DNA of 64,000 nucleotides from Vulcanimicrobiota bacterium (GCA_019637395.1 JAHBVR010000005.1:1-64000), one strand, 5' to 3'. Shown: positions 1 to 64,000, counted from the first letter of the stretch. Made by a program: numbers and translations. The notes: generated by a model not told the origin, from the sequence alone.

Positions 1-258
1 TTTTACCCCGTAAGCTTTGCGGTGCAAGCGCAGGCCCGCTTGACGCGGCTCAGGCGGCGGGAAGCAGGTGTGGAGGGCTTCGCGAGTTTCAGCGCTATGA
101 GCGCGAAGAATGGCTTCTTGCTCGAACATGGCCAAACGCACCTGATCGAAGGCCTTTTCTACGACTTCGCGCTGGGTGGACAGCACGAGTTCGGTGTGTT
201 TCTGGTTTCGCTCGAGTCGGTGTTCGAGCCGCTCCAGGCGCTTTCTTAGATCGTCCAT
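1..258 (-). CDS. Partial coiled-coil protein, C-terminus beyond the left edge
   Basis: An open frame of 86 codons reads leftward from an ATG at 256-258 and has no stop before the window edge, so the gene is cut by the window. The N-terminus begins MDDLRKRLERLEHRLERNQ, a heptad-like, strongly charged coiled-coil stretch, and the remainder is also predominantly helical until a proline-rich patch near residue 68. No enzyme motif is visible. A weak GAGAGA lies just upstream of the ATG. The opposite-strand frame over the same bases is treated as a shadow because this frame has the amphipathic helical composition of a real protein. Function is unknown. Confidence 0.5.
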   Translation of the reverse strand, partial: MDDLRKRLERLEHRLERNQKHTELVLSTQREVVEKAFDQVRLAMFEQEAILRAHSAETREALHTCFPPPEPRQAGLRLHRKAYGVK

Positions 259-449
259 TCTCTCAGTCTACTACCTCACTCAATTTGACCAGCTTGAGAG
301 CGGCCTCCCCGGCCAGCCTGTAAAAGAGTTCGGAAACTGCTGAATGAAAGCTGCGAGGAAGCTGTGAAAGTGTTTTCAAGCCGGCAAGGTCGAAGCCTGG
401 CATTTTGCGGCAACTTATTGCAACAGTGTTACATTAACTGTATCAGCGA

Positions 450-470
450 AAACTAAATGCAGATCGGAGT
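450..470 (+). repeat. Conserved leader segment, copy 1 (with SD)
   Basis: A 21-base segment ending in GATCGGAGT matches positions 1066-1086 at 20 of 21 bases. Both copies lie just before a start codon of a small gene and include the GGAG ribosome-binding site. The conservation reaches well upstream of the Shine-Dalgarno, suggesting a shared translational or mRNA element. Confidence 0.55.
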
Positions 471-479
471 CTTAATATT

Positions 480-842
480 ATGAGTAGCAAAGTCATGAAT
501 TTGGGTAAATTTGATGCCGTGGGGCAGTGGAGCGCACTTCCATTGCGGCCAAAGGTTGAGCCTAAAGCTTCCGACAATGCTGAAGGTCTCACCAACCTCC
601 CCGTTGATTCCGTCGGGATTGAAGGTCTCGGGAAGGACGTCGATGGCGCTTTCAAGGCTAAGAACGGCGGGGACCTGATCGGGCGTACTTTCCGAGGCAT
701 TCCTCATACTATCTGCTACGGTCCTCTTCGTCGTAGTCCCGAGTACAACCCCGAGGTCAAGACTGAAGGTCATACTCGCGTGGGAGCTCTTCCTCGACTT
801 CTCCGCTCGCTCGGTGAGAGTGGAGTCGATATTGTTGGCTAA
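480..842 (+). CDS. Small hypothetical protein of the 'GFDA...KID' peptide group
   Basis: This is a 120-residue protein of unknown function. The start ATG at 480 is chosen because GGAG lies ten bases upstream within a leader repeated before the next gene. The N-terminus contains LGKFDAV, resembling IGGFDAL at the start of the protein at 1095. The C-terminus ends in GVDIVG, resembling KIDVVG in that neighbour and KIDLMA in the protein at 13569. The middle is rich in Gly, Lys and Pro with no membrane segment or signal peptide. The shared ends with variable middles suggest a family whose termini are recognised. Two overlapping reverse frames exist but lack these similarities. Confidence 0.5.
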   Translation: MSSKVMNLGKFDAVGQWSALPLRPKVEPKASDNAEGLTNLPVDSVGIEGLGKDVDGAFKAKNGGDLIGRTFRGIPHTICYGPLRRSPEYNPEVKTEGHTRVGALPRLLRSLGESGVDIVG

Positions 843-894
843 CTGATCAACCCGGATTGATGGCGGAATAAAGTAACGAAAGGAACCAGGTTAA

Positions 895-1014
895 ATGGCA
901 GTAGGAATGGCGAACTTTAATCAGCAGGCGGCTGCCGAGCAGCAGCGGCTCAACGAGTTCCAAGCTGCAGGCTGCCGCTTTAGGTGTCGGCAACTTTATT
1001 ACCAGCCTTTTTAA
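895..1014 (+). CDS. Short ORF, possibly a frameshifted small peptide gene
   Basis: A 39-codon ORF begins with ATG at 895 after an AAAGGAACC-like ribosome site, and its first residues are MAVGMANFNQQAAAEQQ. About halfway, a different frame continues with a more protein-like sequence (AAALGVGNFITSLFNSF) and stops after 1030, so a frameshift near 960 may have broken a gene of about 45 codons. It sits between two related small peptide genes. Evidence is limited to the ribosome site, composition and context. Confidence 0.25.
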   Translation: MAVGMANFNQQAAAEQQRLNEFQAAGCRFRCRQLYYQPF

Positions 1015-1065
1015 TAGTTTCATTTTAAACTGATTACCGGACCCCTGAGCGGGCACTATCGACAG

Positions 1066-1086
1066 AAACTAAATACAGATCGGAGT
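1066..1086 (+). repeat. Conserved leader segment, copy 2 (with SD)
   Basis: This is the second copy of the 21-base leader found at 450-470, with one mismatch. It ends in GGAGT and lies eight bases before the ATG at 1095. Confidence 0.55.
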
Positions 1087-1094
1087 TCAACATC

Positions 1095-1301
1095 ATGCGT
1101 ATCGGTGGATTTGATGCCCTGGAGCGGCTTCACAGACTTCAGCAGCAGCTTCACAGGCTTCAGCAAAAGAAGACTCAAACCCCTTCCCAAATTCAGCCCA
1201 AAAACAACCCCGACCCCAACCCTCAAGTTGAGCACTCTCACGCTCCCAGCAAGCTTGAAGGCTTGAGCAAAGTGGGGCAAAAGATCGATGTTGTGGGTTA
1301 A
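1095..1301 (+). CDS. Small hypothetical protein of the 'GFDA...KID' peptide group
   Basis: This is a 68-residue protein starting MRIGGFDALERLHRL. It contains a Gln/Leu-rich amphipathic helix, then a Pro/Gln/Asn-rich segment, and ends in KVGQKIDVVG. The start is supported by GGAG in the repeated leader at 1066-1086. Both ends resemble the proteins at 480 (GKFDA, VDIVG) and 13569 (MAIGGLG, VGKKIDLMA). No signal peptide, cysteine or catalytic motif is visible. Function is unknown; the recurring KID-type tail is the feature worth noting. Confidence 0.5.
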   Translation: MRIGGFDALERLHRLQQQLHRLQQKKTQTPSQIQPKNNPDPNPQVEHSHAPSKLEGLSKVGQKIDVVG

Positions 1302-1367
1302 TTCCGCCGTCAACGAGGGGGACCGTCTGACCCACGAACCGGTCGACAAGGCTTGAACTTCCGTGGC

Positions 1368-2012
1368 ATGAGAGTCAACGATTGGTTGGAATGGATCGCG
1401 GCCGGGTGCGGTCGGGAAGAAGAGGGTCTGCTTTTGTTGCAAGCCGCTTTGAAAGAGCTGCTGGAGCAAGATCCGGACCAGGTTGACCCCCGCGTCGCCA
1501 GGCTTCGGGAGCTGGAGAAACGGCCTCTCGACTACCCGGAGCTGGAGCGTTTGCGGCAGGATTGGGAGGAGATCAGCTTGAGGGCCGAGGCTCTCAAGCT
1601 GGAGGCGGAGTTTCGCCGGATTGCTCGGAGTCTGCCCGCCGAGAGTTGGCAGACCGACCTTTTCCGCAGCCTGGTGGCTCTCCACAGAGACTTTCAGGCC
1701 GGGCTCGAGGCTGAGGTGGTGGCTGGCGCCGCCGCCGAACTGGGCGCTTTCGTGGAGGATACCTGGCGGAATTATCAAGAAATGCCTATCGCTCCCGAGG
1801 AAATCACCTTGGAGACATTGGTGGCTCACCAACTTCTCAGCGAGAGTTTCCAATTCTGGCAAACTTCCTTCGATATGGCCTGCGAGGCGGTGGCCGACTC
1901 GGCTCTCTGGGAGCAGGCGCTGCGCATCGGGCAACAAGCCAGTCGCCATCTGGTGGCCGTGCAATTGCTGGACCGGCGCATCCAGGCCGCCACCGCCCGC
2001 TATGGAAAATGA
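1368..2012 (+). CDS. Hypothetical alpha-helical protein
   Basis: A 214-residue, Glu/Leu-rich protein that looks helical throughout, with no membrane segment or signal peptide. The ATG at 1368 is used; an in-frame TTG at 1353 would add five residues, and neither has a well-placed ribosome site. A 340-codon reverse frame covers the same DNA (1056-2078) but has the Leu/Arg/His/Gln composition of an antisense shadow. I do not recognise the family. It lies directly upstream of the TetR gene at 2056 and might belong to the same transcription unit. Confidence 0.55.
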   Translation: MRVNDWLEWIAAGCGREEEGLLLLQAALKELLEQDPDQVDPRVARLRELEKRPLDYPELERLRQDWEEISLRAEALKLEAEFRRIARSLPAESWQTDLFRSLVALHRDFQAGLEAEVVAGAAAELGAFVEDTWRNYQEMPIAPEEITLETLVAHQLLSESFQFWQTSFDMACEAVADSALWEQALRIGQQASRHLVAVQLLDRRIQAATARYGK

Positions 2013-2025
2013 TCTCTCAAGCAGG

Positions 2026-2038
2026 GAGTCGACGACTC
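2026..2038. promoter_or_regulatory. Inverted repeat before the TetR gene, possible operator
   Basis: GAGTCG-A-CGACTC is a perfect 6-bp inverted repeat around one base, 17 bases before the GTG start of the TetR gene. TetR proteins commonly autoregulate through such palindromes, but the site differs from the TGCGACCGGTCGCA palindromes at 3349 and 10545. Confidence 0.3.
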
Positions 2039-2055
2039 TTGAATAAGTCCCAGGC

Positions 2056-2625
2056 GTGCGTAAAGGGGACATCACCAAGCAGTTGATCGTAACTGGGGCT
2101 TTGAAAACCGTCGAAGAAATCGGCCTGGAGGCTCTGACCTTCGCTCCTCTGGCGGCTCAACTGGGGATATCTAAAAGCGGTATCTTTGCTCATTTTAGAA
2201 CGCGTGAAGACTTGTTGAAAGCTGTTCTGGAGCGGGCTTCCCAAGAGTTTGTGGATAGCGTGCTCATTCCAGCGGTCAAGGAAAGCCGCGGCCTTCCCCG
2301 GTTGCGCAAGATCTTTCAAAATTGGGTCGATTACTATCAACATGGAAGGCGTCGGATCTTTATTTACGACGGCGGCGCCGGCTCGCTGCGCGATTTCCTA
2401 CGGGACATTCACTACAAATGGGGGCAGGAAATTCAGCGGGCGATCGGTCAGGCTATCGAAGAAGGCGATCTTTCCCCCGGCGTGTGCCCCGAACAACTGA
2501 CCTTCGACCTCTATGGAGCGGTCCTGAGCGCTCACCACTACAAACACATTTTGCGAGATGAGCAAGCTCCGGCGAAAGCCGAAAGAACGTTTGAGCTGCT
2601 ACTTCGGGCTCAAGTCGCCACTTAA
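2056..2625 (+). CDS. TetR/AcrR-family transcriptional regulator
   Basis: A 189-residue one-component repressor-type regulator, typical TetR length. The N-terminal helix-turn-helix is clear around residues 20-55 (LAAQLGISKSGIFAHF followed by RTREDLLKAV). The C-terminal ~130 residues would form the ligand-binding and dimerisation domain. The start is GTG at 2056 (MRKGDITKQLI), since upstream in-frame sequence is short. The 3' end overlaps the convergent XRE gene at 2599 by 27 bases. The TGCGACCGGTCGCA palindromes at 3349 and 10545 are the right size and symmetry for a TetR operator and could be targets; this is inference. The ligand is not predictable. Confidence 0.88.
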   Translation: MRKGDITKQLIVTGALKTVEEIGLEALTFAPLAAQLGISKSGIFAHFRTREDLLKAVLERASQEFVDSVLIPAVKESRGLPRLRKIFQNWVDYYQHGRRRIFIYDGGAGSLRDFLRDIHYKWGQEIQRAIGQAIEEGDLSPGVCPEQLTFDLYGAVLSAHHYKHILRDEQAPAKAERTFELLLRAQVAT

Positions 2626-2961
2626 GCGCTGCAACATTTCTGTCATCAGTTCCAGGCGGCGCTCAACACGGCCGACCCGGCGCAGCAGCACGTCCATCTT
2701 TTCATCCAGGGTCAGGGTGTCCTCGTTCAGCATGGTCGCGGGCGGTTCGCCATGAAACCACTCCCGGCGGCGGCCCAGCGCCCGGCCCAGCAGTTCTTCC
2801 TGCTCGGGGGTCGGAGCGGAGAGATTGGACTCCCAGCGGATGAGGGTGGCTCGATGAATCTTGATTCGCTCCGCCAGTTCGGTTTGGGAAAGTTGTCGTT
2901 CCTGGCGGGCTAAGCGCAAGAGAGAGCCTTGAAAGTTACTTATGCGTCGAGGTCGGGCCAT
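2599..2961 (-). CDS. XRE-family DNA-binding protein, left copy
   Basis: A 120-residue protein with an N-terminal Cro/CI-type helix-turn-helix at about residues 12-55 (RQLSQTELAERIKIHRATLIRWE) and a C-terminal leucine-rich coiled coil (about 85-115) likely for dimerisation. It is a close paralogue of the protein at 10708: both begin MARPRRISNFQG and share WFHGEPP and DEKMDVLL/DEKVDVLL. The ATG at 2961 is fixed by that alignment. It follows the helical protein gene at 3006 on the same strand, as in the right copy, although there the two genes are divergent. A role in controlling the adjacent pseudopilin genes is plausible but unproven. Confidence 0.82.
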   Translation of the reverse strand: MARPRRISNFQGSLLRLARQERQLSQTELAERIKIHRATLIRWESNLSAPTPEQEELLGRALGRRREWFHGEPPATMLNEDTLTLDEKMDVLLRRVGRVERRLELMTEMLQRLSGDLSPK

Positions 2962-3005
2962 TGCCTGTACAAACTACCGGAAAAAAGTGCTTATCCCTGC
3001 CTGCA

Positions 3006-3320
3006 TCAAGGGCCAAGAGTGAATTCTACCAGAAACATGTAGCGATTTAATTCGGAAAAATACCTGTCAATCCGGTCAAACTGATGGTCCATCAGATCCT
3101 GAGTCAGAACTTCGAGCAGGAGAGCCATCTGTTCGTAGTAGCCAGCCACCTCCAGGATGGGAGTCTCACCTTCTATGGCACGTAGCTCATGAGATGTTCG
3201 TAGCATGTCTCGACTGAGTGTTTTACAGTCATCCAGCAACTCGTTGCTTACGAGCCTGCACTTCCGGGCCTCTTGGATATCCCCGGCCAGTTGTTGTAGT
3301 CGTTCTCTTCCTTTGCTCAC
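3006..3320 (-). CDS. Small helical protein, left copy (104 aa)
   Basis: A 104-residue, all-helical soluble protein, probably a four-helix bundle, starting at a GTG (MSKGRERLQQL). Its paralogue at 10200 has the same length and the same GTG start, with shared segments such as DMLRT, EMALLLE and a terminal LGP. The family is not recognised. A perfect 14-bp palindrome lies 28 bases before the start. In both copies this gene neighbours an XRE regulator and pseudopilin genes, so it may be an accessory or regulatory partner. Confidence 0.62.
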   Translation of the reverse strand: MSKGRERLQQLAGDIQEARKCRLVSNELLDDCKTLSRDMLRTSHELRAIEGETPILEVAGYYEQMALLLEVLTQDLMDHQFDRIDRYFSELNRYMFLVEFTLGP

Positions 3321-3348
3321 AAGAGCACCTGAATCTTTCTTGAATATA

Positions 3349-3362
3349 TGCGACCGGTCGCA
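3349..3362. promoter_or_regulatory. 14-bp perfect palindrome, predicted operator
   Basis: TGCGACCGGTCGCA is a perfect palindrome 28 bases before the GTG of the helical protein gene. A near-identical site (TGCGACTGGTCGCA) occurs at the same place before the paralogue at 10514. Conservation in otherwise diverged upstream regions argues for a protein-binding site; TetR-type binding is the best guess. Confidence 0.55.
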
Positions 3363-3650
3363 CTTTTATGGGCGAGTGTTTGCAACTTTTGTTGCTGAAA
3401 TCCTCTTGGCCGGTTGCACGATTCTTCAGCGCGAAGGGCTTAAACAAAATAGAAACGCCAGAGTTCGGCAATATGGCGCAAAGTCTTGTCAAGATAGCGT
3501 TTCCTTCCGATCGGTCCGAGCCCAATTCAGACGACAAAGTTTACAGGCGTGCAATAAGCAAAGCTCGAGATTAAGTCTGAAAAACTTTCCCGGCGGTATG
3601 TTACAAATAGAAGTTTATGCGACACTGATCGCTGAAACCATGGAGAGACC
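3363..3650. other. Non-coding stretch with no clear gene
   Basis: Short frames on both strands here overlap one another and have no ribosome sites or recognisable motifs. The segment around 3548-3600 (TGCAATAA onward) weakly recalls the promoter-like repeats at 12379 and 13898, and may drive the small ORF at 3651. Confidence 0.3.
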
Positions 3651-3800
3651 ATGCCACCATTGAATACAAACCCTGAAGACCCTGCAGAGCCGGCCACGCC
3701 TCGCAGCCTGGATGATTTTCTGGGCGATTTCGCCAATTGGGACCGTCCCGGCTACGATCTCTTACAAGATCCCAGGCTTCATAGCGACTTTACCCAGTAA
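3651..3800 (+). CDS. Small acidic ORF (49 aa)
   Basis: ATG at 3651 follows GGAGAG at a suitable distance and opens a 49-residue acidic reading frame containing SLDDFLGDFANWDRPGYDLL. Its composition is protein-like, and it overlaps the 3' end of the convergent pseudopilin gene by 22 bases. There is no recognised family. Confidence 0.4.
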   Translation: MPPLNTNPEDPAEPATPRSLDDFLGDFANWDRPGYDLLQDPRLHSDFTQ

Positions 3801-4291
3801 AAACCACTCTGGTTGAGGTTGCATAAAATCGAGCCCGTCCGCACACTCAGGCTAACCTCGAGGCGGCGGTCCGCTCCCAGGCGAGCCTGCATCCCCTCAA
3901 TTTTCTGCGCTAACAGCAGGGGCGTTTGGGAATTCTGGGTGCGGGTCAAGCCTTGGGCCGCCACCTGGTATTGTACCGTCACGCTCCCCTGGTCGGGAGT
4001 CCAGTTGGGTGCTCCCGACGGAAAGCGCGCCTGGCCGGGTTCCACCAGGGTGACGACCAGGCTGGGGGAGCTGGCGCCAATGGCCGGCGAGTTGATAGCG
4101 ATGGCTCCCTGGGCTTCCGCGATCATCATTTGCATGGCATCGTGTGCTTGGAGAATAGCTTCTTCTCGGGTATTCAGACTGGCGTTCCAATTCCCGTAAG
4201 ACTGAAACAGTTGACTTAATACGAGCAGGACCAGGGAGAAGATGGCTATGCTCACCATCACTTCGAAGAGAGTCAAGCCGCGGACTTTCAT
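3779..4291 (-). CDS. GspJ-like pseudopilin, left copy
   Basis: A 170-residue type II secretion/type IV pilus minor pseudopilin. The N-terminus MKVRG-LTLFEVMVSIAIFS is a class III prepilin signal: cleavage after Gly, Glu at +5, then a ~20-residue hydrophobic helix. The globular C-terminal domain aligns along its full length with the 170-residue paralogue at 9193, including VVEPGQ/LVEPGQ, IEGMQARL and a terminal SGFYWV. The start at 4291 gives identical lengths; an upstream extension is rejected. It lies seven bases after the prepilin-propeller gene, so the two are an operon. Unlike the right copy, no GspI-like gene lies between them. Confidence 0.78.
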   Translation of the reverse strand: MKVRGLTLFEVMVSIAIFSLVLLVLSQLFQSYGNWNASLNTREEAILQAHDAMQMMIAEAQGAIAINSPAIGASSPSLVVTLVEPGQARFPSGAPNWTPDQGSVTVQYQVAAQGLTRTQNSQTPLLLAQKIEGMQARLGADRRLEVSLSVRTGSILCNLNQSGFYWVKSL

Positions 4292-4298
4292 GGTAGCC

Positions 4299-6230
4299 TC
4301 AAGGGGAGGAGTTGAGTCCCCATGAGGGGTGGTCCTCCCAGCCGCTGAAGTTGGTGAGCTGCTTGAGCTGGCTGCCATCCCGTTTGACCGAGTAGATGTC
4401 GACGTTGGAGCGGTTCACCTGGCGGCAGAAGAGCAAATGCGTGCTGTCCGGCGACCAGGTGGGGTAAAAGCAACCCGTTTCTGTGCCGGGCACCGTCGTC
4501 ATGCTGCCGGCTGCACCGTTCCAGGGTCCGACCTGAATGCCCGCCGTGCTGACGCAGGCCACCCAGTGTAGATCCGGGCTGACCGAGACCTGATACTGAT
4601 TGGCAGAGAAAGGGGCGGCGGCAGAGCCGTCCAGGAAGAAGCGCCTCAGGTCGAAGTCCATATTGCCGGCCAGCAGGAATTGGGCGGCGGAGTTGGCCGG
4701 GTTGTAGGGGAGGATACCGTTCCAGCTCCATTCGGTAGGGACCACTTGATCGGTGGGGGAGGGCTGATCGATTTTCCCCAGGTGCTGCAGGCCCGAGCCG
4801 TCAAGGCGGATGAGCCAGATGTCGTGCTGCACCGGGTCGCGAGGAGTTGAAAATAAGATGCGAGTTCCGTCGGGACTCCAGGCGGTCTGCCCACAACTGT
4901 TCCAACCGGGTGCCGGGGCGTCGGCGGCCCGGGTAATCTGGCGGATATGGGAGCCGTCGCTGTTCATCACAAAGAGCTCCGTCTGCCAGCCGGAGCCGAT
5001 ATGACGATTGGAGTTGAAGAGCACTTTGCCTCCATCCGGCGAAATCCGCGGCCAGCTATGGGAGATACCCGGCTCGTCGGTCAACTGAGTGAGGTCGGTT
5101 CCGTCGGAATTCATGGCATAAAGTTCGTGGTTGCCGGTGCGGTCACTGGAGAAAACGATGCGGCCGTCGCCAAGGGCCTGGATGGTGCCGGAAGCTCCCA
5201 GGTGAAGGTCGGTCTGACCACCGCGACCGTCGCTCAGGTGGCAAGTCAACTGGAACTTTTCTCCGTCGGCCGTGTCCGGCGGAGGGGACCAGCTCCACTC
5301 CGCCCGCCATTGCCCGTCTTTCCAGGTCATGGGGAGTTGGCATGGATGAGACAGTCCCCCACCCCGGTCGCAGGACCATTCGATCTGCAAAGGGTCGCCG
5401 TCGGCATCTTCGGCGCTGACCTGCAAGGTGAGCAGGCCACCGACCCGGCAGGTGGCGTCCACGCCCGGCGGCAGTTCGGTAGCGGGTGCGGGCACCACCT
5501 CAAGGGTGCCGGTGGGATTCTGGTTGCCCCCTCCGCCGAACAACGGACGGGGGGGAGAACTTTGGGCAGGCCTGGCGCCGACCGGGTTCAGGCTGGCCTC
5601 CGAGGGCTGGTGCAGTCCTTCTTCCAGAGTAATGGCGCCCCCCGGAGTGATGCTGATGGTAATGGGCTGGCCGATCGAGGTCAATTTGAAGGCGGGTTGG
5701 CCGTCCAGGCTGGCCGGCTCGCAGGCAAAGCTCGTCCCCACCAGCAAGCGATAGGCTCCCCCCACCAGGGGCAGCCGTGACAGCGCCTGGCCGCTGGGAG
5801 TGAAGGCAATCACCGCGTCCTCAGGATAGGGAGTAGCCCAGGCGCTCAAGTCGTGATGGCCCTGGGACAGCAAACCGGGCGTGGCCTCGGCGCCGCCCCA
5901 GAAACCTGCCCAAAGATAAGCCCGCGAGCAATTGCCTTCCCAGCGGGTCGAACGTATCGGGCGCGGTCTGGGATTGCCCTCCAGCACATAGCAGGACTGG
6001 GCCCAGGGGCTGCCCTGCCGCGGGAAGCCGAATCCAACCAGGGTCTGTTTGACGGCCGCTTGTGCGCGCACCATTCGCAACTGGGAGAGTACCATCTGAG
6101 CGGCCGAGCGCACGTGGGCCCGGCTGGAGGGTGGACTTTTCAGGGAAACGCCCACCAGCAGCGAGACGAGCAGCATTACGAACATCGCTTCCGCCAGCGA
6201 CCAGCCCCTGCAACTTCTTCTCTTGTTCAT
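4299..6230 (-). CDS. Prepilin N-terminus fused to a TolB-like beta-propeller, left copy
   Basis: A 643-residue protein. Residues ~1-35 are a prepilin leader (RG-WSLAEAMFVMLLVSLLVG; cleavage after Gly, Glu at +5) and the following ~150 residues resemble a GspH/FimT pseudopilin body. A proline-rich linker and an Ig/cadherin-like domain (about 240-345, with DADGDPLQIEW) come next. The C-terminal half holds PD40/TolB-type propeller blades with repeated SPDG and NSDGT motifs (GRIVFSSDRTGNHELYAMN, FSTPRDPVQHDIW). The protein would be anchored in a pseudopilus tip with the propeller displayed outside. Its paralogue at 6462 has exactly the same length and is divergently transcribed from a shared 231-base intergenic region. 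Confidence 0.87.
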   Translation of the reverse strand: MNKRRSCRGWSLAEAMFVMLLVSLLVGVSLKSPPSSRAHVRSAAQMVLSQLRMVRAQAAVKQTLVGFGFPRQGSPWAQSCYVLEGNPRPRPIRSTRWEGNCSRAYLWAGFWGGAEATPGLLSQGHHDLSAWATPYPEDAVIAFTPSGQALSRLPLVGGAYRLLVGTSFACEPASLDGQPAFKLTSIGQPITISITPGGAITLEEGLHQPSEASLNPVGARPAQSSPPRPLFGGGGNQNPTGTLEVVPAPATELPPGVDATCRVGGLLTLQVSAEDADGDPLQIEWSCDRGGGLSHPCQLPMTWKDGQWRAEWSWSPPPDTADGEKFQLTCHLSDGRGGQTDLHLGASGTIQALGDGRIVFSSDRTGNHELYAMNSDGTDLTQLTDEPGISHSWPRISPDGGKVLFNSNRHIGSGWQTELFVMNSDGSHIRQITRAADAPAPGWNSCGQTAWSPDGTRILFSTPRDPVQHDIWLIRLDGSGLQHLGKIDQPSPTDQVVPTEWSWNGILPYNPANSAAQFLLAGNMDFDLRRFFLDGSAAAPFSANQYQVSVSPDLHWVACVSTAGIQVGPWNGAAGSMTTVPGTETGCFYPTWSPDSTHLLFCRQVNRSNVDIYSVKRDGSQLKQLTNFSGWEDHPSWGLNSSP

Positions 6231-6369
6231 GAGCTGTGCTTCTCACTCCCGTCCAGAAATTCATGCGACTTCGTGCAACAGTGGACTTCAAGCATTGGTC
6301 ACCAGGTCGAGGTTGTCCTGCATCGGCGGACGGATGTTCGACTTGTTGTTGCATTAACGATTTTTTTGA

Positions 6370-6399
6370 TTGACTCGTAGGGTGCCGCTCACTTAGAAT
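6370..6399 (+). promoter_or_regulatory. Sigma-70-like promoter candidate
   Basis: TTGACT at 6370-6375 and TAGAAT at 6394-6399 are separated by 18 bases, upstream of the right-hand prepilin-propeller gene. Confidence 0.35.
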
Positions 6400-6412
6400 C
6401 GTTGACGTATCT

Positions 6413-6438
6413 GTTGCTGCGACCTGAGTAGCAGCAAC
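6413..6438 (+). promoter_or_regulatory. 5'-UTR hairpin before the prepilin-propeller gene
   Basis: GTTGCTGC and GCAGCAAC form a perfect 8-bp stem with a 10-base loop in the leader, ending 24 bases before the ATG at 6462. It could stabilise the mRNA or modulate translation; there is no T-tract. Confidence 0.35.
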
Positions 6439-6461
6439 AAGAACTGGGGGCGAACCTTTCC

Positions 6462-8393
6462 ATGCGCAATAGAAGACGAATCGGTGGTTGGTCCCTGGTG
6501 GAGACGATATTTGTACTCCTGCTCGTCTCGTTGCTTCTGGCCGTTTCTTTGAAGAGTCCTGCCCCCAGTGGCTCGCACGTGCGGGCTGCGGCTCAAATGG
6601 TGTTCTCTCAATTGTGCCTGGCCCGCGAACAGGCCGTCACCAGGCAGTCTCTGGTGGGTTTTGCCTTCCCTCGGCAGGGGGTTGCCTGGGCCCAGTCGTG
6701 CTACGAACTGCAAGGCGCCCCGCAGCCCCGGCTGCAACGCTCCACCTGCTGGGACAATACCTGCTCTCGCGCTTACCTCTGGGCGGGCTTCTGGGGCGGA
6801 GCGCAGGTCAAGCCGGGTGTGCTGTCTCAGGGCAGCTACGATATAAGCGCCTGGGCAACTCCTTATCCCGAAGATGCCGTGCTGGCTTTTGCGCCAGGCG
6901 GCCAGGCCCTGTCCAGGCTGCCTCTGGTCGATGGCGCTTATCGTCTGGTGCTGGGCTCCGCCTTTACCTGTGAAGCCTCCAGCGTAGACGGCCAACCCGC
7001 CTTCAAGCTGACCTCGGTCCGTCAGCCTATCACTATCAGCATCACTCCAGGGGGCGCCATTACTCTGGAAGAAGGACTGCACCAGCCCTCGGAAGCCAGC
7101 CTGAATCCGGTCACCGCGATTTCGCACCAAAGTTCTCCGCCCCGGCCGTTGCCGCAGGCCTTCAATCAGAACCCCACCGGCACCCTTGAGGTGGTGCCCG
7201 CCCCCGCTACCGAACTGCCGCCGGGCGTGGACGCCACCTGCCGGGTGGGCGGCTTGCTGACGCTAAAAGTCAGCGCCCAGGATCCTGACGGCGATCCTCT
7301 GCATCTCGAATGGTCCTGTGACCGGGGGGGTGGGCTGTCTCATCCGTGCCAACTACCGATGACCTGGAAGGATGGCCATTGGCAGGCAGAGTGGAGCTGG
7401 TCTCCTCCACCGGACACGGCCGATGGAGAGAAATTTCAGTTGACCTGCCGGGTGGCCGACGATCGCGGGGGAGAGCTCCATCTTCATCTGGGGGCCGCCG
7501 GCATCGTTCAAGCCCTGAACGACGGCCGCATCGTTTTCTCCAGCGACCGCACCGGTAACTTCGAACTTTATGCCATGAACTCCGATGGGACCGACCTCAT
7601 TCAGCTCACCAAAGAGCCCGGTATGAATCATCACTGGCCGCGAGTCTCGCCGGACGGGCGGAAGGTGCTGTTCAACTCCAATCGTCATATCGGCTCCGGC
7701 TGGCAGACGGAGCTCTTTGTGATGAACAGCGACGGCTCCCATATCCGACAGATTACCCGGGCCGCCGACGCCCCGGCACCCGGTTGGAGCAGTTGTGGGC
7801 AGACCGCCTGGAGCCCTGACGGGACTCGCATCTTGTTTTCGACACCTCGAGACCCGGTGCAGCACGACATCTGGACCATCCACGCCGACGGCTCGGGGCT
7901 GCAATATCTGGGCCAGATCGATCAGCCCGCTCCCACTGATCAAATCGTACCTACCGAATGGAGTTGGAACGGGGTCATCCCCTATGACCCGGCCAACTCC
8001 GCCGCCCAATTCCTGCTGGCCGGTAATATGGACTTCGACTTGAGGCGCTTTTTCCCGGACGCAAGTGCACCCGAAGATTTCGGATCGAACCGCTATCATG
8101 TGGCAGTCAGTCCGGACCTCCATTGGATGGCCGCTACCGGCACGGCGGGAATCCAGATTTTTCCCTGGACTGGCCTGGCCAACACCACGCCTGTCACGAC
8201 GGTGCCAGGCACAGAAACGGGTTGCTTTTATCCCACCTGGTCACCCGACAGTTCCCGCCTCCTCTTCTGCCGTAGAGTGAGCGCTACGAATGCCGACATC
8301 TACTCGGTTAGACGCGACGGGACCGAGCTCAAGCGGATCACCAACCAGGCCGGCTGGGAAGATCACCCCTCCTGGGCCCTCAATATCCCGTGA
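6462..8393 (+). CDS. Prepilin N-terminus fused to a TolB-like beta-propeller, right copy
   Basis: A 643-residue paralogue of the protein at 4299 with the same architecture: class III prepilin signal (GG-WSLVETIFVLLLVSLLLAV; Glu at +5), pseudopilin body, proline-rich linker, Ig/cadherin-like domain (DPDGDPLHLEW), then TolB/PD40 propeller blades (FSSDRTGNFELYAMNSDGTD, SPDGTRILFSTP). Long stretches are nearly identical between copies, whereas the signal peptide and linker differ more. Its stop overlaps the GTG of the next gene (GTGA), starting an operon of four pseudopilin-type genes. It is probably a tip-located minor pseudopilin presenting a propeller for binding an extracellular ligand; the binding role is inferred from the fold. 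Confidence 0.87.
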   Translation: MRNRRRIGGWSLVETIFVLLLVSLLLAVSLKSPAPSGSHVRAAAQMVFSQLCLAREQAVTRQSLVGFAFPRQGVAWAQSCYELQGAPQPRLQRSTCWDNTCSRAYLWAGFWGGAQVKPGVLSQGSYDISAWATPYPEDAVLAFAPGGQALSRLPLVDGAYRLVLGSAFTCEASSVDGQPAFKLTSVRQPITISITPGGAITLEEGLHQPSEASLNPVTAISHQSSPPRPLPQAFNQNPTGTLEVVPAPATELPPGVDATCRVGGLLTLKVSAQDPDGDPLHLEWSCDRGGGLSHPCQLPMTWKDGHWQAEWSWSPPPDTADGEKFQLTCRVADDRGGELHLHLGAAGIVQALNDGRIVFSSDRTGNFELYAMNSDGTDLIQLTKEPGMNHHWPRVSPDGRKVLFNSNRHIGSGWQTELFVMNSDGSHIRQITRAADAPAPGWSSCGQTAWSPDGTRILFSTPRDPVQHDIWTIHADGSGLQYLGQIDQPAPTDQIVPTEWSWNGVIPYDPANSAAQFLLAGNMDFDLRRFFPDASAPEDFGSNRYHVAVSPDLHWMAATGTAGIQIFPWTGLANTTPVTTVPGTETGCFYPTWSPDSSRLLFCRRVSATNADIYSVRRDGTELKRITNQAGWEDHPSWALNIP

Positions 8394-9196
8394 GGTCAAA
8401 CACCCGCGCACTGAGCTTGATTGAGACCATTCTGGCTCTCTTTTTGCTGTCGGCGTGTTGCCTGATGATGGTGCAGCTCTTCCATCAGGCGGCGCGCGCC
8501 GACCGGCGCAATCAACAAGTGCAGCGCGCCATTCTCCTGGCGGAAAAAACCTTTGCGCAGGTTCGTAGTTGGGCCCGTCAGCCGGCCAATTTTGATTCCA
8601 GCTGGGCCACCTTCAATGCTACCTTCAGCGACCCTGAATTCCCGGGATTTTCGGTGGAGGTGGCCAGCCTGCCGGGGGGTCGTTCTCTGCTCTCTCCCGC
8701 CAGCCGCCTGGAGGCCCCTTATGGGCTGAAAAGCAGACGCCTGGACCGGTTGGTGGTGCCTGTACGCGTCAAAGTGCTGTGGGGGGCCGGACAAAGAGAA
8801 AACGTGACGCTTTTCACTTATTGCGCCGCTCCTGAGCATCCTCTGCCGGCCAACCCCAAAGTGACGGTGGGCAGCCTTCCTTCCGCGCCCCTGAGTTTTC
8901 AAGAGCAGGCCCAGATCACGGCCCGGCTGGAAGACGCTTCCGGCCAGGAAATACCCGGTGTGACCTTTCACTGGTCGCTCATTCCCATGACCGGGAACGG
9001 GCAATTGCGGCCCGATCTGCAAAGCCGCAACGGCCGGGCCATGACGGTGCAGAATCTATGCTACCTCCCCACGGGTCAGGCTGCCGTGATACCCGGAGAG
9101 ACGGCGGTGGCGGTCCAATGCCGCTATCGAGGGCGGATCCTGAGTAACTTTTTGCCCGACGCTCTTCCCGACGAGCGCGTGCGGATGAACCCATGA
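8390..9196 (+). CDS. GspI-like pseudopilin with extra C-terminal domain
   Basis: A 268-residue prepilin starting at GTG 8390, overlapping the previous stop. The signal is RA-LSLIETILALFLLSACC with Glu at +5 and a hydrophobic helix. The first ~150 residues fit a GspI/PilV-type minor pseudopilin. Residues ~155-260 (KVTVGSLPSAPLSFQEQAQI onward) look like an added beta-sandwich, Ig-like domain, making it longer than the usual ~120-130 residue GspI. It has no counterpart in the left copy of the locus. Translation is coupled to both neighbours by 4-base overlaps. Confidence 0.7.
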   Translation: MRSNTRALSLIETILALFLLSACCLMMVQLFHQAARADRRNQQVQRAILLAEKTFAQVRSWARQPANFDSSWATFNATFSDPEFPGFSVEVASLPGGRSLLSPASRLEAPYGLKSRRLDRLVVPVRVKVLWGAGQRENVTLFTYCAAPEHPLPANPKVTVGSLPSAPLSFQEQAQITARLEDASGQEIPGVTFHWSLIPMTGNGQLRPDLQSRNGRAMTVQNLCYLPTGQAAVIPGETAVAVQCRYRGRILSNFLPDALPDERVRMNP

Positions 9197-9705
9197 AAAT
9201 GCGCGCTTTTACCCTCTTTGAGATGATCGTGAGTATGGGTATTTTTTCCCTCTTGCTGCTGATCGTGGGTCAGATGTTTCAAACCTATGCAAACGGTTAC
9301 TCCAAGACAGGCAAAGATGCTGCTCTTCAGGCACGCGAGGCGATTCAGTCGATGCTCACGGAAGTGCAGGGAGCCCTGGCCCTTGCTTCTCCCGCCTTGA
9401 ACACCAGCTCACCGGGCCTGGTGCTGTCCGTGGTTGAGCCGGGGCAGGTGCGCTTTCCCATGGAAGCGGTGACCTGGACTCCCGATCACCAGAGCGTGAC
9501 CGTGCGCTACCAGATCACCAACACGGAAAATTTGATTCGCACTCAAGGTTCGCAAGGGCCGCCGCTCCTGCTTGCTCAATCAATAGAAGGGATGCAAGCT
9601 CGCCTGAGCGTTGACCATCGCCTGGATATCAGCCTGCGGGTACGTATCGGCTCGGTGCTACACCAGGTCAGCCAGAGTGGCTTCTACTGGGTGAGGACAC
9701 AATGA
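9193..9705 (+). CDS. GspJ-like pseudopilin, right copy
   Basis: A 170-residue pseudopilin with prepilin signal RA-FTLFEMIVSMGIFSLLLL (Glu at +5). It aligns full length with the protein at 3779 (VVEPGQ, TWTPD, IEGMQARL, SGFYWV). ATGA overlaps join it to the GspI-like gene upstream and the GspK/PilX-like gene downstream. In type II secretion GspJ helps form the pseudopilus tip with GspI and GspK; the gene order here fits that complex. Confidence 0.78.
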   Translation: MKMRAFTLFEMIVSMGIFSLLLLIVGQMFQTYANGYSKTGKDAALQAREAIQSMLTEVQGALALASPALNTSSPGLVLSVVEPGQVRFPMEAVTWTPDHQSVTVRYQITNTENLIRTQGSQGPPLLLAQSIEGMQARLSVDHRLDISLRVRIGSVLHQVSQSGFYWVRTQ

Positions 9706-10190
9706 GACATAGGGCTTCGACGCTTTTGGCCAGTCTGGCGCTGGTCGCTCTGGTGCTGGTCTTAGGGCTGGCCTTCCTGACTCGCCGTTCAGCCGATTAC
9801 CAGATCGCCAGTCTGCAACTCCATCGAGCCCAGGCGCGCGCGCTCTCCCTGGCCGGCCTCGAAGACGCGCGCGCGAAACTGGACCACGACCTGAACTTTC
9901 CGCCCCCGCTGGAACTTACGCAAAAAACCTTTCATTACGCCGAACTGGTCTACGACCTGGATGAGGTGGGCATTCTCGGATCTTACGAAGTCACCGTGGA
10001 CCAGACCTACAACACAGACCCGTATAGAATCATTACTGTCGAGTCTAACGGGATGTCCGGCTTCCCTTCCCGAGCCAGCTACCGTGTCCAGGCGGAAATT
10101 GATGCTTCTCCCCGGGTCCGAGGTGGAACCGCGGACAATCCGGATTACTGGAAAGTGATCCGGCTGGTGGAGCAATTGCAACCTCAGTGA
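9702..10190 (+). CDS. PilX/GspK-like minor pilin, non-canonical signal
   Basis: A 162-residue protein with an N-terminal hydrophobic helix (LLASLALVALVLVLGLAFL) followed by a polar helix and a small globular domain, the layout of PilX/GspK minor pilins. The signal lacks the Glu at +5 seen in the other pseudopilins, which is characteristic of GspK-type tip proteins. Its start overlaps the GspJ-like stop (ATGA). It is shorter than typical GspK (~300 residues), so PilX-like is the safer name. It ends nine bases before the convergent helical-protein gene. Confidence 0.6.
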   Translation: MRHRASTLLASLALVALVLVLGLAFLTRRSADYQIASLQLHRAQARALSLAGLEDARAKLDHDLNFPPPLELTQKTFHYAELVYDLDEVGILGSYEVTVDQTYNTDPYRIITVESNGMSGFPSRASYRVQAEIDASPRVRGGTADNPDYWKVIRLVEQLQPQ

Positions 10191-10199
10191 CTCCGGGGG

Positions 10200-10514
10200 T
10201 TAAGGCCCGAGCATAGACTCCACCTGAAGCAGGCAGCGTTCCAGCTCGCCCAGGCTCTCCTCAGTATCCTCAAATCGATAGCCCATTAAATCCCTGGCCA
10301 GGCGCTCCAACAGTAGAGCCATCTCTTCAAAGTACTCGGCCGCCTCCAATTCCTGCGGGTCCTCCGCCTGAAGGCGCAGATCATGCGCGGTGCGCAACAT
10401 GTCCTGGAACAGCACCTTACACTCTTCAACCACCTGGCCGCCCAGGACCCCCCGGGTTCGGATTTCTTCGATATTCTTGGTCAGCCGGCTAAGCCGATCT
10501 CTTCCTTTGCTCAC
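10200..10514 (-). CDS. Small helical protein, right copy (104 aa)
   Basis: A 104-residue helical protein, paralogous to the one at 3006 (shared MSKGR start, DMLRT, EMALLLE, DLM, terminal LGP; roughly 45 percent identity by eye). The start is the GTG at 10514 by analogy with the left copy; an upstream ATG would add 15 residues across the conserved promoter area. The TGCGACTGGTCGCA palindrome lies 30 bases upstream. It is divergent from the XRE gene at 10708. Function is unknown. Confidence 0.62.
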   Translation of the reverse strand: MSKGRDRLSRLTKNIEEIRTRGVLGGQVVEECKVLFQDMLRTAHDLRLQAEDPQELEAAEYFEEMALLLERLARDLMGYRFEDTEESLGELERCLLQVESMLGP

Positions 10515-10544
10515 AAGTATCCCCAAAAATTTTTTGTAACATAA

Positions 10545-10558
10545 TGCGACTGGTCGCA
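10545..10558. promoter_or_regulatory. Palindromic operator-like site, right copy
   Basis: TGCGACTGGTCGCA differs from the perfect palindrome at 3349 by one central base and occupies the same position relative to the paralogous gene (30 versus 28 bases before the GTG). Confidence 0.52.
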
Positions 10559-10707
10559 CTTTTTTTCTTTAAGAGGTGTTAGCCGTCTGGCTCTGACTTA
10601 AACCCTTTTTTTGCAACTTGCAGGTCAGCTTGTCGCTCAAATTGCCAGGGGCCCCATCCTCCTGACGAAAAGGGATATGCCGGCTTCCCCGATAATCTGA
10701 CAGAGCA

Positions 10708-11076
10708 ATGGCCCGCCCTCGACGCATAAGTAACTTTCAAGGTGCTCTCTTGCGCCTGGCCCGCCAGCAGCGCCAGATATCTCAAGCTGAACTGGCGGAA
10801 CGGATCAAGGTTCATCGCGCTACGCTGATCCGTTGGGAGTCCAATCTGTCCGCACCGACGCCGGAACAGGAGAAGCTGTTAGGTGGAGTTCTAGGACGCA
10901 GTCAGGAATGGTTTCACGGCGAGCCTCCCATGCAACTGGTCGATGAAGACACCTTGACTACCGATGAGAAGGTAGACGTATTGCTGAGCCGCCTGAGCCG
11001 AATCGAACGCAGGCTTGAGTTCCTTGCCGAACTCTTGCAGAAGAACCTGGAGAACTCGACGGCCACACATCGGTAG
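10708..11076 (+). CDS. XRE-family DNA-binding protein, right copy
   Basis: A 122-residue paralogue of the protein at 2599, with the helix-turn-helix at about residues 12-55 (ISQAELAERIKVHRATLIRWE) and a C-terminal coiled coil (VLLSRLSRIERRLEFLAELL). The ATG at 10708 begins the conserved MARPRRISNFQG. Short blocks upstream also resemble the left copy. It lies 23 bases before the GspF-type gene, so it may be co-transcribed with it. Confidence 0.82.
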   Translation: MARPRRISNFQGALLRLARQQRQISQAELAERIKVHRATLIRWESNLSAPTPEQEKLLGGVLGRSQEWFHGEPPMQLVDEDTLTTDEKVDVLLSRLSRIERRLEFLAELLQKNLENSTATHR

Positions 11077-11099
11077 AGCGGTCCGCTCAAGGATTTTGG

Positions 11100-12263
11100 T
11101 TGAAATCAGGTGAAGTCCTGATTGTGCCCAGCTCTTCGCCGGGGGGCGACCTGCCCTCCCAAGCCGAACCTTACAGGCTGCGGTCTGGTCTGAATTCGCA
11201 AGACTGGATGAACACGGTACGTCTGCCGCGAAGCGAGGTGGTCAACTTCACCCGCCAACTGCAGGTGCTGTTCGCCAGCGGAGTGCCCATTGCTCGCGCC
11301 ATCGAAGTACTGGCCGAGCAGTCTCATCCGGCCAACGCCTGTGAAGTCTTTTTCAGCCTGCAACGATTGGTCCTGGAGGGACGTTACCTGTCGTCGGCTC
11401 TGACTCGCTTTCCGGCCATCTTCTCGCCCATGTATATCGGGCTGGTCAAAGTGGGCGAGCAGACCGGGCAGTTAGTGATCAGCCTGGCCCTGCTGGTGGA
11501 TTGGCTGGAGCACGAGCAGGAAGTCCTGCAAAAAATTCGCGCGGCCCTGATCTATCCTACCACGGTGGTGATGGTGGCCGTCCTGGCCGCTTTCTTGCTG
11601 GTCAACCTGTTGGCCCCGGGATTTTTGGAAATGTTCGCCAGGGACGGCACGCCCTTACCCTGGCCCACGCTGGTGGTTTCCGAGCTGGTGAAAGTTCAAC
11701 GCCAGCCCTGGTTCTGGCTGGCCCTGAGCGCCGGGACGATTCTGATGGTGCGGGCCGCTCGCTCTTGGGCGCTCAATCCACACTGGCGATTGTCGGTCTG
11801 GCAACAGGTGATTGCGTTGCCGGGGCTGGGGGGGATGTTGTCGGCGGCTACCTGGTCGCGCTTCTGCGCCGCTCTCTCGATTCTGTCCGCCTGTGGCGTG
11901 CCTCAGCAGCGTGCCTTCCGATCCGCGGCTGAGGTTAGCGGTGACCCTCGCCTGATCATCGATAGCGATTTGTTGGTGAGATCCCTGCTGGATGGAGAAG
12001 CTGTCTGGGTGTACATGCACCTGAAGCCCGAGCTTTATCCGCGCCTCCTTGCTTCTTCGCTGGAAGTGGCCGGCGATACCGGCCAGTCCAAGCCGGTGCT
12101 CGATCATCTTGCCCGTTTCTATCGAGAGGAACTGGATGTTCGCCTACAGGTTCTGCAGAGTCTGATTGAACCTCTGTTACTGATCACCGTCTCGGGCGTG
12201 GTTCTTTTCCTTAGCCTGGCGTTGATTCTACCTCTGTACGGCAGCCTTCAGGAAACCATCTGA
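11100..12263 (+). CDS. GspF/PilC-type inner-membrane platform protein
   Basis: A 387-residue type II secretion/type IV pilus platform protein. Two T2SSF repeats are visible: the first around residues 47-170 (FTRQLQVLFASGVPIARAIEVL, VKVGEQTGQL), the second around 250-380 (FCAALSILSACGVPQQRAF, SLEVAGDTG). Hydrophobic helices occur near 155-175, 195-215 and 360-380. The start used is TTG at 11100; an internal ATG at 11208 is possible because the first ~36 residues are unlike the family. It completes the right copy of the locus; the ATPase, secretin and major pilin are not in this window. Confidence 0.87.
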   Translation: MKSGEVLIVPSSSPGGDLPSQAEPYRLRSGLNSQDWMNTVRLPRSEVVNFTRQLQVLFASGVPIARAIEVLAEQSHPANACEVFFSLQRLVLEGRYLSSALTRFPAIFSPMYIGLVKVGEQTGQLVISLALLVDWLEHEQEVLQKIRAALIYPTTVVMVAVLAAFLLVNLLAPGFLEMFARDGTPLPWPTLVVSELVKVQRQPWFWLALSAGTILMVRAARSWALNPHWRLSVWQQVIALPGLGGMLSAATWSRFCAALSILSACGVPQQRAFRSAAEVSGDPRLIIDSDLLVRSLLDGEAVWVYMHLKPELYPRLLASSLEVAGDTGQSKPVLDHLARFYREELDVRLQVLQSLIEPLLLITVSGVVLFLSLALILPLYGSLQETI

Positions 12264-12378
12264 GAACTGTTACTGCGACATAGTCTAACACAAAACAGAA
12301 ACCGCCAGATCCTTGAGTGGCTGCTTAAGTCTTGATGAATACAGGGTTTTCTTGTGGAGATGCCGCTCTTTCTTTAAA
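12264..12378. other. Intergenic sequence without gene
   Basis: No convincing frame is present. This stretch simply separates gspF from the promoter-like repeat at 12379. Confidence 0.3.
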
Positions 12379-12457
12379 GCGACAATCTTCACGTTTGTGC
12401 AATAAAGAGTCCCCGAATTTAGCCCCGCGAAATTCTCAGAACGCTATACTACGAGTG
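12379..12457 (+). repeat. 79-bp promoter-like repeat, copy A
   Basis: This segment aligns without gaps to 13898-13976 at 62 of 79 positions. The shared core includes ACGTTTGTGCAA and CCGCGAAA, and each copy has a -10-like hexamer near the end (TATACT here, TATGCT there). It lies about 50 bases before the TTG start at 12506, so it probably carries that gene's promoter. Confidence 0.5.
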
Positions 12458-12505
12458 CCGAAACACTGAAACGCCACCCGGCGCCTTGAGCAAAGGAGTT
12501 CCATC

Positions 12506-12988
12506 TTGAAAGCGTCAACCCTGAACTTCATTTCCGACAGAATAGCGGGAAAACCAGAGACCACTATTCCTGAATGGGCCAGAATGCATTGGGAAGTATG
12601 GCATCAGGAGCGTAAACTTCACGGCCAAACCCGTTTGCAGGTTATGGACTCGAAACTGGCGGACCAGGCGGCTCAATTTCTAAGCCAGGAAGTGGCCGCC
12701 TGGATACGTCAAAAGAATGTTCAGAATCCCTATGCACTGAAAAGTCATCTGCTTGATACGACTCGTGATTTCAGCCTTATCACTTGGAGTGGTGATGCTG
12801 AAATGGGCGCCTGCAGCGAAATCCATCAGAAAGATGGAAAGCAACTCTTTATTTGGAGCCAGTTTGACAAGCAAGAAGTATCTCATCTGAGACTGATTGG
12901 TAATAGCTCTCAGGGAGTTTCTCAGGCAATGCTCGTTTACGTTGACCGCCGCCAGGATGGCTCATCCTGGATGGCAGAAGCTCTCTAA
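12506..12988 (+). CDS. Hypothetical protein (160 aa)
   Basis: A 160-residue soluble protein of unknown family. The TTG at 12506 is preceded by AAAGGAG seven bases upstream, a strong ribosome site, and a perfect terminator follows at 13036, so this is a complete single-gene unit. The N-terminal half is helical (ADQAAQFLSQEVAAWIRQKN) and the C-terminal half looks beta-rich (FSLITWSGDAEMG, LFIWSQFDKQ). There is no signal peptide or membrane segment. Base composition is less GC-rich than the metabolic genes further right, suggesting an accessory origin. Confidence 0.62.
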   Translation: MKASTLNFISDRIAGKPETTIPEWARMHWEVWHQERKLHGQTRLQVMDSKLADQAAQFLSQEVAAWIRQKNVQNPYALKSHLLDTTRDFSLITWSGDAEMGACSEIHQKDGKQLFIWSQFDKQEVSHLRLIGNSSQGVSQAMLVYVDRRQDGSSWMAEAL

Positions 12989-13035
12989 CCTTTGCCTCAT
13001 TTCCTGCTGGAGACGCAGCGGGGGAGTGGGGATTC

Positions 13036-13068
13036 AGGGCCCTGGATTCATTCTGGGGCCCTTTTTTT
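13036..13068 (+). terminator. Rho-independent terminator
   Basis: AGGGCCC (13036-13042) pairs with GGGCCCT (13056-13062), followed by a run of seven T. It ends the gene at 12506. Confidence 0.87.
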
Positions 13069-13261
13069 GCCAGTAGATACGGGTTTAAAAGTAACTTTGT
13101 TTTGGAATAATTGCATTATTAATTAAGAGTGTTTTTGTCCGGGTTCCTGTAAAGTGGGTTTATCGACAAGGCCCGAAATAAAGATGCAGGTGTAAAATGC
13201 GTTATCCAACAAGTTTCCCCTTTGATTCCGACAACACTGGCAAACAGGCGGGAGCCGGCCG

Positions 13262-13432
13262 ATGTTGCTCACGACCCCTGGGCAAAGCCAAAGAAACCTG
13301 ACCGGCACTCCTTATGACGAAAACGCCCTGAAGTTCGCCGGTAAGATCGTGGAGACCTCAAAGATCCACCCCTTGTTGGGCCCGGGCCAAGAGAGTTCTG
13401 AAACTTATGGAGCCAGAACAAGAGTTGGCTGA
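13262..13432 (+). CDS. Short ORF(s), uncertain small peptide gene
   Basis: An ATG at 13262 opens 56 residues ending in YGARTRVG. A second, overlapping 34-residue ORF starts at ATG 13197 (MRYPTSFPFDSDNTGKQ) in another frame. Either is a possible small peptide, or together they are a frameshifted gene similar in style to the other small genes of this region. The local AT-rich upstream sequence resembles a promoter area. No family is recognised. Confidence 0.25.
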   Translation: MLLTTPGQSQRNLTGTPYDENALKFAGKIVETSKIHPLLGPGQESSETYGARTRVG

Positions 13433-13568
13433 CAAAAAAGTTTTCATCCCAGCCCGCTTTGGAAGTTTGATTTACTCGTCAATTATTGCGACTATGGTAT
13501 GTTAATTGCGCGGGGAGCAAATCACCCGCCTAGATCGACGAAGTTCTATGAACGGATTGGAGCAAACA

Positions 13569-13778
13569 ATGGCTATCGGAGGGTTAGGTCCTGGATGGCA
13601 GTCTCATACTCGAGCGCTCAAGGAGCGAATCCAGGAGAAAAAGTCTCATAAGAATACCTGGCTTAAGCCTAAACCCGACCCTGGCTCAACGCCTAAGCCT
13701 GCCTCCACTCCCGGGGAATCCACCGGTGCTTCAAGCATCGGGGCGCTCGTGGGCAAAAAGATCGACCTTATGGCCTGA
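13569..13778 (+). CDS. Small hypothetical protein of the 'GFDA...KID' peptide group
   Basis: A 69-residue peptide starting MAIGGLGPGWQSHTR, with a lysine-rich then proline/threonine-rich middle, ending IGALVGKKIDLMA. The ATG at 13569 is chosen because GGAG lies six bases upstream and the resulting N-terminus matches MRIGG of the protein at 1095; an upstream in-frame start is less likely. The GxKID tail matches that protein as well. A terminator follows at 13806. Function is unknown. Confidence 0.5.
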   Translation: MAIGGLGPGWQSHTRALKERIQEKKSHKNTWLKPKPDPGSTPKPASTPGESTGASSIGALVGKKIDLMA

Positions 13779-13805
13779 GTAAACCCTGAATTTGCTAAAT
13801 CCTTG

Positions 13806-13852
13806 AGCCTGAGTCTGAACTCCTCCGCGACGCTCCTCAGGCTTCTTTTATT
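13806..13852 (+). terminator. Rho-independent terminator
   Basis: AGCCTGAG (13806-13813) pairs perfectly with CTCAGGCT (13836-13843) over a 22-base loop, followed by TCTTTTATTT. It ends the small peptide gene at 13569. Confidence 0.68.
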
Positions 13853-13897
13853 TGTCCGGGGTCTAGGGGAGCGCAAAGAGGCCGGGTCTGGTTTTGT

Positions 13898-13976
13898 GCA
13901 GCAACCTTTACGTTTGTGCAACAATGAGGCTCCGGATTTATCTCCGCGAAAATATCAGAATGTTATGCTGCGAGTG
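13898..13976 (+). repeat. 79-bp promoter-like repeat, copy B
   Basis: This copy is 62/79 identical to 12379-12457 with equal length. Unlike copy A, no clear gene follows closely: 13977-14362 contains only overlapping short frames without ribosome sites, before the TPM gene at 14363. It may be an orphan promoter whose gene has been lost, or a distant promoter for the TPM pair. Confidence 0.5.
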
Positions 13977-14362
13977 TCAGTCAGACGCTCATCCTCCCCC
14001 TTGACCCATTCCCCAGGTGGGCGAGGCTGCGCGGAGGTGCATGCCTTTGGGAGCCACCTGATAGGAGCGCAGGCTCAGACTTATCAACGGCGTCAGATCC
14101 GCCCCCACAGCGGGTGCACTGGCTGGCCTTGCGGAAGCTGGTCAGCCAGACCGGGTTTTCTGTCGGGCCACATGCGGCTTCTTCCTCTGTCTTCGGGGAC
14201 GTCACGGCCGATAGGCACAAGCCGACCAGAATGAATAACTTGGAGCCAGTTCGCGGCATGAACCCCAGTCCCGTTCTCATTTTGCTCTGAAAGCGACAGC
14301 GACTCCAAACTGAGCGAAAATTTCTTGCAGGCCAAGCGCTTCTCAACTGACAACCATTCCCC

Positions 14363-15241
14363 ATGCTACGTTATCGATTGTGCTTGTGGATGCTGTTCGT
14401 CGGCCTGTGCCTGGCCGCTCTCCAACTTCCCACCAAACCGGCCAACGATTTCCTGGCCGACTACGCCAACGTCATCAACATTGAAAAGACCAGAGCCGAG
14501 CTACGCTCCGACTTGAAAGCCTGGAATGCTCCGGGCAAGTCCCGCCTTTTCGTGGTCACCGTGAACAGTCTGAAAAGCTACGGCTTCAGCGATGTGGTCG
14601 AGGGTTCCCGCGCCTGGGCGCAGGCCTGGGGCCTGGAGAAAGCGGACGTGCTCTTTCTCTTTTCGGTCGGCGATCGCAAGGCCTGGATACAGACCGGAGC
14701 CGACTGGGGGGCAGCCGGGGAAGCCAAAGCCGGTGAAATCCTGCGAGATACGGTCATGCCTCCGGCTCGTAGTGGAGACTACTCCCTGGCCGTCTTTCGC
14801 GGAGCCAACGCCCTCCACCGTTTCATGCAGCCCGGGCCGGGCGCCATTCAGGCGGGGGGAGTCACTCTTTCCGAGAAGATGCAGGCCAGTATCCATCGCA
14901 GTCTCCCATTTTGTGACCTCCCCTGGCCGCTGGTCCTGGGACTCTTCGGGCTCGGCAGCACCCTGCTCATCATGGGAGTGATCGGTGTGCCCCGGGAGAT
15001 TGGCCGAGCCGGTATGCTGGCCGCGGCCGCCGTCACCATCCTGGCCACGGCCTTCTCGAGCCTGGTCCTACCGCTCTGCGTCATCGGGGTGATCGTCGGA
15101 ATTTCCCTGCTCTTTCCCAGCCATCATCACCACTGCCATTCCTGGTTCCACCGGCGTTCTTCCCACCACCGGGGCTGGTTGGGCGATTGTGGTGACTGGT
15201 TCGACGGTCTTTGGGGTGGCGGCTGCAGCGACAGATGGTAG
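14363..15241 (+). CDS. TPM-domain membrane protein
   Basis: A 292-residue protein: N-terminal signal peptide/anchor (LCLWMLFVGLCLAALQL), then a TPM domain at about 28-155 (NDFLADYANVIN, SRLFVVTVNSL, ADVLFLFSVGDRKAWIQTG) ending in a helical region. Transmembrane helices lie near 190-215 and 220-255, and the C-terminal tail is rich in His, Cys, Trp and Gly (HHHHCHSWFHRR, GLWGGGCSDRW). TPM (YgcG-type) proteins are associated with membrane repair or photosystem maintenance; the biochemical role here is unclear. The His/Cys tail could bind metal. It overlaps the next gene by seven bases. Confidence 0.78.
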   Translation: MLRYRLCLWMLFVGLCLAALQLPTKPANDFLADYANVINIEKTRAELRSDLKAWNAPGKSRLFVVTVNSLKSYGFSDVVEGSRAWAQAWGLEKADVLFLFSVGDRKAWIQTGADWGAAGEAKAGEILRDTVMPPARSGDYSLAVFRGANALHRFMQPGPGAIQAGGVTLSEKMQASIHRSLPFCDLPWPLVLGLFGLGSTLLIMGVIGVPREIGRAGMLAAAAVTILATAFSSLVLPLCVIGVIVGISLLFPSHHHHCHSWFHRRSSHHRGWLGDCGDWFDGLWGGGCSDRW

Positions 15242-15912
15242 ATGCCCGCCGACTCTACAGCCCCGAGGAACGGGAGCAGATTCGCCAGGCTCTGCAGAAA
15301 GCCGAATCCGCCACCGCTGGCGAGATCGTCTGTGCTGTCGCCAGCGAATCTGGCCGCTATGACCGCGCCGAGGCCCTGATCGGCTTCGCCTGCAGCCTGC
15401 TCTTGCTGGGCCTGTTGCACAGCCTGCACCATGGCGGCAGCGGTAGTTGGGGAGGGGCTGAGCCTCTCTCCCTGGGTTGGGAAATCGGTGTGCTCTGCGC
15501 CGGTTTTCTCTTGGGCAACCTGCTGGGCGCCTGGCTGCCCGGCCTGCGTACCGCGCTGGTGCCGCGTCGCGAAATGGAGGAAGAAAGCATGCGCGCCGCC
15601 TGGGCCGTCTTCTGCAACCAGAAACTGTCCAGCACCGCCAAACGCGGCGGCCTGCTCATCTACTTTTCTCTCTTCGAGCGCCGCGTGGTCATCCTGGCCG
15701 ACCAGGGAGCCCTGGAAGCCCTCACTCAAAGCGGCCTCGAACAAGTCCGCAACGCGGCCATCACCGCCTTGCGCCAGGGCAAACCGCTACAGGCCATGCT
15801 CGACTGTATCAGCCAGGCCGGCCAATTGCTGGCCGAAAAACTTCCCTGCCACCAGGGCGGTGGAGCCAACGAACTCAGCGACGACTTGGTCATCCTCCAC
15901 CCCCGTCCCTAA
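15235..15912 (+). CDS. TPM-domain protein, cytoplasmic-type partner
   Basis: A 225-residue protein with a split, TPM-like domain: SPEEREQIRQALQKAESATAGEIVCAV at the start, two hydrophobic segments at about 45-65 and 80-105, then LLIYFSLFERRVVILADQGALEAL and a final helix (AGQLLAEKLP). This is the layout of the second TPM gene commonly paired with the first type in bacteria. The ATG at 15235 overlaps the previous stop, so the two are translationally coupled. Confidence 0.68.
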   Translation: MVDARRLYSPEEREQIRQALQKAESATAGEIVCAVASESGRYDRAEALIGFACSLLLLGLLHSLHHGGSGSWGGAEPLSLGWEIGVLCAGFLLGNLLGAWLPGLRTALVPRREMEEESMRAAWAVFCNQKLSSTAKRGGLLIYFSLFERRVVILADQGALEALTQSGLEQVRNAAITALRQGKPLQAMLDCISQAGQLLAEKLPCHQGGGANELSDDLVILHPRP

Positions 15913-15952
15913 CTATTCGCAAGGGAACTTTGATTGTAGATTTTTATCCGGC

Positions 15953-16600
15953 GTGAAGGGCGCGCACATCAATATTGCCGGGATTTCCGGTGTGGTCACC
16001 AAGACCAGTTACGCTTTATTTTTGCTCTATAGCCTGTTTCATAGCTTGGCCGGGGAGAAATCGAGGGCGATTTTGTTTGACGTGAAGGGCGATGACTTGT
16101 TGTATTTGGACAGGCCAAACGCCCGGCTGAGCGCGGAGCAACGCGAGGTGTATGACAAACTGGGCCTGGCCTGCCAGCCTTTCGAGGCGGTGGCTTATCA
16201 CGGCAGCTTATGACGGTCCCGGGCTGGTGGTGGAGGACAGGCGGTGGCGGATTTGCCGGCCCTGGTGGATTTTTGGAAGCGCAATCCGCCGAGCCCAAGA
16301 GTCAGTGGTTCGAGAATGTCGCGACCGGAACGCGACGGGCTTTGGTGCGGCGGCTGAAGGCGATTTGTCCGCAAATTGTCGGATTGATCGGGGAGGCGGG
16401 GCGCTTTGACCCGTTTTGAGGGCCAGATGAATGTGGTGGATGTCCATTGGTTGACCGATCGGGCCCCAGATCTTTGCACTGGGTTCCGTGCTGAAGACCG
16501 TGTTTGTGGCTCGAGGGGCGATGCCCGGACGATTTTCCGACCATCTATTTGATGGTGGATGAGCTGAAATCAATACGCGCCGCGCGAAGGGGGAGGGCGA
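15953..16600 (+). pseudogene. Decayed HerA/DUF87-like ATPase
   Basis: Fragments in different frames read as one ATPase of the HerA/FtsK-like DUF87 group: first HINIAGISGVVTKTSYALFLLYS and FDVKGDDLLYLD (about 15966-16120), then further right IFALGSVLKTVFVARG and, after another frame change, FPTIYLMVDEL, a Walker B-type strand. Several stops and frameshifts separate these blocks and both ends are missing. It has no promoter of its own and follows the TPM pair directly. Confidence 0.6.
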
Positions 16601-16610
16601 TTCGCGAGGC

Positions 16611-17336
16611 TCAGGGAGTTGCAAGCTTTTCTTCCAAAGTGTCCAGGATGAATCGGTAGGATTCGTAACGGTGAGTGGCTATTCGGCCGCTGGCCACCGC
16701 TTCTAGCACGCCGCAGGCCGGCTCTTCGAGGTGCATGCAGTTGCGGTAACGACAGTCGCAGGTGGCAAACTCGGGAAAACAATCTTTCAATTCGGCTCGC
16801 TCCAGGGAGATGGGGACCAGCTTGAAGCCGGGCAGGTCGTAGATTTCGCCGCCTCCGTCCAGCTCGACCAGGCGATAGGTGGTGGTGGTATGGCGGCCTT
16901 TTCCCGTGGCCAGACTGACTTCGCCGGTGAGGGGTGACGAGTTGGGCTGGAGCAGGCCGAGCAGGCTGCTCTTGCCCACGCCCGAGTGACCGCACAGAGC
17001 CGAGCGTCCCTGACCGAGCTCCCTTCGCAGCTCGTCCACACCTTGACCGGTGTGGATGGAGGTTAGAATGCAGCCGTAGCCCAGGGCTCGGTAAAGCCGG
17101 GCAGTGGCTTCGGCCTGAGCCGCGTCCTCCAACAGATCCAGCTTGGTCAACACGATGATCACCTGCAGCCGCTCTTGCTCGGCCAGCACCAGCAGGCGAT
17201 TGATCATGCCGACGCGCAGGTCGGGGAGAGTCAGCGAGGCCACGATGACCAGCCGGTTCAAGTTGCGCGTGAGCAACTGGATGACCGGCGGGCGTCTGTC
17301 GGCCCGACCGCGCCGGCGGCGAATGGGTCGACCCAC
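16611..17336 (-). CDS. rsgA: Ribosome small-subunit-dependent GTPase, short form
   Basis: A 241-residue circularly permuted GTPase that assists late 30S maturation. The G4 motif TKLD (residues ~64-67) precedes the P-loop GHSGVGKSSLL (~115-125), then a switch I-type KGRHTTTTYRL and DLPGF (G3). The zinc-binding C-terminal segment CDCRYRNCMHLEEPAC follows. The family normally has an N-terminal OB-fold of ~70-90 residues; here the protein begins MGRPIRRRRGRADRRPP almost at the GTPase domain, so that domain is missing. It starts at GTG one base after the prpD stop, making it the last gene of the riboswitch-led operon, an unusual location. Confidence 0.86.
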   Translation of the reverse strand: MGRPIRRRRGRADRRPPVIQLLTRNLNRLVIVASLTLPDLRVGMINRLLVLAEQERLQVIIVLTKLDLLEDAAQAEATARLYRALGYGCILTSIHTGQGVDELRRELGQGRSALCGHSGVGKSSLLGLLQPNSSPLTGEVSLATGKGRHTTTTYRLVELDGGGEIYDLPGFKLVPISLERAELKDCFPEFATCDCRYRNCMHLEEPACGVLEAVASGRIATHRYESYRFILDTLEEKLATP

Positions 17337-17337
17337 G

Positions 17338-18789
17338 CTAGATCACGAAGAGGTCCACGAATTCGTGCACCGGCAGCTCCACCAGCCGGTCGAATTCCAG
17401 CGAGTGCTGCAGAATCGTCTTCTGCTGCTTTTCGGGAAAAATTCGGGCCAGGTTGATTCGATATTTTTCCAGCAGCTTGGGGATGCCCTCGGCCCGGCGG
17501 CGCTTGTGCCCGATGGGATATTCCACCACCACTTCGTCCAGCACCTGGCCGTCGGTCAACTCGACCGTCAAGCCGTTGGCAATGGAGCGCTTTTCGGGGT
17601 CGTGGTAATCTTTGGTGAACTGCGGATCTTCCACGCAGACCATGCGTTCGCGCAGGGCGTCGATGCGGGGGTCCTCGGCCACTCCGTCTTCATAGTCGGC
17701 AGCCGTCAGCCGGCCGTGTAGCAGGGGCACGGCGATCATATATTGGAGGCAGTGATCGCGGTCGGCCGGGTTGTTGAGCGGGCCCTTCTTGTCGATGATG
17801 CGTAGGGCCGCCTCGTGGGTACGGATGGTGATTTTGGCGATGTTCTCGGTGCCGCGCCCGAGGTCGCGCAGCCGATTGAACAACGTCATGGCCGCCTCCA
17901 CCGCTGTCTGTGAATGAAACTCGGCCGGAAACGAGATTTTGAAGAGGACGTTTTCCATCACGTAGGAGCCATAGTCTCGCTGAAACTTGAACGAGTTGCC
18001 CTGGAAACTGACGTCATAAAATCCCCAGGTTTTGGCAGTCAGCACCGAGGGATACCCCATCTCGCCGGTGCGCGCGATCAGCGCCAGACGCACGGCGCGG
18101 GCGGTGGCGTCGCCGGCGGCCCAGGACTTGCGGCTGCCGGTGTTGGGAGCGTGGCGGTAGGTGCGCAGCGACTGGCCGTCCACAAAGGCCAGCGACAGGG
18201 CGTTGATCAGCTCGTCCCGGGATAATCCGAGCAGTTTGCCGACCACGGCGGTGGAAGCCACTTTGACCAGGAAGACGTGGTCCAGACCCACCTTGTTGAA
18301 GGAATTCTCTAGAGCCAGGACCCCCTGGATCTCATGGGCCATGATCATCGCTTCCAAGACCTGTCTCATGGTCAAGGGAGCCTTGCCCCCGGCTACCCGG
18401 GTGCGCGACAGCCAGTCGGCGGCGGCCAGGATTGCCCCCAGGTTGTCGGAGGGGTGGCCCCATTCGGCGGCCAGCCAGGTATCATTGAAGTCCAGCCAGC
18501 GCACGATGGTGCCGATGTTGAAGGCGGCCTGGATGGGATCCAGCTGGAATTGGGTGCCGGGCACGCGGGCGCCGTGGGGCACCACCGTGCCAGGAACGAC
18601 CGGTCCCAGCAACTTGGTGCAGGCAGGATAGGTCAAAGCTTCCAGACCGCAGCCCAGGGTATCGAGCAGGCAGTGCTGGGCGGTGGTCCAGGCCAGCTGA
18701 CTTTGCACTTGATAATGCAGTACATAGTCGGCGATGTCGACCAGCACCTGGTCGGGCTCGGGCCTCTGGTTGGATAGGTGTGAACTCAT
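17338..18789 (-). CDS. prpD: 2-methylcitrate dehydratase, MmgE/PrpD family
   Basis: A 483-residue MmgE/PrpD protein that would dehydrate 2-methylcitrate to 2-methylaconitate in the methylcitrate cycle. Recognisable segments are [11 protein letters not shown] (residues ~45-56), [24 protein letters not shown] (~100-125), [16 protein letters not shown] and [17 protein letters not shown]. The length matches PrpD (~483). Its ATG overlaps the stop of the citrate-synthase gene (ATGA). With prpB and prpC it forms a complete methylcitrate set except for the methylisocitrate-forming aconitase, presumably encoded elsewhere. Confidence 0.9.
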
Positions 18790-19913
18790 GCGCGTAACTC
18801 CAATGGGATATATTCTTGGTTATCGGGACCGATGTAGTGGGCGCTGGGACGGATGATCTTGCCGTCCTGGCGCTGCTCGATAATGTGGGCGCTCCAGCCG
18901 GTGATGCGCGAAAGCACGAACAGGGGAGTGAACATTAGAGTGGGCACGCCCATGCGGTGATAGGAAACGGCCGAGAACCAGTCCAGGTTGGGGAACATCT
19001 TCTTGGCCTCCCACATCACCGACTCCAGCCGCTCGGCGATTTCGTAGAGCAGCATGTCGCCGGCTTCTTCCGAAAGCTGGCGGGCTACCCGCTTGATGAT
19101 GGCGTTGCGCGGATCGGAAATGGTATAGACCGGATGGCCAAAGCCGATGATCACTTCTTTGGCGGCCAGCCGCGCACGAATGTCTTCTTCCGCTTCGTCT
19201 GGGGAGTTGTAGCGGCTCTGAATGTCGAAGGCGACCTCGTTGGCGCCCCCGTGCTTGGGACCGCGTAGCGCACCGATAGCTCCACTTACAGCCGAGTAGA
19301 TGTCCGAACCGGTACCGGCGATGACCCGGCTGGTGAAGGTGGAAGCGTTGAATTCGTGCTCGGCATAGAGGTTCAGCGAAATTTGCATGGCCTGGACCCA
19401 GGAATTGCAGGGGGGTCGACCGTGCAGCAGGTGCAGGAAGTGGCCGCCCACGGTTTCGTCGTCCGTTTCCACTTCGATCTCGCGACTGTTTTGGGCAAAA
19501 TGGTACCAGTAGAGCAGGGCCGAGCCCATCGAGGCCAGCAGTTTGTCGGCCACGTCGCGGGCACCCGCCAGGCGGTGGTCCTCCCTCTCCGGTTGCAGGC
19601 TGCCCAGCACGGAGGTGTAGGTGCGCAGCACGTCCATGGGGTGGGCGGCGGCGGGCAGCGAGCGCAAGACCTGCTTGGCCGCCTGCGGCAATCCGCGCAG
19701 GGACCTGAGCTTCTGTCCATAGGCCTTCAGTTGCGCTGGTTTGGGCAGGTTACCATGGATGAGCAGGTAGGCGGTTTCTTCGAAGCTGGCCTTTTCGGCC
19801 AGGTCGAGGATGTCATAGCCACGATAGTGCAGGTCGTTTCCGCTCTTGCCTACGCTGCACAAGGCGGTATTGCCCGCCACCACACCCGACAGGGCCACGC
19901 TTTTCTTAGCCAT
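18786..19913 (-). CDS. prpC: 2-methylcitrate synthase / citrate synthase
   Basis: A 375-residue short-type citrate synthase that would condense propionyl-CoA with oxaloacetate. Family blocks include [38 protein letters not shown] (catalytic His region), [13 protein letters not shown] (second His), [13 protein letters not shown] and the late catalytic Asp region ([14 protein letters not shown]). Its length and its position between prpB and prpD argue for the methylcitrate enzyme rather than the housekeeping one; activity on acetyl-CoA is also likely. It overlaps prpB by eight bases. Confidence 0.88.
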
Positions 19914-20799
19914 TTTTCCCTCGCATGAAAAGTTGATCGAGCTTTTGCTCGTAAGCGTAATAACCGATGGACTGATACAGCTCTTCGCGCGTCTGCATGG
20001 TTTCCAGCACCTGTCGCTGAGTGCCGTCCCCCCGAATGTGGGCGAAGACGTTGGCGGCCGCCTTGTTGGCGGCGCGGAAGGCCGACAGCGGATAGAGGGC
20101 CAGTCCGACTCCGGCCTGGCGCAGCTCCTCCAGCCCGTAGAGCTGGATCACCCCGAATTCGGTGAGATTGGCCAGCACCGGAATGCCGGTGGCGTCCACG
20201 AACTTCTGATAGTAGCTCAGGTCGGGCACGGCTTCGGCGAAGAGGAAGTCAGCGCCGGCCTCTTGATAGGCCACGGCCCGCTCCAGCGTCTTCTCCAGAC
20301 CCTCGGAGGCAAAAGCATCGGTGCGCGCACCGATCACGAAGTCATCGTCGCTGCGCGCGTCCACCGCCGCTTTGAGGCGGTCCACCATCTCCTGGCAACT
20401 GACCACCTCTTTGCCGGGTCGGTGACCGCAGCGCTTGGCCCCGACCTGATCTTCGATATGCAGCGCGGCCGCGCCGGCTTTGATCAGCGAGCGCACGGTG
20501 CGGGCCACGTTAAAAGCCGACGGGCCAAAACCGGTGTCCACGTCCACCAGCAAGGGCAGGTCGCAGACATTGGTGATGCGTCCGATGTCGATCAGCACGT
20601 CTTCCAGTGTGGTGATACCCAGGTCGGGAAGGCCCAGCGAGCCGGCGGCCACGCCGCCGCCCGAGAGATAGATGGCACGGAACCCTGCTTGTTGCGCCAG
20701 CAGGGCGTGGTTGGCGTTGATGGTGCCCACCACTTGCAGAGGTTGTTCTTGTTCCATAGCCTGCCGAAAACGCCGGCCCGGGCTGAGGTTAGGACTCAT
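19906..20799 (-). CDS. prpB: Methylisocitrate lyase
   Basis: A 297-residue ICL/PEPM-family enzyme splitting methylisocitrate into succinate and pyruvate. Diagnostic features are the catalytic KRCGH loop (within [14 protein letters not shown]), DVDTGFGP for Mg2+ binding, IEDQ, GARTDA and VLANLTEFG. The ATG at 20799 gives the normal PrpB length of ~296; an upstream extension is a shadow within mmsB. It overlaps the end of mmsB by 11 bases. Confidence 0.92.
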
Positions 20800-21685
20800 G
20801 CGGTGGCTCCTGAAAGAGTTTGATGATGCTAGAAAAATCCAGTTTGGAATGTCCGGCCAGTCCGTGGGCGGCATAGAGATTGCGGGCCAGACTGCCCAGA
20901 GGAATGCTGGCTTTCAGGGCGGCCGCCGCTTCCTGAGCCAATCCCAGATCCTTGAGCATCAGCTCGCTGGCAAAACCGCCCGCGTAGGCCTTTGCGGCCG
21001 GAACGTTGGCCATGACACCGGGCACCGGGTTATACTTCTCCAGAGCCCAATTGTTACCCGAGCTGCGTGTCATGATTTCGGAGAGCACGGCCGGGTCGAG
21101 GCCGTGCGCCTGCCCCAGAGTGAGGGCTTCCGAAGTGCCGATCATGAGCACCGCCAGCAGCATGTTGTTGCACATCTTGGCTACCTGACCCGCCCCCGAA
21201 GCTCCCGCGTGAAACAAGTTGGCGCCCATCTTCTCCAACCAGGGGCGAGCGCGCTCGAAGGCCTCGGCCGTGCCTCCCGCCATGAAGCTCAGGCTGCCGG
21301 CCGCCGCTCCGGCCGTGCCCCCCGAAACGGGCGCGTCCAGGAAGACCAGACCCCTCCGTTGCGCCTCGTTGGCCACTTTGCGCGCGCTGTCGGGGGCGAT
21401 GGTGCTGCAGTCGATGACCAGCGTATTGGATGGCAACTCCGCCATCAGACCCTGCTCTCCCAGGTAGAGCGCTTCCACATGGGCGCTGGCCGGCAGCATG
21501 CTGATGATGCAGCCGGCCCCCCGAGCGGCTTCGCGAGCGGAGTCGGCGCACTGCAGCCCGGCTTCGCGCGCCAGCTCCAGGCACGACGTTGCCAGGTCGA
21601 AGCCCACCACCTCCAGGCCGGATTTGTGCAGGTTGAGGGCCATGGGCCGGCCCATATTGCCCAATCCCAGAAAAGCGGTCTTCAT
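20789..21685 (-). CDS. mmsB: 3-hydroxyisobutyrate dehydrogenase
   Basis: A 298-residue NAD-dependent beta-hydroxyacid dehydrogenase oxidising 3-hydroxyisobutyrate to methylmalonate semialdehyde. It starts [21 protein letters not shown] (Rossmann GxGxxG), has [11 protein letters not shown] (substrate-binding) at about 122-132, [14 protein letters not shown] with the catalytic Lys at about 170-183, and a C-terminal KDLGLA. Length is typical (~295). Its ATG overlaps the hydrolase stop (ATGA). It sits in exactly the expected place in valine catabolism. Confidence 0.9.
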
Positions 21686-22800
21686 GAGCCCAACCCCTGG
21701 AGGGGGTGAGGTCCCTGGAAGCGAGTTTCGAAGTGAGATTCCACCAGCGAAGCCGTCACCTCGAGTAAAGAGGGCGGGTTCCACTGCGGTTTTCGGTCTT
21801 TCTCTATGAGCAGGGCGCGCACTCCTTCGATAAAGTCCGAATGGGCGCAGCAGCCGAGAGAAACCAGGTATTCCAGGCGAAAGACAGCGGCCAGGGAGAG
21901 GTGGGGCACGCGCTGCCAGAGTTCAAAGGCCAGAGCCGCCGAGGTGGGAGAGCCTTTGACGAAGGCCGAACGGGCACCGGCCAGCCAGGCATCCTCACTT
22001 TCCATGGCAGCGATTCGAGCGGCAATCTCGCGAAGGTCTTCGCCCGCCATCAAGCGGTTCAGCAGGTCGAAATGCTCGCGGACCTTGGAAACCGGGCCCT
22101 GACTGGTGGTATAGCGAGCCAGCAGTCGGCTGAGTTCGGCCCGATCCGAGCGCTCTTCCCCGCTCCAGACGGTAGCCGCGAGGGCGCTCAAGACTTCTTG
22201 CCGCCGTTCGGCCTCGATGTGAAAGTCCCCCAGACCGCAAAACAGCGCGTCGGCCGCGTTCAGGGGCGCAGCGGTGAGCCCCAGGAAGAGGCCGACTCGT
22301 CCGGGCATGCGGCGCAGAATCCAGCTGCCGCCGACATCCGGATACAGACCGATGGTCACCTCCGGCATAGCGATGCGGCTCTTCGAAGTGACCACCCGGT
22401 GCGAAGCTCCGGCCATCAAGCCCAGCCCTCCGCCCATCACGATGCCGTGACCCCAGCACAGAAAGGGCTTGGGATAGGCGTGAATTAGATAGTCCAGCTG
22501 ATATTCTTCAGCAAAGAAGCTGCGGGCGTATTCGCCGGGTGGATTCGAGGTTTCGCGTAACGAAGCATAGAGCTCTCGAATATCCCCGCCCGCACAGAAG
22601 GCTTTTTCGCCCGCTCCCTGCAGAAAAACGCCCGCAATGTCAGGGTCTTGCGCCCACTTTTCGAGAGCCGGACGCAAGCTGCGCACCATCTCCAGAGAGA
22701 GAGCATTCAAGGAATCGGGAGCGTTGAGGGTGGCCACACCAAACCGGCGTTTGCCGGCGGTGGTCAGTTCTTCCAGCAGAATGGGTTCCGTTTTAAGCAT
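21682..22800 (-). CDS. 3-hydroxyisobutyryl-CoA hydrolase
   Basis: A 372-residue crotonase-superfamily thioesterase releasing 3-hydroxyisobutyrate from its CoA ester. Signature parts are AFCAGGDIRELY (residues ~67-78), GIVMGGGLGLMAGASHRV (oxyanion hole, ~116-133) and PEVTIGLYPDVGGSWILRRMPG with the family's catalytic Glu/Asp (~146-167). The longer C-terminal half distinguishes hydrolases (~350-380) from hydratases (~260). It overlaps the hydratase gene by eight bases. Confidence 0.88.
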   Translation of the reverse strand: MLKTEPILLEELTTAGKRRFGVATLNAPDSLNALSLEMVRSLRPALEKWAQDPDIAGVFLQGAGEKAFCAGGDIRELYASLRETSNPPGEYARSFFAEEYQLDYLIHAYPKPFLCWGHGIVMGGGLGLMAGASHRVVTSKSRIAMPEVTIGLYPDVGGSWILRRMPGRVGLFLGLTAAPLNAADALFCGLGDFHIEAERRQEVLSALAATVWSGEERSDRAELSRLLARYTTSQGPVSKVREHFDLLNRLMAGEDLREIAARIAAMESEDAWLAGARSAFVKGSPTSAALAFELWQRVPHLSLAAVFRLEYLVSLGCCAHSDFIEGVRALLIEKDRKPQWNPPSLLEVTASLVESHFETRFQGPHPLQGLGS

Positions 22801-23578
22801 TGTGCCAGACCGGCGGGCGTTTGGCCAGGAAGGCGCCGACTCCCTCGCGTTGGTCTTGAGTGTCGAAAAGCGCTACGAAAGCGTCTCGTTCTTCCGGCAA
22901 TCGGGTCAGGGGAGCGGCTTGCCGGGCCCCCTGGATCAGGCGCTTGCAGGCGGTCACGCTGGTCGGGCTCTGCTTTTCGGCGTTGGCGCACCACTGCAGG
23001 GCCCGCTCCAGGGCCTGGCCGCGGCCTACCACTTCTTCCACCAGACCGATGCGCAAAGCCGTCTCGGCGTTGGCGCGCTCGCCGCACAAAATCATGCGCT
23101 TGGCCCAGCCTTCGCCGACCAGCCAGGCCAGCCACTGAGTGCCGCCGGCGCAAGGAAGCAGACCGACGGTCGCTTCCGGCAGGGCCAATACAGCGTGTTC
23201 TTCGGCGATGCGCAGGTCACAGGCCAGCGCGCACTCCAGGCCCCCGCCCATGGCGTAACCGTTGATGGCGGCGATGCTCAAACCGCGAAAGCCGGCCAGG
23301 CGCTCGAAAGCAGCCCCAAAGCGGGTGGCCATACGCCGGGCCACTTCCTTGTTGCCACTTTCGAAGAGCTTGAGATCGGCGCCGGCCGAGAAGAATTTCT
23401 CGCCAGCCCCGGTCAGCACCAGGCAATAGATGTCGCGGTCGTTTTCCAGGTCTTGGACCAATTGCTCCAGCCCGGCCAGGCTGGCTTCGGTCCAGGTGTG
23501 GGCGGGGGGATGGTCGAGCGTGACGATAGCGGTGTGGCCGCGCTTCTCCAGCTCCAGTCCGGGGTAAGTTGGGTTCAT
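22793..23578 (-). CDS. Enoyl-CoA hydratase (probable methacrylyl-CoA hydratase)
   Basis: A 261-residue enoyl-CoA hydratase/isomerase. It has KFFSAGADLKLF (residues ~60-71), INGYAMGGGLECALACD (oxyanion hole and first catalytic Glu, ~97-113) and PEATVGLLPCAGGTQWLAWLVG (second Glu, ~127-148). By operon position it would hydrate methacrylyl-CoA to 3-hydroxyisobutyryl-CoA, one step after the dehydrogenase. Its ATG overlaps the dehydrogenase stop (ATGA). Confidence 0.85.
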   Translation of the reverse strand: MNPTYPGLELEKRGHTAIVTLDHPPAHTWTEASLAGLEQLVQDLENDRDIYCLVLTGAGEKFFSAGADLKLFESGNKEVARRMATRFGAAFERLAGFRGLSIAAINGYAMGGGLECALACDLRIAEEHAVLALPEATVGLLPCAGGTQWLAWLVGEGWAKRMILCGERANAETALRIGLVEEVVGRGQALERALQWCANAEKQSPTSVTACKRLIQGARQAAPLTRLPEERDAFVALFDTQDQREGVGAFLAKRPPVWHNA

Positions 23579-25878
23579 CGGATCTCCTCGTTGCTTTTCT
23601 CGAGCAGCTGGCGGGAGATAATGACACGCATGATCTCGTTGGTGCCCTCGAGGATTTGGTGTACGCGTGCGTCGCGCAGGTAACGTTCCAGCGGATATTC
23701 CCGCATATAACCGTAGCCGCCGTGAATCTGCAGGGCCTGGTTGCAGATCTGGAAGCCCAGGTCGGTGGCCGTCAGTTTGGCCATGGCGCAGTAGGCGGTG
23801 GCCTGGGAGCTGCCCTGGTCCAAACGGCTGGCGGCGGCCCGGATCAGTTGGCGCGCGGTGGCCAGTTGCGTGGCCATATCGGCCACTTTGAACTGGAGCG
23901 CCTGGAAGTCAGCCAGCGGTCTCTGGAACTGAGAGCGTTCGTGCATATAGCGACGCGCCGCCTCGAGGGCGGCTCGGGCGGCTCCCACCGAACAGGTGCC
24001 GATGTTGAGCCGGCCGCCGTCCAGTCCTTTCATAGCGATGCGGAAGCCCTCGCCTTCCTCACCCAGAAGATGGTCGGCGGGAATGCGCACGTTCTCGAAG
24101 GTGATGCCGCGAGTTGGCTGGCTGCGCCAGCCCAGCTTTTCCTCATTGCGTCCGAAGATCAGACCGGGGGTATCGGCCGGCACCAAGAAAGCACTGATGC
24201 CTTTCGGCCCCTCGCCTCCACTGCGAGCCATCACCACCAGGGCATCACTGGCCCCCGCGCCCGACACGAAAGCCTTGCTGCCGTTAAGGAGGTAGTCCGG
24301 GCCGTCGCGCCGGGCGGTGGTCTGCAGAGAGGCCGCGTCCGAACCGGCATCGGGTTCGGTCAGGCAGTAGGAACCCAGCACTTCGCCGGCGGCCAGGCGC
24401 CGACCCCAATCCGACGCCACCTCGGTGCGGGCCCACTGGGTGACCATCCAGGTCACCATATTGTGGATGGTGATGTAGGCTGTGGTGGAAGGGCAGGCGG
24501 CGGCCAGTTCTTCGAAAAGGATGGTCGCGTCCAGCCGGCTCAGTCCTAAACCCCCGTGCTCTTCAGCGGCATAAAGACCGCAGAAGCCCATTTGGGCGGC
24601 CCGGCCGATCACCTCGCGCGGAAAGAAGTGCTGTTCGTCCCAGCTGGCCGCCAGAGGCGCCAGTTCGCTCCGGGCAAATTCCCGAGCGGCACTTTGAAAG
24701 GCCCGCTGGTCCTCGTTCAGGTCTCCATCCAGACAATATTCCGGGCAGGCAGGGTCGAGTACCCGACGGGCCACCACCACTCGCATGATTTCGTTGGTTC
24801 CGGCCAGGATCTGGTGGGCCCGCGTGTCGCGCAGGTGACGCTCCAACGGCAGGTCCCGGAGATAGCCGTTGCCGCCGTGGATCTGCAGGGCTTCGTTACA
24901 AACGCGAAAGCCCGTGTCGGTGGCCAACTGCTTGGCCATGGCGCTGAACATGGGGGCGTCCGCCTGAGCGCCGTCCAGCTTGCGGGCTGCCAGTTGCACC
25001 ATCTGGCGGGCCGCCACCAGTTCGGTGGCCATGTCGGCCAGTTTGAACTGCAAGCCCTGAAAACTGGCCAGCGGTTTGCGGAATTGTTCGCGTTGCTGCA
25101 TGTAAGCGCGGGTGGCCTGCAGTGCGGACTGAGCGGCTCCCAGCGAGCAACTGGCGATGTTGAGGCGTTCCCGGTCCAGCCCCTGCATGGCGATGCGGAA
25201 ACCGTCACCCTCCGTGCCCAGCAGATTCTCGAAGGGGACGATAACGTTCTCGAACTTGAGGCTGCGGGTGGGATGGCTGTGCCAGCCCAGTTTGTCCAGG
25301 GCGGGCCCCAGGTCGATTCCGGGACTGTCGGCGGGCACGGCGAAGGCGGACAGGCCGTCGGCTCCGTCTCCGCCGCTGCGGGCCAGAACCAACAACAGGT
25401 CGGTTTCTCCGGCCCCCGAGACGAACGCCTTGCTGCCGTTGAGCACCCAGCCGGCCGGTCCGTGACGGGCGCTGGTGCGCAGCGAGGCCAGGTCCGAACC
25501 GGATCCTGATTCGGTCAGACAGTAGGAGGTCAGAGCCTGACCTGTGGCCAGGCGCCGGCCCCAGGCTTCTTTCAGAGCGGGTTGACCGAAGCGCAGGACC
25601 AATCCGGAAACCATGTTGTGGATGCTCAGATAGGCGGTGGTGGATGTGCAGCCGGCCGCCAGTTCTTCGAAGACTTGACCGGCTTCCAGCAGGCTGAGGC
25701 CCAGGCCGCCCCAGGAGGGGTCGAGGGTGAGTCCGCAAAAACCCAGCCGCCCCGCCGCGCGCAGGGCCTCGCGCGGAAACAGGCACTCTTTGTCCCAGCG
25801 CGCGGCGTGAGGAGCGAAGTGCTCGCGGGCGAAATCGCGGGCCCGCTCTTGCAGGCTCTGGCTCGTCTCTAAAACCAT
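23575..25878 (-). CDS. Tandem-fused acyl-CoA dehydrogenase (two complete ACAD units)
   Basis: A 767-residue protein made of two full acyl-CoA dehydrogenases (about 1-375 and 388-760); the family is normally ~380 residues. Each unit has the FAD/substrate signature SYCLTE-GSD, the GSKAFVSGAG segment, QIHGG-GY and a terminal TNEIMR. In unit 2 the catalytic glutamate is in HQILEGTNE (E744), the position used by short/medium-chain and isobutyryl-CoA dehydrogenases. In unit 1 that residue is Ala (HQILAGTNE, A359), but a Glu occurs in GLDRERL (E237), the position of the catalytic base of isovaleryl-CoA and long-chain dehydrogenases; unit 2 has GLDGGRL there. Both units could therefore be active with different substrates. 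Isobutyryl-CoA is the expected substrate of unit 2 from the operon. Confidence 0.9.
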   Translation of the reverse strand: MVLETSQSLQERARDFAREHFAPHAARWDKECLFPREALRAAGRLGFCGLTLDPSWGGLGLSLLEAGQVFEELAAGCTSTTAYLSIHNMVSGLVLRFGQPALKEAWGRRLATGQALTSYCLTESGSGSDLASLRTSARHGPAGWVLNGSKAFVSGAGETDLLLVLARSGGDGADGLSAFAVPADSPGIDLGPALDKLGWHSHPTRSLKFENVIVPFENLLGTEGDGFRIAMQGLDRERLNIASCSLGAAQSALQATRAYMQQREQFRKPLASFQGLQFKLADMATELVAARQMVQLAARKLDGAQADAPMFSAMAKQLATDTGFRVCNEALQIHGGNGYLRDLPLERHLRDTRAHQILAGTNEIMRVVVARRVLDPACPEYCLDGDLNEDQRAFQSAAREFARSELAPLAASWDEQHFFPREVIGRAAQMGFCGLYAAEEHGGLGLSRLDATILFEELAAACPSTTAYITIHNMVTWMVTQWARTEVASDWGRRLAAGEVLGSYCLTEPDAGSDAASLQTTARRDGPDYLLNGSKAFVSGAGASDALVVMARSGGEGPKGISAFLVPADTPGLIFGRNEEKLGWRSQPTRGITFENVRIPADHLLGEEGEGFRIAMKGLDGGRLNIGTCSVGAARAALEAARRYMHERSQFQRPLADFQALQFKVADMATQLATARQLIRAAASRLDQGSSQATAYCAMAKLTATDLGFQICNQALQIHGGYGYMREYPLERYLRDARVHQILEGTNEIMRVIISRQLLEKSNEEIR

Positions 25879-25886
25879 AGAATTCC

Positions 25887-27383
25887 TTACTTGCTCAGGC
25901 TGATGGTGGTATTGAGCGGGGCCACGGTCTGATCATCGAACCAGCGGGCCGTGACCGTTTTGGTCTGAGTGTAAAAGAGCACGGCCTGCTTGCCGTAGGG
26001 GCCCAGGTCTCCCAGTTTAGAAGCACGTGAACCGGTGAAAGAAAACAGGGGAACGGGCACAGGGATGGGGACGTTGATGCCGACCTGGCCGACCTCGATT
26101 TCCTCCTGAAACTTGCGTGCTGCCGCGCCCGACTGGGTGAAGATGGAAGTACCGTTTCCATTCGGATTCCGGTTGATGAAAGCGATGGCTTCATCCAGCG
26201 TTTCGGCTTGGCAAAGACACAGAACCGGTCCGAAGATTTCCTCGTCATAAATGCTCATACCCGGCTTTACTTTGGAGAAGATGGTCGGGCCCACGAAGTT
26301 TCCGCTTTGGAGCGTGGACTCCAGAGCTGGCTCGCGGCCGTCCAGCTCTATGTGCGCGCCCTCCACCTGGCCACTGGCGATCAGGCGCTCCACTCTTTCT
26401 CGGGCGGCTTTGGAGATCAAAGGCCCCACCTCGGTGCCCTGGGCGGCCCCATCGCCGACCTTCAAGCTTTTGGCTCGTTCCACCAGCTCGGGAACCCACT
26501 GGTTGGCGGCGCCGACCAGGACCACTACGGAGACGGCCATACAGCGCTGTCCGGCGGCACCGAACGAGGAGCCGGCCAGAGCATTGAGAGTCTGCTCTTT
26601 GTTGGCGTCGGGCAGCACCACGGCGTGATTCTTGGCGCCCATCATGCACTGGACGCGCTTGCCGGCCCGGTTGGCTCGCTCGTATACGTGGGTTCCTACT
26701 CGGGTCGAGCCGACAAAGGAGATGGCTTTCACATCGGGATGATCGCAGAGCGCGTCCACCACGGGAGCGGTGCCATGCACCACGTTGAGCACCCCGGCGG
26801 GTATGCCCGCCTGCAGGGCCAGTTCCACCAGACGCATGGTGCACATTGGATCCTGCTCGGAGGGCTTGAGCACGAAGGTATTGCCGCAGGCGATGGCCAT
26901 AGGGAACATCCACAGCGGAATCATGGCCGGAAAGTTGAACGGAGTGATGCCGGCGCACACGCCCAGCGGTTGTTGCAGAGTGTAGGTGTCGATGCCGCCG
27001 GCCACGTTATTGGCCAGTTCGCCCATCTGCAGGGTGCCGATGTTGGCGGCGTGTTCCACAACTTCCAGTCCGCGAAAGACGTCGCCCTCGGCATCAGCCA
27101 GCGTCTTGCCTTGCTCGGCTGTGAGCAAGGCGGCGATTTCCTGAGTGTGCTCGCGAATCAGTTGTTGATACCTGAGAAAAATGCGCGCTCGGGTGCCGAT
27201 GGGGGTGTAACGCCAGCCGGCAAAAGCCCGTTTGGCGGCCCCCACGGCCGCCTCTACTTCCCTCGCGGTCGCCACCGGCACGCGGGCCAGCACGGTCTGG
27301 GTGGCGGGATTGATGACCTCTCGCCATTCGGAAGTCTGGGACTCGACGAACTGTCCGTCGATCAGCAGCTTGATAGTTTGCAA
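25887..27383 (-). CDS. mmsA: Methylmalonate-semialdehyde dehydrogenase (acylating)
   Basis: A 498-residue aldehyde dehydrogenase converting methylmalonate semialdehyde to propionyl-CoA and CO2. Visible are [15 protein letters not shown] (NAD-binding turn), [12 protein letters not shown], the catalytic Cys in [13 protein letters not shown] (residue ~285), and [10 protein letters not shown]. The start is taken as TTG at 27383 ([14 protein letters not shown]), preceded by GGGAGCGA; this gives the normal MmsA length, whereas the longer frame would run into the leader. It is the first gene after a cobalamin riboswitch (27580-27762) and heads the operon down to rsgA. Confidence 0.94.
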
Positions 27384-27579
27384 GATTCGCTCCCAATGAG
27401 CCGCGCAACCAAAGCCAAGACAAACCTGGAGGAAGCCTGCCTTTGACCTCAGCCCCCGCGGGCAAATGTAGAAGCCGCGGGAAAGGGAATGAGCAGGAAG
27501 GCGCAAGCTGGCGCCGCCGGCCGCCCCCCATCGAGGCTTCACGGTCACTTACCGGCTCGTTTTCAGGATCGAGCGGGCA

Positions 27580-27762
27580 GCCGGCAGGTCTTCGGACTCG
27601 TGAGCGGGCGCGATGCTGATCGCGTTTTCCGACTCTCCACGGCTTCCCAGTTCGGGTCGAACCAGTGCACGTTGTGGATTTTGTTCTCACTTACCGCTGC
27701 GGGGCAGTCCTGGAATCACACCAGGTTCCCTTTTAAGCCCGGAGTGGATACCGGGTCACCAA
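27580..27762 (-). promoter_or_regulatory. Cobalamin (AdoCbl-type) riboswitch upstream of mmsA
   Basis: Read on the minus strand the segment has the family's ordered boxes: GGTGACCCGG near the 5' end, AAAAGGGAACCTGGTG, CTGCCCCGCAGCGGT, a variable middle, and a final GAAGACCTGCCGG. About 200 bases separate it from the mmsA start. The GCCGGC of the 3' box can pair with a downstream GGCGGCCGGCG run, a likely expression platform. Cobalamin would be expected to switch off the valine/methylcitrate operon. Confidence 0.94.
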
Positions 27763-27844
27763 GCGTCCCGATAGTAAGGCTGGAGTTCATCGCTTGTCAA
27801 TGGCCTGGGGGAATGGCCGGCCTGAGCTGGAAAATTCAACCTGA

Positions 27845-29572
27845 GTGATCGACATTCTCTTCCTCAGTCCGCCCCGGCGACACGACGGTTCCAATTATCT
27901 GTTCAACAACGCCACTTTGCAACTGGGCAGCTTTTTGCACCAGAACGGTCTGGACGTCCGTATTGAACCGCTGATCGGGCCAGCCTGGCGAGACCAGTTG
28001 GAGCGGGCGTTGAGTTTTTGGAAACCGCGCTGGGCGGCCATCAGCTGCAAGTGGTGGGATACCGTTTACGGAGCCACCGAGGTGGCCCGCTACATTCGCG
28101 AAAATCACCCTGGAGTCAAGCTGGTCTCCGGCGGTCAGACGGCTACTTCCTTTGCGGAAGATCTGGTGGCGCAAGATTATTTCCACGCGGTCATCACCGG
28201 CGACGCCGAAGTGCCTTTGACTCACCTGGTAAAGGGGGAGCCGGATTGCAACGTGGTGCTCAAGGCCAACGGCGTGGTCAGCCGCTTGCCTCAGAAATAC
28301 GTGCAGCCCCGCACGGGTGGCGATAAGTTGCAGCTAATCTCCGATTTGACCGAGATTGCACCCACCGAATTGCTCTACCAGGCCGGCTTTACGGCTCCTT
28401 TTGTATGGACCGGCAAAGGCTGCCGCAGTACCTGTAGCTATTGTTCGGGCAGCGCTTTCGGGCACAAGAAGCTCTTCGGCCGCACCGGCTTTCAATATCG
28501 ACCGGTGGAAGACGTAATTTCCGACATGCAGGCGCTCAGTCCCTGGACGCGCAATGCGGTCATGTTTGATTTCGATCCGGTGACCGACCCCGGACGCGAA
28601 GATTACTATCTGGAAATAGCCCGCCAGTTGCCGCCCAAGCGCTATCACGCCGCCTTCTACTGCTGGACTCTGCCGACCAAAGAGTTTATAGCCCAGGTCA
28701 GCGAATTATTCGCCAGCGCCATCATCTCTCTGGACGCACAGACCTATAGCGAGCCGCTACGCCTGCGCCTGGCCACCAAGAAGCAAATCAAGCCTTACGC
28801 ATCGGATCAGGAATTGCTGGGCATTCTCGACTACCTGCGCAATTTCCCCAACATTCACGGCATCGTTTACGGCATTCTCGGGCTGCAGGGCGAGACGCCC
28901 TATGACGTCGAGCGCGGCGAAAGCCTGATGGCCTACATTCAAGACGCCTATCACGACGTGCTTCAGCCCAACGGTGTCCATACCACCCCGCTCAGCGTGG
29001 AGCCTGATTCGCTGATGGACCGAAATCCCGAGAAATACGGCATGACACGCCTGCGCCACGGCCTGGACGATTATCTGGCCTTCACCAAAATGCAGTTTTA
29101 TTCCAGCGGTCAGTTCACCTGGTCCAATCAATATTCGGAAGAGGACCCGCATCCATACGGCGTGCACCAGAGTCATGAGGATCCGGCCCGGGTATTTCAC
29201 GATTTCAAGCGAATTCAGGGCCGCATCAACGACAAATCTCAGCGTTGGGATGCCGAGAAGGCGGTGCGCAGCCTGCGGTTGGAAGAAGGCAGGTTGATCT
29301 TGAATTTGCAGACGCGATCGATTTTTCAGGATGACTGGAGGCTGATTCTGTGGGCCGCCGCCGAGGCTCTGTCGAGGAACCTGCCGGAAGTGGTCATCAA
29401 TACCCAGCAGGCCCACGTGCGCGTCCCTCCCGCTCAGATCTTTCCTTTTGACGATCAGTTTGGCTGGGCCGAGAGCCAGTGGGCCCAGATTCGCCAGGCA
29501 CGCGACAGCGGCAAGTTGAACATCCGTTACGATCTGGGTTCGACCACCGACCTGGGGTTTCTGGTGCAGTGA
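27845..29572 (+). CDS. B12-binding-domain radical SAM protein
   Basis: A 575-residue protein with an N-terminal Rossmann-like domain (residues ~1-140; LFLSPPRR, LVSGGQTAT, VITGDAE) of the cobalamin-binding type and a radical SAM domain whose cluster motif is GCRSTCSYCSGS (CxxxCxxC, about 197-208), followed by FDFDPVTDPG and a TIM-barrel-like region. I do not see a classical DxHxxG motif, so base-off cobalamin binding is uncertain. The start is a GTG at 27845, the first in-frame start, with only a weak ribosome site. It is transcribed away from the riboswitch-led operon. The product is not predictable. Confidence 0.82.
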   Translation: MIDILFLSPPRRHDGSNYLFNNATLQLGSFLHQNGLDVRIEPLIGPAWRDQLERALSFWKPRWAAISCKWWDTVYGATEVARYIRENHPGVKLVSGGQTATSFAEDLVAQDYFHAVITGDAEVPLTHLVKGEPDCNVVLKANGVVSRLPQKYVQPRTGGDKLQLISDLTEIAPTELLYQAGFTAPFVWTGKGCRSTCSYCSGSAFGHKKLFGRTGFQYRPVEDVISDMQALSPWTRNAVMFDFDPVTDPGREDYYLEIARQLPPKRYHAAFYCWTLPTKEFIAQVSELFASAIISLDAQTYSEPLRLRLATKKQIKPYASDQELLGILDYLRNFPNIHGIVYGILGLQGETPYDVERGESLMAYIQDAYHDVLQPNGVHTTPLSVEPDSLMDRNPEKYGMTRLRHGLDDYLAFTKMQFYSSGQFTWSNQYSEEDPHPYGVHQSHEDPARVFHDFKRIQGRINDKSQRWDAEKAVRSLRLEEGRLILNLQTRSIFQDDWRLILWAAAEALSRNLPEVVINTQQAHVRVPPAQIFPFDDQFGWAESQWAQIRQARDSGKLNIRYDLGSTTDLGFLVQ

Positions 29573-29575
29573 AGA

Positions 29576-29607
29576 GACCGGGGATCCTCCTGGGAAGACC
29601 CCCGGTC
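29576..29607. terminator. Hairpin between convergent genes
   Basis: GACCGGGG (29576-29583) and CCCCGGTC (29600-29607) form a perfect 8-bp stem in the 46-base gap between the radical SAM and metE stop codons. No T-run follows on either side, so termination efficiency is uncertain. Confidence 0.45.
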
Positions 29608-29618
29608 GCCAGCCTATC

Positions 29619-31877
29619 CTATCGCAGGGACTCGGACTCGGCGCGCACCTGGCGGGCGGCCTCGACCATCGCCTCGAGAGCCATTTCGACTTCGCGCCAA
29701 CCACGGGTCTTCAGGCCGCAGTCGGGGTTGACCCAGAGGCGGTCAGGATCGACCCGGCGGCGGGCCTCGCGCAGCAGGTCGGCCATTTCCGCCACGCTGG
29801 GCACGCGCGGGGAATGGATGTCATAAACGCCGGGCCCGATCGCGTTGGGATAGTCCGCGAAGGGTGCCAGGCTTTCCATGCGGGAGCGGGCGGTCTCGAT
29901 AAAGAGCACGTCGGCATCCAGGGCGGCCACCGAGGGCAAGATGTCCTCGAACTCCGAGTAGCACATGTGGGTGTGGATCTGGGTGGCGTCGGCAACGCCT
30001 GAAGTAGCGATGCGGAACGAGTTGACGGCCCATTCCAGGTAGTGTTCCCATTGATTGCGGCGTAATGGTAGACCTTCGCGGATAGCCGGCTCGTCCACCT
30101 GGATCAGGCGGATTCCCGCCTTTTCCAGGTCGCAGACTTCGTCGCGCAGAGCCAGGGCCAGCTGCAGGCAGGTAAGACTGCGCGGCTGGTCGGTGCGAAC
30201 GAATGACCACTGCAGGATGGTGACCGGGCCGGTGAGCATGCCCTTGACCGGCTTGGAGGTCAGCGATTGAGCGTAGCTGGCCCACTCGACCGTCATCGGG
30301 TGTTTGCGTTCCACGTCACCGAAAAGAACAGGTGGTTTCACACAGCGCGAGCCGTAACTCTGGACCCAGCCGTTGCGAGTAAAGACGAAGCCGTGCAGTT
30401 TTTCGCCGAAGTATTCGACCATGTCGTTGCGCTCGTATTCTCCGTGGACCAGCACGTCCAGTCCCAGGGCTTCCTGACGGCGAATGCAGTCAGCGGTGGC
30501 ATTGCGCAGAAACTCCTGGTACTGCTCGTCGCTGATCTTTCCCTGACGATGGGCGGCCCGCTGACTGCGGATCTCCTGGGTCTGTGGGAAGGAGCCGATG
30601 GTGGTGGTCGGCAGCAGCGGCAAGGTGAGTTGAACTTCACGCCGCTTGGCGAACTCGGAAACTCGGTGGGCCTGAGCTTCGGAGACGGCCTCGGTGCGCG
30701 CGCGTACCTGCGGATTGGTGACCCGTTGGGAAGCTTTGCGCTGTTCCTGGGCCTGGCGGGATTCGTCGAACAGCTTGCCCCGGCCGGCTCCCAGCGCCGC
30801 CAGCTCGGCCAGTTTCTCTTCGGCGAAGGCCATCCAATTCTTGACTTCCGGATCCAGGTCTTTCTCTCCGCGCAGGCTGACCGGCGAGTGCAGCAAGGAG
30901 CAAGAAGTGGCGATCAGCAGCTGGCGGCCCGGTTTGCGGGCCGCCTCGATCACCTGGTGGTAAGCGGCATCCAGGTCGCAGCGCCAGATGTTGCGACCGT
31001 CGACCAATCCTAGCGACAGAACCAACGATTCCGGGACTCTCTGCAAGAGATCCCACAGGTCCTGGTGGCTGCGGGTGCGGTCAACGTGCAGCCCGTCCAG
31101 AGGATATTGCAGCACCAGATCCAGATTCTCTTCCAGATCGCCGAAGTAAGTGGTGACCATCAACTTCGGGCGTTCTTTCAACTCACCCAGGAAGGCGAAG
31201 GCCTGACGATAGGCGGCTTTCTCATCGGCGCTCAGGTCCGTCACCAGACAGGGCTCGTCCAATTGGACCCAGGCAACTTTCTTGTCGGCCAATTGCTTGA
31301 GCAACTGGCCGTAGACTTTGAGAAGTCCGTCCAGCAGTGCGTAGGGCCGGTCATCGGCAGTTCGCGATAGTTTCAGGAAAGTGACGGGACCGATCAGCAC
31401 CGGCCGCGCCTCCAGCCCCAGGGCTCGAGCTTCTTCCAGTTCTTGGAACAGCTTCTCGGGGTGCAGTTCGAAGTTCTGGCCGGCTTCCAGTTCCGGGACG
31501 ATGTAGTGATAGTTCGTGTCGAACCACTTTTTCATGGCCAGGGCCGGCACGTCGGCGCCGCTGGCCTGATCCTGAAAGCCGCGCGCCATGGCAAAATAGC
31601 GTTGGTGCGGGTCCTGGATGCCTCGGTAGGCCGCGGGGACAGCCCCAAAAAGGACGGCTGTGTCGAGGACCTGGTCGTAGTAGGAGAAATCGTTGCAGGG
31701 CAGCACCGAAATTCCGGCGGTCTGCATCAATTGCCAGTGGCGGGCGCGCAGGTCGGCGGCCACTTTCTGGAGCTCAGCCAGACTGGACTTGCCGGACCAG
31801 TAGGATTCCAGGGCAAATTTGAGTTCACGCTCCGCGCCCATACGCGGGAAGCCCAAGCAACTGGTGGAGATGGTCAT
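29619..31877 (-). CDS. metE: Cobalamin-independent methionine synthase
   Basis: A 752-residue MetE, transferring the methyl group from 5-methyltetrahydrofolate (polyglutamate) to homocysteine. The N-terminal half begins TSCLGFPRMGAERELKFALE and the catalytic C-terminal half has TTTIGSFPQT, DVLVHGE(Y)ERNDMVEYFGE, the zinc ligands in THMCYSEF and the last zinc Cys in NPDCGLKTR. Length is normal (~755). The ATG at 31877 overlaps the stop of a 22-codon leader ORF. A cobalamin riboswitch lies upstream. MetE needs zinc, so B12 shortage raises zinc demand, which is interesting next to the zinc cluster. Confidence 0.97.
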   Translation of the reverse strand: MTISTSCLGFPRMGAERELKFALESYWSGKSSLAELQKVAADLRARHWQLMQTAGISVLPCNDFSYYDQVLDTAVLFGAVPAAYRGIQDPHQRYFAMARGFQDQASGADVPALAMKKWFDTNYHYIVPELEAGQNFELHPEKLFQELEEARALGLEARPVLIGPVTFLKLSRTADDRPYALLDGLLKVYGQLLKQLADKKVAWVQLDEPCLVTDLSADEKAAYRQAFAFLGELKERPKLMVTTYFGDLEENLDLVLQYPLDGLHVDRTRSHQDLWDLLQRVPESLVLSLGLVDGRNIWRCDLDAAYHQVIEAARKPGRQLLIATSCSLLHSPVSLRGEKDLDPEVKNWMAFAEEKLAELAALGAGRGKLFDESRQAQEQRKASQRVTNPQVRARTEAVSEAQAHRVSEFAKRREVQLTLPLLPTTTIGSFPQTQEIRSQRAAHRQGKISDEQYQEFLRNATADCIRRQEALGLDVLVHGEYERNDMVEYFGEKLHGFVFTRNGWVQSYGSRCVKPPVLFGDVERKHPMTVEWASYAQSLTSKPVKGMLTGPVTILQWSFVRTDQPRSLTCLQLALALRDEVCDLEKAGIRLIQVDEPAIREGLPLRRNQWEHYLEWAVNSFRIATSGVADATQIHTHMCYSEFEDILPSVAALDADVLFIETARSRMESLAPFADYPNAIGPGVYDIHSPRVPSVAEMADLLREARRRVDPDRLWVNPDCGLKTRGWREVEMALEAMVEAARQVRAESESLR

Positions 31878-31942
31878 TGGCTGCGGCCCTCCCGCAGCGA
31901 GTTGGCCGGACGATTGCCGCCGGCGGTCTTAAGAGATTGCAT
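31874..31942 (-). CDS. Leader ORF overlapping the metE start (22 aa)
   Basis: ATG at 31942 follows AAAGGAG five bases upstream and opens a 22-codon frame (starting MQSLKTAGG) that ends in the TGA overlapping metE's ATG. The surrounding sequence, from GCGCGGCTCAT to the first five codons, aligns with the start region of mmsA (MQTIK). It is therefore probably a relic of the mmsA start carried along when the riboswitch leader was duplicated, possibly kept for translational coupling. Confidence 0.5.
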   Translation of the reverse strand: MQSLKTAGGNRPANSLREGRSQ

Positions 31943-32137
31943 GTTCCGCTCCTTTATGAGCCGCGCAACCAAAGCTAAGACAGGGCGTGCGCGCCTGCCT
32001 TTGACCTCAGCCCCCGCGGGCAGTAGATGAGGCCGCGACGGATAAACGGGCAAGGAAACGCAAGGAGGCGCTGCCGGCCGCCCCCCGACGAGGCTTCTCG
32101 GTCGTTTACCAGCTCGTTTTTGTGGTCGAGCGGGCAG

Positions 32138-32318
32138 CCGGCAGGTCTTCGGACTTGTGAGCAGGCGCGATTCTCATCGCATTTTCCGACTCTCCACGGC
32201 TTCCCGGTTCGGGTTTGAACCAGTGCACGTTGTGGATTTTGTTCTCACTTACCGCTGCGGGGCAGTCCTGGAATCGCACCAGGTTCCCTTTTAAGCCCGG
32301 AGTGGATACCAGGACACC
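32138..32318 (-). promoter_or_regulatory. Cobalamin riboswitch upstream of metE
   Basis: Minus-strand boxes: AAAAGGGAACCTGGTGCGAT, CTGCCCCGCAGCGGT and GAAGACCTGCCGG. Nearly the whole element and its downstream leader are homologous to the one before mmsA. Control of metE by B12 through this riboswitch class is well established; here about 260 bases separate aptamer and gene, with a GC-rich hairpin-forming expression platform. Confidence 0.94.
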
Positions 32319-32338
32319 AAGCTCCAGAATGCTAAGCC

Positions 32339-32836
32339 TCATTCCGCGGATTTGTCAAGGGAGCGTTTGCGTAATCGCTGGTAGGCCAGCAGCAGGCCGG
32401 TGAAAAGCAACGCCAGCATGCCCAGCGTGGCGCTCACCATCACCGGCATACGCAGTTTCCCAAGCTTCCAGAGGAAGTGAGCCTCCGAAAAGTAGCCACT
32501 CAGAAAGCCCCCACGCTCGACCTTTTCGGCCTGGCCGGTCTCTCCGTCGACGCGTACGCCTCGTGAGCCGCCGATGACCAGCCAGCTCAGACGGCCGTCG
32601 CGTTGTTCCAGAGTCATGGAAGAGATCTTGAGCGGAGGATCGGAAACGGCGTTGGCGGCTCGAGCAGCCGCTTGCGCGTCGACGCGCAGGCGGGGAAGCT
32701 CGAGGGCCTGGTAGTGTACGCCGGATGTGGTCGAGCGCGGTAGGGCGCCGAGGAATCCGCTGGAGGTCCAGGCGAACATGGGCAGGGCGCACAGCAGGCC
32801 CAGCCACAGGTGCAACCAGGCTACACGGCGGGTCAC
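32339..32836 (-). CDS. PepSY-domain membrane protein
   Basis: A 165-residue protein with an N-terminal hydrophobic helix (VAWLHLWLGLLCALPMFAW), a periplasmic PepSY-like domain (residues ~45-110; AARAANAV, ISSMTLEQRDGRLSWLVIGGSRGVRVDGETGQ) and a second transmembrane helix near 130-150 (VMVSATLGMLALLFTGLLLAY) with a basic tail. PepSY-TM proteins are often linked to siderophore or metal reduction. Its ATG overlaps the stop of the acyl-AMP ligase gene, so both are under the cobalamin riboswitch at 34652. Confidence 0.72.
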   Translation of the reverse strand: MTRRVAWLHLWLGLLCALPMFAWTSSGFLGALPRSTTSGVHYQALELPRLRVDAQAAARAANAVSDPPLKISSMTLEQRDGRLSWLVIGGSRGVRVDGETGQAEKVERGGFLSGYFSEAHFLWKLGKLRMPVMVSATLGMLALLFTGLLLAYQRLRKRSLDKSAE

Positions 32837-34548
32837 GATATATGGATATTTCCGGTGATTTTCTTCTGTAGGAAAAGCGTGCGGCAGAGAGACCTTCGCA
32901 CTTTGCCGCTGGAGGTTTTGGGCAAGGAATGCGCTTTCAGCAAGATCACCGAATCAGCCGCCACCGAATGCTCGCGGGCCAGAATTTCGCGGATGGACTG
33001 GGCCACCGTTTCCGCCGTGGCTGTATCGAGCGGGGCGCGGACTTCCTGAAAGATCACCAATTTTTCCCCCTCTTCGCTGTCGACGGAGAAGGCGGCGGAG
33101 CAGCCGGCGCGACACTCGGGGTGGGCCGAACTGAGAGTCAATTCCAGGTCTTCGGGGTAGAGGTTGCGTCCTTTGATGATGATCAGGTCTTTGAGGCGCC
33201 CGACCACGAAAAGCTCCTGGTCGAGCAGAAAGCCCAGGTCTCCAGTGTGCAAGAAGGGTCCGCGTCCGTCGGCTGTGTGAGCTTGAAAAACCGCTTCGGT
33301 CTGCGCGTCCTTTTTCCAGTAGCCGGCGGCTACGCTGGGGCCTCCCGGCCAGATTTCCCCCAGTACTCCTTGGGGAAGAACCTGGCGGGTTTCCGGGTCG
33401 ACGATGAGGAGCTGATGATTCGTTTTGGAGGTGCCGCAACCGACCAGCTCCACCGAGCGTTGGTGCAGCCTGGGGTCGAAGAGTTGGACTTCGGAGCCAA
33501 CACCGGCGGCCAGCGAGTGTTCTTCAAAAGCCGTGCAGACGTAGTCCTGGTCCGGCCTGCCGCCGCTCACGGCCACGGTGTGCTCGGCCAGCCCGTAGCA
33601 CGGATAGAAGGCGGTGGGGGAGAAGCCGCAGGGGGCAAATCTGGCGGCGAACTTGCGCAGGGCGCCGGCATGGACTTTCTCGGCGCCCACGTAGGCGATT
33701 TTCCAGTTGGAAAGATCCAGGGTTTCGACTTCCTCCGGTTTCATGCGCTTCTCGGCCAGCAGGTAGCCGAAGGTGGGGCCGCCGCTGAAGTCGGCCCGGT
33801 AGTCGGAGAGGGCGCGCAGCCATTTTTGGGGCCGGCGGATGAAGTCGAGCGGGGAGAGCAGCACGCAGTGGAAGCTGCGGTAGACCGAGTAGAGCATGCT
33901 CATCAGCCCCATGTCGTGATACATGGGGAGCCAGTGGATGCCGACCGACTCCGGCCCCTGGCCGGCGCCCTCATGGATCAGCTTAAGATTGCTGAGAATG
34001 TTGGACTCGCTGATGACCACGCCCCGGGGGGTGGAGGTGGAGCCGGAGGTGTATTGGATCAGGGCGGGGGCGTCGGGCTGGCGGTTGGGCAGGCTGAAGT
34101 CCGAGCTTTTACACTCTTTTAGCTCCAGGACGGGGCGAAACTTTTTGGGAAACCGGCTCATCAACAGGGCGCGCAGCGGCCATTTCAGGCTGCTTTCGGT
34201 CAAAACCACGGCCGGTTCGGCATCATCGAGCACGGCGAAGAACAGGTCGTTGTTGGTGGACAGTCGCGGAGGGTAGACGGGCACCGCCACTACGTTGGCG
34301 TAAAAGCAGGCGAACAGGTTCTGAATGAAGTCCAGACCGGGCTTGAAGACAAGCAGGGCTCGCTGTCCGCTCAGACCTCGGCGAGTGAGTTCGGCCGCCA
34401 TTCCCAGGGCTTTCTGGTGCAGGGCTTGCCAGCTCAAGGAAGCGGGCGCTCCCTCGCTGAGAAAGGTAAAGGCCGGATGCTGAGGGCGGTCGAGGCGGGC
34501 CTGGGTGAGCAGGTCGAAAGCTCGATGGCGGGTGCCGTTTAAAATCAT
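32833..34548 (-). CDS. Fatty-acyl-AMP ligase (FAAL-type adenylating enzyme)
   Basis: A 571-residue ANL-superfamily enzyme. It has the P-loop-like IQYTSGSTSTPRGVVIS (A3, ~residues 165-180), HWLPMYHDMGLM (A4-type, FAAL-specific), YGLAEHTVAVSGG (A5), HTGDLGFL (A7) and GRLKDLIIIKGRNLYPEDLE (A8/hinge), and the PVYPPR segment typical of FAALs. These enzymes form acyl-adenylates and pass the acyl group to an acyl carrier protein or synthase. No ACP or PKS/NRPS is nearby. The ATG at 34548 is used. A cobalamin riboswitch directly precedes the gene. Confidence 0.9.
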   Translation of the reverse strand: MILNGTRHRAFDLLTQARLDRPQHPAFTFLSEGAPASLSWQALHQKALGMAAELTRRGLSGQRALLVFKPGLDFIQNLFACFYANVVAVPVYPPRLSTNNDLFFAVLDDAEPAVVLTESSLKWPLRALLMSRFPKKFRPVLELKECKSSDFSLPNRQPDAPALIQYTSGSTSTPRGVVISESNILSNLKLIHEGAGQGPESVGIHWLPMYHDMGLMSMLYSVYRSFHCVLLSPLDFIRRPQKWLRALSDYRADFSGGPTFGYLLAEKRMKPEEVETLDLSNWKIAYVGAEKVHAGALRKFAARFAPCGFSPTAFYPCYGLAEHTVAVSGGRPDQDYVCTAFEEHSLAAGVGSEVQLFDPRLHQRSVELVGCGTSKTNHQLLIVDPETRQVLPQGVLGEIWPGGPSVAAGYWKKDAQTEAVFQAHTADGRGPFLHTGDLGFLLDQELFVVGRLKDLIIIKGRNLYPEDLELTLSSAHPECRAGCSAAFSVDSEEGEKLVIFQEVRAPLDTATAETVAQSIREILAREHSVAADSVILLKAHSLPKTSSGKVRRSLCRTLFLQKKITGNIHIS

Positions 34549-34651
34549 GGGAGCACGTCTTTCCAATGCCTGCGACGAAGAGCGCGGGAGAACAGGAGGT
34601 TGAGTTCCTGCTGCATCTCCGGGACACCCCGCCCAGGGAATTACTGAGAGC

Positions 34652-34828
34652 ACCGAGGCAGGTCTCCTGGCTTTTGGTTCAACGCGACCGGCACGGCCTT
34701 CCCGGTGATTTCTCACCAGTGGCGGTAGGGTGGGTCACTCACCAAGTACAGTTGCGGGGGCAGCTCCGGCATCGAACCGGATTCCCTTTTCACTCCCCGC
34801 TGGAACGGGGAGCACCTCGACGGGCAGC
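34652..34828 (-). promoter_or_regulatory. Cobalamin riboswitch upstream of the acyl-AMP ligase
   Basis: Minus-strand boxes: GAGGTGCTCCCC near the 5' end, AAAAGGGAATCCGGT, GAGCTGCCCCCGCAACTGTA and the 3' CCAGGAGACCTGCCTCGGTG. It ends about 100 bases before the ligase start. It faces away from the riboswitch at 34878, the two 5' ends being about 50 bases apart. Confidence 0.94.
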
Positions 34829-34877
34829 ATCATACGGGATTGACAGAACTTTTGTCCAGGAGTAATTATGAGCGGTC

Positions 34878-35047
34878 GAGGTGTCGCTTTCTTTGTTTTC
34901 AGGGGAGGCGGTGAAAAGGGAACTCGGTCAAAGTCCGAGGCTGCCCCCGCAACTGTAGACGGAGAGCTTTCGACCTCAAGCCACTGGCGTTTCGCGCTGG
35001 GAAGGCCGTGCGGAAGTGAAGACCCGTGAGCCAGGAAACCTGCCACG
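34878..35047 (+). promoter_or_regulatory. Cobalamin riboswitch upstream of truncated nrdA
   Basis: Plus-strand boxes: GAGGTGTCGC, AAAAGGGAACTCGGT, GAGGCTGCCCCCGCAACTGTA, CCACTGGCG, and the 3' GAGCCAGGAAACCTGCC. The ATG of the ribonucleotide reductase fragment lies about 100 bases downstream. B12 control of class I reductase is known where a B12-dependent class II enzyme also exists. Confidence 0.95.
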
Positions 35048-35145
35048 ACCATTATGCAGTTACCTCGGGCGGGGTGTCCCGGAGCGCTGGCCGGGCACTT
35101 GCTCCGGCTTGCTTCCGTTCTTCTCGAGGGTCAGGAGCTTATTTT

Positions 35146-36165
35146 ATGCCCGCGGGACTGAGCGCCAGTTCTTTACATCGCTACCGGGTGCTTCGAAGAA
35201 ACGGCAGCATCTGCCGATTCGATCCAGGCAAGATCCTACGTGCTCTCAGCAGGGTCTTCGAATTGGTAGAGACCGCGCCGGTCTCGGCCGAAGTTCTGGT
35301 CCGGTTGACCGAGCGCGCGGTGGCCGGGATCACGCGCCGACCGCAGCCTGACCGTTTGATACCGGTGGAAGAGATTCAGGACCAGGTAGAACTGGCTCTG
35401 ACCCGGGCGGGACATTTTCGGGTTGCCCAGGCCTACCTGGTACACCGCGAGGAGCACGGACTGCCCCGTCAGGGCGTCCTGGAAACGGCCCCCCTTGACG
35501 AGTCTTCCATTCGGTCTGCGTGTGAAGACGTGGACGGTGTTGATGAGCTGGCGCTGCTGCGGGAAACTCGCAGGCGCTTGCACCAGGGAGCCTGTCTGGA
35601 CGACCAGTTGCTGGCCCAGGTAGAGGCTGCCCGCTGGTTATTGGCGACGAATGGAAGTTATAGCCTGGTGGCGGCCAGGCTTCTGTTGGAGAAATTAAGC
35701 AAGGAAGCGCATGACGTGCTGGGCTGCTCGTCCAACTATTTTATTTCCTACCTCACGAAAGGAATCAAGCTGGGAGCACTGGACCCGGCGCTGCTTCGTT
35801 TCAATGTCCAGCAAATATCGAGCGCTATTCGCTATGAACTGGATCGCGAGTTCCACTATTCCGGTTTGCAGATGCTTTATGAGCACTATCTGCTGCGCCA
35901 GGATGGATTGCGCTTCGAGCTACCGCAGGCGCTCTTCATGCGAGTCGCTATGAGCCTGGCTCTGAACCTGGAGGATCGGGAAGATCGCGCCATCGCCTAC
36001 TACCAAATGCTTTCCGGGTTGGATTTTACCGCCCCGAACACGGCCCTTTTCGCGGCGGGCACTCGAGGCTGGCGCACGGCCGGGGCCGATGAGCTGAGCA
36101 TTTTGCTGCACAACCAGCGATATACCCAGAACTTCCTCGTGAAAAGAAAGCTGCTGGATATTTAG
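35146..36165 (+). pseudogene. nrdA: Truncated class I ribonucleotide reductase alpha subunit
   Basis: A 339-residue frame matching only the N-terminal ~40 percent of NrdA (normally 750-950 residues). It has an ATP-cone domain (residues ~12-105: YRVLRRNGSICRFDPGKILRAL), the RNR N-terminal helical domain (SSNYFISYLTKGIKLGALDPAL, about 195-215) and the very start of the catalytic barrel (YYQMLSGLDFTAPNTALFAAGTR written here in part). The frame ends before the first redox Cys, so no reductase activity is possible. The ATG at 35146 has AGGAGC upstream. Intact riboswitch plus truncated enzyme suggests recent loss; an alternative is a retained ATP-cone regulatory fragment. Confidence 0.82.
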
Positions 36166-36189
36166 AGGGCCCCGTCCACGAAAGCGTAG

Positions 36190-36262
36190 GGGGGCAGCTC
36201 CTGGCTTGAACCGGATTCCCTGCTGAAATATTCAGCAGAGCATTCGGCCGACGCGTTTAAGA
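36190..36262 (-). promoter_or_regulatory. Broken cobalamin riboswitch remnant
   Basis: On the minus strand, GGGAATCCGGTTCAAGCCAG followed by GAGCTGCCCCCC reproduces the 5' half of the aptamer, including a hairpin (CTGCTGAATATTTCAGCAG) in the expected place. The GCAACGGT continuation and the 3' half are absent. It lies 25 bases after the truncated nrdA, pointing back into it. Confidence 0.6.
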
Positions 36263-36318
36263 TGATCCTTGTCAATTGACTGGGCGAGGGGAGCAGGGGT
36301 TTTGAAAAGCCCGGGTAA

Positions 36319-36336
36319 TTGATAGTCTTCTATCAT
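36319..36336. promoter_or_regulatory. Predicted Zur (Fur-family) box, site 1
   Basis: TTGATA-GTCTTC-TATCAT, 23 bases before the ATG of the flavoprotein gene. It fits the TTGATA-N6-TATCAA pattern shared by sites at 39330, 45504, 49472 and 52022. Confidence 0.65.
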
Positions 36337-36359
36337 CTATTGGTCCTGGAAGGCTGTCC

Positions 36360-38462
36360 ATGAAAATTCGACCTGAGAAGCAGACGTTGAGCTACCCGCC
36401 GCTGGTGACGGCTCCGTTAGGCGAATTGCTTGCCAGTCAGGGGGATCCGTTCAGCGACCAGGTTCGCGACGTCTTTCTCTATAACAAATACACGCCACAG
36501 AAGGCCGCCAGCCTGACGGAGCTGCGCCAGCAAGGCGTGAACCTCGAGGATCTACAGTGCCTGACGGATTTGCCGGCCCTGAGCGCGGACGGCCTGAGCC
36601 GCACCCGAGTCCACTATGCTTCGCCAGCGACGCTGCGGCAGCTCTGCGAGCAGCGGGACTGGGAGAAGGCGCCCGATGGGACTCCCATTGCCGACGTGGT
36701 GGTGGTGGGGGCCGGACCTGGAGGGCTGGCGACTTCTTACCACCTGGCGCAGAAGGGCGCCCGTGTAGTGACGCTCGAGGCGGGTTATGCGGCGCAGGCT
36801 TTCTCGGATGCTGGTGCGCCCTGCGTGCACTCGATGCGGACCGACCGTTTGCTCACCAGTCTGGTGCGCACGGGTTACGCTCTGGAGGACCTGTCGACCG
36901 TCATGGGGTTGCCCGCCGGTCTGGGCCAGATCGTGGCTCACGCCAGCCAGGCCCGAAAACAGCTCTGGGATGCCACGGGTCATAGAATCCGGGGGTTGCC
37001 CGAGAAGACGGAGACGACGGACCGCTACCAACCGGCGGCGCGTGCCGAGCTGTTCGAACATTTCCAGCAAGTGGCCAATTATTTGGCCGCGGAATGTCCC
37101 AATAGTTTTCTGCTGGAGCGGGCGCCGGTTACGCGGCTCGGCCGCAGCAATGACCTTTTTTGCATCGAAACCGAACCAGGACATAAGCTCTATGCCCGAA
37201 AGTTGGTCATGGCCACCGGCCTGGTTCAGGAGGGGGGAAGCAATGCCAAGAGCCTGCCTCTTTTCGCGAAGCTGGCGGGGGACTATCCTTCCGAATATTT
37301 ACTGCTGCAGAAGGACGCGGATTTGGTGGAGCAAGCTGGTCCGATGCGGGAGGAGCGGCAGTGGATTGTGAACGACCGTCTGCTGGGGCGTTCCGAAATC
37401 AAGCTGGCTCTGCACCGGCTTCCGGGTCAAGCACGGGTGGCCGTCGTAGGCAGTGGAGAGTCGGCCATCAAGGCGGCACTGGAAGTGCTCAGCCAGAACC
37501 CGACCCTCAAGGTGGATCTCTTCACCAAGTCTCCGCTGGAAGTCGCCCAGGTGCAGGTCCCCGGCGAGAATTTTCACCCGGTGGTGCTTGAGCACGCGCA
37601 GGGCGACCCCGCCTACGCCCAGTTCTCCAAGGAAAGATTCAGGCATTTCGATACGCCTGTTACTCCGCGTAGCATGATTGAGGCCCTTGAGGAAGTCGGC
37701 GCCGGCAGGCTTCGAATTCACGAACTGGGCAGCTACTTCGACGAGAGTTCCGTGGAGCTTGGACCCGACGGCAAGGGCCGAAGTTCCATCGCTTTCGTCA
37801 ACCCCGAGGTGCGTACGAACCTGCGGAAGCAGCGCGAAGAATGGGCCAAATACGGGTTAAAACAGGCGGAGGTGGAGCGAGTGGATAACGTGGCCATGAT
37901 GATTCAAGCCACCGGCTACTCGCGGGAGAAGCTGCCGCTTCATCCGCTGGCTCAGCAGTTGGTGCAAGCGGGTCTGGTCAAGCTGGAGGAGGGCCAGCCC
38001 AAGGTGAAGGGCTTCGGCTCCGCGGTGTGTCGCGACCTGGTCTTCAATAGCTCGATGCTGGTGAGTGCGGCCGCCGACAGCGCCATTCCGGGGATGGCCG
38101 TGCGCGGACGGCATGTGGCCGAATCCCTGGTGGCGGACCTGCCCGAGCGGCCGCTGCCGCCTCAGGCGGAACCCTCGCAGAATCCTGGGGCGGACTGGGC
38201 GCACGGTTACTCGCGCGAAGACTTCGAGGGATTCGTGCGCTACCGCGGGTTGGCGCCGAACTGGGTAGAGTCGCAAGGCGGGCCGCAGGATACGCCCTCG
38301 TTCCACTTCCCCGATCCGGAAAGGTTTTTGAGAGAACTGGATGAGCGGGACCCCGCCTCTCTCAGGCCGGCCGAGAAGATCGCTCTGGAGCGAGCTCACC
38401 GGCTGCGATTGCGAATGGGCACCCCGGAATTCGAAGTGAGCGGCGGTCGGGAACCAACGTGA
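36360..38462 (+). CDS. FAD/NAD(P)-dependent oxidoreductase, N-monooxygenase-like
   Basis: A 700-residue flavoprotein. An FAD-binding motif VVVVGAGPGGLATSYHLA lies near residues 110-127, a second dinucleotide motif VAVVGSGESAIKAALEVL near 360-377, and an ATGY-type motif (MMIQATGYSREKLPLHPL) near 510-527, the layout of flavin-dependent N-hydroxylating monooxygenases and FMOs. The N-terminal ~100 residues and the C-terminal tail are extra. The ATG at 36360 has GGAAGG six bases upstream and a predicted Zur box just before that. N-hydroxylation of a metallophore precursor is an attractive inference, but the substrate is unknown. Its stop overlaps the next GTG. Confidence 0.78.
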   Translation: MKIRPEKQTLSYPPLVTAPLGELLASQGDPFSDQVRDVFLYNKYTPQKAASLTELRQQGVNLEDLQCLTDLPALSADGLSRTRVHYASPATLRQLCEQRDWEKAPDGTPIADVVVVGAGPGGLATSYHLAQKGARVVTLEAGYAAQAFSDAGAPCVHSMRTDRLLTSLVRTGYALEDLSTVMGLPAGLGQIVAHASQARKQLWDATGHRIRGLPEKTETTDRYQPAARAELFEHFQQVANYLAAECPNSFLLERAPVTRLGRSNDLFCIETEPGHKLYARKLVMATGLVQEGGSNAKSLPLFAKLAGDYPSEYLLLQKDADLVEQAGPMREERQWIVNDRLLGRSEIKLALHRLPGQARVAVVGSGESAIKAALEVLSQNPTLKVDLFTKSPLEVAQVQVPGENFHPVVLEHAQGDPAYAQFSKERFRHFDTPVTPRSMIEALEEVGAGRLRIHELGSYFDESSVELGPDGKGRSSIAFVNPEVRTNLRKQREEWAKYGLKQAEVERVDNVAMMIQATGYSREKLPLHPLAQQLVQAGLVKLEEGQPKVKGFGSAVCRDLVFNSSMLVSAAADSAIPGMAVRGRHVAESLVADLPERPLPPQAEPSQNPGADWAHGYSREDFEGFVRYRGLAPNWVESQGGPQDTPSFHFPDPERFLRELDERDPASLRPAEKIALERAHRLRLRMGTPEFEVSGGREPT

Positions 38463-38770
38463 GGCAGATGATTACGATGGTGCTTCTGCTTTCGCTGGCA
38501 GGGCCCGGCCTGCCGTGTCCGGGTTGTTGGAAGGCGGGCAATCCCTGGCAATCCGCTCAGGATCCTGGGGGAATGCAGTTGGAGAGTCTGCGCAAGCACT
38601 TTTCCGGTTCTCGCTTCGATCAGCCGATTCGCGTCGAACGGCCGCTCGGGGAGGAGCGCCTGGCGCATCCGCCGGTGAGACGGGAAGAGCCCCCAACCGA
38701 CACGATTCCTTCGCCCGTCCCCAAGACGGAAAAAGTAACGGCTGGTGGCGGAAAAAAATCACGCAAATAG
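38459..38770 (+). CDS. Small secreted protein with CPGC motif
   Basis: A 103-residue protein translationally coupled (GTGA) to the flavoprotein. It has an N-terminal signal peptide (MITMVLLLSLAGPGLPCPGC) with Cys-Pro-Gly-Cys right after the hydrophobic core, then a basic, proline-rich, apparently disordered tail ending GGGKKSRK. An internal ATG at 38468 is an alternative start. The CPGC pair could bind metal or lie next to a lipobox-like site, though the residues before Cys do not fit a canonical lipobox. Function is unknown; it would be co-regulated through the Zur box at 36319. Confidence 0.5.
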   Translation: MRQMITMVLLLSLAGPGLPCPGCWKAGNPWQSAQDPGGMQLESLRKHFSGSRFDQPIRVERPLGEERLAHPPVRREEPPTDTIPSPVPKTEKVTAGGGKKSRK

Positions 38771-38945
38771 CTGGCGTCCGCATTCTTCTACGTGCATCTA
38801 TGGTCTGGGCAGCGGGGGTCAGATCGTCAAGGAGAGTCCCGAAGCCTGGGTGTGGGCCTTGGTGCTGGTGCTGGGCGGTGCCGGGACAGCGGGCCCAGGA
38901 GCCCGCGAGGGGAATCTGTGGGCCGGTCGCGGAAACTCAAGTCGG
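38771..38945. other. Gap between convergent genes
   Basis: There is no supported gene. GCGGGC (38889-38894) and GCCCGC (38901-38906) form a 6-bp hairpin that could act as a weak bidirectional terminator; no T-run follows. Confidence 0.3.
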
Positions 38946-39287
38946 TCAATAGTTGGCCGAGACGAGAATCAAACTGGCGAAATCGATGGGGCAACGCCAG
39001 CCTCCCGGGGGCTTGGCCGAGCCAGGCAAAATGGTGACTCGGTAGTCGCAGACCTGACAGCGAAAGATCCCGAATTCGGCAGGCGGGGGAGTGGGAGCGG
39101 TCTCCTTGTCGGGACGAGTCTTGCTCTTCGATTTCGAGCTCTTCGCCTCGGGGGAGAGCAGGGGCGCTTTGCGGGTTCGAGCCGGCTTGTCCGGTTTGCC
39201 TTTTCTTTCGAGGGATTTGGCTTCTTCTGACGCGTTGGCGGCGGAAACGTAGACGTCGAGAGGACTGATGAAGGGCTTTCCAGACAT
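38946..39287 (-). CDS. Protein with C-terminal zinc-ribbon-like cysteines
   Basis: A 113-residue protein whose first ~75 residues are basic, low-complexity (Lys/Ser/Pro/Glu) and whose C-terminus is compact: FRCQVCDYRVTILPG then GGWRCPIDF. Three cysteines in a CxxC...C arrangement resemble a zinc ribbon missing one ligand. The ATG at 39287 (MSGKPFISPLDVYVS) is used because the longer frame would run through the predicted Zur box at 39330, 43 bases upstream. Its position suggests a zinc-responsive protein; function is unknown. Confidence 0.55.
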   Translation of the reverse strand: MSGKPFISPLDVYVSAANASEEAKSLERKGKPDKPARTRKAPLLSPEAKSSKSKSKTRPDKETAPTPPPAEFGIFRCQVCDYRVTILPGSAKPPGGWRCPIDFASLILVSANY

Positions 39288-39329
39288 ACTGCTCCTTGAT
39301 TTGTCCGTGAAGATAGGTCGGAGGTGTTT

Positions 39330-39347
39330 ATGATAATCTAATATCAA
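39330..39347. promoter_or_regulatory. Predicted Zur (Fur-family) box, site 2
   Basis: ATGATA-ATCTAA-TATCAA, 43 bases before the start of the Cys-pair protein at 39287. Confidence 0.65.
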
Positions 39348-39451
39348 AAACTTGGCAAGAGATTCGCTCGACAACGGGTCAAGCTGCACGACGGCTCACT
39401 GGAAATCGTCCTTCAGGTTCTCGAGGCAAATTATGCGGGAGGGGTCGCATT

Positions 39452-39952
39452 TCACGGACGGAACCGGCCAGACTCGGTAGCGACCACGAACGACTCGCCG
39501 ATGCCTTTGAGGTTTTGCCAGATGCGGCGTATCTCCACGGATTCTTGCGTCGAGATTTGACCCTCACGGACCAGCGAGTCGGTGACGCGAGCCAGCAGAT
39601 GGGCAAACTCGGAAACGACTTTTTGCAGTGCCGTCAGAGCGCTTGCGGGACCCGCGTCCGGCTGGTGGCGTGGCGATACGAAATACCCGTCGCACCTTTG
39701 GCAGAGCCATTCCAGGAGTCTTTGGTCCTGGGTGAGGTGCCATAACCCGGCTAGCCGACTGAGCGGGTCATCGGGTAGAGAACCGTCGGCCGGTGGCGGG
39801 CCGCACCAGCGCTCCAGCAGCTTGGGCGTCAGCCCCAACTGACGGGCGGCCATCTTGAGGTCCAGCGGCCCTAGATTCTCTCGTAAGATCTGGCCAGCCG
39901 ACTTATGGAACTCAGGCGCGGGAGAGCCAGCCACGCCAGGAGAGTCCCGCAT
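39452..39952 (-). CDS. Phage CII (CP76)-like regulatory protein
   Basis: A 166-residue protein with an N-terminal helix-turn-helix-like region (KMAARQLGLTPKLLERWCGP) followed by a helical part (LSRLAGLWHLTQDQRLLEWLCQRCDGYFVSP) that resembles the phage regulatory protein CII/CP76 group, and a final helical hairpin. The ATG at 39952 overlaps the methyltransferase gene by 41 bases; the much longer upstream frame is antisense-like and rejected. It ends the cntL operon. I see no other phage genes, so it is likely a domesticated regulator. Confidence 0.52.
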   Translation of the reverse strand: MRDSPGVAGSPAPEFHKSAGQILRENLGPLDLKMAARQLGLTPKLLERWCGPPPADGSLPDDPLSRLAGLWHLTQDQRLLEWLCQRCDGYFVSPRHQPDAGPASALTALQKVVSEFAHLLARVTDSLVREGQISTQESVEIRRIWQNLKGIGESFVVATESGRFRP

Positions 39953-40598
39953 AGTATAGATCCCACTTGCGAAAGCCGGCCTGGCGAAGCAGTTCTTTCT
40001 CGCGTCGCGGGGTGATTCCGGTGCTCTTGAGTTGCTCGAAGTTGGCTTGTCTGGCGGCCTCGGCCAGCGCGGGCTCGGCGCCGGACAGGACGGCATAGTC
40101 TCGGAATCGGGGCAGCAGTTTTTCTCGCTGTTTGCGGCCCGGGCCGATGCAGTTGTCGGCCAGGGCGAAAGGCGCGCCCTTTTTGAGAGAGGCGCGGATG
40201 GCCCGCAGAGCTTCCAGTTTGCTGCCGTCGTCGGGGAGGCAGTGAAGGGTAAAGAGGCAGGTCGCGGCGTCGAAGTTCTGGCGCGGAATCTCCGGGATGG
40301 TGCCTTGCAGCCAGTCGACCCGGTGGCTGGCTGCAAGGGATTCGATTCGGTTGCGGGCCAACTCCAGCATGCCGGCGGAAGGGTCGAGGGCGAAAAATCG
40401 CCATTCGGGCTTCATCCGGGCAAAGGCCTCCAGCTCGAAGCCACCGCCGGCACCCACCACCAGGATACGAGCATCCTCAGGGACGCGCTCGGCCAGGCGC
40501 ACCACCGTCATTCGGTGCAAGGCTGCATAACCGGGGATGAATAACTTGGCACCACCGGCGTCGTAGAGCTTTAAAAATTCCGGGTCTTCGAAGTTCAT
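39912..40598 (-). CDS. Class I SAM-dependent methyltransferase
   Basis: A 228-residue methyltransferase. Motif I is ILVVGAGGGFELEAFA (residues ~47-62), the acidic end of strand 2 is FALDPSAGML, and FDAATCLFTLHCLPDDGSKLEALRAI is the post-motif II/III region. The ATG at 40598 overlaps the cntL stop (ATGA), so translation is coupled to the nicotianamine-synthase-like gene. A tailoring step, such as N- or O-methylation of the opine metallophore, is a reasonable inference; known staphylopine and pseudopaline pathways do not include one. Confidence 0.83.
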   Translation of the reverse strand: MNFEDPEFLKLYDAGGAKLFIPGYAALHRMTVVRLAERVPEDARILVVGAGGGFELEAFARMKPEWRFFALDPSAGMLELARNRIESLAASHRVDWLQGTIPEIPRQNFDAATCLFTLHCLPDDGSKLEALRAIRASLKKGAPFALADNCIGPGRKQREKLLPRFRDYAVLSGAEPALAEAARQANFEQLKSTGITPRREKELLRQAGFRKWDLYYAGLSWRGWLSRA

Positions 40599-41317
40599 CG
40601 GGATTGCACCACCACGGTGTCGTGGAGCTGGCCCGGCTCGGCCAGGGAACGGCGCACGCGCCAACCGGCCAGGGCCTCTTGTGGCAGGGAGTAATTGAAG
40701 ATACGGCGATAGTCGTTGGCGTAGCGAACCACCGCCTGGATTCCGGGGTTTGCTCTCAGAATGCGACGCAGATGGGAGGCCTTGTCGTCAACCAGCGAGG
40801 CGATCCAGCAGTGGGTGTAGGCGGCCAGGTCGCAGCGAGACAAGTTTCCCCAGCGAACTTCCAGGCGGCAGTCGGGAGCCAGGCGTTCCAGAGTGGCGTG
40901 GGCCAGGCTGGTGGCGCGCAGGTCCCAGTCCAGACTGGTCACCTGGCAGTCGAAGTGGCGGGCCAGGCAGAGGGGAGAGACTGGCAAGGCGCCTCCGCCC
41001 ACGAAGAGGATGCGCGAGTCGCCGGCGACCTCGGCGGCGGCGGCTTCGGCCAGCGTGAAGTGAGAGGTTTGCAGCAGATATTCGCCGACGCGCTGGAGAC
41101 TCAAGGCCAAGGACTTTTCCAGAAGGCCGGCGGCCTTGATAGTCAGGCTCTGCAGGTGCAAGATCCGTTCTTCCGCCAGAGCGACGGGCTCTCGGGTCGT
41201 TTTCAGCCAGGCACAGAGGCGGTCGAGAGAGGACTGCAAACGCTGGGTCTGCGAGGTTTGCAGCGCTTGTTCGATGTCGGCGGCGAGATGCTCCAGAGAG
41301 GAGGTTAAGAGAGTCAT
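40595..41317 (-). CDS. cntL: Nicotianamine synthase-like enzyme (CntL type)
   Basis: A 240-residue protein matching bacterial CntL (~270 residues) in layout: a helical N-terminus (1-95), then a SAM-binding Rossmann domain with RILFVGGGALPVSPLCLA (residues ~102-119) and DWDLRATSLAHATL, and the family-typical C-terminal VVRYANDYRRIFNYSLPQE, which parallels the RFGD-IFNYPSQE segment of Staphylococcus aureus CntL. CntL transfers the aminobutyrate moiety of SAM to histidine. The ATG at 41317 overlaps the permease stop. No histidine racemase (CntK) is in the window, as in the pseudopaline pathway, so L-His would be the substrate. The opine dehydrogenase is at 53445. Confidence 0.87.
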   Translation of the reverse strand: MTLLTSSLEHLAADIEQALQTSQTQRLQSSLDRLCAWLKTTREPVALAEERILHLQSLTIKAAGLLEKSLALSLQRVGEYLLQTSHFTLAEAAAAEVAGDSRILFVGGGALPVSPLCLARHFDCQVTSLDWDLRATSLAHATLERLAPDCRLEVRWGNLSRCDLAAYTHCWIASLVDDKASHLRRILRANPGIQAVVRYANDYRRIFNYSLPQEALAGWRVRRSLAEPGQLHDTVVVQSR

Positions 41318-42705
41318 CCGAGGTTTCTCCTTGCGTTGGTCCGGGCCAGGACCAGAAATAGACTGCTGGTCAAGCAAAGGGCCAGCAGGGACTCTCCCAC
41401 CCGGCCGGAGTTCGGCCGGGGCTGGAAGCGCCAGGTTTGCAGGCGTTCCAGCAGTTTCGAATACTCTTGAGGGTTGAGCTTGCGCTCGGCGAAGATCTCC
41501 GGCAGCAGCAGGTCCTGGAGCTGGCGATGAGCCTGGTCCAGTCCCTCGAGAAAGAGGATTTCGGCAGTCAGATCGGTGCCGGCCAGGGAGTCGAAGTTCT
41601 GCTGCAAATTGAGCGGAGGGCACAGCAAGCCGGCTCGGTAGGTCCACAGTTCCCGCTCTTTCAAGCCGTCCAGGTAGGCGGAGGCATCCGCAGCCACGCG
41701 GTCGTCCGCCACCAGCTGGTTGGCAAAATACCAGCTCCAGGTAAATTTCTCCGGGTCGGGACGGCAGAGGGTGGCCCAGCGAGGATGAAGTTTGAGAAAC
41801 TCTTCGGCCATGGCTTTCTTGTCCTGGTCCCAGCCCTCGTGGGTGGATTGGCGGGCCTGCAGAGTCAGCCGGTAACCGCGGTCCAGGGGGAGGGCCCGCT
41901 GAATGGCCAGATTGGTCAGACTGGGCAGCAGGGTCGTGAAGACCAGCCAGCAGCCCAGCAGGACGATGGCGTTCCAACTGGAGTTACGGCCGAAAGAAAC
42001 GATCCAGAGCACCAGGGCGATCCAGAAGAGCAGGTAGCCGTTCAGTAGGGCCAGCCAGGGCCAAATGGCTCCCGAGGCGCCGCTGGCGAGCCAGCCCAGG
42101 CCAAGCAGGGCGTTCATCGCCAGGGTCAGCAAGCCCACCCGCAAGAGCAATTTCAAGCCTAAAACCTGCGCCAGAGGCAGGCTGGCCGTCTGAAGCAGGC
42201 GCAAGGTTCCCTTTTCTTCCTCCCCCGAGCGGAGATTGTAGGTGAGGGCAATGATGGCCAGGGGCAGCAATTGGACGACGACCACGCTCAAGTCGAAGTT
42301 GCCGGCCATCAGCTTGATTGGATTCTCCAGATTGGAATCGTACTTCTGGCTTTGCAGGCTGAGCAGGCGCAGGCCCAGGCAGTAGGGATGCAGGTCGCGC
42401 ACTCCCAGGGCCAGGGCGGCCTGGGGCAGCGGCTCGTGGACGGCCGGCAAATTGAGATAAAATCCTACTCGACCGGCCGCTTCTTGCTTGCCGAAACGGG
42501 CGTTCAGATAGGAGGAGTCCATGGCCTTCTGACGGGCCGGAAAGGCGGCCATGACGGCCTGCTGGTGAGCCAGTTCCTGGCGGCCGTAGAACAGGGCGTA
42601 ACCACCCGATAGCAGCAGCAGGACGAGCGCCGCCAGGGAACCGCGGCTGCGCAGCAATAAAAGGAACTCATAGCGAAGAATGGTGGTCAGAACGGCCAAA
42701 GACAT
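41314..42705 (-). CDS. ABC-2-type transporter permease (DUF3526-like), second subunit
   Basis: A 463-residue membrane protein: first helix near 20-35 (FLLLLRSRGSLAALVLLLLS), a long periplasmic region, then five more hydrophobic segments (e.g. VVVVQLLPLAIIALTYNL, IWPWLALLNGYLLFWIALVLW, AIVLLGCWLVFTTLLP) and a final helix near the C-terminus (LLALCLTSSLFLVLA). The ATG at 42705 overlaps the preceding permease stop; a longer upstream frame is an artefact. With 42705-44132 and the ATPase it forms a complete exporter directly coupled to cntL. Confidence 0.82.
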   Translation of the reverse strand: MSLAVLTTILRYEFLLLLRSRGSLAALVLLLLSGGYALFYGRQELAHQQAVMAAFPARQKAMDSSYLNARFGKQEAAGRVGFYLNLPAVHEPLPQAALALGVRDLHPYCLGLRLLSLQSQKYDSNLENPIKLMAGNFDLSVVVVQLLPLAIIALTYNLRSGEEEKGTLRLLQTASLPLAQVLGLKLLLRVGLLTLAMNALLGLGWLASGASGAIWPWLALLNGYLLFWIALVLWIVSFGRNSSWNAIVLLGCWLVFTTLLPSLTNLAIQRALPLDRGYRLTLQARQSTHEGWDQDKKAMAEEFLKLHPRWATLCRPDPEKFTWSWYFANQLVADDRVAADASAYLDGLKERELWTYRAGLLCPPLNLQQNFDSLAGTDLTAEILFLEGLDQAHRQLQDLLLPEIFAERKLNPQEYSKLLERLQTWRFQPRPNSGRVGESLLALCLTSSLFLVLARTNARRNLG

Positions 42706-44132
42706 CAGACCGCCTGCACTCTCTGGCGAGCCAGGCCAGTGACCAGCAGCACGTTCAGAAAAATCAGGCAGAGGGCGGCCGGGAGACAGCGCAGCAGGGA
42801 GGTCCGGATCGCGGGGGGACGGTAGCCAAACTCGGGAAACTCTTTCCAATGGTCCCTGGCCAGGCGCTGCTCTTTATCACCGGCGTAGGATATCTGTTGG
42901 CTGTGGAGCTGGTTGAGGTGGTCGACCATTTGAAAGCGATAGGCCTCGGCCTGGCGCTGGAAATCGGCGAAATCGAGGTAGCCGGACATCGACAAAGCCA
43001 TCGAGGCCTCGCGAAGGTCCAGGTAGGGGTCGAGGAGGCCGGCCCAGGTGCCGAGCCGGTTCTGTTTTTCGAAGAGAGCCTGCAGCCGATCGTAGTGGCG
43101 CGCGTAGATCTCCGAGCTGCGGCGCTCGCCTTCGCGCATGGTGATTCCGTTGAAATTAACGGGTAGCTGTTCCACCTTGTCCACCCGGTATTTCTTCAGA
43201 AGCTCTTGTTGCAGGCCATGGAACTTCGCGTCCTTGGAGTCGTGACCGTTGCCCGCCTCGGAGACGTCATGATGGAGCGCGAATTCGAATTCCGGCTTGG
43301 AAGGAGTGGGCCAGAAACGCTCGGCCAGATTGGGAAGGCTGCGCGGGACCAGCCACAGAGCCAGGGCCCAGAACCCGAGCAGCAGCGCGAGCGAGGCGGT
43401 GCTGCTGGGCGAGCGGGCCGAGACCAGCACGGCCAGCATTTGCCAGAGCAAAAAGTAGGCGAGGTAAAAGAGGCTTAAGGCCAGCACCCGCACCAGAGAA
43501 TCCGGCGAACCGCCAGCCAGCGCCGCGATGGCGCAGAAACCGAAGACGGGTAGCCAGACCAGGGCCAACACCGGCCAGCCGGCCAGAACCTTTCCAAGCA
43601 AAAGAGCCCGGGAAGTGACGCCCTGGCACCACAGCAGACGCAAGGTATGCCGTTCTCTCTCGAGCGTTACGGCGCCGAAGGCGGAGAAAATGATGAACAG
43701 GGGAACGTAAACCTGCAGCACGTTGGCGGTGGACAGTTGGCCGAAGCGCAGGACACTGGTGCTCTGGCGCGACTCCCCGAAATTGGCGGGGTTCTGGCGG
43801 TGGGCTTCTAGAAAGATGGAGTTGCCTACGAAAGAATCGATGCCGAAGTCGAAATAAGCCAGCGGCGAACGCGGGCGAAAAGCCACGAAACCATAATGGG
43901 CCACGCGGTGGGGATGGCGGTCGGGCTGGTTCTGGAATTGCCGCTCGACCTCGGCCTGAAGGGCCGCGCGCTGCGCCTCCAGATTGGCGGCCTGGCGCCG
44001 GCCCACGGCCACGGACAGGAGCAGAAGAATTGCGATCAGGGCGCTCAGCCACCGGAGCCCCTGATTGCGCCGCAACTCTATAAATTCGCGAGCGGCGATG
44101 CGCAACGCCTGATCGAGCTCCGGGACGCGCAT
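42705..44132 (-). CDS. ABC-2-type transporter permease (DUF3526-like), first subunit
   Basis: A 475-residue permease homologous in plan to the next gene: helix 1 near 27-45 (WLSALIAILLLLSVAVG), a large extracytoplasmic loop with coiled-coil character, then helices around VYVPLFIIFSAFGAVTL, VLALVWLPVFGFCAIAAL, VLALSLFYLAYFLLWQMLAVL and SLALLLGFWALALWLVP, and a last helix at the C-terminus. ERERHTLRLLWCQGVTSRALLLGK is the coupling-helix region contacting the ATPase. It starts at ATG 44132, immediately after the ATPase stop. Confidence 0.82.
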   Translation of the reverse strand: MRVPELDQALRIAAREFIELRRNQGLRWLSALIAILLLLSVAVGRRQAANLEAQRAALQAEVERQFQNQPDRHPHRVAHYGFVAFRPRSPLAYFDFGIDSFVGNSIFLEAHRQNPANFGESRQSTSVLRFGQLSTANVLQVYVPLFIIFSAFGAVTLERERHTLRLLWCQGVTSRALLLGKVLAGWPVLALVWLPVFGFCAIAALAGGSPDSLVRVLALSLFYLAYFLLWQMLAVLVSARSPSSTASLALLLGFWALALWLVPRSLPNLAERFWPTPSKPEFEFALHHDVSEAGNGHDSKDAKFHGLQQELLKKYRVDKVEQLPVNFNGITMREGERRSSEIYARHYDRLQALFEKQNRLGTWAGLLDPYLDLREASMALSMSGYLDFADFQRQAEAYRFQMVDHLNQLHSQQISYAGDKEQRLARDHWKEFPEFGYRPPAIRTSLLRCLPAALCLIFLNVLLVTGLARQRVQAV

Positions 44133-44858
44133 CTAATTGCGGCCCTGCATATGGCTGAGGTAGAGACGTTCCAGGTCGGAGTGGGCCAGCTCGGAGGTGG
44201 CCAGACATTCGACCAGACGGCCGGCCTTCATGATGCCCACTCGGGTACCCGTTTCCTTGGCACGGAAGATATCGTGGGTGACCATCAAGATGGCGGTGCC
44301 GCGAGCGCTCAGGCGCAGTAACAGTTCGCCGAATTCGTTGGAGGCTTTGGGATCCAGTCCGCTGGTGGGCTCATCCAGCAGTAAGACCCGGGCGTTCTTG
44401 ACGATAGCCAGGGCGATGCCGACTTTTTGACGCATGCCTTTGGAATAGCCCCCGACTCGGCGGGCATGAGCCTCCGGTTGCAAACCCGCTTCTTCGAGAG
44501 CTGAAGTCAGGAGGGACGTGGTGGCTTTTATGCCGGAGAGGCTGGCGAAAAAGCCGAGGTTCTCCAGGCCGGTGAGTTCCGGATAGAGCATGACCGTTTC
44601 CGGAATATAGGCGAGCAAGCTTTTGGTCAGCCGCGACTCTCGAACCACATTGTGACCCAAGATGCGCGGCTCGCCGCTGGTAGGCTCGACCAGGTTCAAG
44701 AAGAGGTTGACGGTGGTGGTTTTCCCGGCACCGTTAGAGCCGAGCAAGCAGAAGACTTCCCCCTGTTCGATGCGCAGGTTCAGGCTGTCGAGAGCCACCA
44801 GCGAGCCATAGTGTTTGCTCAGATCCACCGCTTCCAATGCGGGGGCGTCCGCCGACAT
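44133..44858 (-). CDS. ABC transporter ATP-binding protein
   Basis: A 241-residue ATPase: Walker A GSNGAGKTTT (residues ~39-48), signature YSKGMRQKVGIALA (~138-151), Walker B VLLLDEPTSGLDP (~158-170) and the switch His in VTHDIF. The DrrA/CcmA-like sequence fits ABC-2 exporters. It energises the two permeases that follow. Export of the metallophore or its precursor is inferred from coupling to cntL. Confidence 0.94.
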   Translation of the reverse strand: MSADAPALEAVDLSKHYGSLVALDSLNLRIEQGEVFCLLGSNGAGKTTTVNLFLNLVEPTSGEPRILGHNVVRESRLTKSLLAYIPETVMLYPELTGLENLGFFASLSGIKATTSLLTSALEEAGLQPEAHARRVGGYSKGMRQKVGIALAIVKNARVLLLDEPTSGLDPKASNEFGELLLRLSARGTAILMVTHDIFRAKETGTRVGIMKAGRLVECLATSELAHSDLERLYLSHMQGRN

Positions 44859-45403
44859 CAGACCTCCAGGGCTCGGCCGTAAAGCTTGACGTCGTCCACC
44901 TGCAGACCTTCCCGCTGATCCTGGCTATCGCTCTGAAGTCGAAAGCGGAACTGGATTTCTTTGTTTTCCCAGCCGTTCAAAGCCAGCGAGTAAAAGCCCC
45001 AGTCCGACTGGCCGGAGAAGCGGGCCAGTTCCACCCAGTCGTGGCGCAAGGTCTTATGCGCGTGGTTCTCGGCGATCTCCACCGTGACCGGGTCGGCCCC
45101 GGGCTGGGTGTCAAAGCGCAGGGCGAACTCGAGGCGCGGATCTTTGACGTCGAGGCGGATGGGCTGGCTGACCAGGCGCACGTTGGCGTTGGGTTCGTAG
45201 GGCCCGTCAGGGCTCTCGGTAAAGACCTTTCCTCGGCCGTCGGCCTCGACTCGGCCCCAGGGACCGCGCAGCAGCCAGGTGTCATTGGCCTGCTCCATAT
45301 CGTCCTGGAGGAGGACCACTTCCTCGCCGGGTTGCGGGTGCTGTTGGCGGGGCTGCGAGGGACGAGTGCTCGCGGAGGGGTGGAGGGAGGATGGGATGTG
45401 CAT
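44858..45403 (-). CDS. Jelly-roll (MAM/immune-inhibitor-A-like) domain protein
   Basis: A 181-residue protein. After ~25 low-complexity residues there is a beta-rich domain with DDMEQANDTWLLRGPWGRVE, YEPNANVRLVSQPIRL, LEFALRFDTQ, WGFYSLALNGWENKEIQFRFRLQSD and a terminal LQVDDVKLYG, the pattern of the MAM-like domain in immune inhibitor A peptidases. No protease motif or signal peptide is present. It is the first gene of the exporter/cntL operon, with its start about 100 bases from the Zur box at 45504, and its stop overlaps the ATPase start. Its role is unknown. Confidence 0.55.
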   Translation of the reverse strand: MHIPSSLHPSASTRPSQPRQQHPQPGEEVVLLQDDMEQANDTWLLRGPWGRVEADGRGKVFTESPDGPYEPNANVRLVSQPIRLDVKDPRLEFALRFDTQPGADPVTVEIAENHAHKTLRHDWVELARFSGQSDWGFYSLALNGWENKEIQFRFRLQSDSQDQREGLQVDDVKLYGRALEV

Positions 45404-45503
45404 TTTAGGACCGACCTTAGTTCTTTATTTCGATTTATCTCTGTGGGCTTATCATAGGGCCCGGTTCGTCCCCCACAGGTTACCGGCTCGTTAACACTTG
45501 ATA

Positions 45504-45521
45504 ATGATAGTCTAATATCGT
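45504..45521. promoter_or_regulatory. Predicted Zur (Fur-family) box, site 3
   Basis: ATGATA-GTCTAA-TATCGT with an extra TTGATA half-site six bases earlier (45498), located between the CobW stop at 45533 and the operon that ends with cntL. Confidence 0.62.
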
Positions 45522-45532
45522 TTTGAGTGGGC

Positions 45533-46726
45533 CTACCATGCGGGGAACGGATCCGGAAAGGTTCGCCAGCTCTCCGGACCGCCGGCCAGTTCCGGGTCGG
45601 TCAACAGACAGGCCTGGAACATTTCGCGAACTTTGGAAGGTTCCAGGTCCAGGCCGATGACCACCAGTTCCTGGCGCCGGTCTCCGAAGGGTTCTTGCCA
45701 GCGCGAGAGGATCCAGGGGTCGTCTTGAGAGGGCCATTCGTTTAGCGGAATCTCCGCCCACCACTTTCCTTTAGCTTCGAGGCGCAGGGAACTGCCAGCC
45801 TGGGACCAGTAGCCGATTCGGTCGGGATGGCTGGCCAGCCAGAAGAAGCCTTTGACGCGGAGGATTCCCTCCATGGAGTTTTGCACGGCCTGCCAGAGAC
45901 GCTCGGGGTGAAAAGGGCGTCGCGCCCGATAGACCAGACTGGAAATCCCATATTCCTCGGTTTCCGGGACGTGCTCCGCCGGAGTCAGGGAGAGCAGTTC
46001 GCGGGTCCACTCCGGCCCTTGCTCGGACCGGGTCGGGTCGTACTTACCGGTGTCTAACACCTGGCTCGGGTCCACCTGGGAATACTGGCACTCGATCAGT
46101 TCGGCGCGCGGGTTCAGCCGGGTCAGCAGAGTGCGGATGTCCTGAAGTTCCTGAGCACCGACCAGGTCGATTTTGTTGAGCAGGAGGATATCGGCAAACT
46201 CCACCTGGTCGACCAACAGGTCGACCAGGGAGCGCTCGTCGCTGCGCTCGGCCCCGAAGTCGGCGCGCTCCCAGAGATCCTCGGAACTGTAATAGTTGTT
46301 GAAAAAATTCAGGCAGTCTATGACGGTGACCATGGTGTCCAGACGGGCCACCTTGCTCAGCGAGTAGCCGTTCTCGTCCGTAAAGGAGAAGGTGGCGGCC
46401 ACCGGCAGGGGTTCGGAGATGCCGGTGGATTCGATAATCAAATAGTCATAGGCTTTTTCGTCGGCCAGCTTACCAACCTGTTCCCACAGGTCTTCTCGTA
46501 AAGTGCAGCAGATGCAGCCGTTGCTCATTTCGACAAGTTTGGCTTCGGTCTTTTCCAGGCGGAGGTCCCTGACCAGATGGGCGTCCACGTTCCATTCACT
46601 CATGTCGTTGACGATGAGGGCGATTTTCTTGTCCTGGAGGTGGGCCAGCAGATGGGTCAGGAGAGTGGTCTTGCCGCTGCCGAGAAAGCCGCTGAGGACG
46701 GTGACCGGGAGTAGGGGAGGAGTCAT
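45533..46726 (-). CDS. CobW/COG0523 GTPase (predicted zinc metallochaperone), copy 1
   Basis: A 397-residue G3E GTPase. Walker A is GFLGSGKTTLL (residues ~13-23), the metal-binding motif is NGCICCTLRED (CxCC, ~67-77), then ESTGISEP (Walker B/guanine sensing), LNKIDLV (G4) and a C-terminal CobW_C domain with RPFHPERLWQ and EPFGDRRQELVVIG. Zur-controlled members of this family deliver zinc to essential clients (ZNG1-type). The ATG at 46726 is fixed by the family N-terminus LPVTVLSGFLGSGKT; it overlaps the upstream stop. It shares a similar plan with the copy at 47713. Confidence 0.92.
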   Translation of the reverse strand: MTPPLLPVTVLSGFLGSGKTTLLTHLLAHLQDKKIALIVNDMSEWNVDAHLVRDLRLEKTEAKLVEMSNGCICCTLREDLWEQVGKLADEKAYDYLIIESTGISEPLPVAATFSFTDENGYSLSKVARLDTMVTVIDCLNFFNNYYSSEDLWERADFGAERSDERSLVDLLVDQVEFADILLLNKIDLVGAQELQDIRTLLTRLNPRAELIECQYSQVDPSQVLDTGKYDPTRSEQGPEWTRELLSLTPAEHVPETEEYGISSLVYRARRPFHPERLWQAVQNSMEGILRVKGFFWLASHPDRIGYWSQAGSSLRLEAKGKWWAEIPLNEWPSQDDPWILSRWQEPFGDRRQELVVIGLDLEPSKVREMFQACLLTDPELAGGPESWRTFPDPFPAW

Positions 46727-47133
46727 GGCGTGAAAGTTTCTTTCCATTTTCTCCGCAGCGGCCGCAGGGCCGGCGGGCAGAGGCGCAGCAAGCGCTGGCG
46801 GTGGTCGGGGCGATGGGAAGTTATCCAGTTTTCGTATTCCGCCAGGTGAGCCCGTAGCTTTTGCCATCCCTCGCGGAACGGTAGGGGAGACGAGCCGGCT
46901 GGGATTTCCGGTGGGATGGTCCCGGGCGGCACGCGATAGAAGCGGCCCTCCTCCCGCGAGTAGAGAATTCCCTCTTCGGCCAGAGACAGCCCCAACTGGT
47001 GGAGCCAGAGATTCCCGCGCCGATAGAGGGAGGGCCCAACGTGTTGAAAGCCACCTTGGGTGAGCAAGTCCAGGCGCGCGTCCTGCCCCAGCATCCAGAA
47101 GTAGACGCGCAGAGGATTGGCCAGGCCAGTCAA
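46723..47133 (-). CDS. Hypothetical protein in the CobW operon
   Basis: A 136-residue basic, helical protein of unknown family, ending in a run of Arg/Pro/Leu (RLCPPALRPLRRKWKE). The TTG start at 47133 overlaps the DUF1826 stop (TTGA) and its own stop overlaps the CobW ATG, so it is part of the coupled chain. There is no signal peptide, cysteine cluster or membrane segment. Its company suggests a zinc-homeostasis accessory role. Confidence 0.55.
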   Translation of the reverse strand: MTGLANPLRVYFWMLGQDARLDLLTQGGFQHVGPSLYRRGNLWLHQLGLSLAEEGILYSREEGRFYRVPPGTIPPEIPAGSSPLPFREGWQKLRAHLAEYENWITSHRPDHRQRLLRLCPPALRPLRRKWKETFTP

Positions 47134-47712
47134 ACTACGTCCAATTTGAGGACCAGGCTACCCGGGTCTCCCGGCCGCGACGGCGGACTCTTGTGGTAGA
47201 GAGGAGTGGCCTTGGCTTGCTTGCCTTTCATGACCAGCACGTCCCACTCTCGGGCCTGCCGCACGTCCTCGGGTCGGAGCACGATGTCTTCGTTGCAGGT
47301 GCCTTTGGCCTCGGCCGCCCGCAGGTCGACGTTGTCTTCGTCCAGCCAGAGGGTGCCGGGCCCGCGATAGGTGCAGACCAGTCGGAGCGGGACGTTGTCG
47401 GCGTGATAGCGGACGCAGGGGCGCTGCTTGTCGAACTGCAGCTGGCAGTGAGGCACTTCCAATTCGCGGCAGAAAACGCCGACCAGGCCGGTGACGTCGT
47501 CCAGCCAGTCGAGGGCCAGCGGGTTACGCCAGAAGCGAGCCGGGAAGGCGGAAGCCAGCCGATGGCGGACCTGATCCGGGGAAAGAATCTGGCGGAACTC
47601 GCTCAGGTCGGGCAGGATGGAATCCAGCATGGCGGCGGAGCCCGGATAGGGCTTACGCCGCCACAGGGCCAGGGATTGAGGGCTGGAACGAAAGCCGAGC
47701 AAATCCTCGGCT

Positions 47713-48884
<1,172 letters not shown>

Positions 48885-48888
<4 letters not shown>

Positions 48889-49421
48889 GCCGGCTCCAGC
48901 GAAGTGGCGCGCAGCCCTTTTGGGCCTTGTTCCACGGTTACGTAGACGCGGTCGCCGCGGCGCAACCCCATTCGCTCGAAGTGAGATCGGTGGACGAAGA
49001 TTTCCAGTCCGTCGCGATCGCTTTTGACGAACATGAAGCGCCCCTCCGGGTCTACGGAGCAGATCTCGCAGGCGACCGGGCCTGAGGGCGCGCGCAGATT
49101 TTCCTGGGGGCGGCGCGGCGGCCGGCCCGAGTCCCGAAAATCGCGGCCGAAACCCCGTCCGGAGCGATCCTGGCCGGGACCGTCGCGGGGAATACGCGGT
49201 CGAGGAGGCAGGTTGGACTCTTTGGTGACCACCACGTCGTAGGCCTCGGCCCCGCGCGGAGCCGTGCGGGTTTTGAAGAGCACTTCCTGCCCTTCGATCA
49301 GTTCGTCCCGGCCGGGACCCAGGTTGCTGCGATGAATGAAAACGTCCCCTTCGGGAGCTCCCGAGATAAAACCATAGGCTTTATTCGGGTCGTAAAATTT
49401 GACTCGACCTTGATACTCCAT
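48885..49421 (-). CDS. Cold-shock-domain protein with RG-rich linker and second OB-like domain
   Basis: A 178-residue protein. Residues 1-62 are a CspA-type fold (GRVKFYDPNKAYGFISG with RNP1, then DVFIHRSNL with RNP2). A disordered Arg/Gly/Pro linker (~70-115, RSGRGFGRDFRDSGRPPRRP) leads to a second domain (EICSVDPEGRFMFVKSDRDG, EIFVHRSHFERMGLRRGDRVYV) that looks like a divergent cold-shock repeat. It likely binds RNA. The ATG at 49421 has AAGG ten bases upstream. As first gene after the best Zur box it is an unusual member of a zinc operon. Confidence 0.85.
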
Positions 49422-49465
49422 GATGCACACGCCTTGTAGAAGATATGGTCCGGCTGGTCCGGAAC

Positions 49466-49489
49466 ATGATATTGATAATACAATATCAT
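49466..49489. promoter_or_regulatory. Predicted Zur (Fur-family) box, site 4 (best palindrome)
   Basis: ATGATATTG-ATAATA-CAATATCAT is a perfect 9-bp inverted repeat, 45 bases before the cold-shock gene; the inner TTGATA-ATACAA-TATCAT at 49472-49489 matches the shared consensus. Confidence 0.72.
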
Positions 49490-49734
49490 TAACTCGTCAA
49501 GGCAAGGAGATTCGTCAAAGTCGGCGGCAGCCGCCTCCAGCTTGCCCAGCGCGCCAAGCAAAAGCCGCGCTGGTGGTAGACGATCGCCAGGGATTCGGGG
49601 GATGGGCAGCGCCGCGCCGCTTCGTCCGACTTTCCTTCGTAGTCGAGTTGGCCGGGAGCGATGTGCAAGTCTACGGCCCGTCGGAACCGCCATTCGTTCA
49701 GAACGACGTGGATGCAGAGTGCCTTCTTTTTCAT
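49489..49734 (-). CDS. Small hypothetical protein (81 aa, start uncertain)
   Basis: The frame from ATG 49734 reads KKKALCIHVVLNEWRFRRAVD, HIAPGQLDYEGKSDEAARR and AIVYHQRGFCLARWASWRRL, a compact sequence that looks like a real protein of unknown family. The ATG has GGAG too close to it (directly adjacent); an upstream in-frame ATG at 49887 would place the start inside the Zur-like site at 49870, so the true start is unresolved. Its 3' end touches the Zur box at 49466. Overlapping plus-strand frames are not convincing. Confidence 0.38.
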   Translation of the reverse strand: MKKKALCIHVVLNEWRFRRAVDLHIAPGQLDYEGKSDEAARRCPSPESLAIVYHQRGFCLARWASWRRLPPTLTNLLALTS

Positions 49735-49869
49735 CTCCGGGGCTTTGGCGAGGTCAGTAGATGGGGGCCCACGGTCCCGGCGGCGATGTCGTCGAGAATG
49801 TGCACTGGCAGGCTTGCGAGAGTCAATGCCAGAGGACGTGGAGGCTGGCCTCCACATGTCGGAATTGTT

Positions 49870-49887
49870 GCGATAATGAGATCTCAA
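49870..49887. promoter_or_regulatory. Weaker Zur-like box, site 5
   Basis: GCGATA-ATGAGA-TCTCAA is a partial match to TTGATA-N6-TATCAA, within a wider palindrome TTGCGAT-N6-ATCTCAA (49868-49887). It lies 40 bases before the secreted-protein gene at 49927. Confidence 0.42.
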
Positions 49888-49926
49888 AACCTTTAGTCTG
49901 GACAGGGGCCGGTCTGGCTATTATTA

Positions 49927-51027
49927 TTGAGAACCGTGCTCTTTCGCTTGCTCATCTTCGCACTTTTGGTCGGCTCGCTGGTCGGGGCTTACGCCTGTCC
50001 TTCCTGCATGCAAATGCAACCTTCGCTGGCCGAAGAGTTCGAATACGCCACCGCCGTAGCCATCGCCGAGCCGGTCAAGCCGGGCGGCAACCGCTACCGG
50101 ATCGTGCGGGTTCTGCGCGGGAAATTGGAGCCGGGCCGAGTGGTGGTGGCGGCGGTCAGCGCTTTCCGAAAGCCGGTATTTCTGGCGACGACGCAGTCCG
50201 AGGGCAGCCCCATCTGGTCAGGCCAGCCTTCTTCGGCCGAGTCCGGGCGGGTGGTGGAGTTCGCCGAGGCGGTGCTCAGACTGCCGGCGCGCAAGCCGGG
50301 AACGACCAGCCACCCCCGCCGCCTGGACTTCTTCGCGTCCTATCTGGGCGACCCGGAAAAGGCGATTGCGGATTCCGCTTACGCGGAACTGGCGGCCGCC
50401 CCTTACCTGCAACTGCGCGGCTACTCGCGTCGTCTGGGGCAGGCACGCCTGCGCGCCTGGCTGGAGGCCAAGGAGACGCCGGAAGAATACCGTTCCCTCT
50501 ACTACACGATGTTGAGCCAGACGGCCGGGCCGTCGGAGGCGGCCTGGCTGAAACAGAGAGCCTTGGCCAGCTTGCGCCAGTCTCCGACCGGCAGTCAGCC
50601 GGCTCTCCTTTTCGCCTATGCCCAGGTGGCCGGCCAGCCGGCACTGACCGTCATCCGAGACAAGTTTCTGAGCGGAGACCTGACGCAACGCACGATGGCG
50701 GTGCAGAGCTTGAGGGTGCTGGCGGCGGAGAATACACGGATGAGACCGGCGATTTTGCCCCTGCTTCATTCTCAGTTGCGGGACGTGCGCCTGGCGGGAG
50801 GGCTGTTCCGCGATCTGGCTTTGTGGAAGGACTGGAGTTGTGCCGATCGGATCTACCAGATTATGCTCGATAAGGAGACCTATTCTTACTTGAGAATGAG
50901 CGCACTGCGCTATCTGGTGAGTTGCCCGCGGGCGGACGTGCAGGCCAGGTTGAAGAAGATGCGCTCTCATCCGCCCGACTGGTGTCCATCCTGGCCGGCG
51001 CCTTATAGCCCGAAGGAAGTGCCTTGA
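49927..51027 (+). CDS. Secreted protein with HEAT-like helical repeats
   Basis: A 366-residue protein with a signal peptide (FRLLIFALLVGSLVGAYA) and CPSCMQMQ right after cleavage, so the mature N-terminus carries a CxxC. A small beta domain (YRIVRVLRGKLEPGRVVV, ~55-75) is followed by ~250 residues of paired helices (SLYYTMLSQTAGPSEAAWLKQRAL, TQRTMAVQSLRVLAAENTRMR) resembling HEAT/TPR repeats. The start may be TTG 49927 or GTG 49936. It heads a three-gene run of exported proteins. Function is unknown; a periplasmic metal-related role is inferred from the CxxC and context. Confidence 0.68.
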   Translation: MRTVLFRLLIFALLVGSLVGAYACPSCMQMQPSLAEEFEYATAVAIAEPVKPGGNRYRIVRVLRGKLEPGRVVVAAVSAFRKPVFLATTQSEGSPIWSGQPSSAESGRVVEFAEAVLRLPARKPGTTSHPRRLDFFASYLGDPEKAIADSAYAELAAAPYLQLRGYSRRLGQARLRAWLEAKETPEEYRSLYYTMLSQTAGPSEAAWLKQRALASLRQSPTGSQPALLFAYAQVAGQPALTVIRDKFLSGDLTQRTMAVQSLRVLAAENTRMRPAILPLLHSQLRDVRLAGGLFRDLALWKDWSCADRIYQIMLDKETYSYLRMSALRYLVSCPRADVQARLKKMRSHPPDWCPSWPAPYSPKEVP

Positions 51028-51075
51028 AGACCGGAGAGCGCGGGTGGCCGCCTTGAGCCGATGAGGAGGGATTTT

Positions 51076-51549
51076 ATGAAGAAGCTGCTGCTGTTGATTT
51101 TATTTTGCGCGGGCTGTGGCCAGCCGACGGAACCAAAGACCTCTTACCGCCCGGTGACCTGGAAACAGCTGAGTAGCTTTGCCTGTCCGGTAAAAGCTAT
51201 CAGCCTTCCTCTACCTTCCGATGTCCAGGCCTTGGATGGACAGCGGGTGCAGCTCAGCGGCTATATGGTTCCGTTGGATATGGACGGGACTCGTATTCAA
51301 AGTTTCTTGCTGGTTCGCGACCAGATGCTGTGCTGCTTCGGCAAAATGCCCGCCCTCAATGAGTGGGTCTTCGTCGAATTTCCCAAAGGCGGGGGACTGG
51401 AGCTGCAGGTCGACAGGCCCCTGCAGGTGAGTGGCCACTTTCGGGCGCGCGAGGAAAGAGAAAAGGGAGTGGTGATGTCATTGTATCGGATGCAGGCCGA
51501 AAAGGTGCAAGTTCTGCAAAATACCTCCCAAGGTTGGAAGGCCAGTTGA
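51076..51549 (+). CDS. DUF3299-type lipoprotein
   Basis: A 157-residue lipoprotein: signal and lipobox MKKLLLLILFCAGCG (Cys at ~14), then a DUF3299-like domain with VQLSGYMVPLDMDGTRIQSF, LLVRDQMLCCFGKMPALNEW and a closing beta region. DUF3299 proteins occur in metal-handling loci. The ATG at 51076 follows GAGGAGG; the ATG at 51061 is less well placed. The CC pair in the middle is a candidate metal site. Its stop overlaps the next TTG. Confidence 0.72.
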   Translation: MKKLLLLILFCAGCGQPTEPKTSYRPVTWKQLSSFACPVKAISLPLPSDVQALDGQRVQLSGYMVPLDMDGTRIQSFLLVRDQMLCCFGKMPALNEWVFVEFPKGGGLELQVDRPLQVSGHFRAREEREKGVVMSLYRMQAEKVQVLQNTSQGWKAS

Positions 51550-51989
51550 GGCGGTTTCTTTTCGCGACATCATTCGTAGCTTTTCTGACGGGGTGTGCTG
51601 GCCGTCCTTCGGAAACGGCCAGCTCTACTCCTCACGAGCACGTGCATCGAGCGCCGCACGGCGGTCGGTTGGTCGAAGTGGGGGAGGAGTTTGCCCACCT
51701 GGAGGTCGTCTGGGAGGCGGACAGGGCGTCGCTCACGGTTTACGTGTTGGACGGAGAGTGCGAGTCCTCCGTGCGTTTGCGCCAGACGGAGCTGCAGTTG
51801 GTGGGCAAGGATTGGAACGGAAAGGTCAAGGCGGTAGCCAGCCCGCTCAGCGACGAGAAGGGGGGCGACACCAGCCAGTTTGAAGGGACGCTGCCGGCTC
51901 TCCGGGGGCGTTCCGGATGGAGCGGAGAGATCCGAACCTTGACCGTGAGAGGCCGGACTTTCGAGCATCTTCCCGTGGCCGTCCCCTGA
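51546..51989 (+). CDS. Histidine-rich periplasmic lipoprotein
   Basis: A 147-residue lipoprotein starting at TTG 51546 (TTGA overlap). The signal ends in FLTGC (lipobox Cys at ~20). Immediately after it comes TPHEHVHRAPHGGRLVEVGEEFAHLEV, a His-rich metal-binding-type segment seen in proteins next to heavy-metal efflux systems, then a beta-sandwich (LTVYVLDGECESSVRL). It probably binds divalent metal in the periplasm; export versus import role is unclear. Confidence 0.65.
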   Translation: MRRFLFATSFVAFLTGCAGRPSETASSTPHEHVHRAPHGGRLVEVGEEFAHLEVVWEADRASLTVYVLDGECESSVRLRQTELQLVGKDWNGKVKAVASPLSDEKGGDTSQFEGTLPALRGRSGWSGEIRTLTVRGRTFEHLPVAVP

Positions 51990-52021
51990 GAGATTTCCGA
52001 GCGGGAGAGGAACTTGTTTAC

Positions 52022-52039
52022 TTGATATAGCATTATCAA
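52022..52039. promoter_or_regulatory. Predicted Zur (Fur-family) box, site 6 (consensus match)
   Basis: TTGATA-TAGCAT-TATCAA is an exact match of both half-sites, 36 bases before the ATG at 52076. Confidence 0.7.
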
Positions 52040-52075
52040 ATAGACTATCCATCAATCGGAAAGAAGTTCGATCCT

Positions 52076-52618
52076 ATGTTGCAAAGAATTCCCGGCCAGC
52101 ACTGGCTGGCCGGCCAATGGGGGCTGTGGAGTTTTGACGCGGTGGCGGGGCGGCTGCCGGGGCTGGGCTTTCGGCGCTGGGCCACCACCTTGAACAATTG
52201 CGTGCAGGCCTGCCAGGGAGAGGCCTGGGGAAGCCACTGGCAGTGGGGGGATTTACGCCTGGCGCCCTGGGGGTGCTGGCTGCAGGACGACTGTCTGGCC
52301 TGGGCTTACCTGGCCCAGCAGGATCGTTTTTTTGGCATGGAATCCTGGTCGCTGGACGCCAACGCGATCGCCGCGGAAAACGAGATTTCGACCGAGCAAG
52401 GCCTTCACTATTTCGCGCCTGCCGCTCTGGCCAGCGAGCATCGCCGCTCCGGCCAGCAAGATCGATGGCGCTATGTGGAAGAGCTCTGCCAATCCAAGGT
52501 CATCGGACCCAAGGCGGGGAGGGAGTGGCAGATTCAGATCGGGTCGCACTTTTTACCCGATCGCGAGTGGCATTTGAAAGGCTTGCTGGAGCTACCCAGC
52601 CCGTCCGGCCTTCGCTGA
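52076..52618 (+). CDS. Tryptophan-rich hypothetical protein under a Zur-like box
   Basis: A 180-residue soluble protein of no recognised family, unusually rich in Trp (WLAGQWGLWSFD, SHWQWGDLRLAPWGCWLQ) with several Cys and His. No signal peptide or transmembrane helix is evident. The ATG at 52076 lies 36 bases after the clearest Zur-box match of the window, with AAAGAAG upstream as ribosome site. The 3' end overlaps the convergent EamA gene by 27 bases. It is a good candidate for an undescribed step of the metallophore or zinc response. Confidence 0.65.
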   Translation: MLQRIPGQHWLAGQWGLWSFDAVAGRLPGLGFRRWATTLNNCVQACQGEAWGSHWQWGDLRLAPWGCWLQDDCLAWAYLAQQDRFFGMESWSLDANAIAAENEISTEQGLHYFAPAALASEHRRSGQQDRWRYVEELCQSKVIGPKAGREWQIQIGSHFLPDREWHLKGLLELPSPSGLR

Positions 52619-53455
52619 TTCCCGTCGTTCCCAACGATAGAGAGCGATACAGGAGCCCAGGATGAGCAGGCCCCCCAGGGCGGAAGCCAGGTCGGGGATC
52701 TCCCTCCAGACGAGGAAGCCCAGGGCGAGGTTGAAGGCGACCCCGGCAAATCGGGTCATGGCCACGACGGCGGCCTCTTTGTGCTGGTAGGAGAGAGTCA
52801 GCCAATACTGGCCCAAGTAGCTGACGGCGCTCAGGGCGACCAGGCCCCAGGCATCCCAAAGGCCCGGGACGCGGAAATTCGACCAGGTCCAGGGTAGCGG
52901 CACCACGGCCGCGGCCGCCATAAAGGCAAACATGATTTGATGGGAATCGTGGTCTTTGCTGAGATTGCGAATGGACAGAGAAGCGCCGGCCGCGCTCAGC
53001 GCCGCGCCCAGCCCGGCCAACGCATACCAGCCGTGGGCGATGCCGGCCCCCGGCTTGATGACCAGCAGCGCTCCCAGGGCGGCCAGCCCGAACAGGAAGT
53101 GGAAGCGCGGAGGCATGCGCTCGCCCAGGAAAAAGTGAGCCAGGCAGACCACCATGAGGCTGGAGCTGTGGGCCAGGAAGCTCGCATCCCCGAGCGTCAG
53201 GCCCGAGAGGGCGGTAAAGTTCAGAAACAGGGAAGTGCCGCCGAGAAGGCCGCGGAGCAGCAGGACGCGGGGGCGCTTTCCCCAGAATGTTCCGCCTTTT
53301 CTGGCGAGCATGAGGCTCACGACGGCCAGCCCGACCACCCCTCGGGCACAGGCGATCTCCCCGGGCGGGAGGGTGCTGACTTTGGCCAGGGCGTTCATGA
53401 GGCTGAAGCAGAGCGAGGCGCCCAGGGCCAGGGCGATGCCCGAGTTATGCGGCAT
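52592..53455 (-). CDS. cntI: EamA/DMT-family exporter (CntI-like)
   Basis: A 287-residue, ten-helix transporter with two EamA repeats: first IALALGASLCFSLMNALAKVS to ~residue 135, second from GWYALAGLGAALSAAGASLS to LASALGGLLILGSCIALY. Conserved helix ends such as SSLMVVCLAHFFLGERM are present. In the pseudopaline pathway of Pseudomonas aeruginosa an EamA exporter (CntI) is encoded directly after the opine dehydrogenase and exports the metallophore; the same order occurs here, with an 11-base overlap to the dehydrogenase. Substrate assignment is by context. Confidence 0.86.
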   Translation of the reverse strand: MPHNSGIALALGASLCFSLMNALAKVSTLPPGEIACARGVVGLAVVSLMLARKGGTFWGKRPRVLLLRGLLGGTSLFLNFTALSGLTLGDASFLAHSSSLMVVCLAHFFLGERMPPRFHFLFGLAALGALLVIKPGAGIAHGWYALAGLGAALSAAGASLSIRNLSKDHDSHQIMFAFMAAAAVVPLPWTWSNFRVPGLWDAWGLVALSAVSYLGQYWLTLSYQHKEAAVVAMTRFAGVAFNLALGFLVWREIPDLASALGGLLILGSCIALYRWERRESAKAGRAG

Positions 53456-54647
53456 GGGCTATCCGTTCCGCCAGCCGGACGGCTTCCGCGTGGAATTCCG
53501 CCAGCGAGTGCGGGCTCGAGGCCCCGGCGAGGGACTCCCAGCCGGCCAGCGCGCTTTCGAAGTTGTGGCAGAGTCGCGAGATTTCGGGAGTTTTTACTCC
53601 CAGTTTCAGGCCGAGGTGCGCGTAGTTCAGGGCGGTGCGGTAGTCTTCCAGGGGAACCCGAGGGACCGTGCCGTTTTCATGCAAGGCGGGCATAGCCACG
53701 GCGGAAAAATCCGGGTAGTTTCCAGTGTTTTCGTCGGGTTGGCTCCAGGGGTCGATCAGCAGCGAGGCGTAGCGTATGTAAAGGAGCAGAGTGCGTTCTT
53801 CGAAGCTGAGGCGGGGAAAGTCGGCGATCTTCTGCGGGTCTATCGATACGGGTAGAACCGGATAGTTGTCGTCGTTCAGGAAGGCCAGCAAATTGAACGG
53901 CCGGACGCCCAGGAGGCCGAGTAAGAACTGGATTTCCTCGTGGGCCCTCAGCATGGATTCCATCACCTCGCGCGTGATGGGGCCCTGTGGATAGAGCTTG
54001 TACATGTACTTGGGAGGGCCGGGTTGGAAAATCCAGCCCAGGGCGTGTTCGTTCAGACACAGGGGAGGGTGCACGTAGGTGACGATGTTTCTGGCTTCGG
54101 CGGCCAGAGGGTTGAGTAACTCGCTCGTTTCGACCTCGATTTGGGCCAGCAGCTCGGCGATGGGGGCGGCCAGACCGGGGGCGGTCGCCCCGGCATAGAT
54201 CCGCCGTTTGAGGCCGCGCAGCAGAAAGCGGCTGGTTTCGCCGGGGACGCGTTTGCTGGCTGCGAAGAACGAGGAAAGGCTGACGATTCGGCTCGCTCCT
54301 TCGAGCTGTAGAGAGGAGCCGAGGGTTGCCGAAGGGAGCAACCAGGCGGCCTCCAGTAGATCGGGACGCCGAGTGGTCAGAGAGCGGAAGACGGAGCCGT
54401 AGGCGGGTGCGGGCACGGCCAGGACGATCCAGTCTATCTCGCTCCACAGCTCTTGCTCGCCGTGGACACGACTGTGCAACTGGAAGTGCCCGGTCCAGCG
54501 GGCATGCCGGGGCGAGTCGGTCTCCAGCGAGAAGCGACACTCTGTTTCCCGGCCTCGTTGCCACATTTGTACGCGGGCACCCGAGGCCAGGAAGAGACGG
54601 GCATAGAGGAAGGCGACGGGCCCGCCGCCTGCGACCAGGATTTGCAT
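53445..54647 (-). CDS. cntM: Opine metallophore dehydrogenase (staphylopine/pseudopaline synthase, CntM type)
   Basis: A 400-residue NAD(P)-dependent opine dehydrogenase. It has the N-terminal dinucleotide motif VAGGGPVAFLYARLFLASG (residues ~5-23) and the family-diagnostic blocks NIVTYVHPPLCLNEHAL (~187-203), YMYKLYPQGPITREV, FNLLAFLNDDNYPV, LLYIRYASLLIDPWSQPDE, NYPDFSAVAMP and PRVPLEDYRTA. These parallel S. aureus CntM closely (its NSSLYVHPPLFMNDFSL, YVYKLFPEGPIT, ILIDPFSQPDENG), so the family is secure. CntM reductively condenses the CntL product with an alpha-keto acid (pyruvate or 2-oxoglutarate). The ATG at 54647 lies 23 bases from a Zur-like box. Confidence 0.93.
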   Translation of the reverse strand: MQILVAGGGPVAFLYARLFLASGARVQMWQRGRETECRFSLETDSPRHARWTGHFQLHSRVHGEQELWSEIDWIVLAVPAPAYGSVFRSLTTRRPDLLEAAWLLPSATLGSSLQLEGASRIVSLSSFFAASKRVPGETSRFLLRGLKRRIYAGATAPGLAAPIAELLAQIEVETSELLNPLAAEARNIVTYVHPPLCLNEHALGWIFQPGPPKYMYKLYPQGPITREVMESMLRAHEEIQFLLGLLGVRPFNLLAFLNDDNYPVLPVSIDPQKIADFPRLSFEERTLLLYIRYASLLIDPWSQPDENTGNYPDFSAVAMPALHENGTVPRVPLEDYRTALNYAHLGLKLGVKTPEISRLCHNFESALAGWESLAGASSPHSLAEFHAEAVRLAERIAHAA

Positions 54648-54670
54648 AGTTCGGACTTTCAGTATCTATT

Positions 54671-54688
54671 TTGATAAAGCCTTCTCAA
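54671..54688. promoter_or_regulatory. Predicted Zur (Fur-family) box, site 7
   Basis: TTGATA-AAGCCT-TCTCAA matches the left half-site exactly and the right half at five of six bases, 23 bases before cntM. Confidence 0.55.
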
Positions 54689-54783
54689 TATTGCTTGGAC
54701 TTGTTTTACAATATTAAGGCCCAGTCGCACCGACTTCCAGTTCTGGACCAAACAACCGGGAGGTAAGAAAGACCATCATCCTG

Positions 54784-55125
54784 GTGATCGCCGTGGCCGC
54801 ACTCGTCGCTGGCAGCCAATGGGCGTCGGCCGGCAGGCGGTGTACCGGCTCGATGCCGTGCACTGCCTGCACCAGCTGCACGGGGTGCGCGCACTGCGCT
54901 AAGGGCGGGGGCAAAGATCTGGTCCATCCATCTCCCAAGGTCCGCGAGAGGTTCCTTAAGGTGCTTTGGGAGGCTTTCGCCTTTGTAGCGCCGTTGCTTG
55001 CGGACGAGCATCGACCCATCCGCGGCCTGGCAGCGGATTGTCTAAAAGCTTGTGCAAATCGCGCTGAGAAATCTCTGGCACCCGTCTGCCCGTATTTTAC
55101 CTATGAGAGTTCCCAGCGCGACGAA
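54784..55125 (+). pseudogene. Remnant of a Cys-rich secreted protein
   Basis: A signal-peptide-like start (ILVIAVAALVAGSQWASAG) is followed by CTGSMPCTACTSCTGCAHC, a regular CxxC-type array, then sequence that no longer resembles the first part. The best ribosome site (GGGAGG, 54759) sits just before a GTAAGAAAG where an ATG would be expected, so the original start seems lost; a GTG at 54784 remains. The tail beyond about 54910 is probably debris rather than protein. Confidence 0.38.
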
Positions 55126-55329
55126 CAACGGGGGGCTGAGGACCTGACCGTGCGGAGTGCTCGGCCTCTGGGAGTTCGGGCGGCGGTGGTGGCAATTGCT
55201 TCCGCGGCCCCCTCGGTGGGCGGAAAAGAGCTGGCTGGGGGATGGGGGTCGCCATTGGATAGCTATAACGTGAGCAGCGGCTTGGTTCTCGCAAACCGCC
55301 CACTGCAGCATCCAGTAGCGATCACAAGG

Positions 55330-55565
55330 GGCTGGACAGGGCCGCCGCGAGCGGGACACCCCTTCGGGCGTCCAAGGCCGGAACGGGTGGATTCGGAAAA
55401 TGGATCGAGGTCAAGCACGCGGACGGCAGCCGCACACGCTATGCTCACATGAGCGCGCGCAGACCAGGTGGGAGCGCAGGTCCAGGCCGGTCAGGTGATT
55501 GGAAAAGTAGGCAGCACCGGCAACTCGACCGGTCCGGACCTGCATTTTGAGGTGGAACACTTCGC
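55330..55565 (+). pseudogene. Fragment of an M23 (LytM) peptidase
   Basis: One frame reads ASGTPLRASKAGTGGFGKW and EVKHADGSRTRYAHMS; after a frameshift at about 55465 another reads VGAQVQAGQVIGKVGSTGNS and LHFEVEH. These are consecutive blocks of an M23 zinc endopeptidase. The N-terminal part is absent and the reading frame is broken, so it is a relic. Confidence 0.66.
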
Positions 55566-55960
55566 TTTGCAATTGTTCGCGGGTGATCACCTGACCTGGA
55601 CGGCTCAGGAAGTACTCCAGCAAATCGAATTCGCGGTCGGTCGTTTTAAGGCACTCGTCCGCCATGCGGACTGCCCGTTTTGTCGAATCTACAATGAAAA
55701 GGCCCCATCGCAGCTGCCTGGTGCCGAGACGGCGGCGTAGTAAGACTCGGGCTCTCATTAGCAGTTCCGCCGCCGCGTAGAGTTCACCCAGGTAGTCGTC
55801 TGCGCGAGCCCGCAACACCTGTAATTTTTCTTCCAGGCGGTCCGACACCAGAACGATCGGCAAGTTACGAAAACAGCGCAGTAAGCCAAGCCAATCCCAG
55901 CCGGACTCTCTGACCAAGCCCAGCTTCAGGATGATCAGAATAGCATAGGCAGCTCGAAAC
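55555..55960 (-). pseudogene. Degenerate OmpR-type response regulator fragment
   Basis: Reading leftward: ILKLGLVRESGWDWLGLLR (receiver region where the phospho-acceptor Asp would be expected just before LGL but Lys is found), LPIVLVSDRLEEKLQVLRARADDYLGELYAAAELL (the conserved Lys is lost), then the start of the winged helix (TDREFDLLEYFLSRPGQVITREQL). Both ends are missing and the frame runs on into the M23 fragment. It is a non-functional relic. Confidence 0.62.
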
Positions 55961-55974
55961 CAATCGTGAGAATC

Positions 55975-56679
55975 TCAGACATGTTTGGTCGCATCCAGAG
56001 CCAACCAGACCAGCTCCGCCCGGTAGCCAGCGTTCTGCGTCGACGGTAAAGCTCCAGGAAATCTGCGGTGAAGTCCTGCCAGCGTTGTTGCGGTAGACGC
56101 TCCCAATAGTCGCTCCAATTCCACGTCAGCCACTGGATGAAGATTTCGCGACTTGGGGATCAGGCGGCAGTCGTTCTTACGAAGTCCCGCGTGGGCCAGC
56201 CAGGGTGAGCAGGCGGCGGGAGTTACAAGAACTCCGCGCGGCCGAAAATCACGGAAGTGATTGCTCCAATCCGGCCTGCCCAGCAGGAAGTTCAAGGTCT
56301 GGTTGATTTCGGCAGCATGACCTTGACCTGGAAACCAGGCGTGGAGGCTGCCGCCAGGGCGCAAGTGACGCGCCATGACGGGAAAAGACTGACCAGGCCT
56401 CTCGAGATAGTGCAGGCAGCTGCGCGAGACCACAAAGTCAAAGGGCTCTTCCTTAAAACGCAGCGTGCGTGCGTCGGCGGCCCGGAAGCGTAAATTGGCC
56501 TGTCCGGCGAAACGCCGGCCGGCCAGCACGATGTCCTGGTATGAACTGTCGACTCCGAGTACCTGTCCTTGGGGCACGCAGCGGGCCATCTGCGAGCTCA
56601 AGTCGCCAATTCCGCAGCCCACATCCAGGATTCGGGAATCCGGCTGGAAGTGTTGGAAGCATTCCTGGAAGTCCATCAT
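55975..56679 (-). CDS. Class I SAM-dependent methyltransferase at the end of the efflux operon
   Basis: A 234-residue methyltransferase: motif I ILDVGCGIGDLSSQMA (residues ~17-32), motif II acidic VDSSYQD, ADARTLRF (motif III region) and FDFVVSRSCLHYLERP (motif IV), followed by the GGSLHAW strand. It overlaps the stop of the RND pump gene (ATGA), so it is co-translated with the efflux system. Its substrate is unknown; metal(loid) methylation would be a speculative idea and no Cys triad typical of ArsM is seen. Confidence 0.83.
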   Translation of the reverse strand: MMDFQECFQHFQPDSRILDVGCGIGDLSSQMARCVPQGQVLGVDSSYQDIVLAGRRFAGQANLRFRAADARTLRFKEEPFDFVVSRSCLHYLERPGQSFPVMARHLRPGGSLHAWFPGQGHAAEINQTLNFLLGRPDWSNHFRDFRPRGVLVTPAACSPWLAHAGLRKNDCRLIPKSRNLHPVADVELERLLGASTATTLAGLHRRFPGALPSTQNAGYRAELVWLALDATKHV

Positions 56680-59600
56680 ACTTCGGGTTTCTCCTTAGTG
56701 AAGTCGGGTGAGTGCTCGCGCTTGCCGCGCAGCATCAGCAGGTAGAGACTGGGCAAGACGAAGAGGATCAGCGGGGTAGTGGTGGCAAGTCCGCCGATGA
56801 CCACGGTGGCTACCGGTCGTTGCACTTCGGCCCCGGTGCCGGAGCTCAAAGCCATGGGCACGAAACCCAGGGCGGCTACCAGAGCCGTCATCAAGATGGG
56901 CCGGAAGCGCACCGAGCACCCTTTGCTCACGGCCGGGCGCAATGGGTATTCCTGGCGCAATTCCTCGATGAAGGTGACCAGCACCAGACCGTTGAGCACT
57001 GCCACTCCGCTGAGGGCTATGAAACCGACCGCGGCCGAGATAGAGAAGGGCATGGAGCGGAGCCAGAGCGCCAGGATGCCCCCGGGTAGGGCCAGCGGCA
57101 CTCCCACGAAGACCAGCAGGGCCAGCTTGACGGAGCGAAAGGAGGCGTAGAGGAAGATGAGGATCATCATCAGGCAAACGGGAACGACCAGCATCAGCCG
57201 CTCTTTGGCTTCCTTCAGGTTCTGATACTGGCCGCCCCAGGCCAGGTATGTGCCCGGGGGAGACTGATAGTCGGCGGCCACGGCACGCTGGGCTTCTTCC
57301 ACAAATCCGCCCAGGTCCCGGCCACGCACGTTGCATTGCACCACTACCCGGCGCTTGCCGTTCTCCCGGCTAACCTGGTTGGTGGCATCCTCCAGGCTGA
57401 TTTCGGCCAGACTGGAGAGGGGCACGAAATTTTGCTCGTTCTGCTCATTCTCGGGTCCGGCCTTGCGCGGCAACTGAATGGGAAGTTGTCCCAAAGCACT
57501 CGGGTCGGCCCGACGACTTTCGCTGAGGCGCACCACAATGGGAAAGCGTCGATCGCCCTCGAGAATAAAGCCGCTCTCTCGTCCTCGGATGGCGGTAGCG
57601 ATTTCTGACTGGAGTCCGGCCACGTTCAGGTCGAGGCGGCCCAGAATGTCGCGATTGGGGATGATGCTGAGCGAGGGCAGGCCCGATACTTGTTCCACTC
57701 GCACGTCCTGGGCGCCGGGGACTTTCTCGAGGATTTTTGAGATCTTACCGGCGGCTTCGGTCAACTGCGCAAAGTCATCACCGAAGACTTTGACTGCCAC
57801 GTCGCCGCGCACGCCCGAGACTAGTTCGTTAAAGCGCATTTGGATGGGTTGAGTGAACTCGAAACTGTGACCGGGCAGGAGGCTGACCTTTTCTTCAATT
57901 TGTTCCACTAGTTTTGATTTCTCTAGGCTTGAGTCGGGCCACTCGCCGGCCGGCTTGAGCATGATGAAAGTGTCAGAAATATTCGGTGGCATCGGGTCAG
58001 CGGCCAGGTCGGCGGTGCCGCTCTTAGAAAAGACTCGATCGACCTGGGGAAATTCTTCGATGAGTTTCTCTAACTTACGCTGCAGTTCGGTGGAATGCTC
58101 CACGCCGGTGCCTGGGGGTCGAATCGCCTGCATCGCCAGGTTCTTTTCGTCCAGCGTGGGCACGAATTCTTGGCCGAGCCGGCCAAAGAGCCAGAGGCCC
58201 AGCGCCAGACAGACCGCCGAAAGAAGCAGCGTCGGCGCCGGGAACTTGAGGTGCAAGTCGAGCAGCCAGACGTAGCGCTCGCGCAGGTAGCCCAGCAAGG
58301 CGGGTTCTTTATCCACCACTCGTTTGGGCATTCCCACCGCCACCATGGCCGGAATAAAGGTCAGACTCAATACAAAGGCGGAGGCCAGAGCGAGAATCAC
58401 GGTGGTGGCCATGGGCCGGAACATCTTGCCCTCCACTCCGGTCAGAAAGAGAATAGGGATGTAGACCAGGATGATAATGGCCTCACCAAAGGCGGTGGCG
58501 TTGCGCACACTACAGCTTGCGTCGTAGACGGCTTTGAGCCGCTCTTTGGACGTCAGCGGCTCGCCCTTTTCTTCTTCGCGCTCGGCCAGCACGCGCACCG
58601 TGTTCTCGACGATAATGACGGAACCGTCCACGATCAGGCCGAAGTCGATCGCTCCCAGACTCATGAGGTTGCCGCTCATTTTCAGGCTGACCATGCCCAT
58701 CGCGGTAAAAAGCATGGACAGAGGGATGGCGGTGGCCACAATGAGAGCGGCCCGGAGGTTGCCCAGGATGGCGAAGAGCACCACCACCACCAGAATGGCA
58801 CCTTCGGCCAGGTTCTTTTTGACGGTGCTGATGGTGCTGTCGACCAGTTGCATGCGGTTGAGAACCACTTTGGTGCGCACTCCGCGCGGCAGGCTGCTCT
58901 CGATTTCTTTCAACTTTTCGGTCACGCCCTGGGCCACCAGCCGGCTGTTTTCGCCGATGCGCATGAAGGCGGTTCCCACCACCACTTCGCTGCCGCTCTG
59001 AGTGGCCGAGCCCATACGCAGGTCCCGCCCGGACTTCACCCGAGCTACGTCGCTGACTCGGATGGGACTGCCGTGACGCTCGCCGATGACCACCCTGGCA
59101 ATGTCCGACTCTTTGTGCAGGCGACCCAGAGCCTTGACGTTGAGCGCCCGGCCTTGCACCTCGATGTAGCCCGCGCCGGCGTTCTGATTGTTTTTTTCCA
59201 GCTCGGTGACCAGCGTGTCCATGGGGATTCCCAGGGCGGAAAGCTTGTCGGGATCGACCTCGACTACAAACTGACGGCTGTAACCCCCTATCGAGTCGAC
59301 GTCTGCCACTCCCGGCACGTTGCGGACCTGGGGCCGAACGACCCACTCCTGGATCTCCCTCAGGTAAGCGGCGCGCTCTTCCGGGGAACCGAGCAGACGC
59401 CCCTCGGGCGTTTTAAAAGGCTGGTCAGGGGCGTCCAGCTCGACCACCCACATGACCACTTCTCCCAGCCCGGTGCTGATAGGGCCCAGGCTCGGCTCGG
59501 CCTCGGCGGGCAGGCGGTCGCGGACCGTAGAGAGCCGCTCGGACACGAGCTGGCGCACAAAATAGATGTTGGAGGCTTCGGAGAAGACGGCGCTGACCTG

Positions 59601-59873
59601 CGAGAACTCGTTGCGAGAAAGACTACGGGTGCTCTCGAGGCCGGGGATACCGGAGAGGGCAGTCTCCAGGGGAAAGGTCACCTGCTTTTCCACCTCTTCG
59701 GGAGCGAGTCCCGGACACAAGGTGTTGATGACCACCTGGTTGTTGGTGATGTCGGGAACGGCATCGATGGGCAGGCGCGTCAGGCTGAAAGCGCCGACTA
59801 CGGCCAGAATCAAAGTCACCAGAATCACCGCTCCGCGACGCTGGATCACCTCGTAGAGGATGCGCTCGAACAT
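56676..59873 (-). CDS. czcA: Heavy-metal efflux RND pump (CzcA-type)
   Basis: A 1065-residue inner-membrane proton antiporter. The first helix follows MFERILYEVIQRRG; porter domains flank the central helices, and TM4 carries DFGLIVDGSVIIVEN, the acidic motif of divalent-cation HME-RND pumps (Co/Zn/Cd/Ni). Further features are KMFRPMATTVILALASAF and a final helix bundle (GGLATTTPLILFVLPSLYLL). Length is typical (~1040-1065). The ATG at 59873 overlaps the adaptor stop. Zinc or cobalt export is likely, the counterpart of the zinc acquisition genes to the left. Confidence 0.96.
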   Translation of the reverse strand: MFERILYEVIQRRGAVILVTLILAVVGAFSLTRLPIDAVPDITNNQVVINTLCPGLAPEEVEKQVTFPLETALSGIPGLESTRSLSRNEFSQVSAVFSEASNIYFVRQLVSERLSTVRDRLPAEAEPSLGPISTGLGEVVMWVVELDAPDQPFKTPEGRLLGSPEERAAYLREIQEWVVRPQVRNVPGVADVDSIGGYSRQFVVEVDPDKLSALGIPMDTLVTELEKNNQNAGAGYIEVQGRALNVKALGRLHKESDIARVVIGERHGSPIRVSDVARVKSGRDLRMGSATQSGSEVVVGTAFMRIGENSRLVAQGVTEKLKEIESSLPRGVRTKVVLNRMQLVDSTISTVKKNLAEGAILVVVVLFAILGNLRAALIVATAIPLSMLFTAMGMVSLKMSGNLMSLGAIDFGLIVDGSVIIVENTVRVLAEREEEKGEPLTSKERLKAVYDASCSVRNATAFGEAIIILVYIPILFLTGVEGKMFRPMATTVILALASAFVLSLTFIPAMVAVGMPKRVVDKEPALLGYLRERYVWLLDLHLKFPAPTLLLSAVCLALGLWLFGRLGQEFVPTLDEKNLAMQAIRPPGTGVEHSTELQRKLEKLIEEFPQVDRVFSKSGTADLAADPMPPNISDTFIMLKPAGEWPDSSLEKSKLVEQIEEKVSLLPGHSFEFTQPIQMRFNELVSGVRGDVAVKVFGDDFAQLTEAAGKISKILEKVPGAQDVRVEQVSGLPSLSIIPNRDILGRLDLNVAGLQSEIATAIRGRESGFILEGDRRFPIVVRLSESRRADPSALGQLPIQLPRKAGPENEQNEQNFVPLSSLAEISLEDATNQVSRENGKRRVVVQCNVRGRDLGGFVEEAQRAVAADYQSPPGTYLAWGGQYQNLKEAKERLMLVVPVCLMMILIFLYASFRSVKLALLVFVGVPLALPGGILALWLRSMPFSISAAVGFIALSGVAVLNGLVLVTFIEELRQEYPLRPAVSKGCSVRFRPILMTALVAALGFVPMALSSGTGAEVQRPVATVVIGGLATTTPLILFVLPSLYLLMLRGKREHSPDFTKEKPEV

Positions 59874-61315
59874 CAGTGTTGATGCCCTCCTTCGCCCATG
59901 GAGGCTTTCAGATCTTCCGCCTGCAGGGCCAGGGCTCCGCGAGTCACCACCAGATCGCCGGCCTTCAAACCCGACTTGATTTCCACCCAACCTTTGGAGG
60001 TTTCCCCGACTTCAACTGGCCGGCGTTCAAAATGGCCTGGTTCCTCTTGGACGTAAACCACGCGTTTGTTTTCTATGGTCATGACTGCCTCGGCGGGTAG
60101 ACTGAGCACGCGACGCAGCTGACCCAGAGGGAGGGTAACCTGGGCGAACATGTTGGGCCGCAGCAGGCCGCTGGAATTTTGCATCTCCAGGCGGGCGCGC
60201 AGCTTCTTGGTGTCAGGGTCGACTTCGGGGTTGATAAAGGTGAGACGTCCTTCGAAGGTGCGGTCGCGGATGGCGTCCACTCTGACCTGGACTACTGAAT
60301 GCAGCTTGACCTGGGTCACGAGTTCGGGTGGTAGATCGACCCATGCCCACACGTGGTCGGAATCAAGTACGGTGACCACGGGGTCGCCAGCAGCCACGTG
60401 CTCGCCCTGAGCCCTGGGTCGGGCCGTCACCACACCCCGACGGGGCGTCCTGAGGGGCAGGCCACCTGAGGCCCGGGCCGGGTCGGCGCCGAGGTCGCTG
60501 AGCACTTCCGCGGCCACGCGCTGCGCTTGCTCGGCTTTGCGCAGGTCGACCTCCGCCTGAAAGGCCTCATTGTCGGCCAGTAGTCCGGTATCTTTGAGCC
60601 GTTGCTCGCGCGCCAGATGGGTCAGAGCCACTTGTTCCTCCAGTTTTCCCTGCTCTAGCCTGGCCAGCGCTTCGCGGTAGACGGCGCGCGCTTCCTCAGT
60701 CTGTTGTTTGGAAGCGATGCCGTCTTTGAGCAGATCTTCCAGGCGGGACAGCTTGCTGCGATTCAGCTCCAGATTGGCCTGGGCGGCGTTGATCTGAACG
60801 CGGGCCTGGGAGACTTCGCGTTGAGCTTCTTCGTAGGGTCGTCGCACGGTATCTCCGATGCGGTTGAGTTTCAGACGCCGATTCAGGTTCTCGCGGGCCA
60901 GCCGAGTGGAGGTGGATTGTGTCTGGTATTCTGAACGCATCCGCGCCACTTCAGGACTGCTGATGACGGCCAGCACCTGTCCGGCCTCCACGGTGTCGCC
61001 CACCCGGACATTCAACTGCTCGACGATGCCCTCTACGCGAGCCGATACTTTTATTTCACGGTCGGGGTCACCCACAATGGTAGCCGGCAGTTTGTTGCTG
61101 GACTTGAAGTCGCGACTGCTGATCGCTTCGCTGGCGATTCCAGCAATTCGGATTTGCTCGGGTGAAAGTGTTATTTCGCCTTCCCCTCCGTGCTCATGTT
61201 TTTCTGATGCGTGGGTTGGCGAAGGACTGGGAGTTTTGCCGGGTTCGCCTTTGGGTGCACCGCAGGACCATAGAGTCAGAGCGCTGAGCAGCGCAAAGTG
61301 CCTAAGGCTGGACAC
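59873..61315 (-). CDS. czcB: RND periplasmic adaptor (CzcB/CusB-type)
   Basis: A 480-residue membrane-fusion protein. It has a lipoprotein-type signal (LLSALTLWSCG), a His/Glu-rich segment (HASEKHEHGGEGE, residues ~35-48) likely to bind metal, a barrel-sandwich lipoyl part (VRVGDTVEAGQVLAVISSPE), a long coiled-coil hairpin (~115-280), then beta-barrel (DHVWAWVDLPPELV) and membrane-proximal domains. The GTG at 61315 overlaps the TolC-like gene by 14 bases. It links the pump at 56676 with the outer-membrane channel. Confidence 0.93.
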   Translation of the reverse strand: MSSLRHFALLSALTLWSCGAPKGEPGKTPSPSPTHASEKHEHGGEGEITLSPEQIRIAGIASEAISSRDFKSSNKLPATIVGDPDREIKVSARVEGIVEQLNVRVGDTVEAGQVLAVISSPEVARMRSEYQTQSTSTRLARENLNRRLKLNRIGDTVRRPYEEAQREVSQARVQINAAQANLELNRSKLSRLEDLLKDGIASKQQTEEARAVYREALARLEQGKLEEQVALTHLAREQRLKDTGLLADNEAFQAEVDLRKAEQAQRVAAEVLSDLGADPARASGGLPLRTPRRGVVTARPRAQGEHVAAGDPVVTVLDSDHVWAWVDLPPELVTQVKLHSVVQVRVDAIRDRTFEGRLTFINPEVDPDTKKLRARLEMQNSSGLLRPNMFAQVTLPLGQLRRVLSLPAEAVMTIENKRVVYVQEEPGHFERRPVEVGETSKGWVEIKSGLKAGDLVVTRGALALQAEDLKASMGEGGHQH

Positions 61316-62549
61316 GGGATACCTCCTCGAAAAAGCCGTCCTTACGCAGAGCTCCGATTTCCAAAGCGGCTCGGGCTACGTCGGCCTGGGCGGTGATATA
61401 GGCTTGAACGGCCTGGCGGAACGAGGATTGCACGTCGAATACCTCCAGCAAGGTCATCAGGTTGGCGTCATAGGCGCGGCGGGCATCACCCGACAGTTTG
61501 GCGAAATGGGTAGCCTGCTCGCCCAGGATTTTCTCGCGCTCCAGCGCGCCCTGATAGCGCTTCCAGGTTTCCATCGCCTTTTGTTCCAGAACTAATTGGC
61601 GCTCGGCTACGCGAGCGTGGGCGGCCTCGGCCAGTCCTTCGCGGCGTCCCACCTCAGCGGCCACTGTGCCCCAGTCCCAAAGGGGAATATTGATGGCCAC
61701 TTGCACGGCTTGCACGTCGGTCGGGCCGAAACGGTCGCGATAAAGCTGCACCATCAGGTCCGGCGAGTTGGCGCGCCGCGCCAGCTCCGTCTGGTAGTCC
61801 TGGGACTTGGCGTCGTGGCGAAGCGCGTCGACCTCGGGCAAAGCCGCCAGTCCCGCCTGCAATTCGGGGAGGGTGGCGGTTGGCCGGTTGGTGCTCGGCA
61901 GGAGAGGCACAGAGGCCGCCTCGACAGGCAGCGGCTCTTCCACTCCCCGGCCAAGATACAGGTTGAGTAAACCACGGGCCTGCTCCGCCTCCACGCGGGC
62001 GGTGACAAGGTCGGCGCGAGCCTTGGCCAGTTCCAACTGCGAGCGCAGGTAAGAGTTCTGAGAGATCTCGCCGACGCTTAACCGCCGATAGGAACTTCTC
62101 TCCAATTCTTGCGCCAGCTGAACGCGGGTGTCGACCACCTGCTGAACGTTGAATTTTTCCCAATAGCTGTAGAACGCCTGGCCGGTTTTGAGAGCCACCA
62201 CACGCTTTTCCGCAATCAGTTCTTCACTGCGGGCCTCGGCGGCGCTTTCGGCCGACTGCTCGCGCAAGCCGGGTTGGCCGGCGACCTCGAATTTGAAAAC
62301 CAGAGCGTTGGCTTCCTCGACCGGGACACCGCGCACGGCGGAAAGTCTCAGGGCCGGGTTGGGTTGGGCTCCGATAGAGCCGGCATATGCCTGCGCGGAC
62401 TGGAGCAAAGCCCGGGCCACCTGCACCGAGGGAAGCCTTTCGGCTGCCTGACGCATGACGGTTTCCGGGGTCCAGATAGGGGACGGCGGGGCTTGAGCCG
62501 CCGCATTCCAACCGAGCAGGACGAAAAAGAGTCCTACCAAGGGACGCAC
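61302..62549 (-). CDS. czcC: Outer-membrane efflux channel (TolC/CzcC-type)
   Basis: A 415-residue TolC-family protein with a signal peptide (PLVGLFFVLLGWNAAAQA) and two OEP halves of long coiled helices: PTPE-type WTPETVMRQAAERLPSVQVARALL (residues ~25-50), then RSYRRLSVGEISQNSYLRSQLELAKARADL, and the second half ATLPELQAGLAALPEVDALRHDA with GNLMTLLEVFDVQSSFRQAVQAYI-like end (DANLMTLLEVFD). It precedes the adaptor and pump genes and completes the tripartite system. Confidence 0.9.
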   Translation of the reverse strand: MRPLVGLFFVLLGWNAAAQAPPSPIWTPETVMRQAAERLPSVQVARALLQSAQAYAGSIGAQPNPALRLSAVRGVPVEEANALVFKFEVAGQPGLREQSAESAAEARSEELIAEKRVVALKTGQAFYSYWEKFNVQQVVDTRVQLAQELERSSYRRLSVGEISQNSYLRSQLELAKARADLVTARVEAEQARGLLNLYLGRGVEEPLPVEAASVPLLPSTNRPTATLPELQAGLAALPEVDALRHDAKSQDYQTELARRANSPDLMVQLYRDRFGPTDVQAVQVAINIPLWDWGTVAAEVGRREGLAEAAHARVAERQLVLEQKAMETWKRYQGALEREKILGEQATHFAKLSGDARRAYDANLMTLLEVFDVQSSFRQAVQAYITAQADVARAALEIGALRKDGFFEEVSRVQP

Positions 62550-62575
62550 GGTTGCCTCCTAAGCGAATTTGGGTT

Positions 62576-62917
62576 TCAGCTCAGGGCAGACAGGGGAGGA
62601 CCACGGCGCGAACTGGCTTCGCGCGAAAACAAGAACTCAGGGGGCGGATGCAACCGAGAGTAGGCGGCTACTTGAGGGATGGGCGCCGCCCACGCGACCA
62701 GGTCGGCCAAAGCGGGCGGAAGCGCAAATTCTGGCAACACCACGGGTGGGCTGGCGCCGTCCGGCAAGATGACCGGGCTGGCGCATTGGCCGTGGGTGGC
62801 GCTCGTTACCCGGGTGTGATCGCAGCGATTGAGCAGGCATTCCAGGTCGAGGAAATAACCCCAAACCGCGGCGGCCAGGACAAACGCAAAGGCAAACCTG
62901 AGGAAATTAAATTTCAC
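62576..62917 (-). CDS. Small membrane/exported protein heading the efflux operon
   Basis: A 113-residue protein with one N-terminal hydrophobic segment (FLRFAFAFVLAAAVWGYFLDL), then a polar part with three Cys and several His, and a Pro/Ala-rich tail. It lies 26 bases upstream of the TolC-like gene. Small exported proteins at this place (CzcI/CusF-like position) often modulate metal efflux, but no sequence match to them is visible. Overlapping plus-strand frames look like shadows. Confidence 0.5.
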   Translation of the reverse strand: MKFNFLRFAFAFVLAAAVWGYFLDLECLLNRCDHTRVTSATHGQCASPVILPDGASPPVVLPEFALPPALADLVAWAAPIPQVAAYSRLHPPPEFLFSREASSRRGPPLSALS

Positions 62918-63265
62918 TGCATGGCGGCTTCTGCTCCCCGATAGTGGCTCCTTCGTGCAAGCTGGATGAATGTCTGCAGTTTTGCTTTAGACATTCGTCT
63001 GAGTGAACAAATCTTCGAGTGAATTCAATGGTCAGGAAACAAGTTTCACAATATGTAAAACAACTAAATCTTGCGCAGAGGGCTAACAGGGTGGGCCAAA
63101 CAGCTCAAACGAGCCCAATACCCCCTTAATGATAACGGCGGCGTCGTGTTCTCTCACTTCAGGCCATTCTTGAGGTAATGGCCCTAAATCGTGCCATACC
63201 ACCCTTAAATGGCGTCAAATCGACGTTTCTTTCGATCCACCGGTCTTCGGCCCGACGACCGTTAC
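62918..63265. other. AT-richer intergenic stretch before the IS element
   Basis: I see no gene here. The efflux operon's promoter should lie near 62930-63060. The left end of the insertion sequence probably lies between about 63100 and 63265, but its terminal repeat cannot be defined without the right end. Confidence 0.35.
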
Positions 63266-64000
63266 CTATGCAGCCGCCAGCCTTGTCATGCGTAACAGGT
63301 TGTAAGCTGCACTGGTGATGAGAGTTGCCAAGCTGGTTCTGACGCGGCCAACAAACCGAGACTTTCGGATACCACCGATCACTTTGCCCCATCCGAAGAC
63401 TTCCTCGACAAGCTTGCGACGCATCTGGCTCATTTGGTAGCCCTTGTGGCGGGTGGTTCGACGGTCCAGGCCCGGCGTTCGGCGACCAGCAATCTGCGCG
63501 ATATGTGGACCGATTCCGAGGCCGCGGAGAAATTTTACGAATCCGCACGTATGATATCCTTTGTCGGCTCCGAGAGATTCCATCGTCCCCCCTGCCGAAA
63601 GCCAAGAGGTGACCAGTTCTTCGCCCGCCGAGGTTTCGGTTTGGGTGGCCGTGGTCACCAACATCCCTACAACCAAACCGTTACGGTTTTCCATCAGACA
63701 GTGGGCGCCGTAACTGAGCTTGGCTTCTTTGCCAGGGCCTTTCCGCATTAGCTTCGCTTCGGGGTCTGTGGTCGACTGGTGAGTATCGTTCGTCCGTTTC
63801 TGACCACGATAGTTAACGTCACCTTTGTCGTCCGGCTTGTCGCCGGAGTTATCCTTGGGCCGGAAACTCTTGTGGCTCGCCCACGCCTCGATCAGTGTGC
63901 CGTCGACCGTGAAGTGGTCATCGGAGAGGAGACCGCGCTTCTTGGCCATTTCCACGACTTTTGCGAAGAAGCTGAGTGCAATGGAATCGTCCTTGATGCG
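63266..64000 (-). mobile_element. IS5-family transposase, N-terminus beyond the right edge
   Basis: A DDE transposase of the IS5/IS1182-like group reading leftward from outside the window. Visible are FTVDGTLIEAWASHKSFRP (first catalytic Asp), HQSTTDPEAKLMRKG, LGADKGYHTCGFVKFLRG (second Asp region) and RRKLVEEVFGWGKVIGGIRKSRFVGR (catalytic Glu and Y-x2-R-type helix), ending in AAYNLLRMTRL. The frame is intact up to the window edge (in-frame continuation upstream of the first Met), so the element may be active. It abuts the metal-efflux operon, consistent with an accessory region. Confidence 0.88.

Follow-up and report, generated by a model that had tools for sequence, protein, structure and literature searches.

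The window analyzed here is a stretch of 64,000 nucleotides from the genome of a member of Candidatus Eremiobacterota (7.66 Mb, 36 contigs). It contains two divergent ORFs of 643 amino acids, separated by 231 bp and located exactly where an earlier note, made from the sequence alone, had placed them. The ORF on the plus strand is designated copy A and that on the minus strand copy B, and both are referred to as H (Table 1). Copy A is followed by the genes for the minor pilins I, J, and K, in this order, with four bases shared between each gene and the next. A promoter scan of the 231-bp intergenic region gave one sigma-70-like site, on the plus strand, and was uninformative.

Table 1. Features at the H locus, with positions counted from the first nucleotide of the window
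Feature	Coordinates	Strand	Remarks
HTH regulator-like gene, left copy; putative cassette member	2599..2961	-	77% identity to 10708-11076
Minor pilin J of left copy	3779..4294	-	57% identity to 9193-9705
Copy B, H with the architecture of copy A	4299..6230	-	78% identity to copy A; dN/dS ~0.19
Copy A, probable modular minor pilin of FimU/GspH type (H)	6462..8393	+	leader to G9, pilin module to ~212, Ig-like domain 239-342, TolB-like propeller 348-640
Minor pilin I, PilV/GspI-like	8390..9196	+	Glu5 present; Ig-like C-terminal part
Minor pilin J, PilW/GspJ-like	9193..9705	+	Glu5 present
Minor pilin K, PilX/GspK-like	9702..10190	+	no Glu5; best named match GspK
HTH regulator-like gene, right copy; putative cassette member	10708..11076	+	
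PilC/GspF-type platform protein	11100..12263	+	Pfam T2SSF 2e-42; GspF 9e-61

Sequence features of the H proteins

The two leaders, MNKRRSCRG/WSLAEAMF and MRNRRRIGG/WSLVETIF, fit the class III prepilin signal recognized in the earlier note: both are basic, have G at position -1 and E at position +5, and continue into a hydrophobic helix. Glu5 is invariant in the homologues (28/28), and position -1 is G in 23 and A in 5 of them. PD40 of Pfam is significant in both copies (E-values of 1.3e-18 and 2.7e-23), and no Pfam match to the PilY1-type C-terminal propeller (PF05567) was found in either. The GspH model (NCBIfam TIGR01708) matched the N-terminal 74 residues of both copies at 21.9 and 25.5 bits; the cut-off of this model is 80 bits, so that "GspH-type" refers here to the fold and not to an annotated GspH. 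The TolB model (NCBIfam TIGR02800) matched only the propeller of both copies, at 79-82 bits against a cut-off of 343. Among the 28 homologues, at E ≤ 0.01, a GspH match was found in 23, with scores below the model cut-off, and a TolB match in 20.

Predicted structure

The AlphaFold2 model of H, built on 28 homologues, had a mean pLDDT of 80.2 and a pTM of 0.53. The pilin fold, the Ig-like domain, and the propeller proposed earlier are all seen in this model. A long N-terminal helix and the pilin sheet occupy residues 12-205, and the propeller contains a weak stretch near residues 485-540. The best match of the full model in the PDB was TolB (E-value of 1e-15); from this match and the strand pattern, we read the predicted propeller as having about six blades. 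The pilin module modelled alone had a pLDDT of 85.5. Its best ten PDB matches were only Pseudomonas FimU, Vibrio EpsH, and E. coli GspH, at a probability of 1.00 and followed by noise, and the best of these was FimU of type IV pili. Since no other protein appeared among the top ten, the pilin base is of the FimU/GspH type.

H has two features of a modular type IV pilin, namely a class III pilin module at the N-terminus, recognizable by the leader, Glu5, and the FimU/GspH fold, and extra domains from outside type IV pilus biology (PD40/TolB-like propeller and Ig-like domain). A plain TolB or Tol-Pal protein is ruled out by the class III leader, the pilin fold, and the score far under the TolB cut-off, and identity with PilY1 by the domain family and by the signal, which is a class III leader joined directly to the pilin.

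The H family in the genome and the phylum

A scan with the single protein retrieved no relative. With a profile of the pilin module plus the Ig-like domain, at least 13 intact genes were found in the host genome, as long ORFs of about 640-720 residues, together with one broken copy on contig 7. This fourteenth gene (L122:4442-6645; G000:C7:243482-244644, where G000 is the host genome) is split by a frame change and is either a pseudogene or an assembly error; I, J, and K genes and a platform gene adjoin it. Chance ORFs are ruled out by the 14 related genes at these loci and by the dN/dS of 0.19; membership in this family excludes chance for the window pair.

The same profile was used to search 149 genomes of the phylum, with up to 13 candidates scored in each and the counts taken from the matches listed. 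Strong matches over most of the profile were found in at least nine of them, the host included: five belong to one genus (that of the host), and the others to the same family, the same order, the same class (G015), and another family (G026), one each. The domain order, for which a count of homologues had been suggested, thus recurs in at least eight other genomes besides the host. In the remaining genomes, among the matches listed, only the ordinary prepilin N-terminus was covered. The named relatives are two MAGs, Candidatus Eremiobacterota isolate SZAS-1 and MAG_50. In G026, tandem H genes (two long ORFs and a short one that resembles a fragment) lie downstream of genes similar to I, J, and K (L044:5272-10114).

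For most pairs of orthologs, divergence is greater in the propeller than in the pilin module: the identities of the pilin module and the propeller were 0.87 and 0.62, 0.80 and 0.55, and 0.89 and 0.77, respectively. A conserved base with a variable head therefore fits the family.

Minor pilins I, J, and K

When the window pair is counted as one locus and the broken locus on contig 7 is included, there are 13 H loci in the host genome. By our own count, I, J, and K are all recognizable within ~6 kb of H at 11 of these; one of the other two loci (C15) has I and K only, and the other (C31) I only. The H-I-J-K quartet recurs in most clusters, in varying gene order, and none of the 13 aligned K proteins has Glu5. 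The tip-priming complex known elsewhere is PilHIJK, capped by a subunit that lacks Glu5 (PMC10191384; PMC7541494). The corresponding set, I and J with a Glu5-less K beside H, is present at copy A and at most paralogues, but not at copy B.

It should be mentioned that pilin I of the window is long (268 amino acids) and may be modular too, since weak matches to bacterial Ig-like and S-layer domains were found in its C-terminal part. In a sequence search of the PDB, the only matches of pilin I were weak ones to S-layer and MlaC entries, located in the Ig-like part, and pilin K had no match.

Origin of the divergent pair

Comparison of copies A and B gave a dN of 0.14 and a dS of 0.76, and from the ratio of these values both copies appear to be under purifying selection. 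The identity is 80% in the propeller, 87% in the Ig-like domain, 73% in the pilin body, and 67% in the leader and N-terminal helix. The earlier note had described nearly identical propellers with different signals: near identity applies to one 30-codon block of the propeller (97%) and not to the propeller as a whole.

Partners of the right cassette are found on the left side, namely J, the HTH gene, and a small ORF (46% identical), and no counterpart of I, K, or the GspF platform gene was found on the side of copy B. Copies A and B form an inverted duplication that is incomplete, the cassette having been duplicated and partly reduced. The duplicated stretches (2599-3344 and 10200-11076 of the window) take in the HTH gene and the small ORF, whose orientation relative to the cassette differs between the two sides. 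The nearest relative, which belongs to the same genus (G001), has a single H at this locus, convergent with K-J-I and 63-67% identical. This means that the duplication is younger than the split of the two genomes, that conversion took place later, or that one copy was lost in the relative.

Runs of 77 and 44 nt are identical between copies A and B, and over most of the pilin module third-position differences are more numerous than in parts of the Ig-like domain and the propeller. At the level of sequence, these features point to conversion or to selection on the head. The window pair reverses the usual pattern of the orthologs, the heads (0.80) being closer to each other than the pilin modules (0.73), and this argues against two different specificities for the pair. 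The proposal in the earlier note that the pair represents two alternative tip proteins is therefore not upheld: the two are partial duplicates that resemble each other more in the head than in the pilin module, and I and K are missing from the left cassette.

Platform genes and pilus machinery

Of the 13 H loci, 8, including that of the window, have a gene for a PilC/GspF-type platform protein no more than 6 kb away. About one such locus would be expected (P ~4e-6, obtained with an 8.5-kb radius picked post hoc). Over all contigs of the host genome (L084-L093 and L124-L151), 86 T2SSF domain hits were found, which we grouped into ~43 platform proteins. The counts are similar in the closest relatives and the genus, and many small-genome members of the phylum have few. 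Many of the platform genes away from the propeller clusters (L133, L135, L136, L138, L141, L142, L144, and L145) adjoin pairs of small pilin genes, of ~125-150 and 175-230 amino acids, which are apparently a second, smaller kind of cassette.

The genome contains a type IV pilus cluster, PilT-PilC-PilM-PilQ, in which two small unassigned genes occupy the positions of PilN and PilO, and a GspD-GspE-GspF cluster located apart from the H loci. One prepilin peptidase was found, together with three clear secretins and eight near-full-length GspE/PilB-type ATPase matches in addition to partial ones. Neither a secretin nor an ATPase gene was found beside the H clusters at the loci examined. The third secretin gene (L084:9438-11864) stands alone, divergent from a gene for a 526-residue protein that resembles a protein kinase by eye, and no other pilus or secretion genes were recognized alongside. 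PilY1 (PF05567) gave no match in 38 genomes, in a search in which no control genome gave a signal.

Proposed role of the H proteins

We consider it probable (about 0.68) that H is a modular minor pilin belonging to an HIJK tip-priming complex and carries the propeller as a covalent head at the tip. The FimU/GspH fold, the adjoining I, J, and K genes, and the type IV pilus machine in the genome all favor a propeller-headed prepilin whose place is most likely the pilus tip, as the earlier note had supposed. The prepilin peptidase would cleave H after G9. By homology, the N-terminal helix of H would then pack with I, J, and K into a filament-starting complex that is kept at the tip. The Ig-like domain would serve as a spacer between the pilin module and the head, and the TolB-like propeller would be the exposed head that meets a surface, a polymer, or another cell. 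In this arrangement, a tip pilin would itself carry the propeller head, in contrast to PilY1, which is a protein on its own. Copy B would need to borrow I and K, and its head resembles that of copy A.

In the known complexes of type II secretion and type IV pili, H sits below I-J-K. The propeller head may therefore project beside the tip, and the Ig-like spacer could bring it past the cap. The head may act in adhesion, polymer binding, or cargo docking, and a part as adhesin or sensor is conceivable.

The clusters might instead encode minor pseudopilins of a type II secretion system, in which a short pseudopilus in the periplasm is topped by HIJK and the propeller serves in docking or sorting export cargo. 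The best family match of H is GspH, K matches GspK, the platform protein of the window scores highest with GspF, and a GspD-GspE-GspF cluster is present in the genome; moreover, the HIJK sets of pili and type II secretion are interchangeable for piliation (PMC10191384). However, a short pseudopilus would not usually have a 400-residue head on its H subunit, the top structure match of the pilin module is FimU, 13 cassettes stand against three clear secretins, and the H loci examined have neither secretin nor ATPase beside them, which makes this explanation unlikely. It seems very improbable, from the sequence, that the N-terminus of H is a mere membrane anchor or export signal and that the protein stays out of the filament. 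Although many prepilin-like proteins of this phylum are uncharacterized, a full FimU/GspH fold extends past the helix, Glu5 is invariant, and H is linked to three other minor pilins and to platform genes. A plain anchor was the outcome that the earlier note regarded as fatal to its proposal, and it is contradicted by the fold, Glu5, and the gene context.

Decay has to be considered for the window pair, with copy B disappearing and serving no separate purpose. I, K, and the platform gene are missing on the side of copy B, only one copy is present in the relative from the genus, and another H locus of the genome is broken. Nevertheless, copy B is intact across 643 codons, the dN/dS of the pair is ~0.19, and the identical runs of 77 and 44 nt suggest maintenance or exchange. 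Mere decay thus seems quite unlikely.

If the H proteins are modular tip pilins, then a genome with at least 13 of their genes, most of them accompanied by a separate set of I, J, and K and often by a separate platform, is probably able to equip its filaments with different tips. The idea of alternative tips is thus plausible at the scale of the genome. We suggest, tentatively, that the large-genome Eremiobacterota use interchangeable tips at a scale not known elsewhere, each genome having at least a dozen HIJK cassettes that all include a covalent propeller head and often a dedicated platform, and that it is the platform rather than the machine as a whole that selects the tip. Within this reading, selection by the platform would follow from the ~43 platform genes set against one detected prepilin peptidase and three clear secretins.

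Comparison with known systems

Verru_Chthon cassettes are multi-copy in Verrucomicrobia. Two of their prepilin-like proteins, C (TIGR02599) and D (TIGR02596), showed weak N-terminal matches to J and H, respectively. The scores are far below the cut-offs (22 against 256 bits for C, and 21 against 70 bits for D), and profile D, with 196 positions, is too short for a propeller. The literature search found no description of a PD40 propeller on a minor pilin, nor of the Verru_Chthon cassette.

In Myxococcus xanthus, three FimU-PilV-PilW-PilX clusters occur with a PilY1/PilC tip adhesin (PMC7541494). They resemble the present clusters in having four minor pilins and a propeller protein, in occurring several times per genome, and in the lack of Glu5 in K/PilX. 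The propeller protein of M. xanthus, however, is separate, has a type I signal, and is of the PilY1 type, whereas here a TolB-like propeller is fused to the H pilin. The Kil pilus of the same organism, of the Tad type, has four KilLMN tip complexes that are interchangeable on one pilus (PMC12075869). Both systems have several paralogous minor-pilin tip clusters with extra domains; the Kil tips are Tad-type trimers, in four sets and without a propeller, whereas the sets described here are of the HIJK type and many more.

Modular type IV pilins are described in PMC8179133 for Streptococcus sanguinis, in which PilB has a vWA domain and PilC a lectin-like domain. As in H, a domain from outside pilus biology is grafted onto a class III pilin module and is proposed to lie at the tip. 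In H, the head differs, being an Ig-like spacer with a TolB-like propeller, and the carrier is of the FimU/GspH type, encoded with I, J, and K and present at least 13 times per genome. The paper tabulates 264 modular architectures; its main text does not mention PD40.

Modular pilins (PMC8179133) and multiple tip clusters per genome (PMC7541494; PMC12075869) are already established. What appears to be new, as far as the main text of PMC8179133 and the other literature searched show, is the TolB-like propeller head on an H pilin, its occurrence at least 13 times in one genome, and the link with platform genes. Because tips, and often platforms, are encoded here as cassettes open to comparison and to swapping in a laboratory host, the question of what chooses the tip of a pilus can now be tested. 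These cassettes also offer a concrete way to study how an uncultured lineage with a large genome may sense its surroundings or hold on to them. The propeller tip adhesin, as in PilY1, and the modular pilin have hitherto been separate ideas; in the H proteins they are united in one polypeptide, at least 13 times in one genome.
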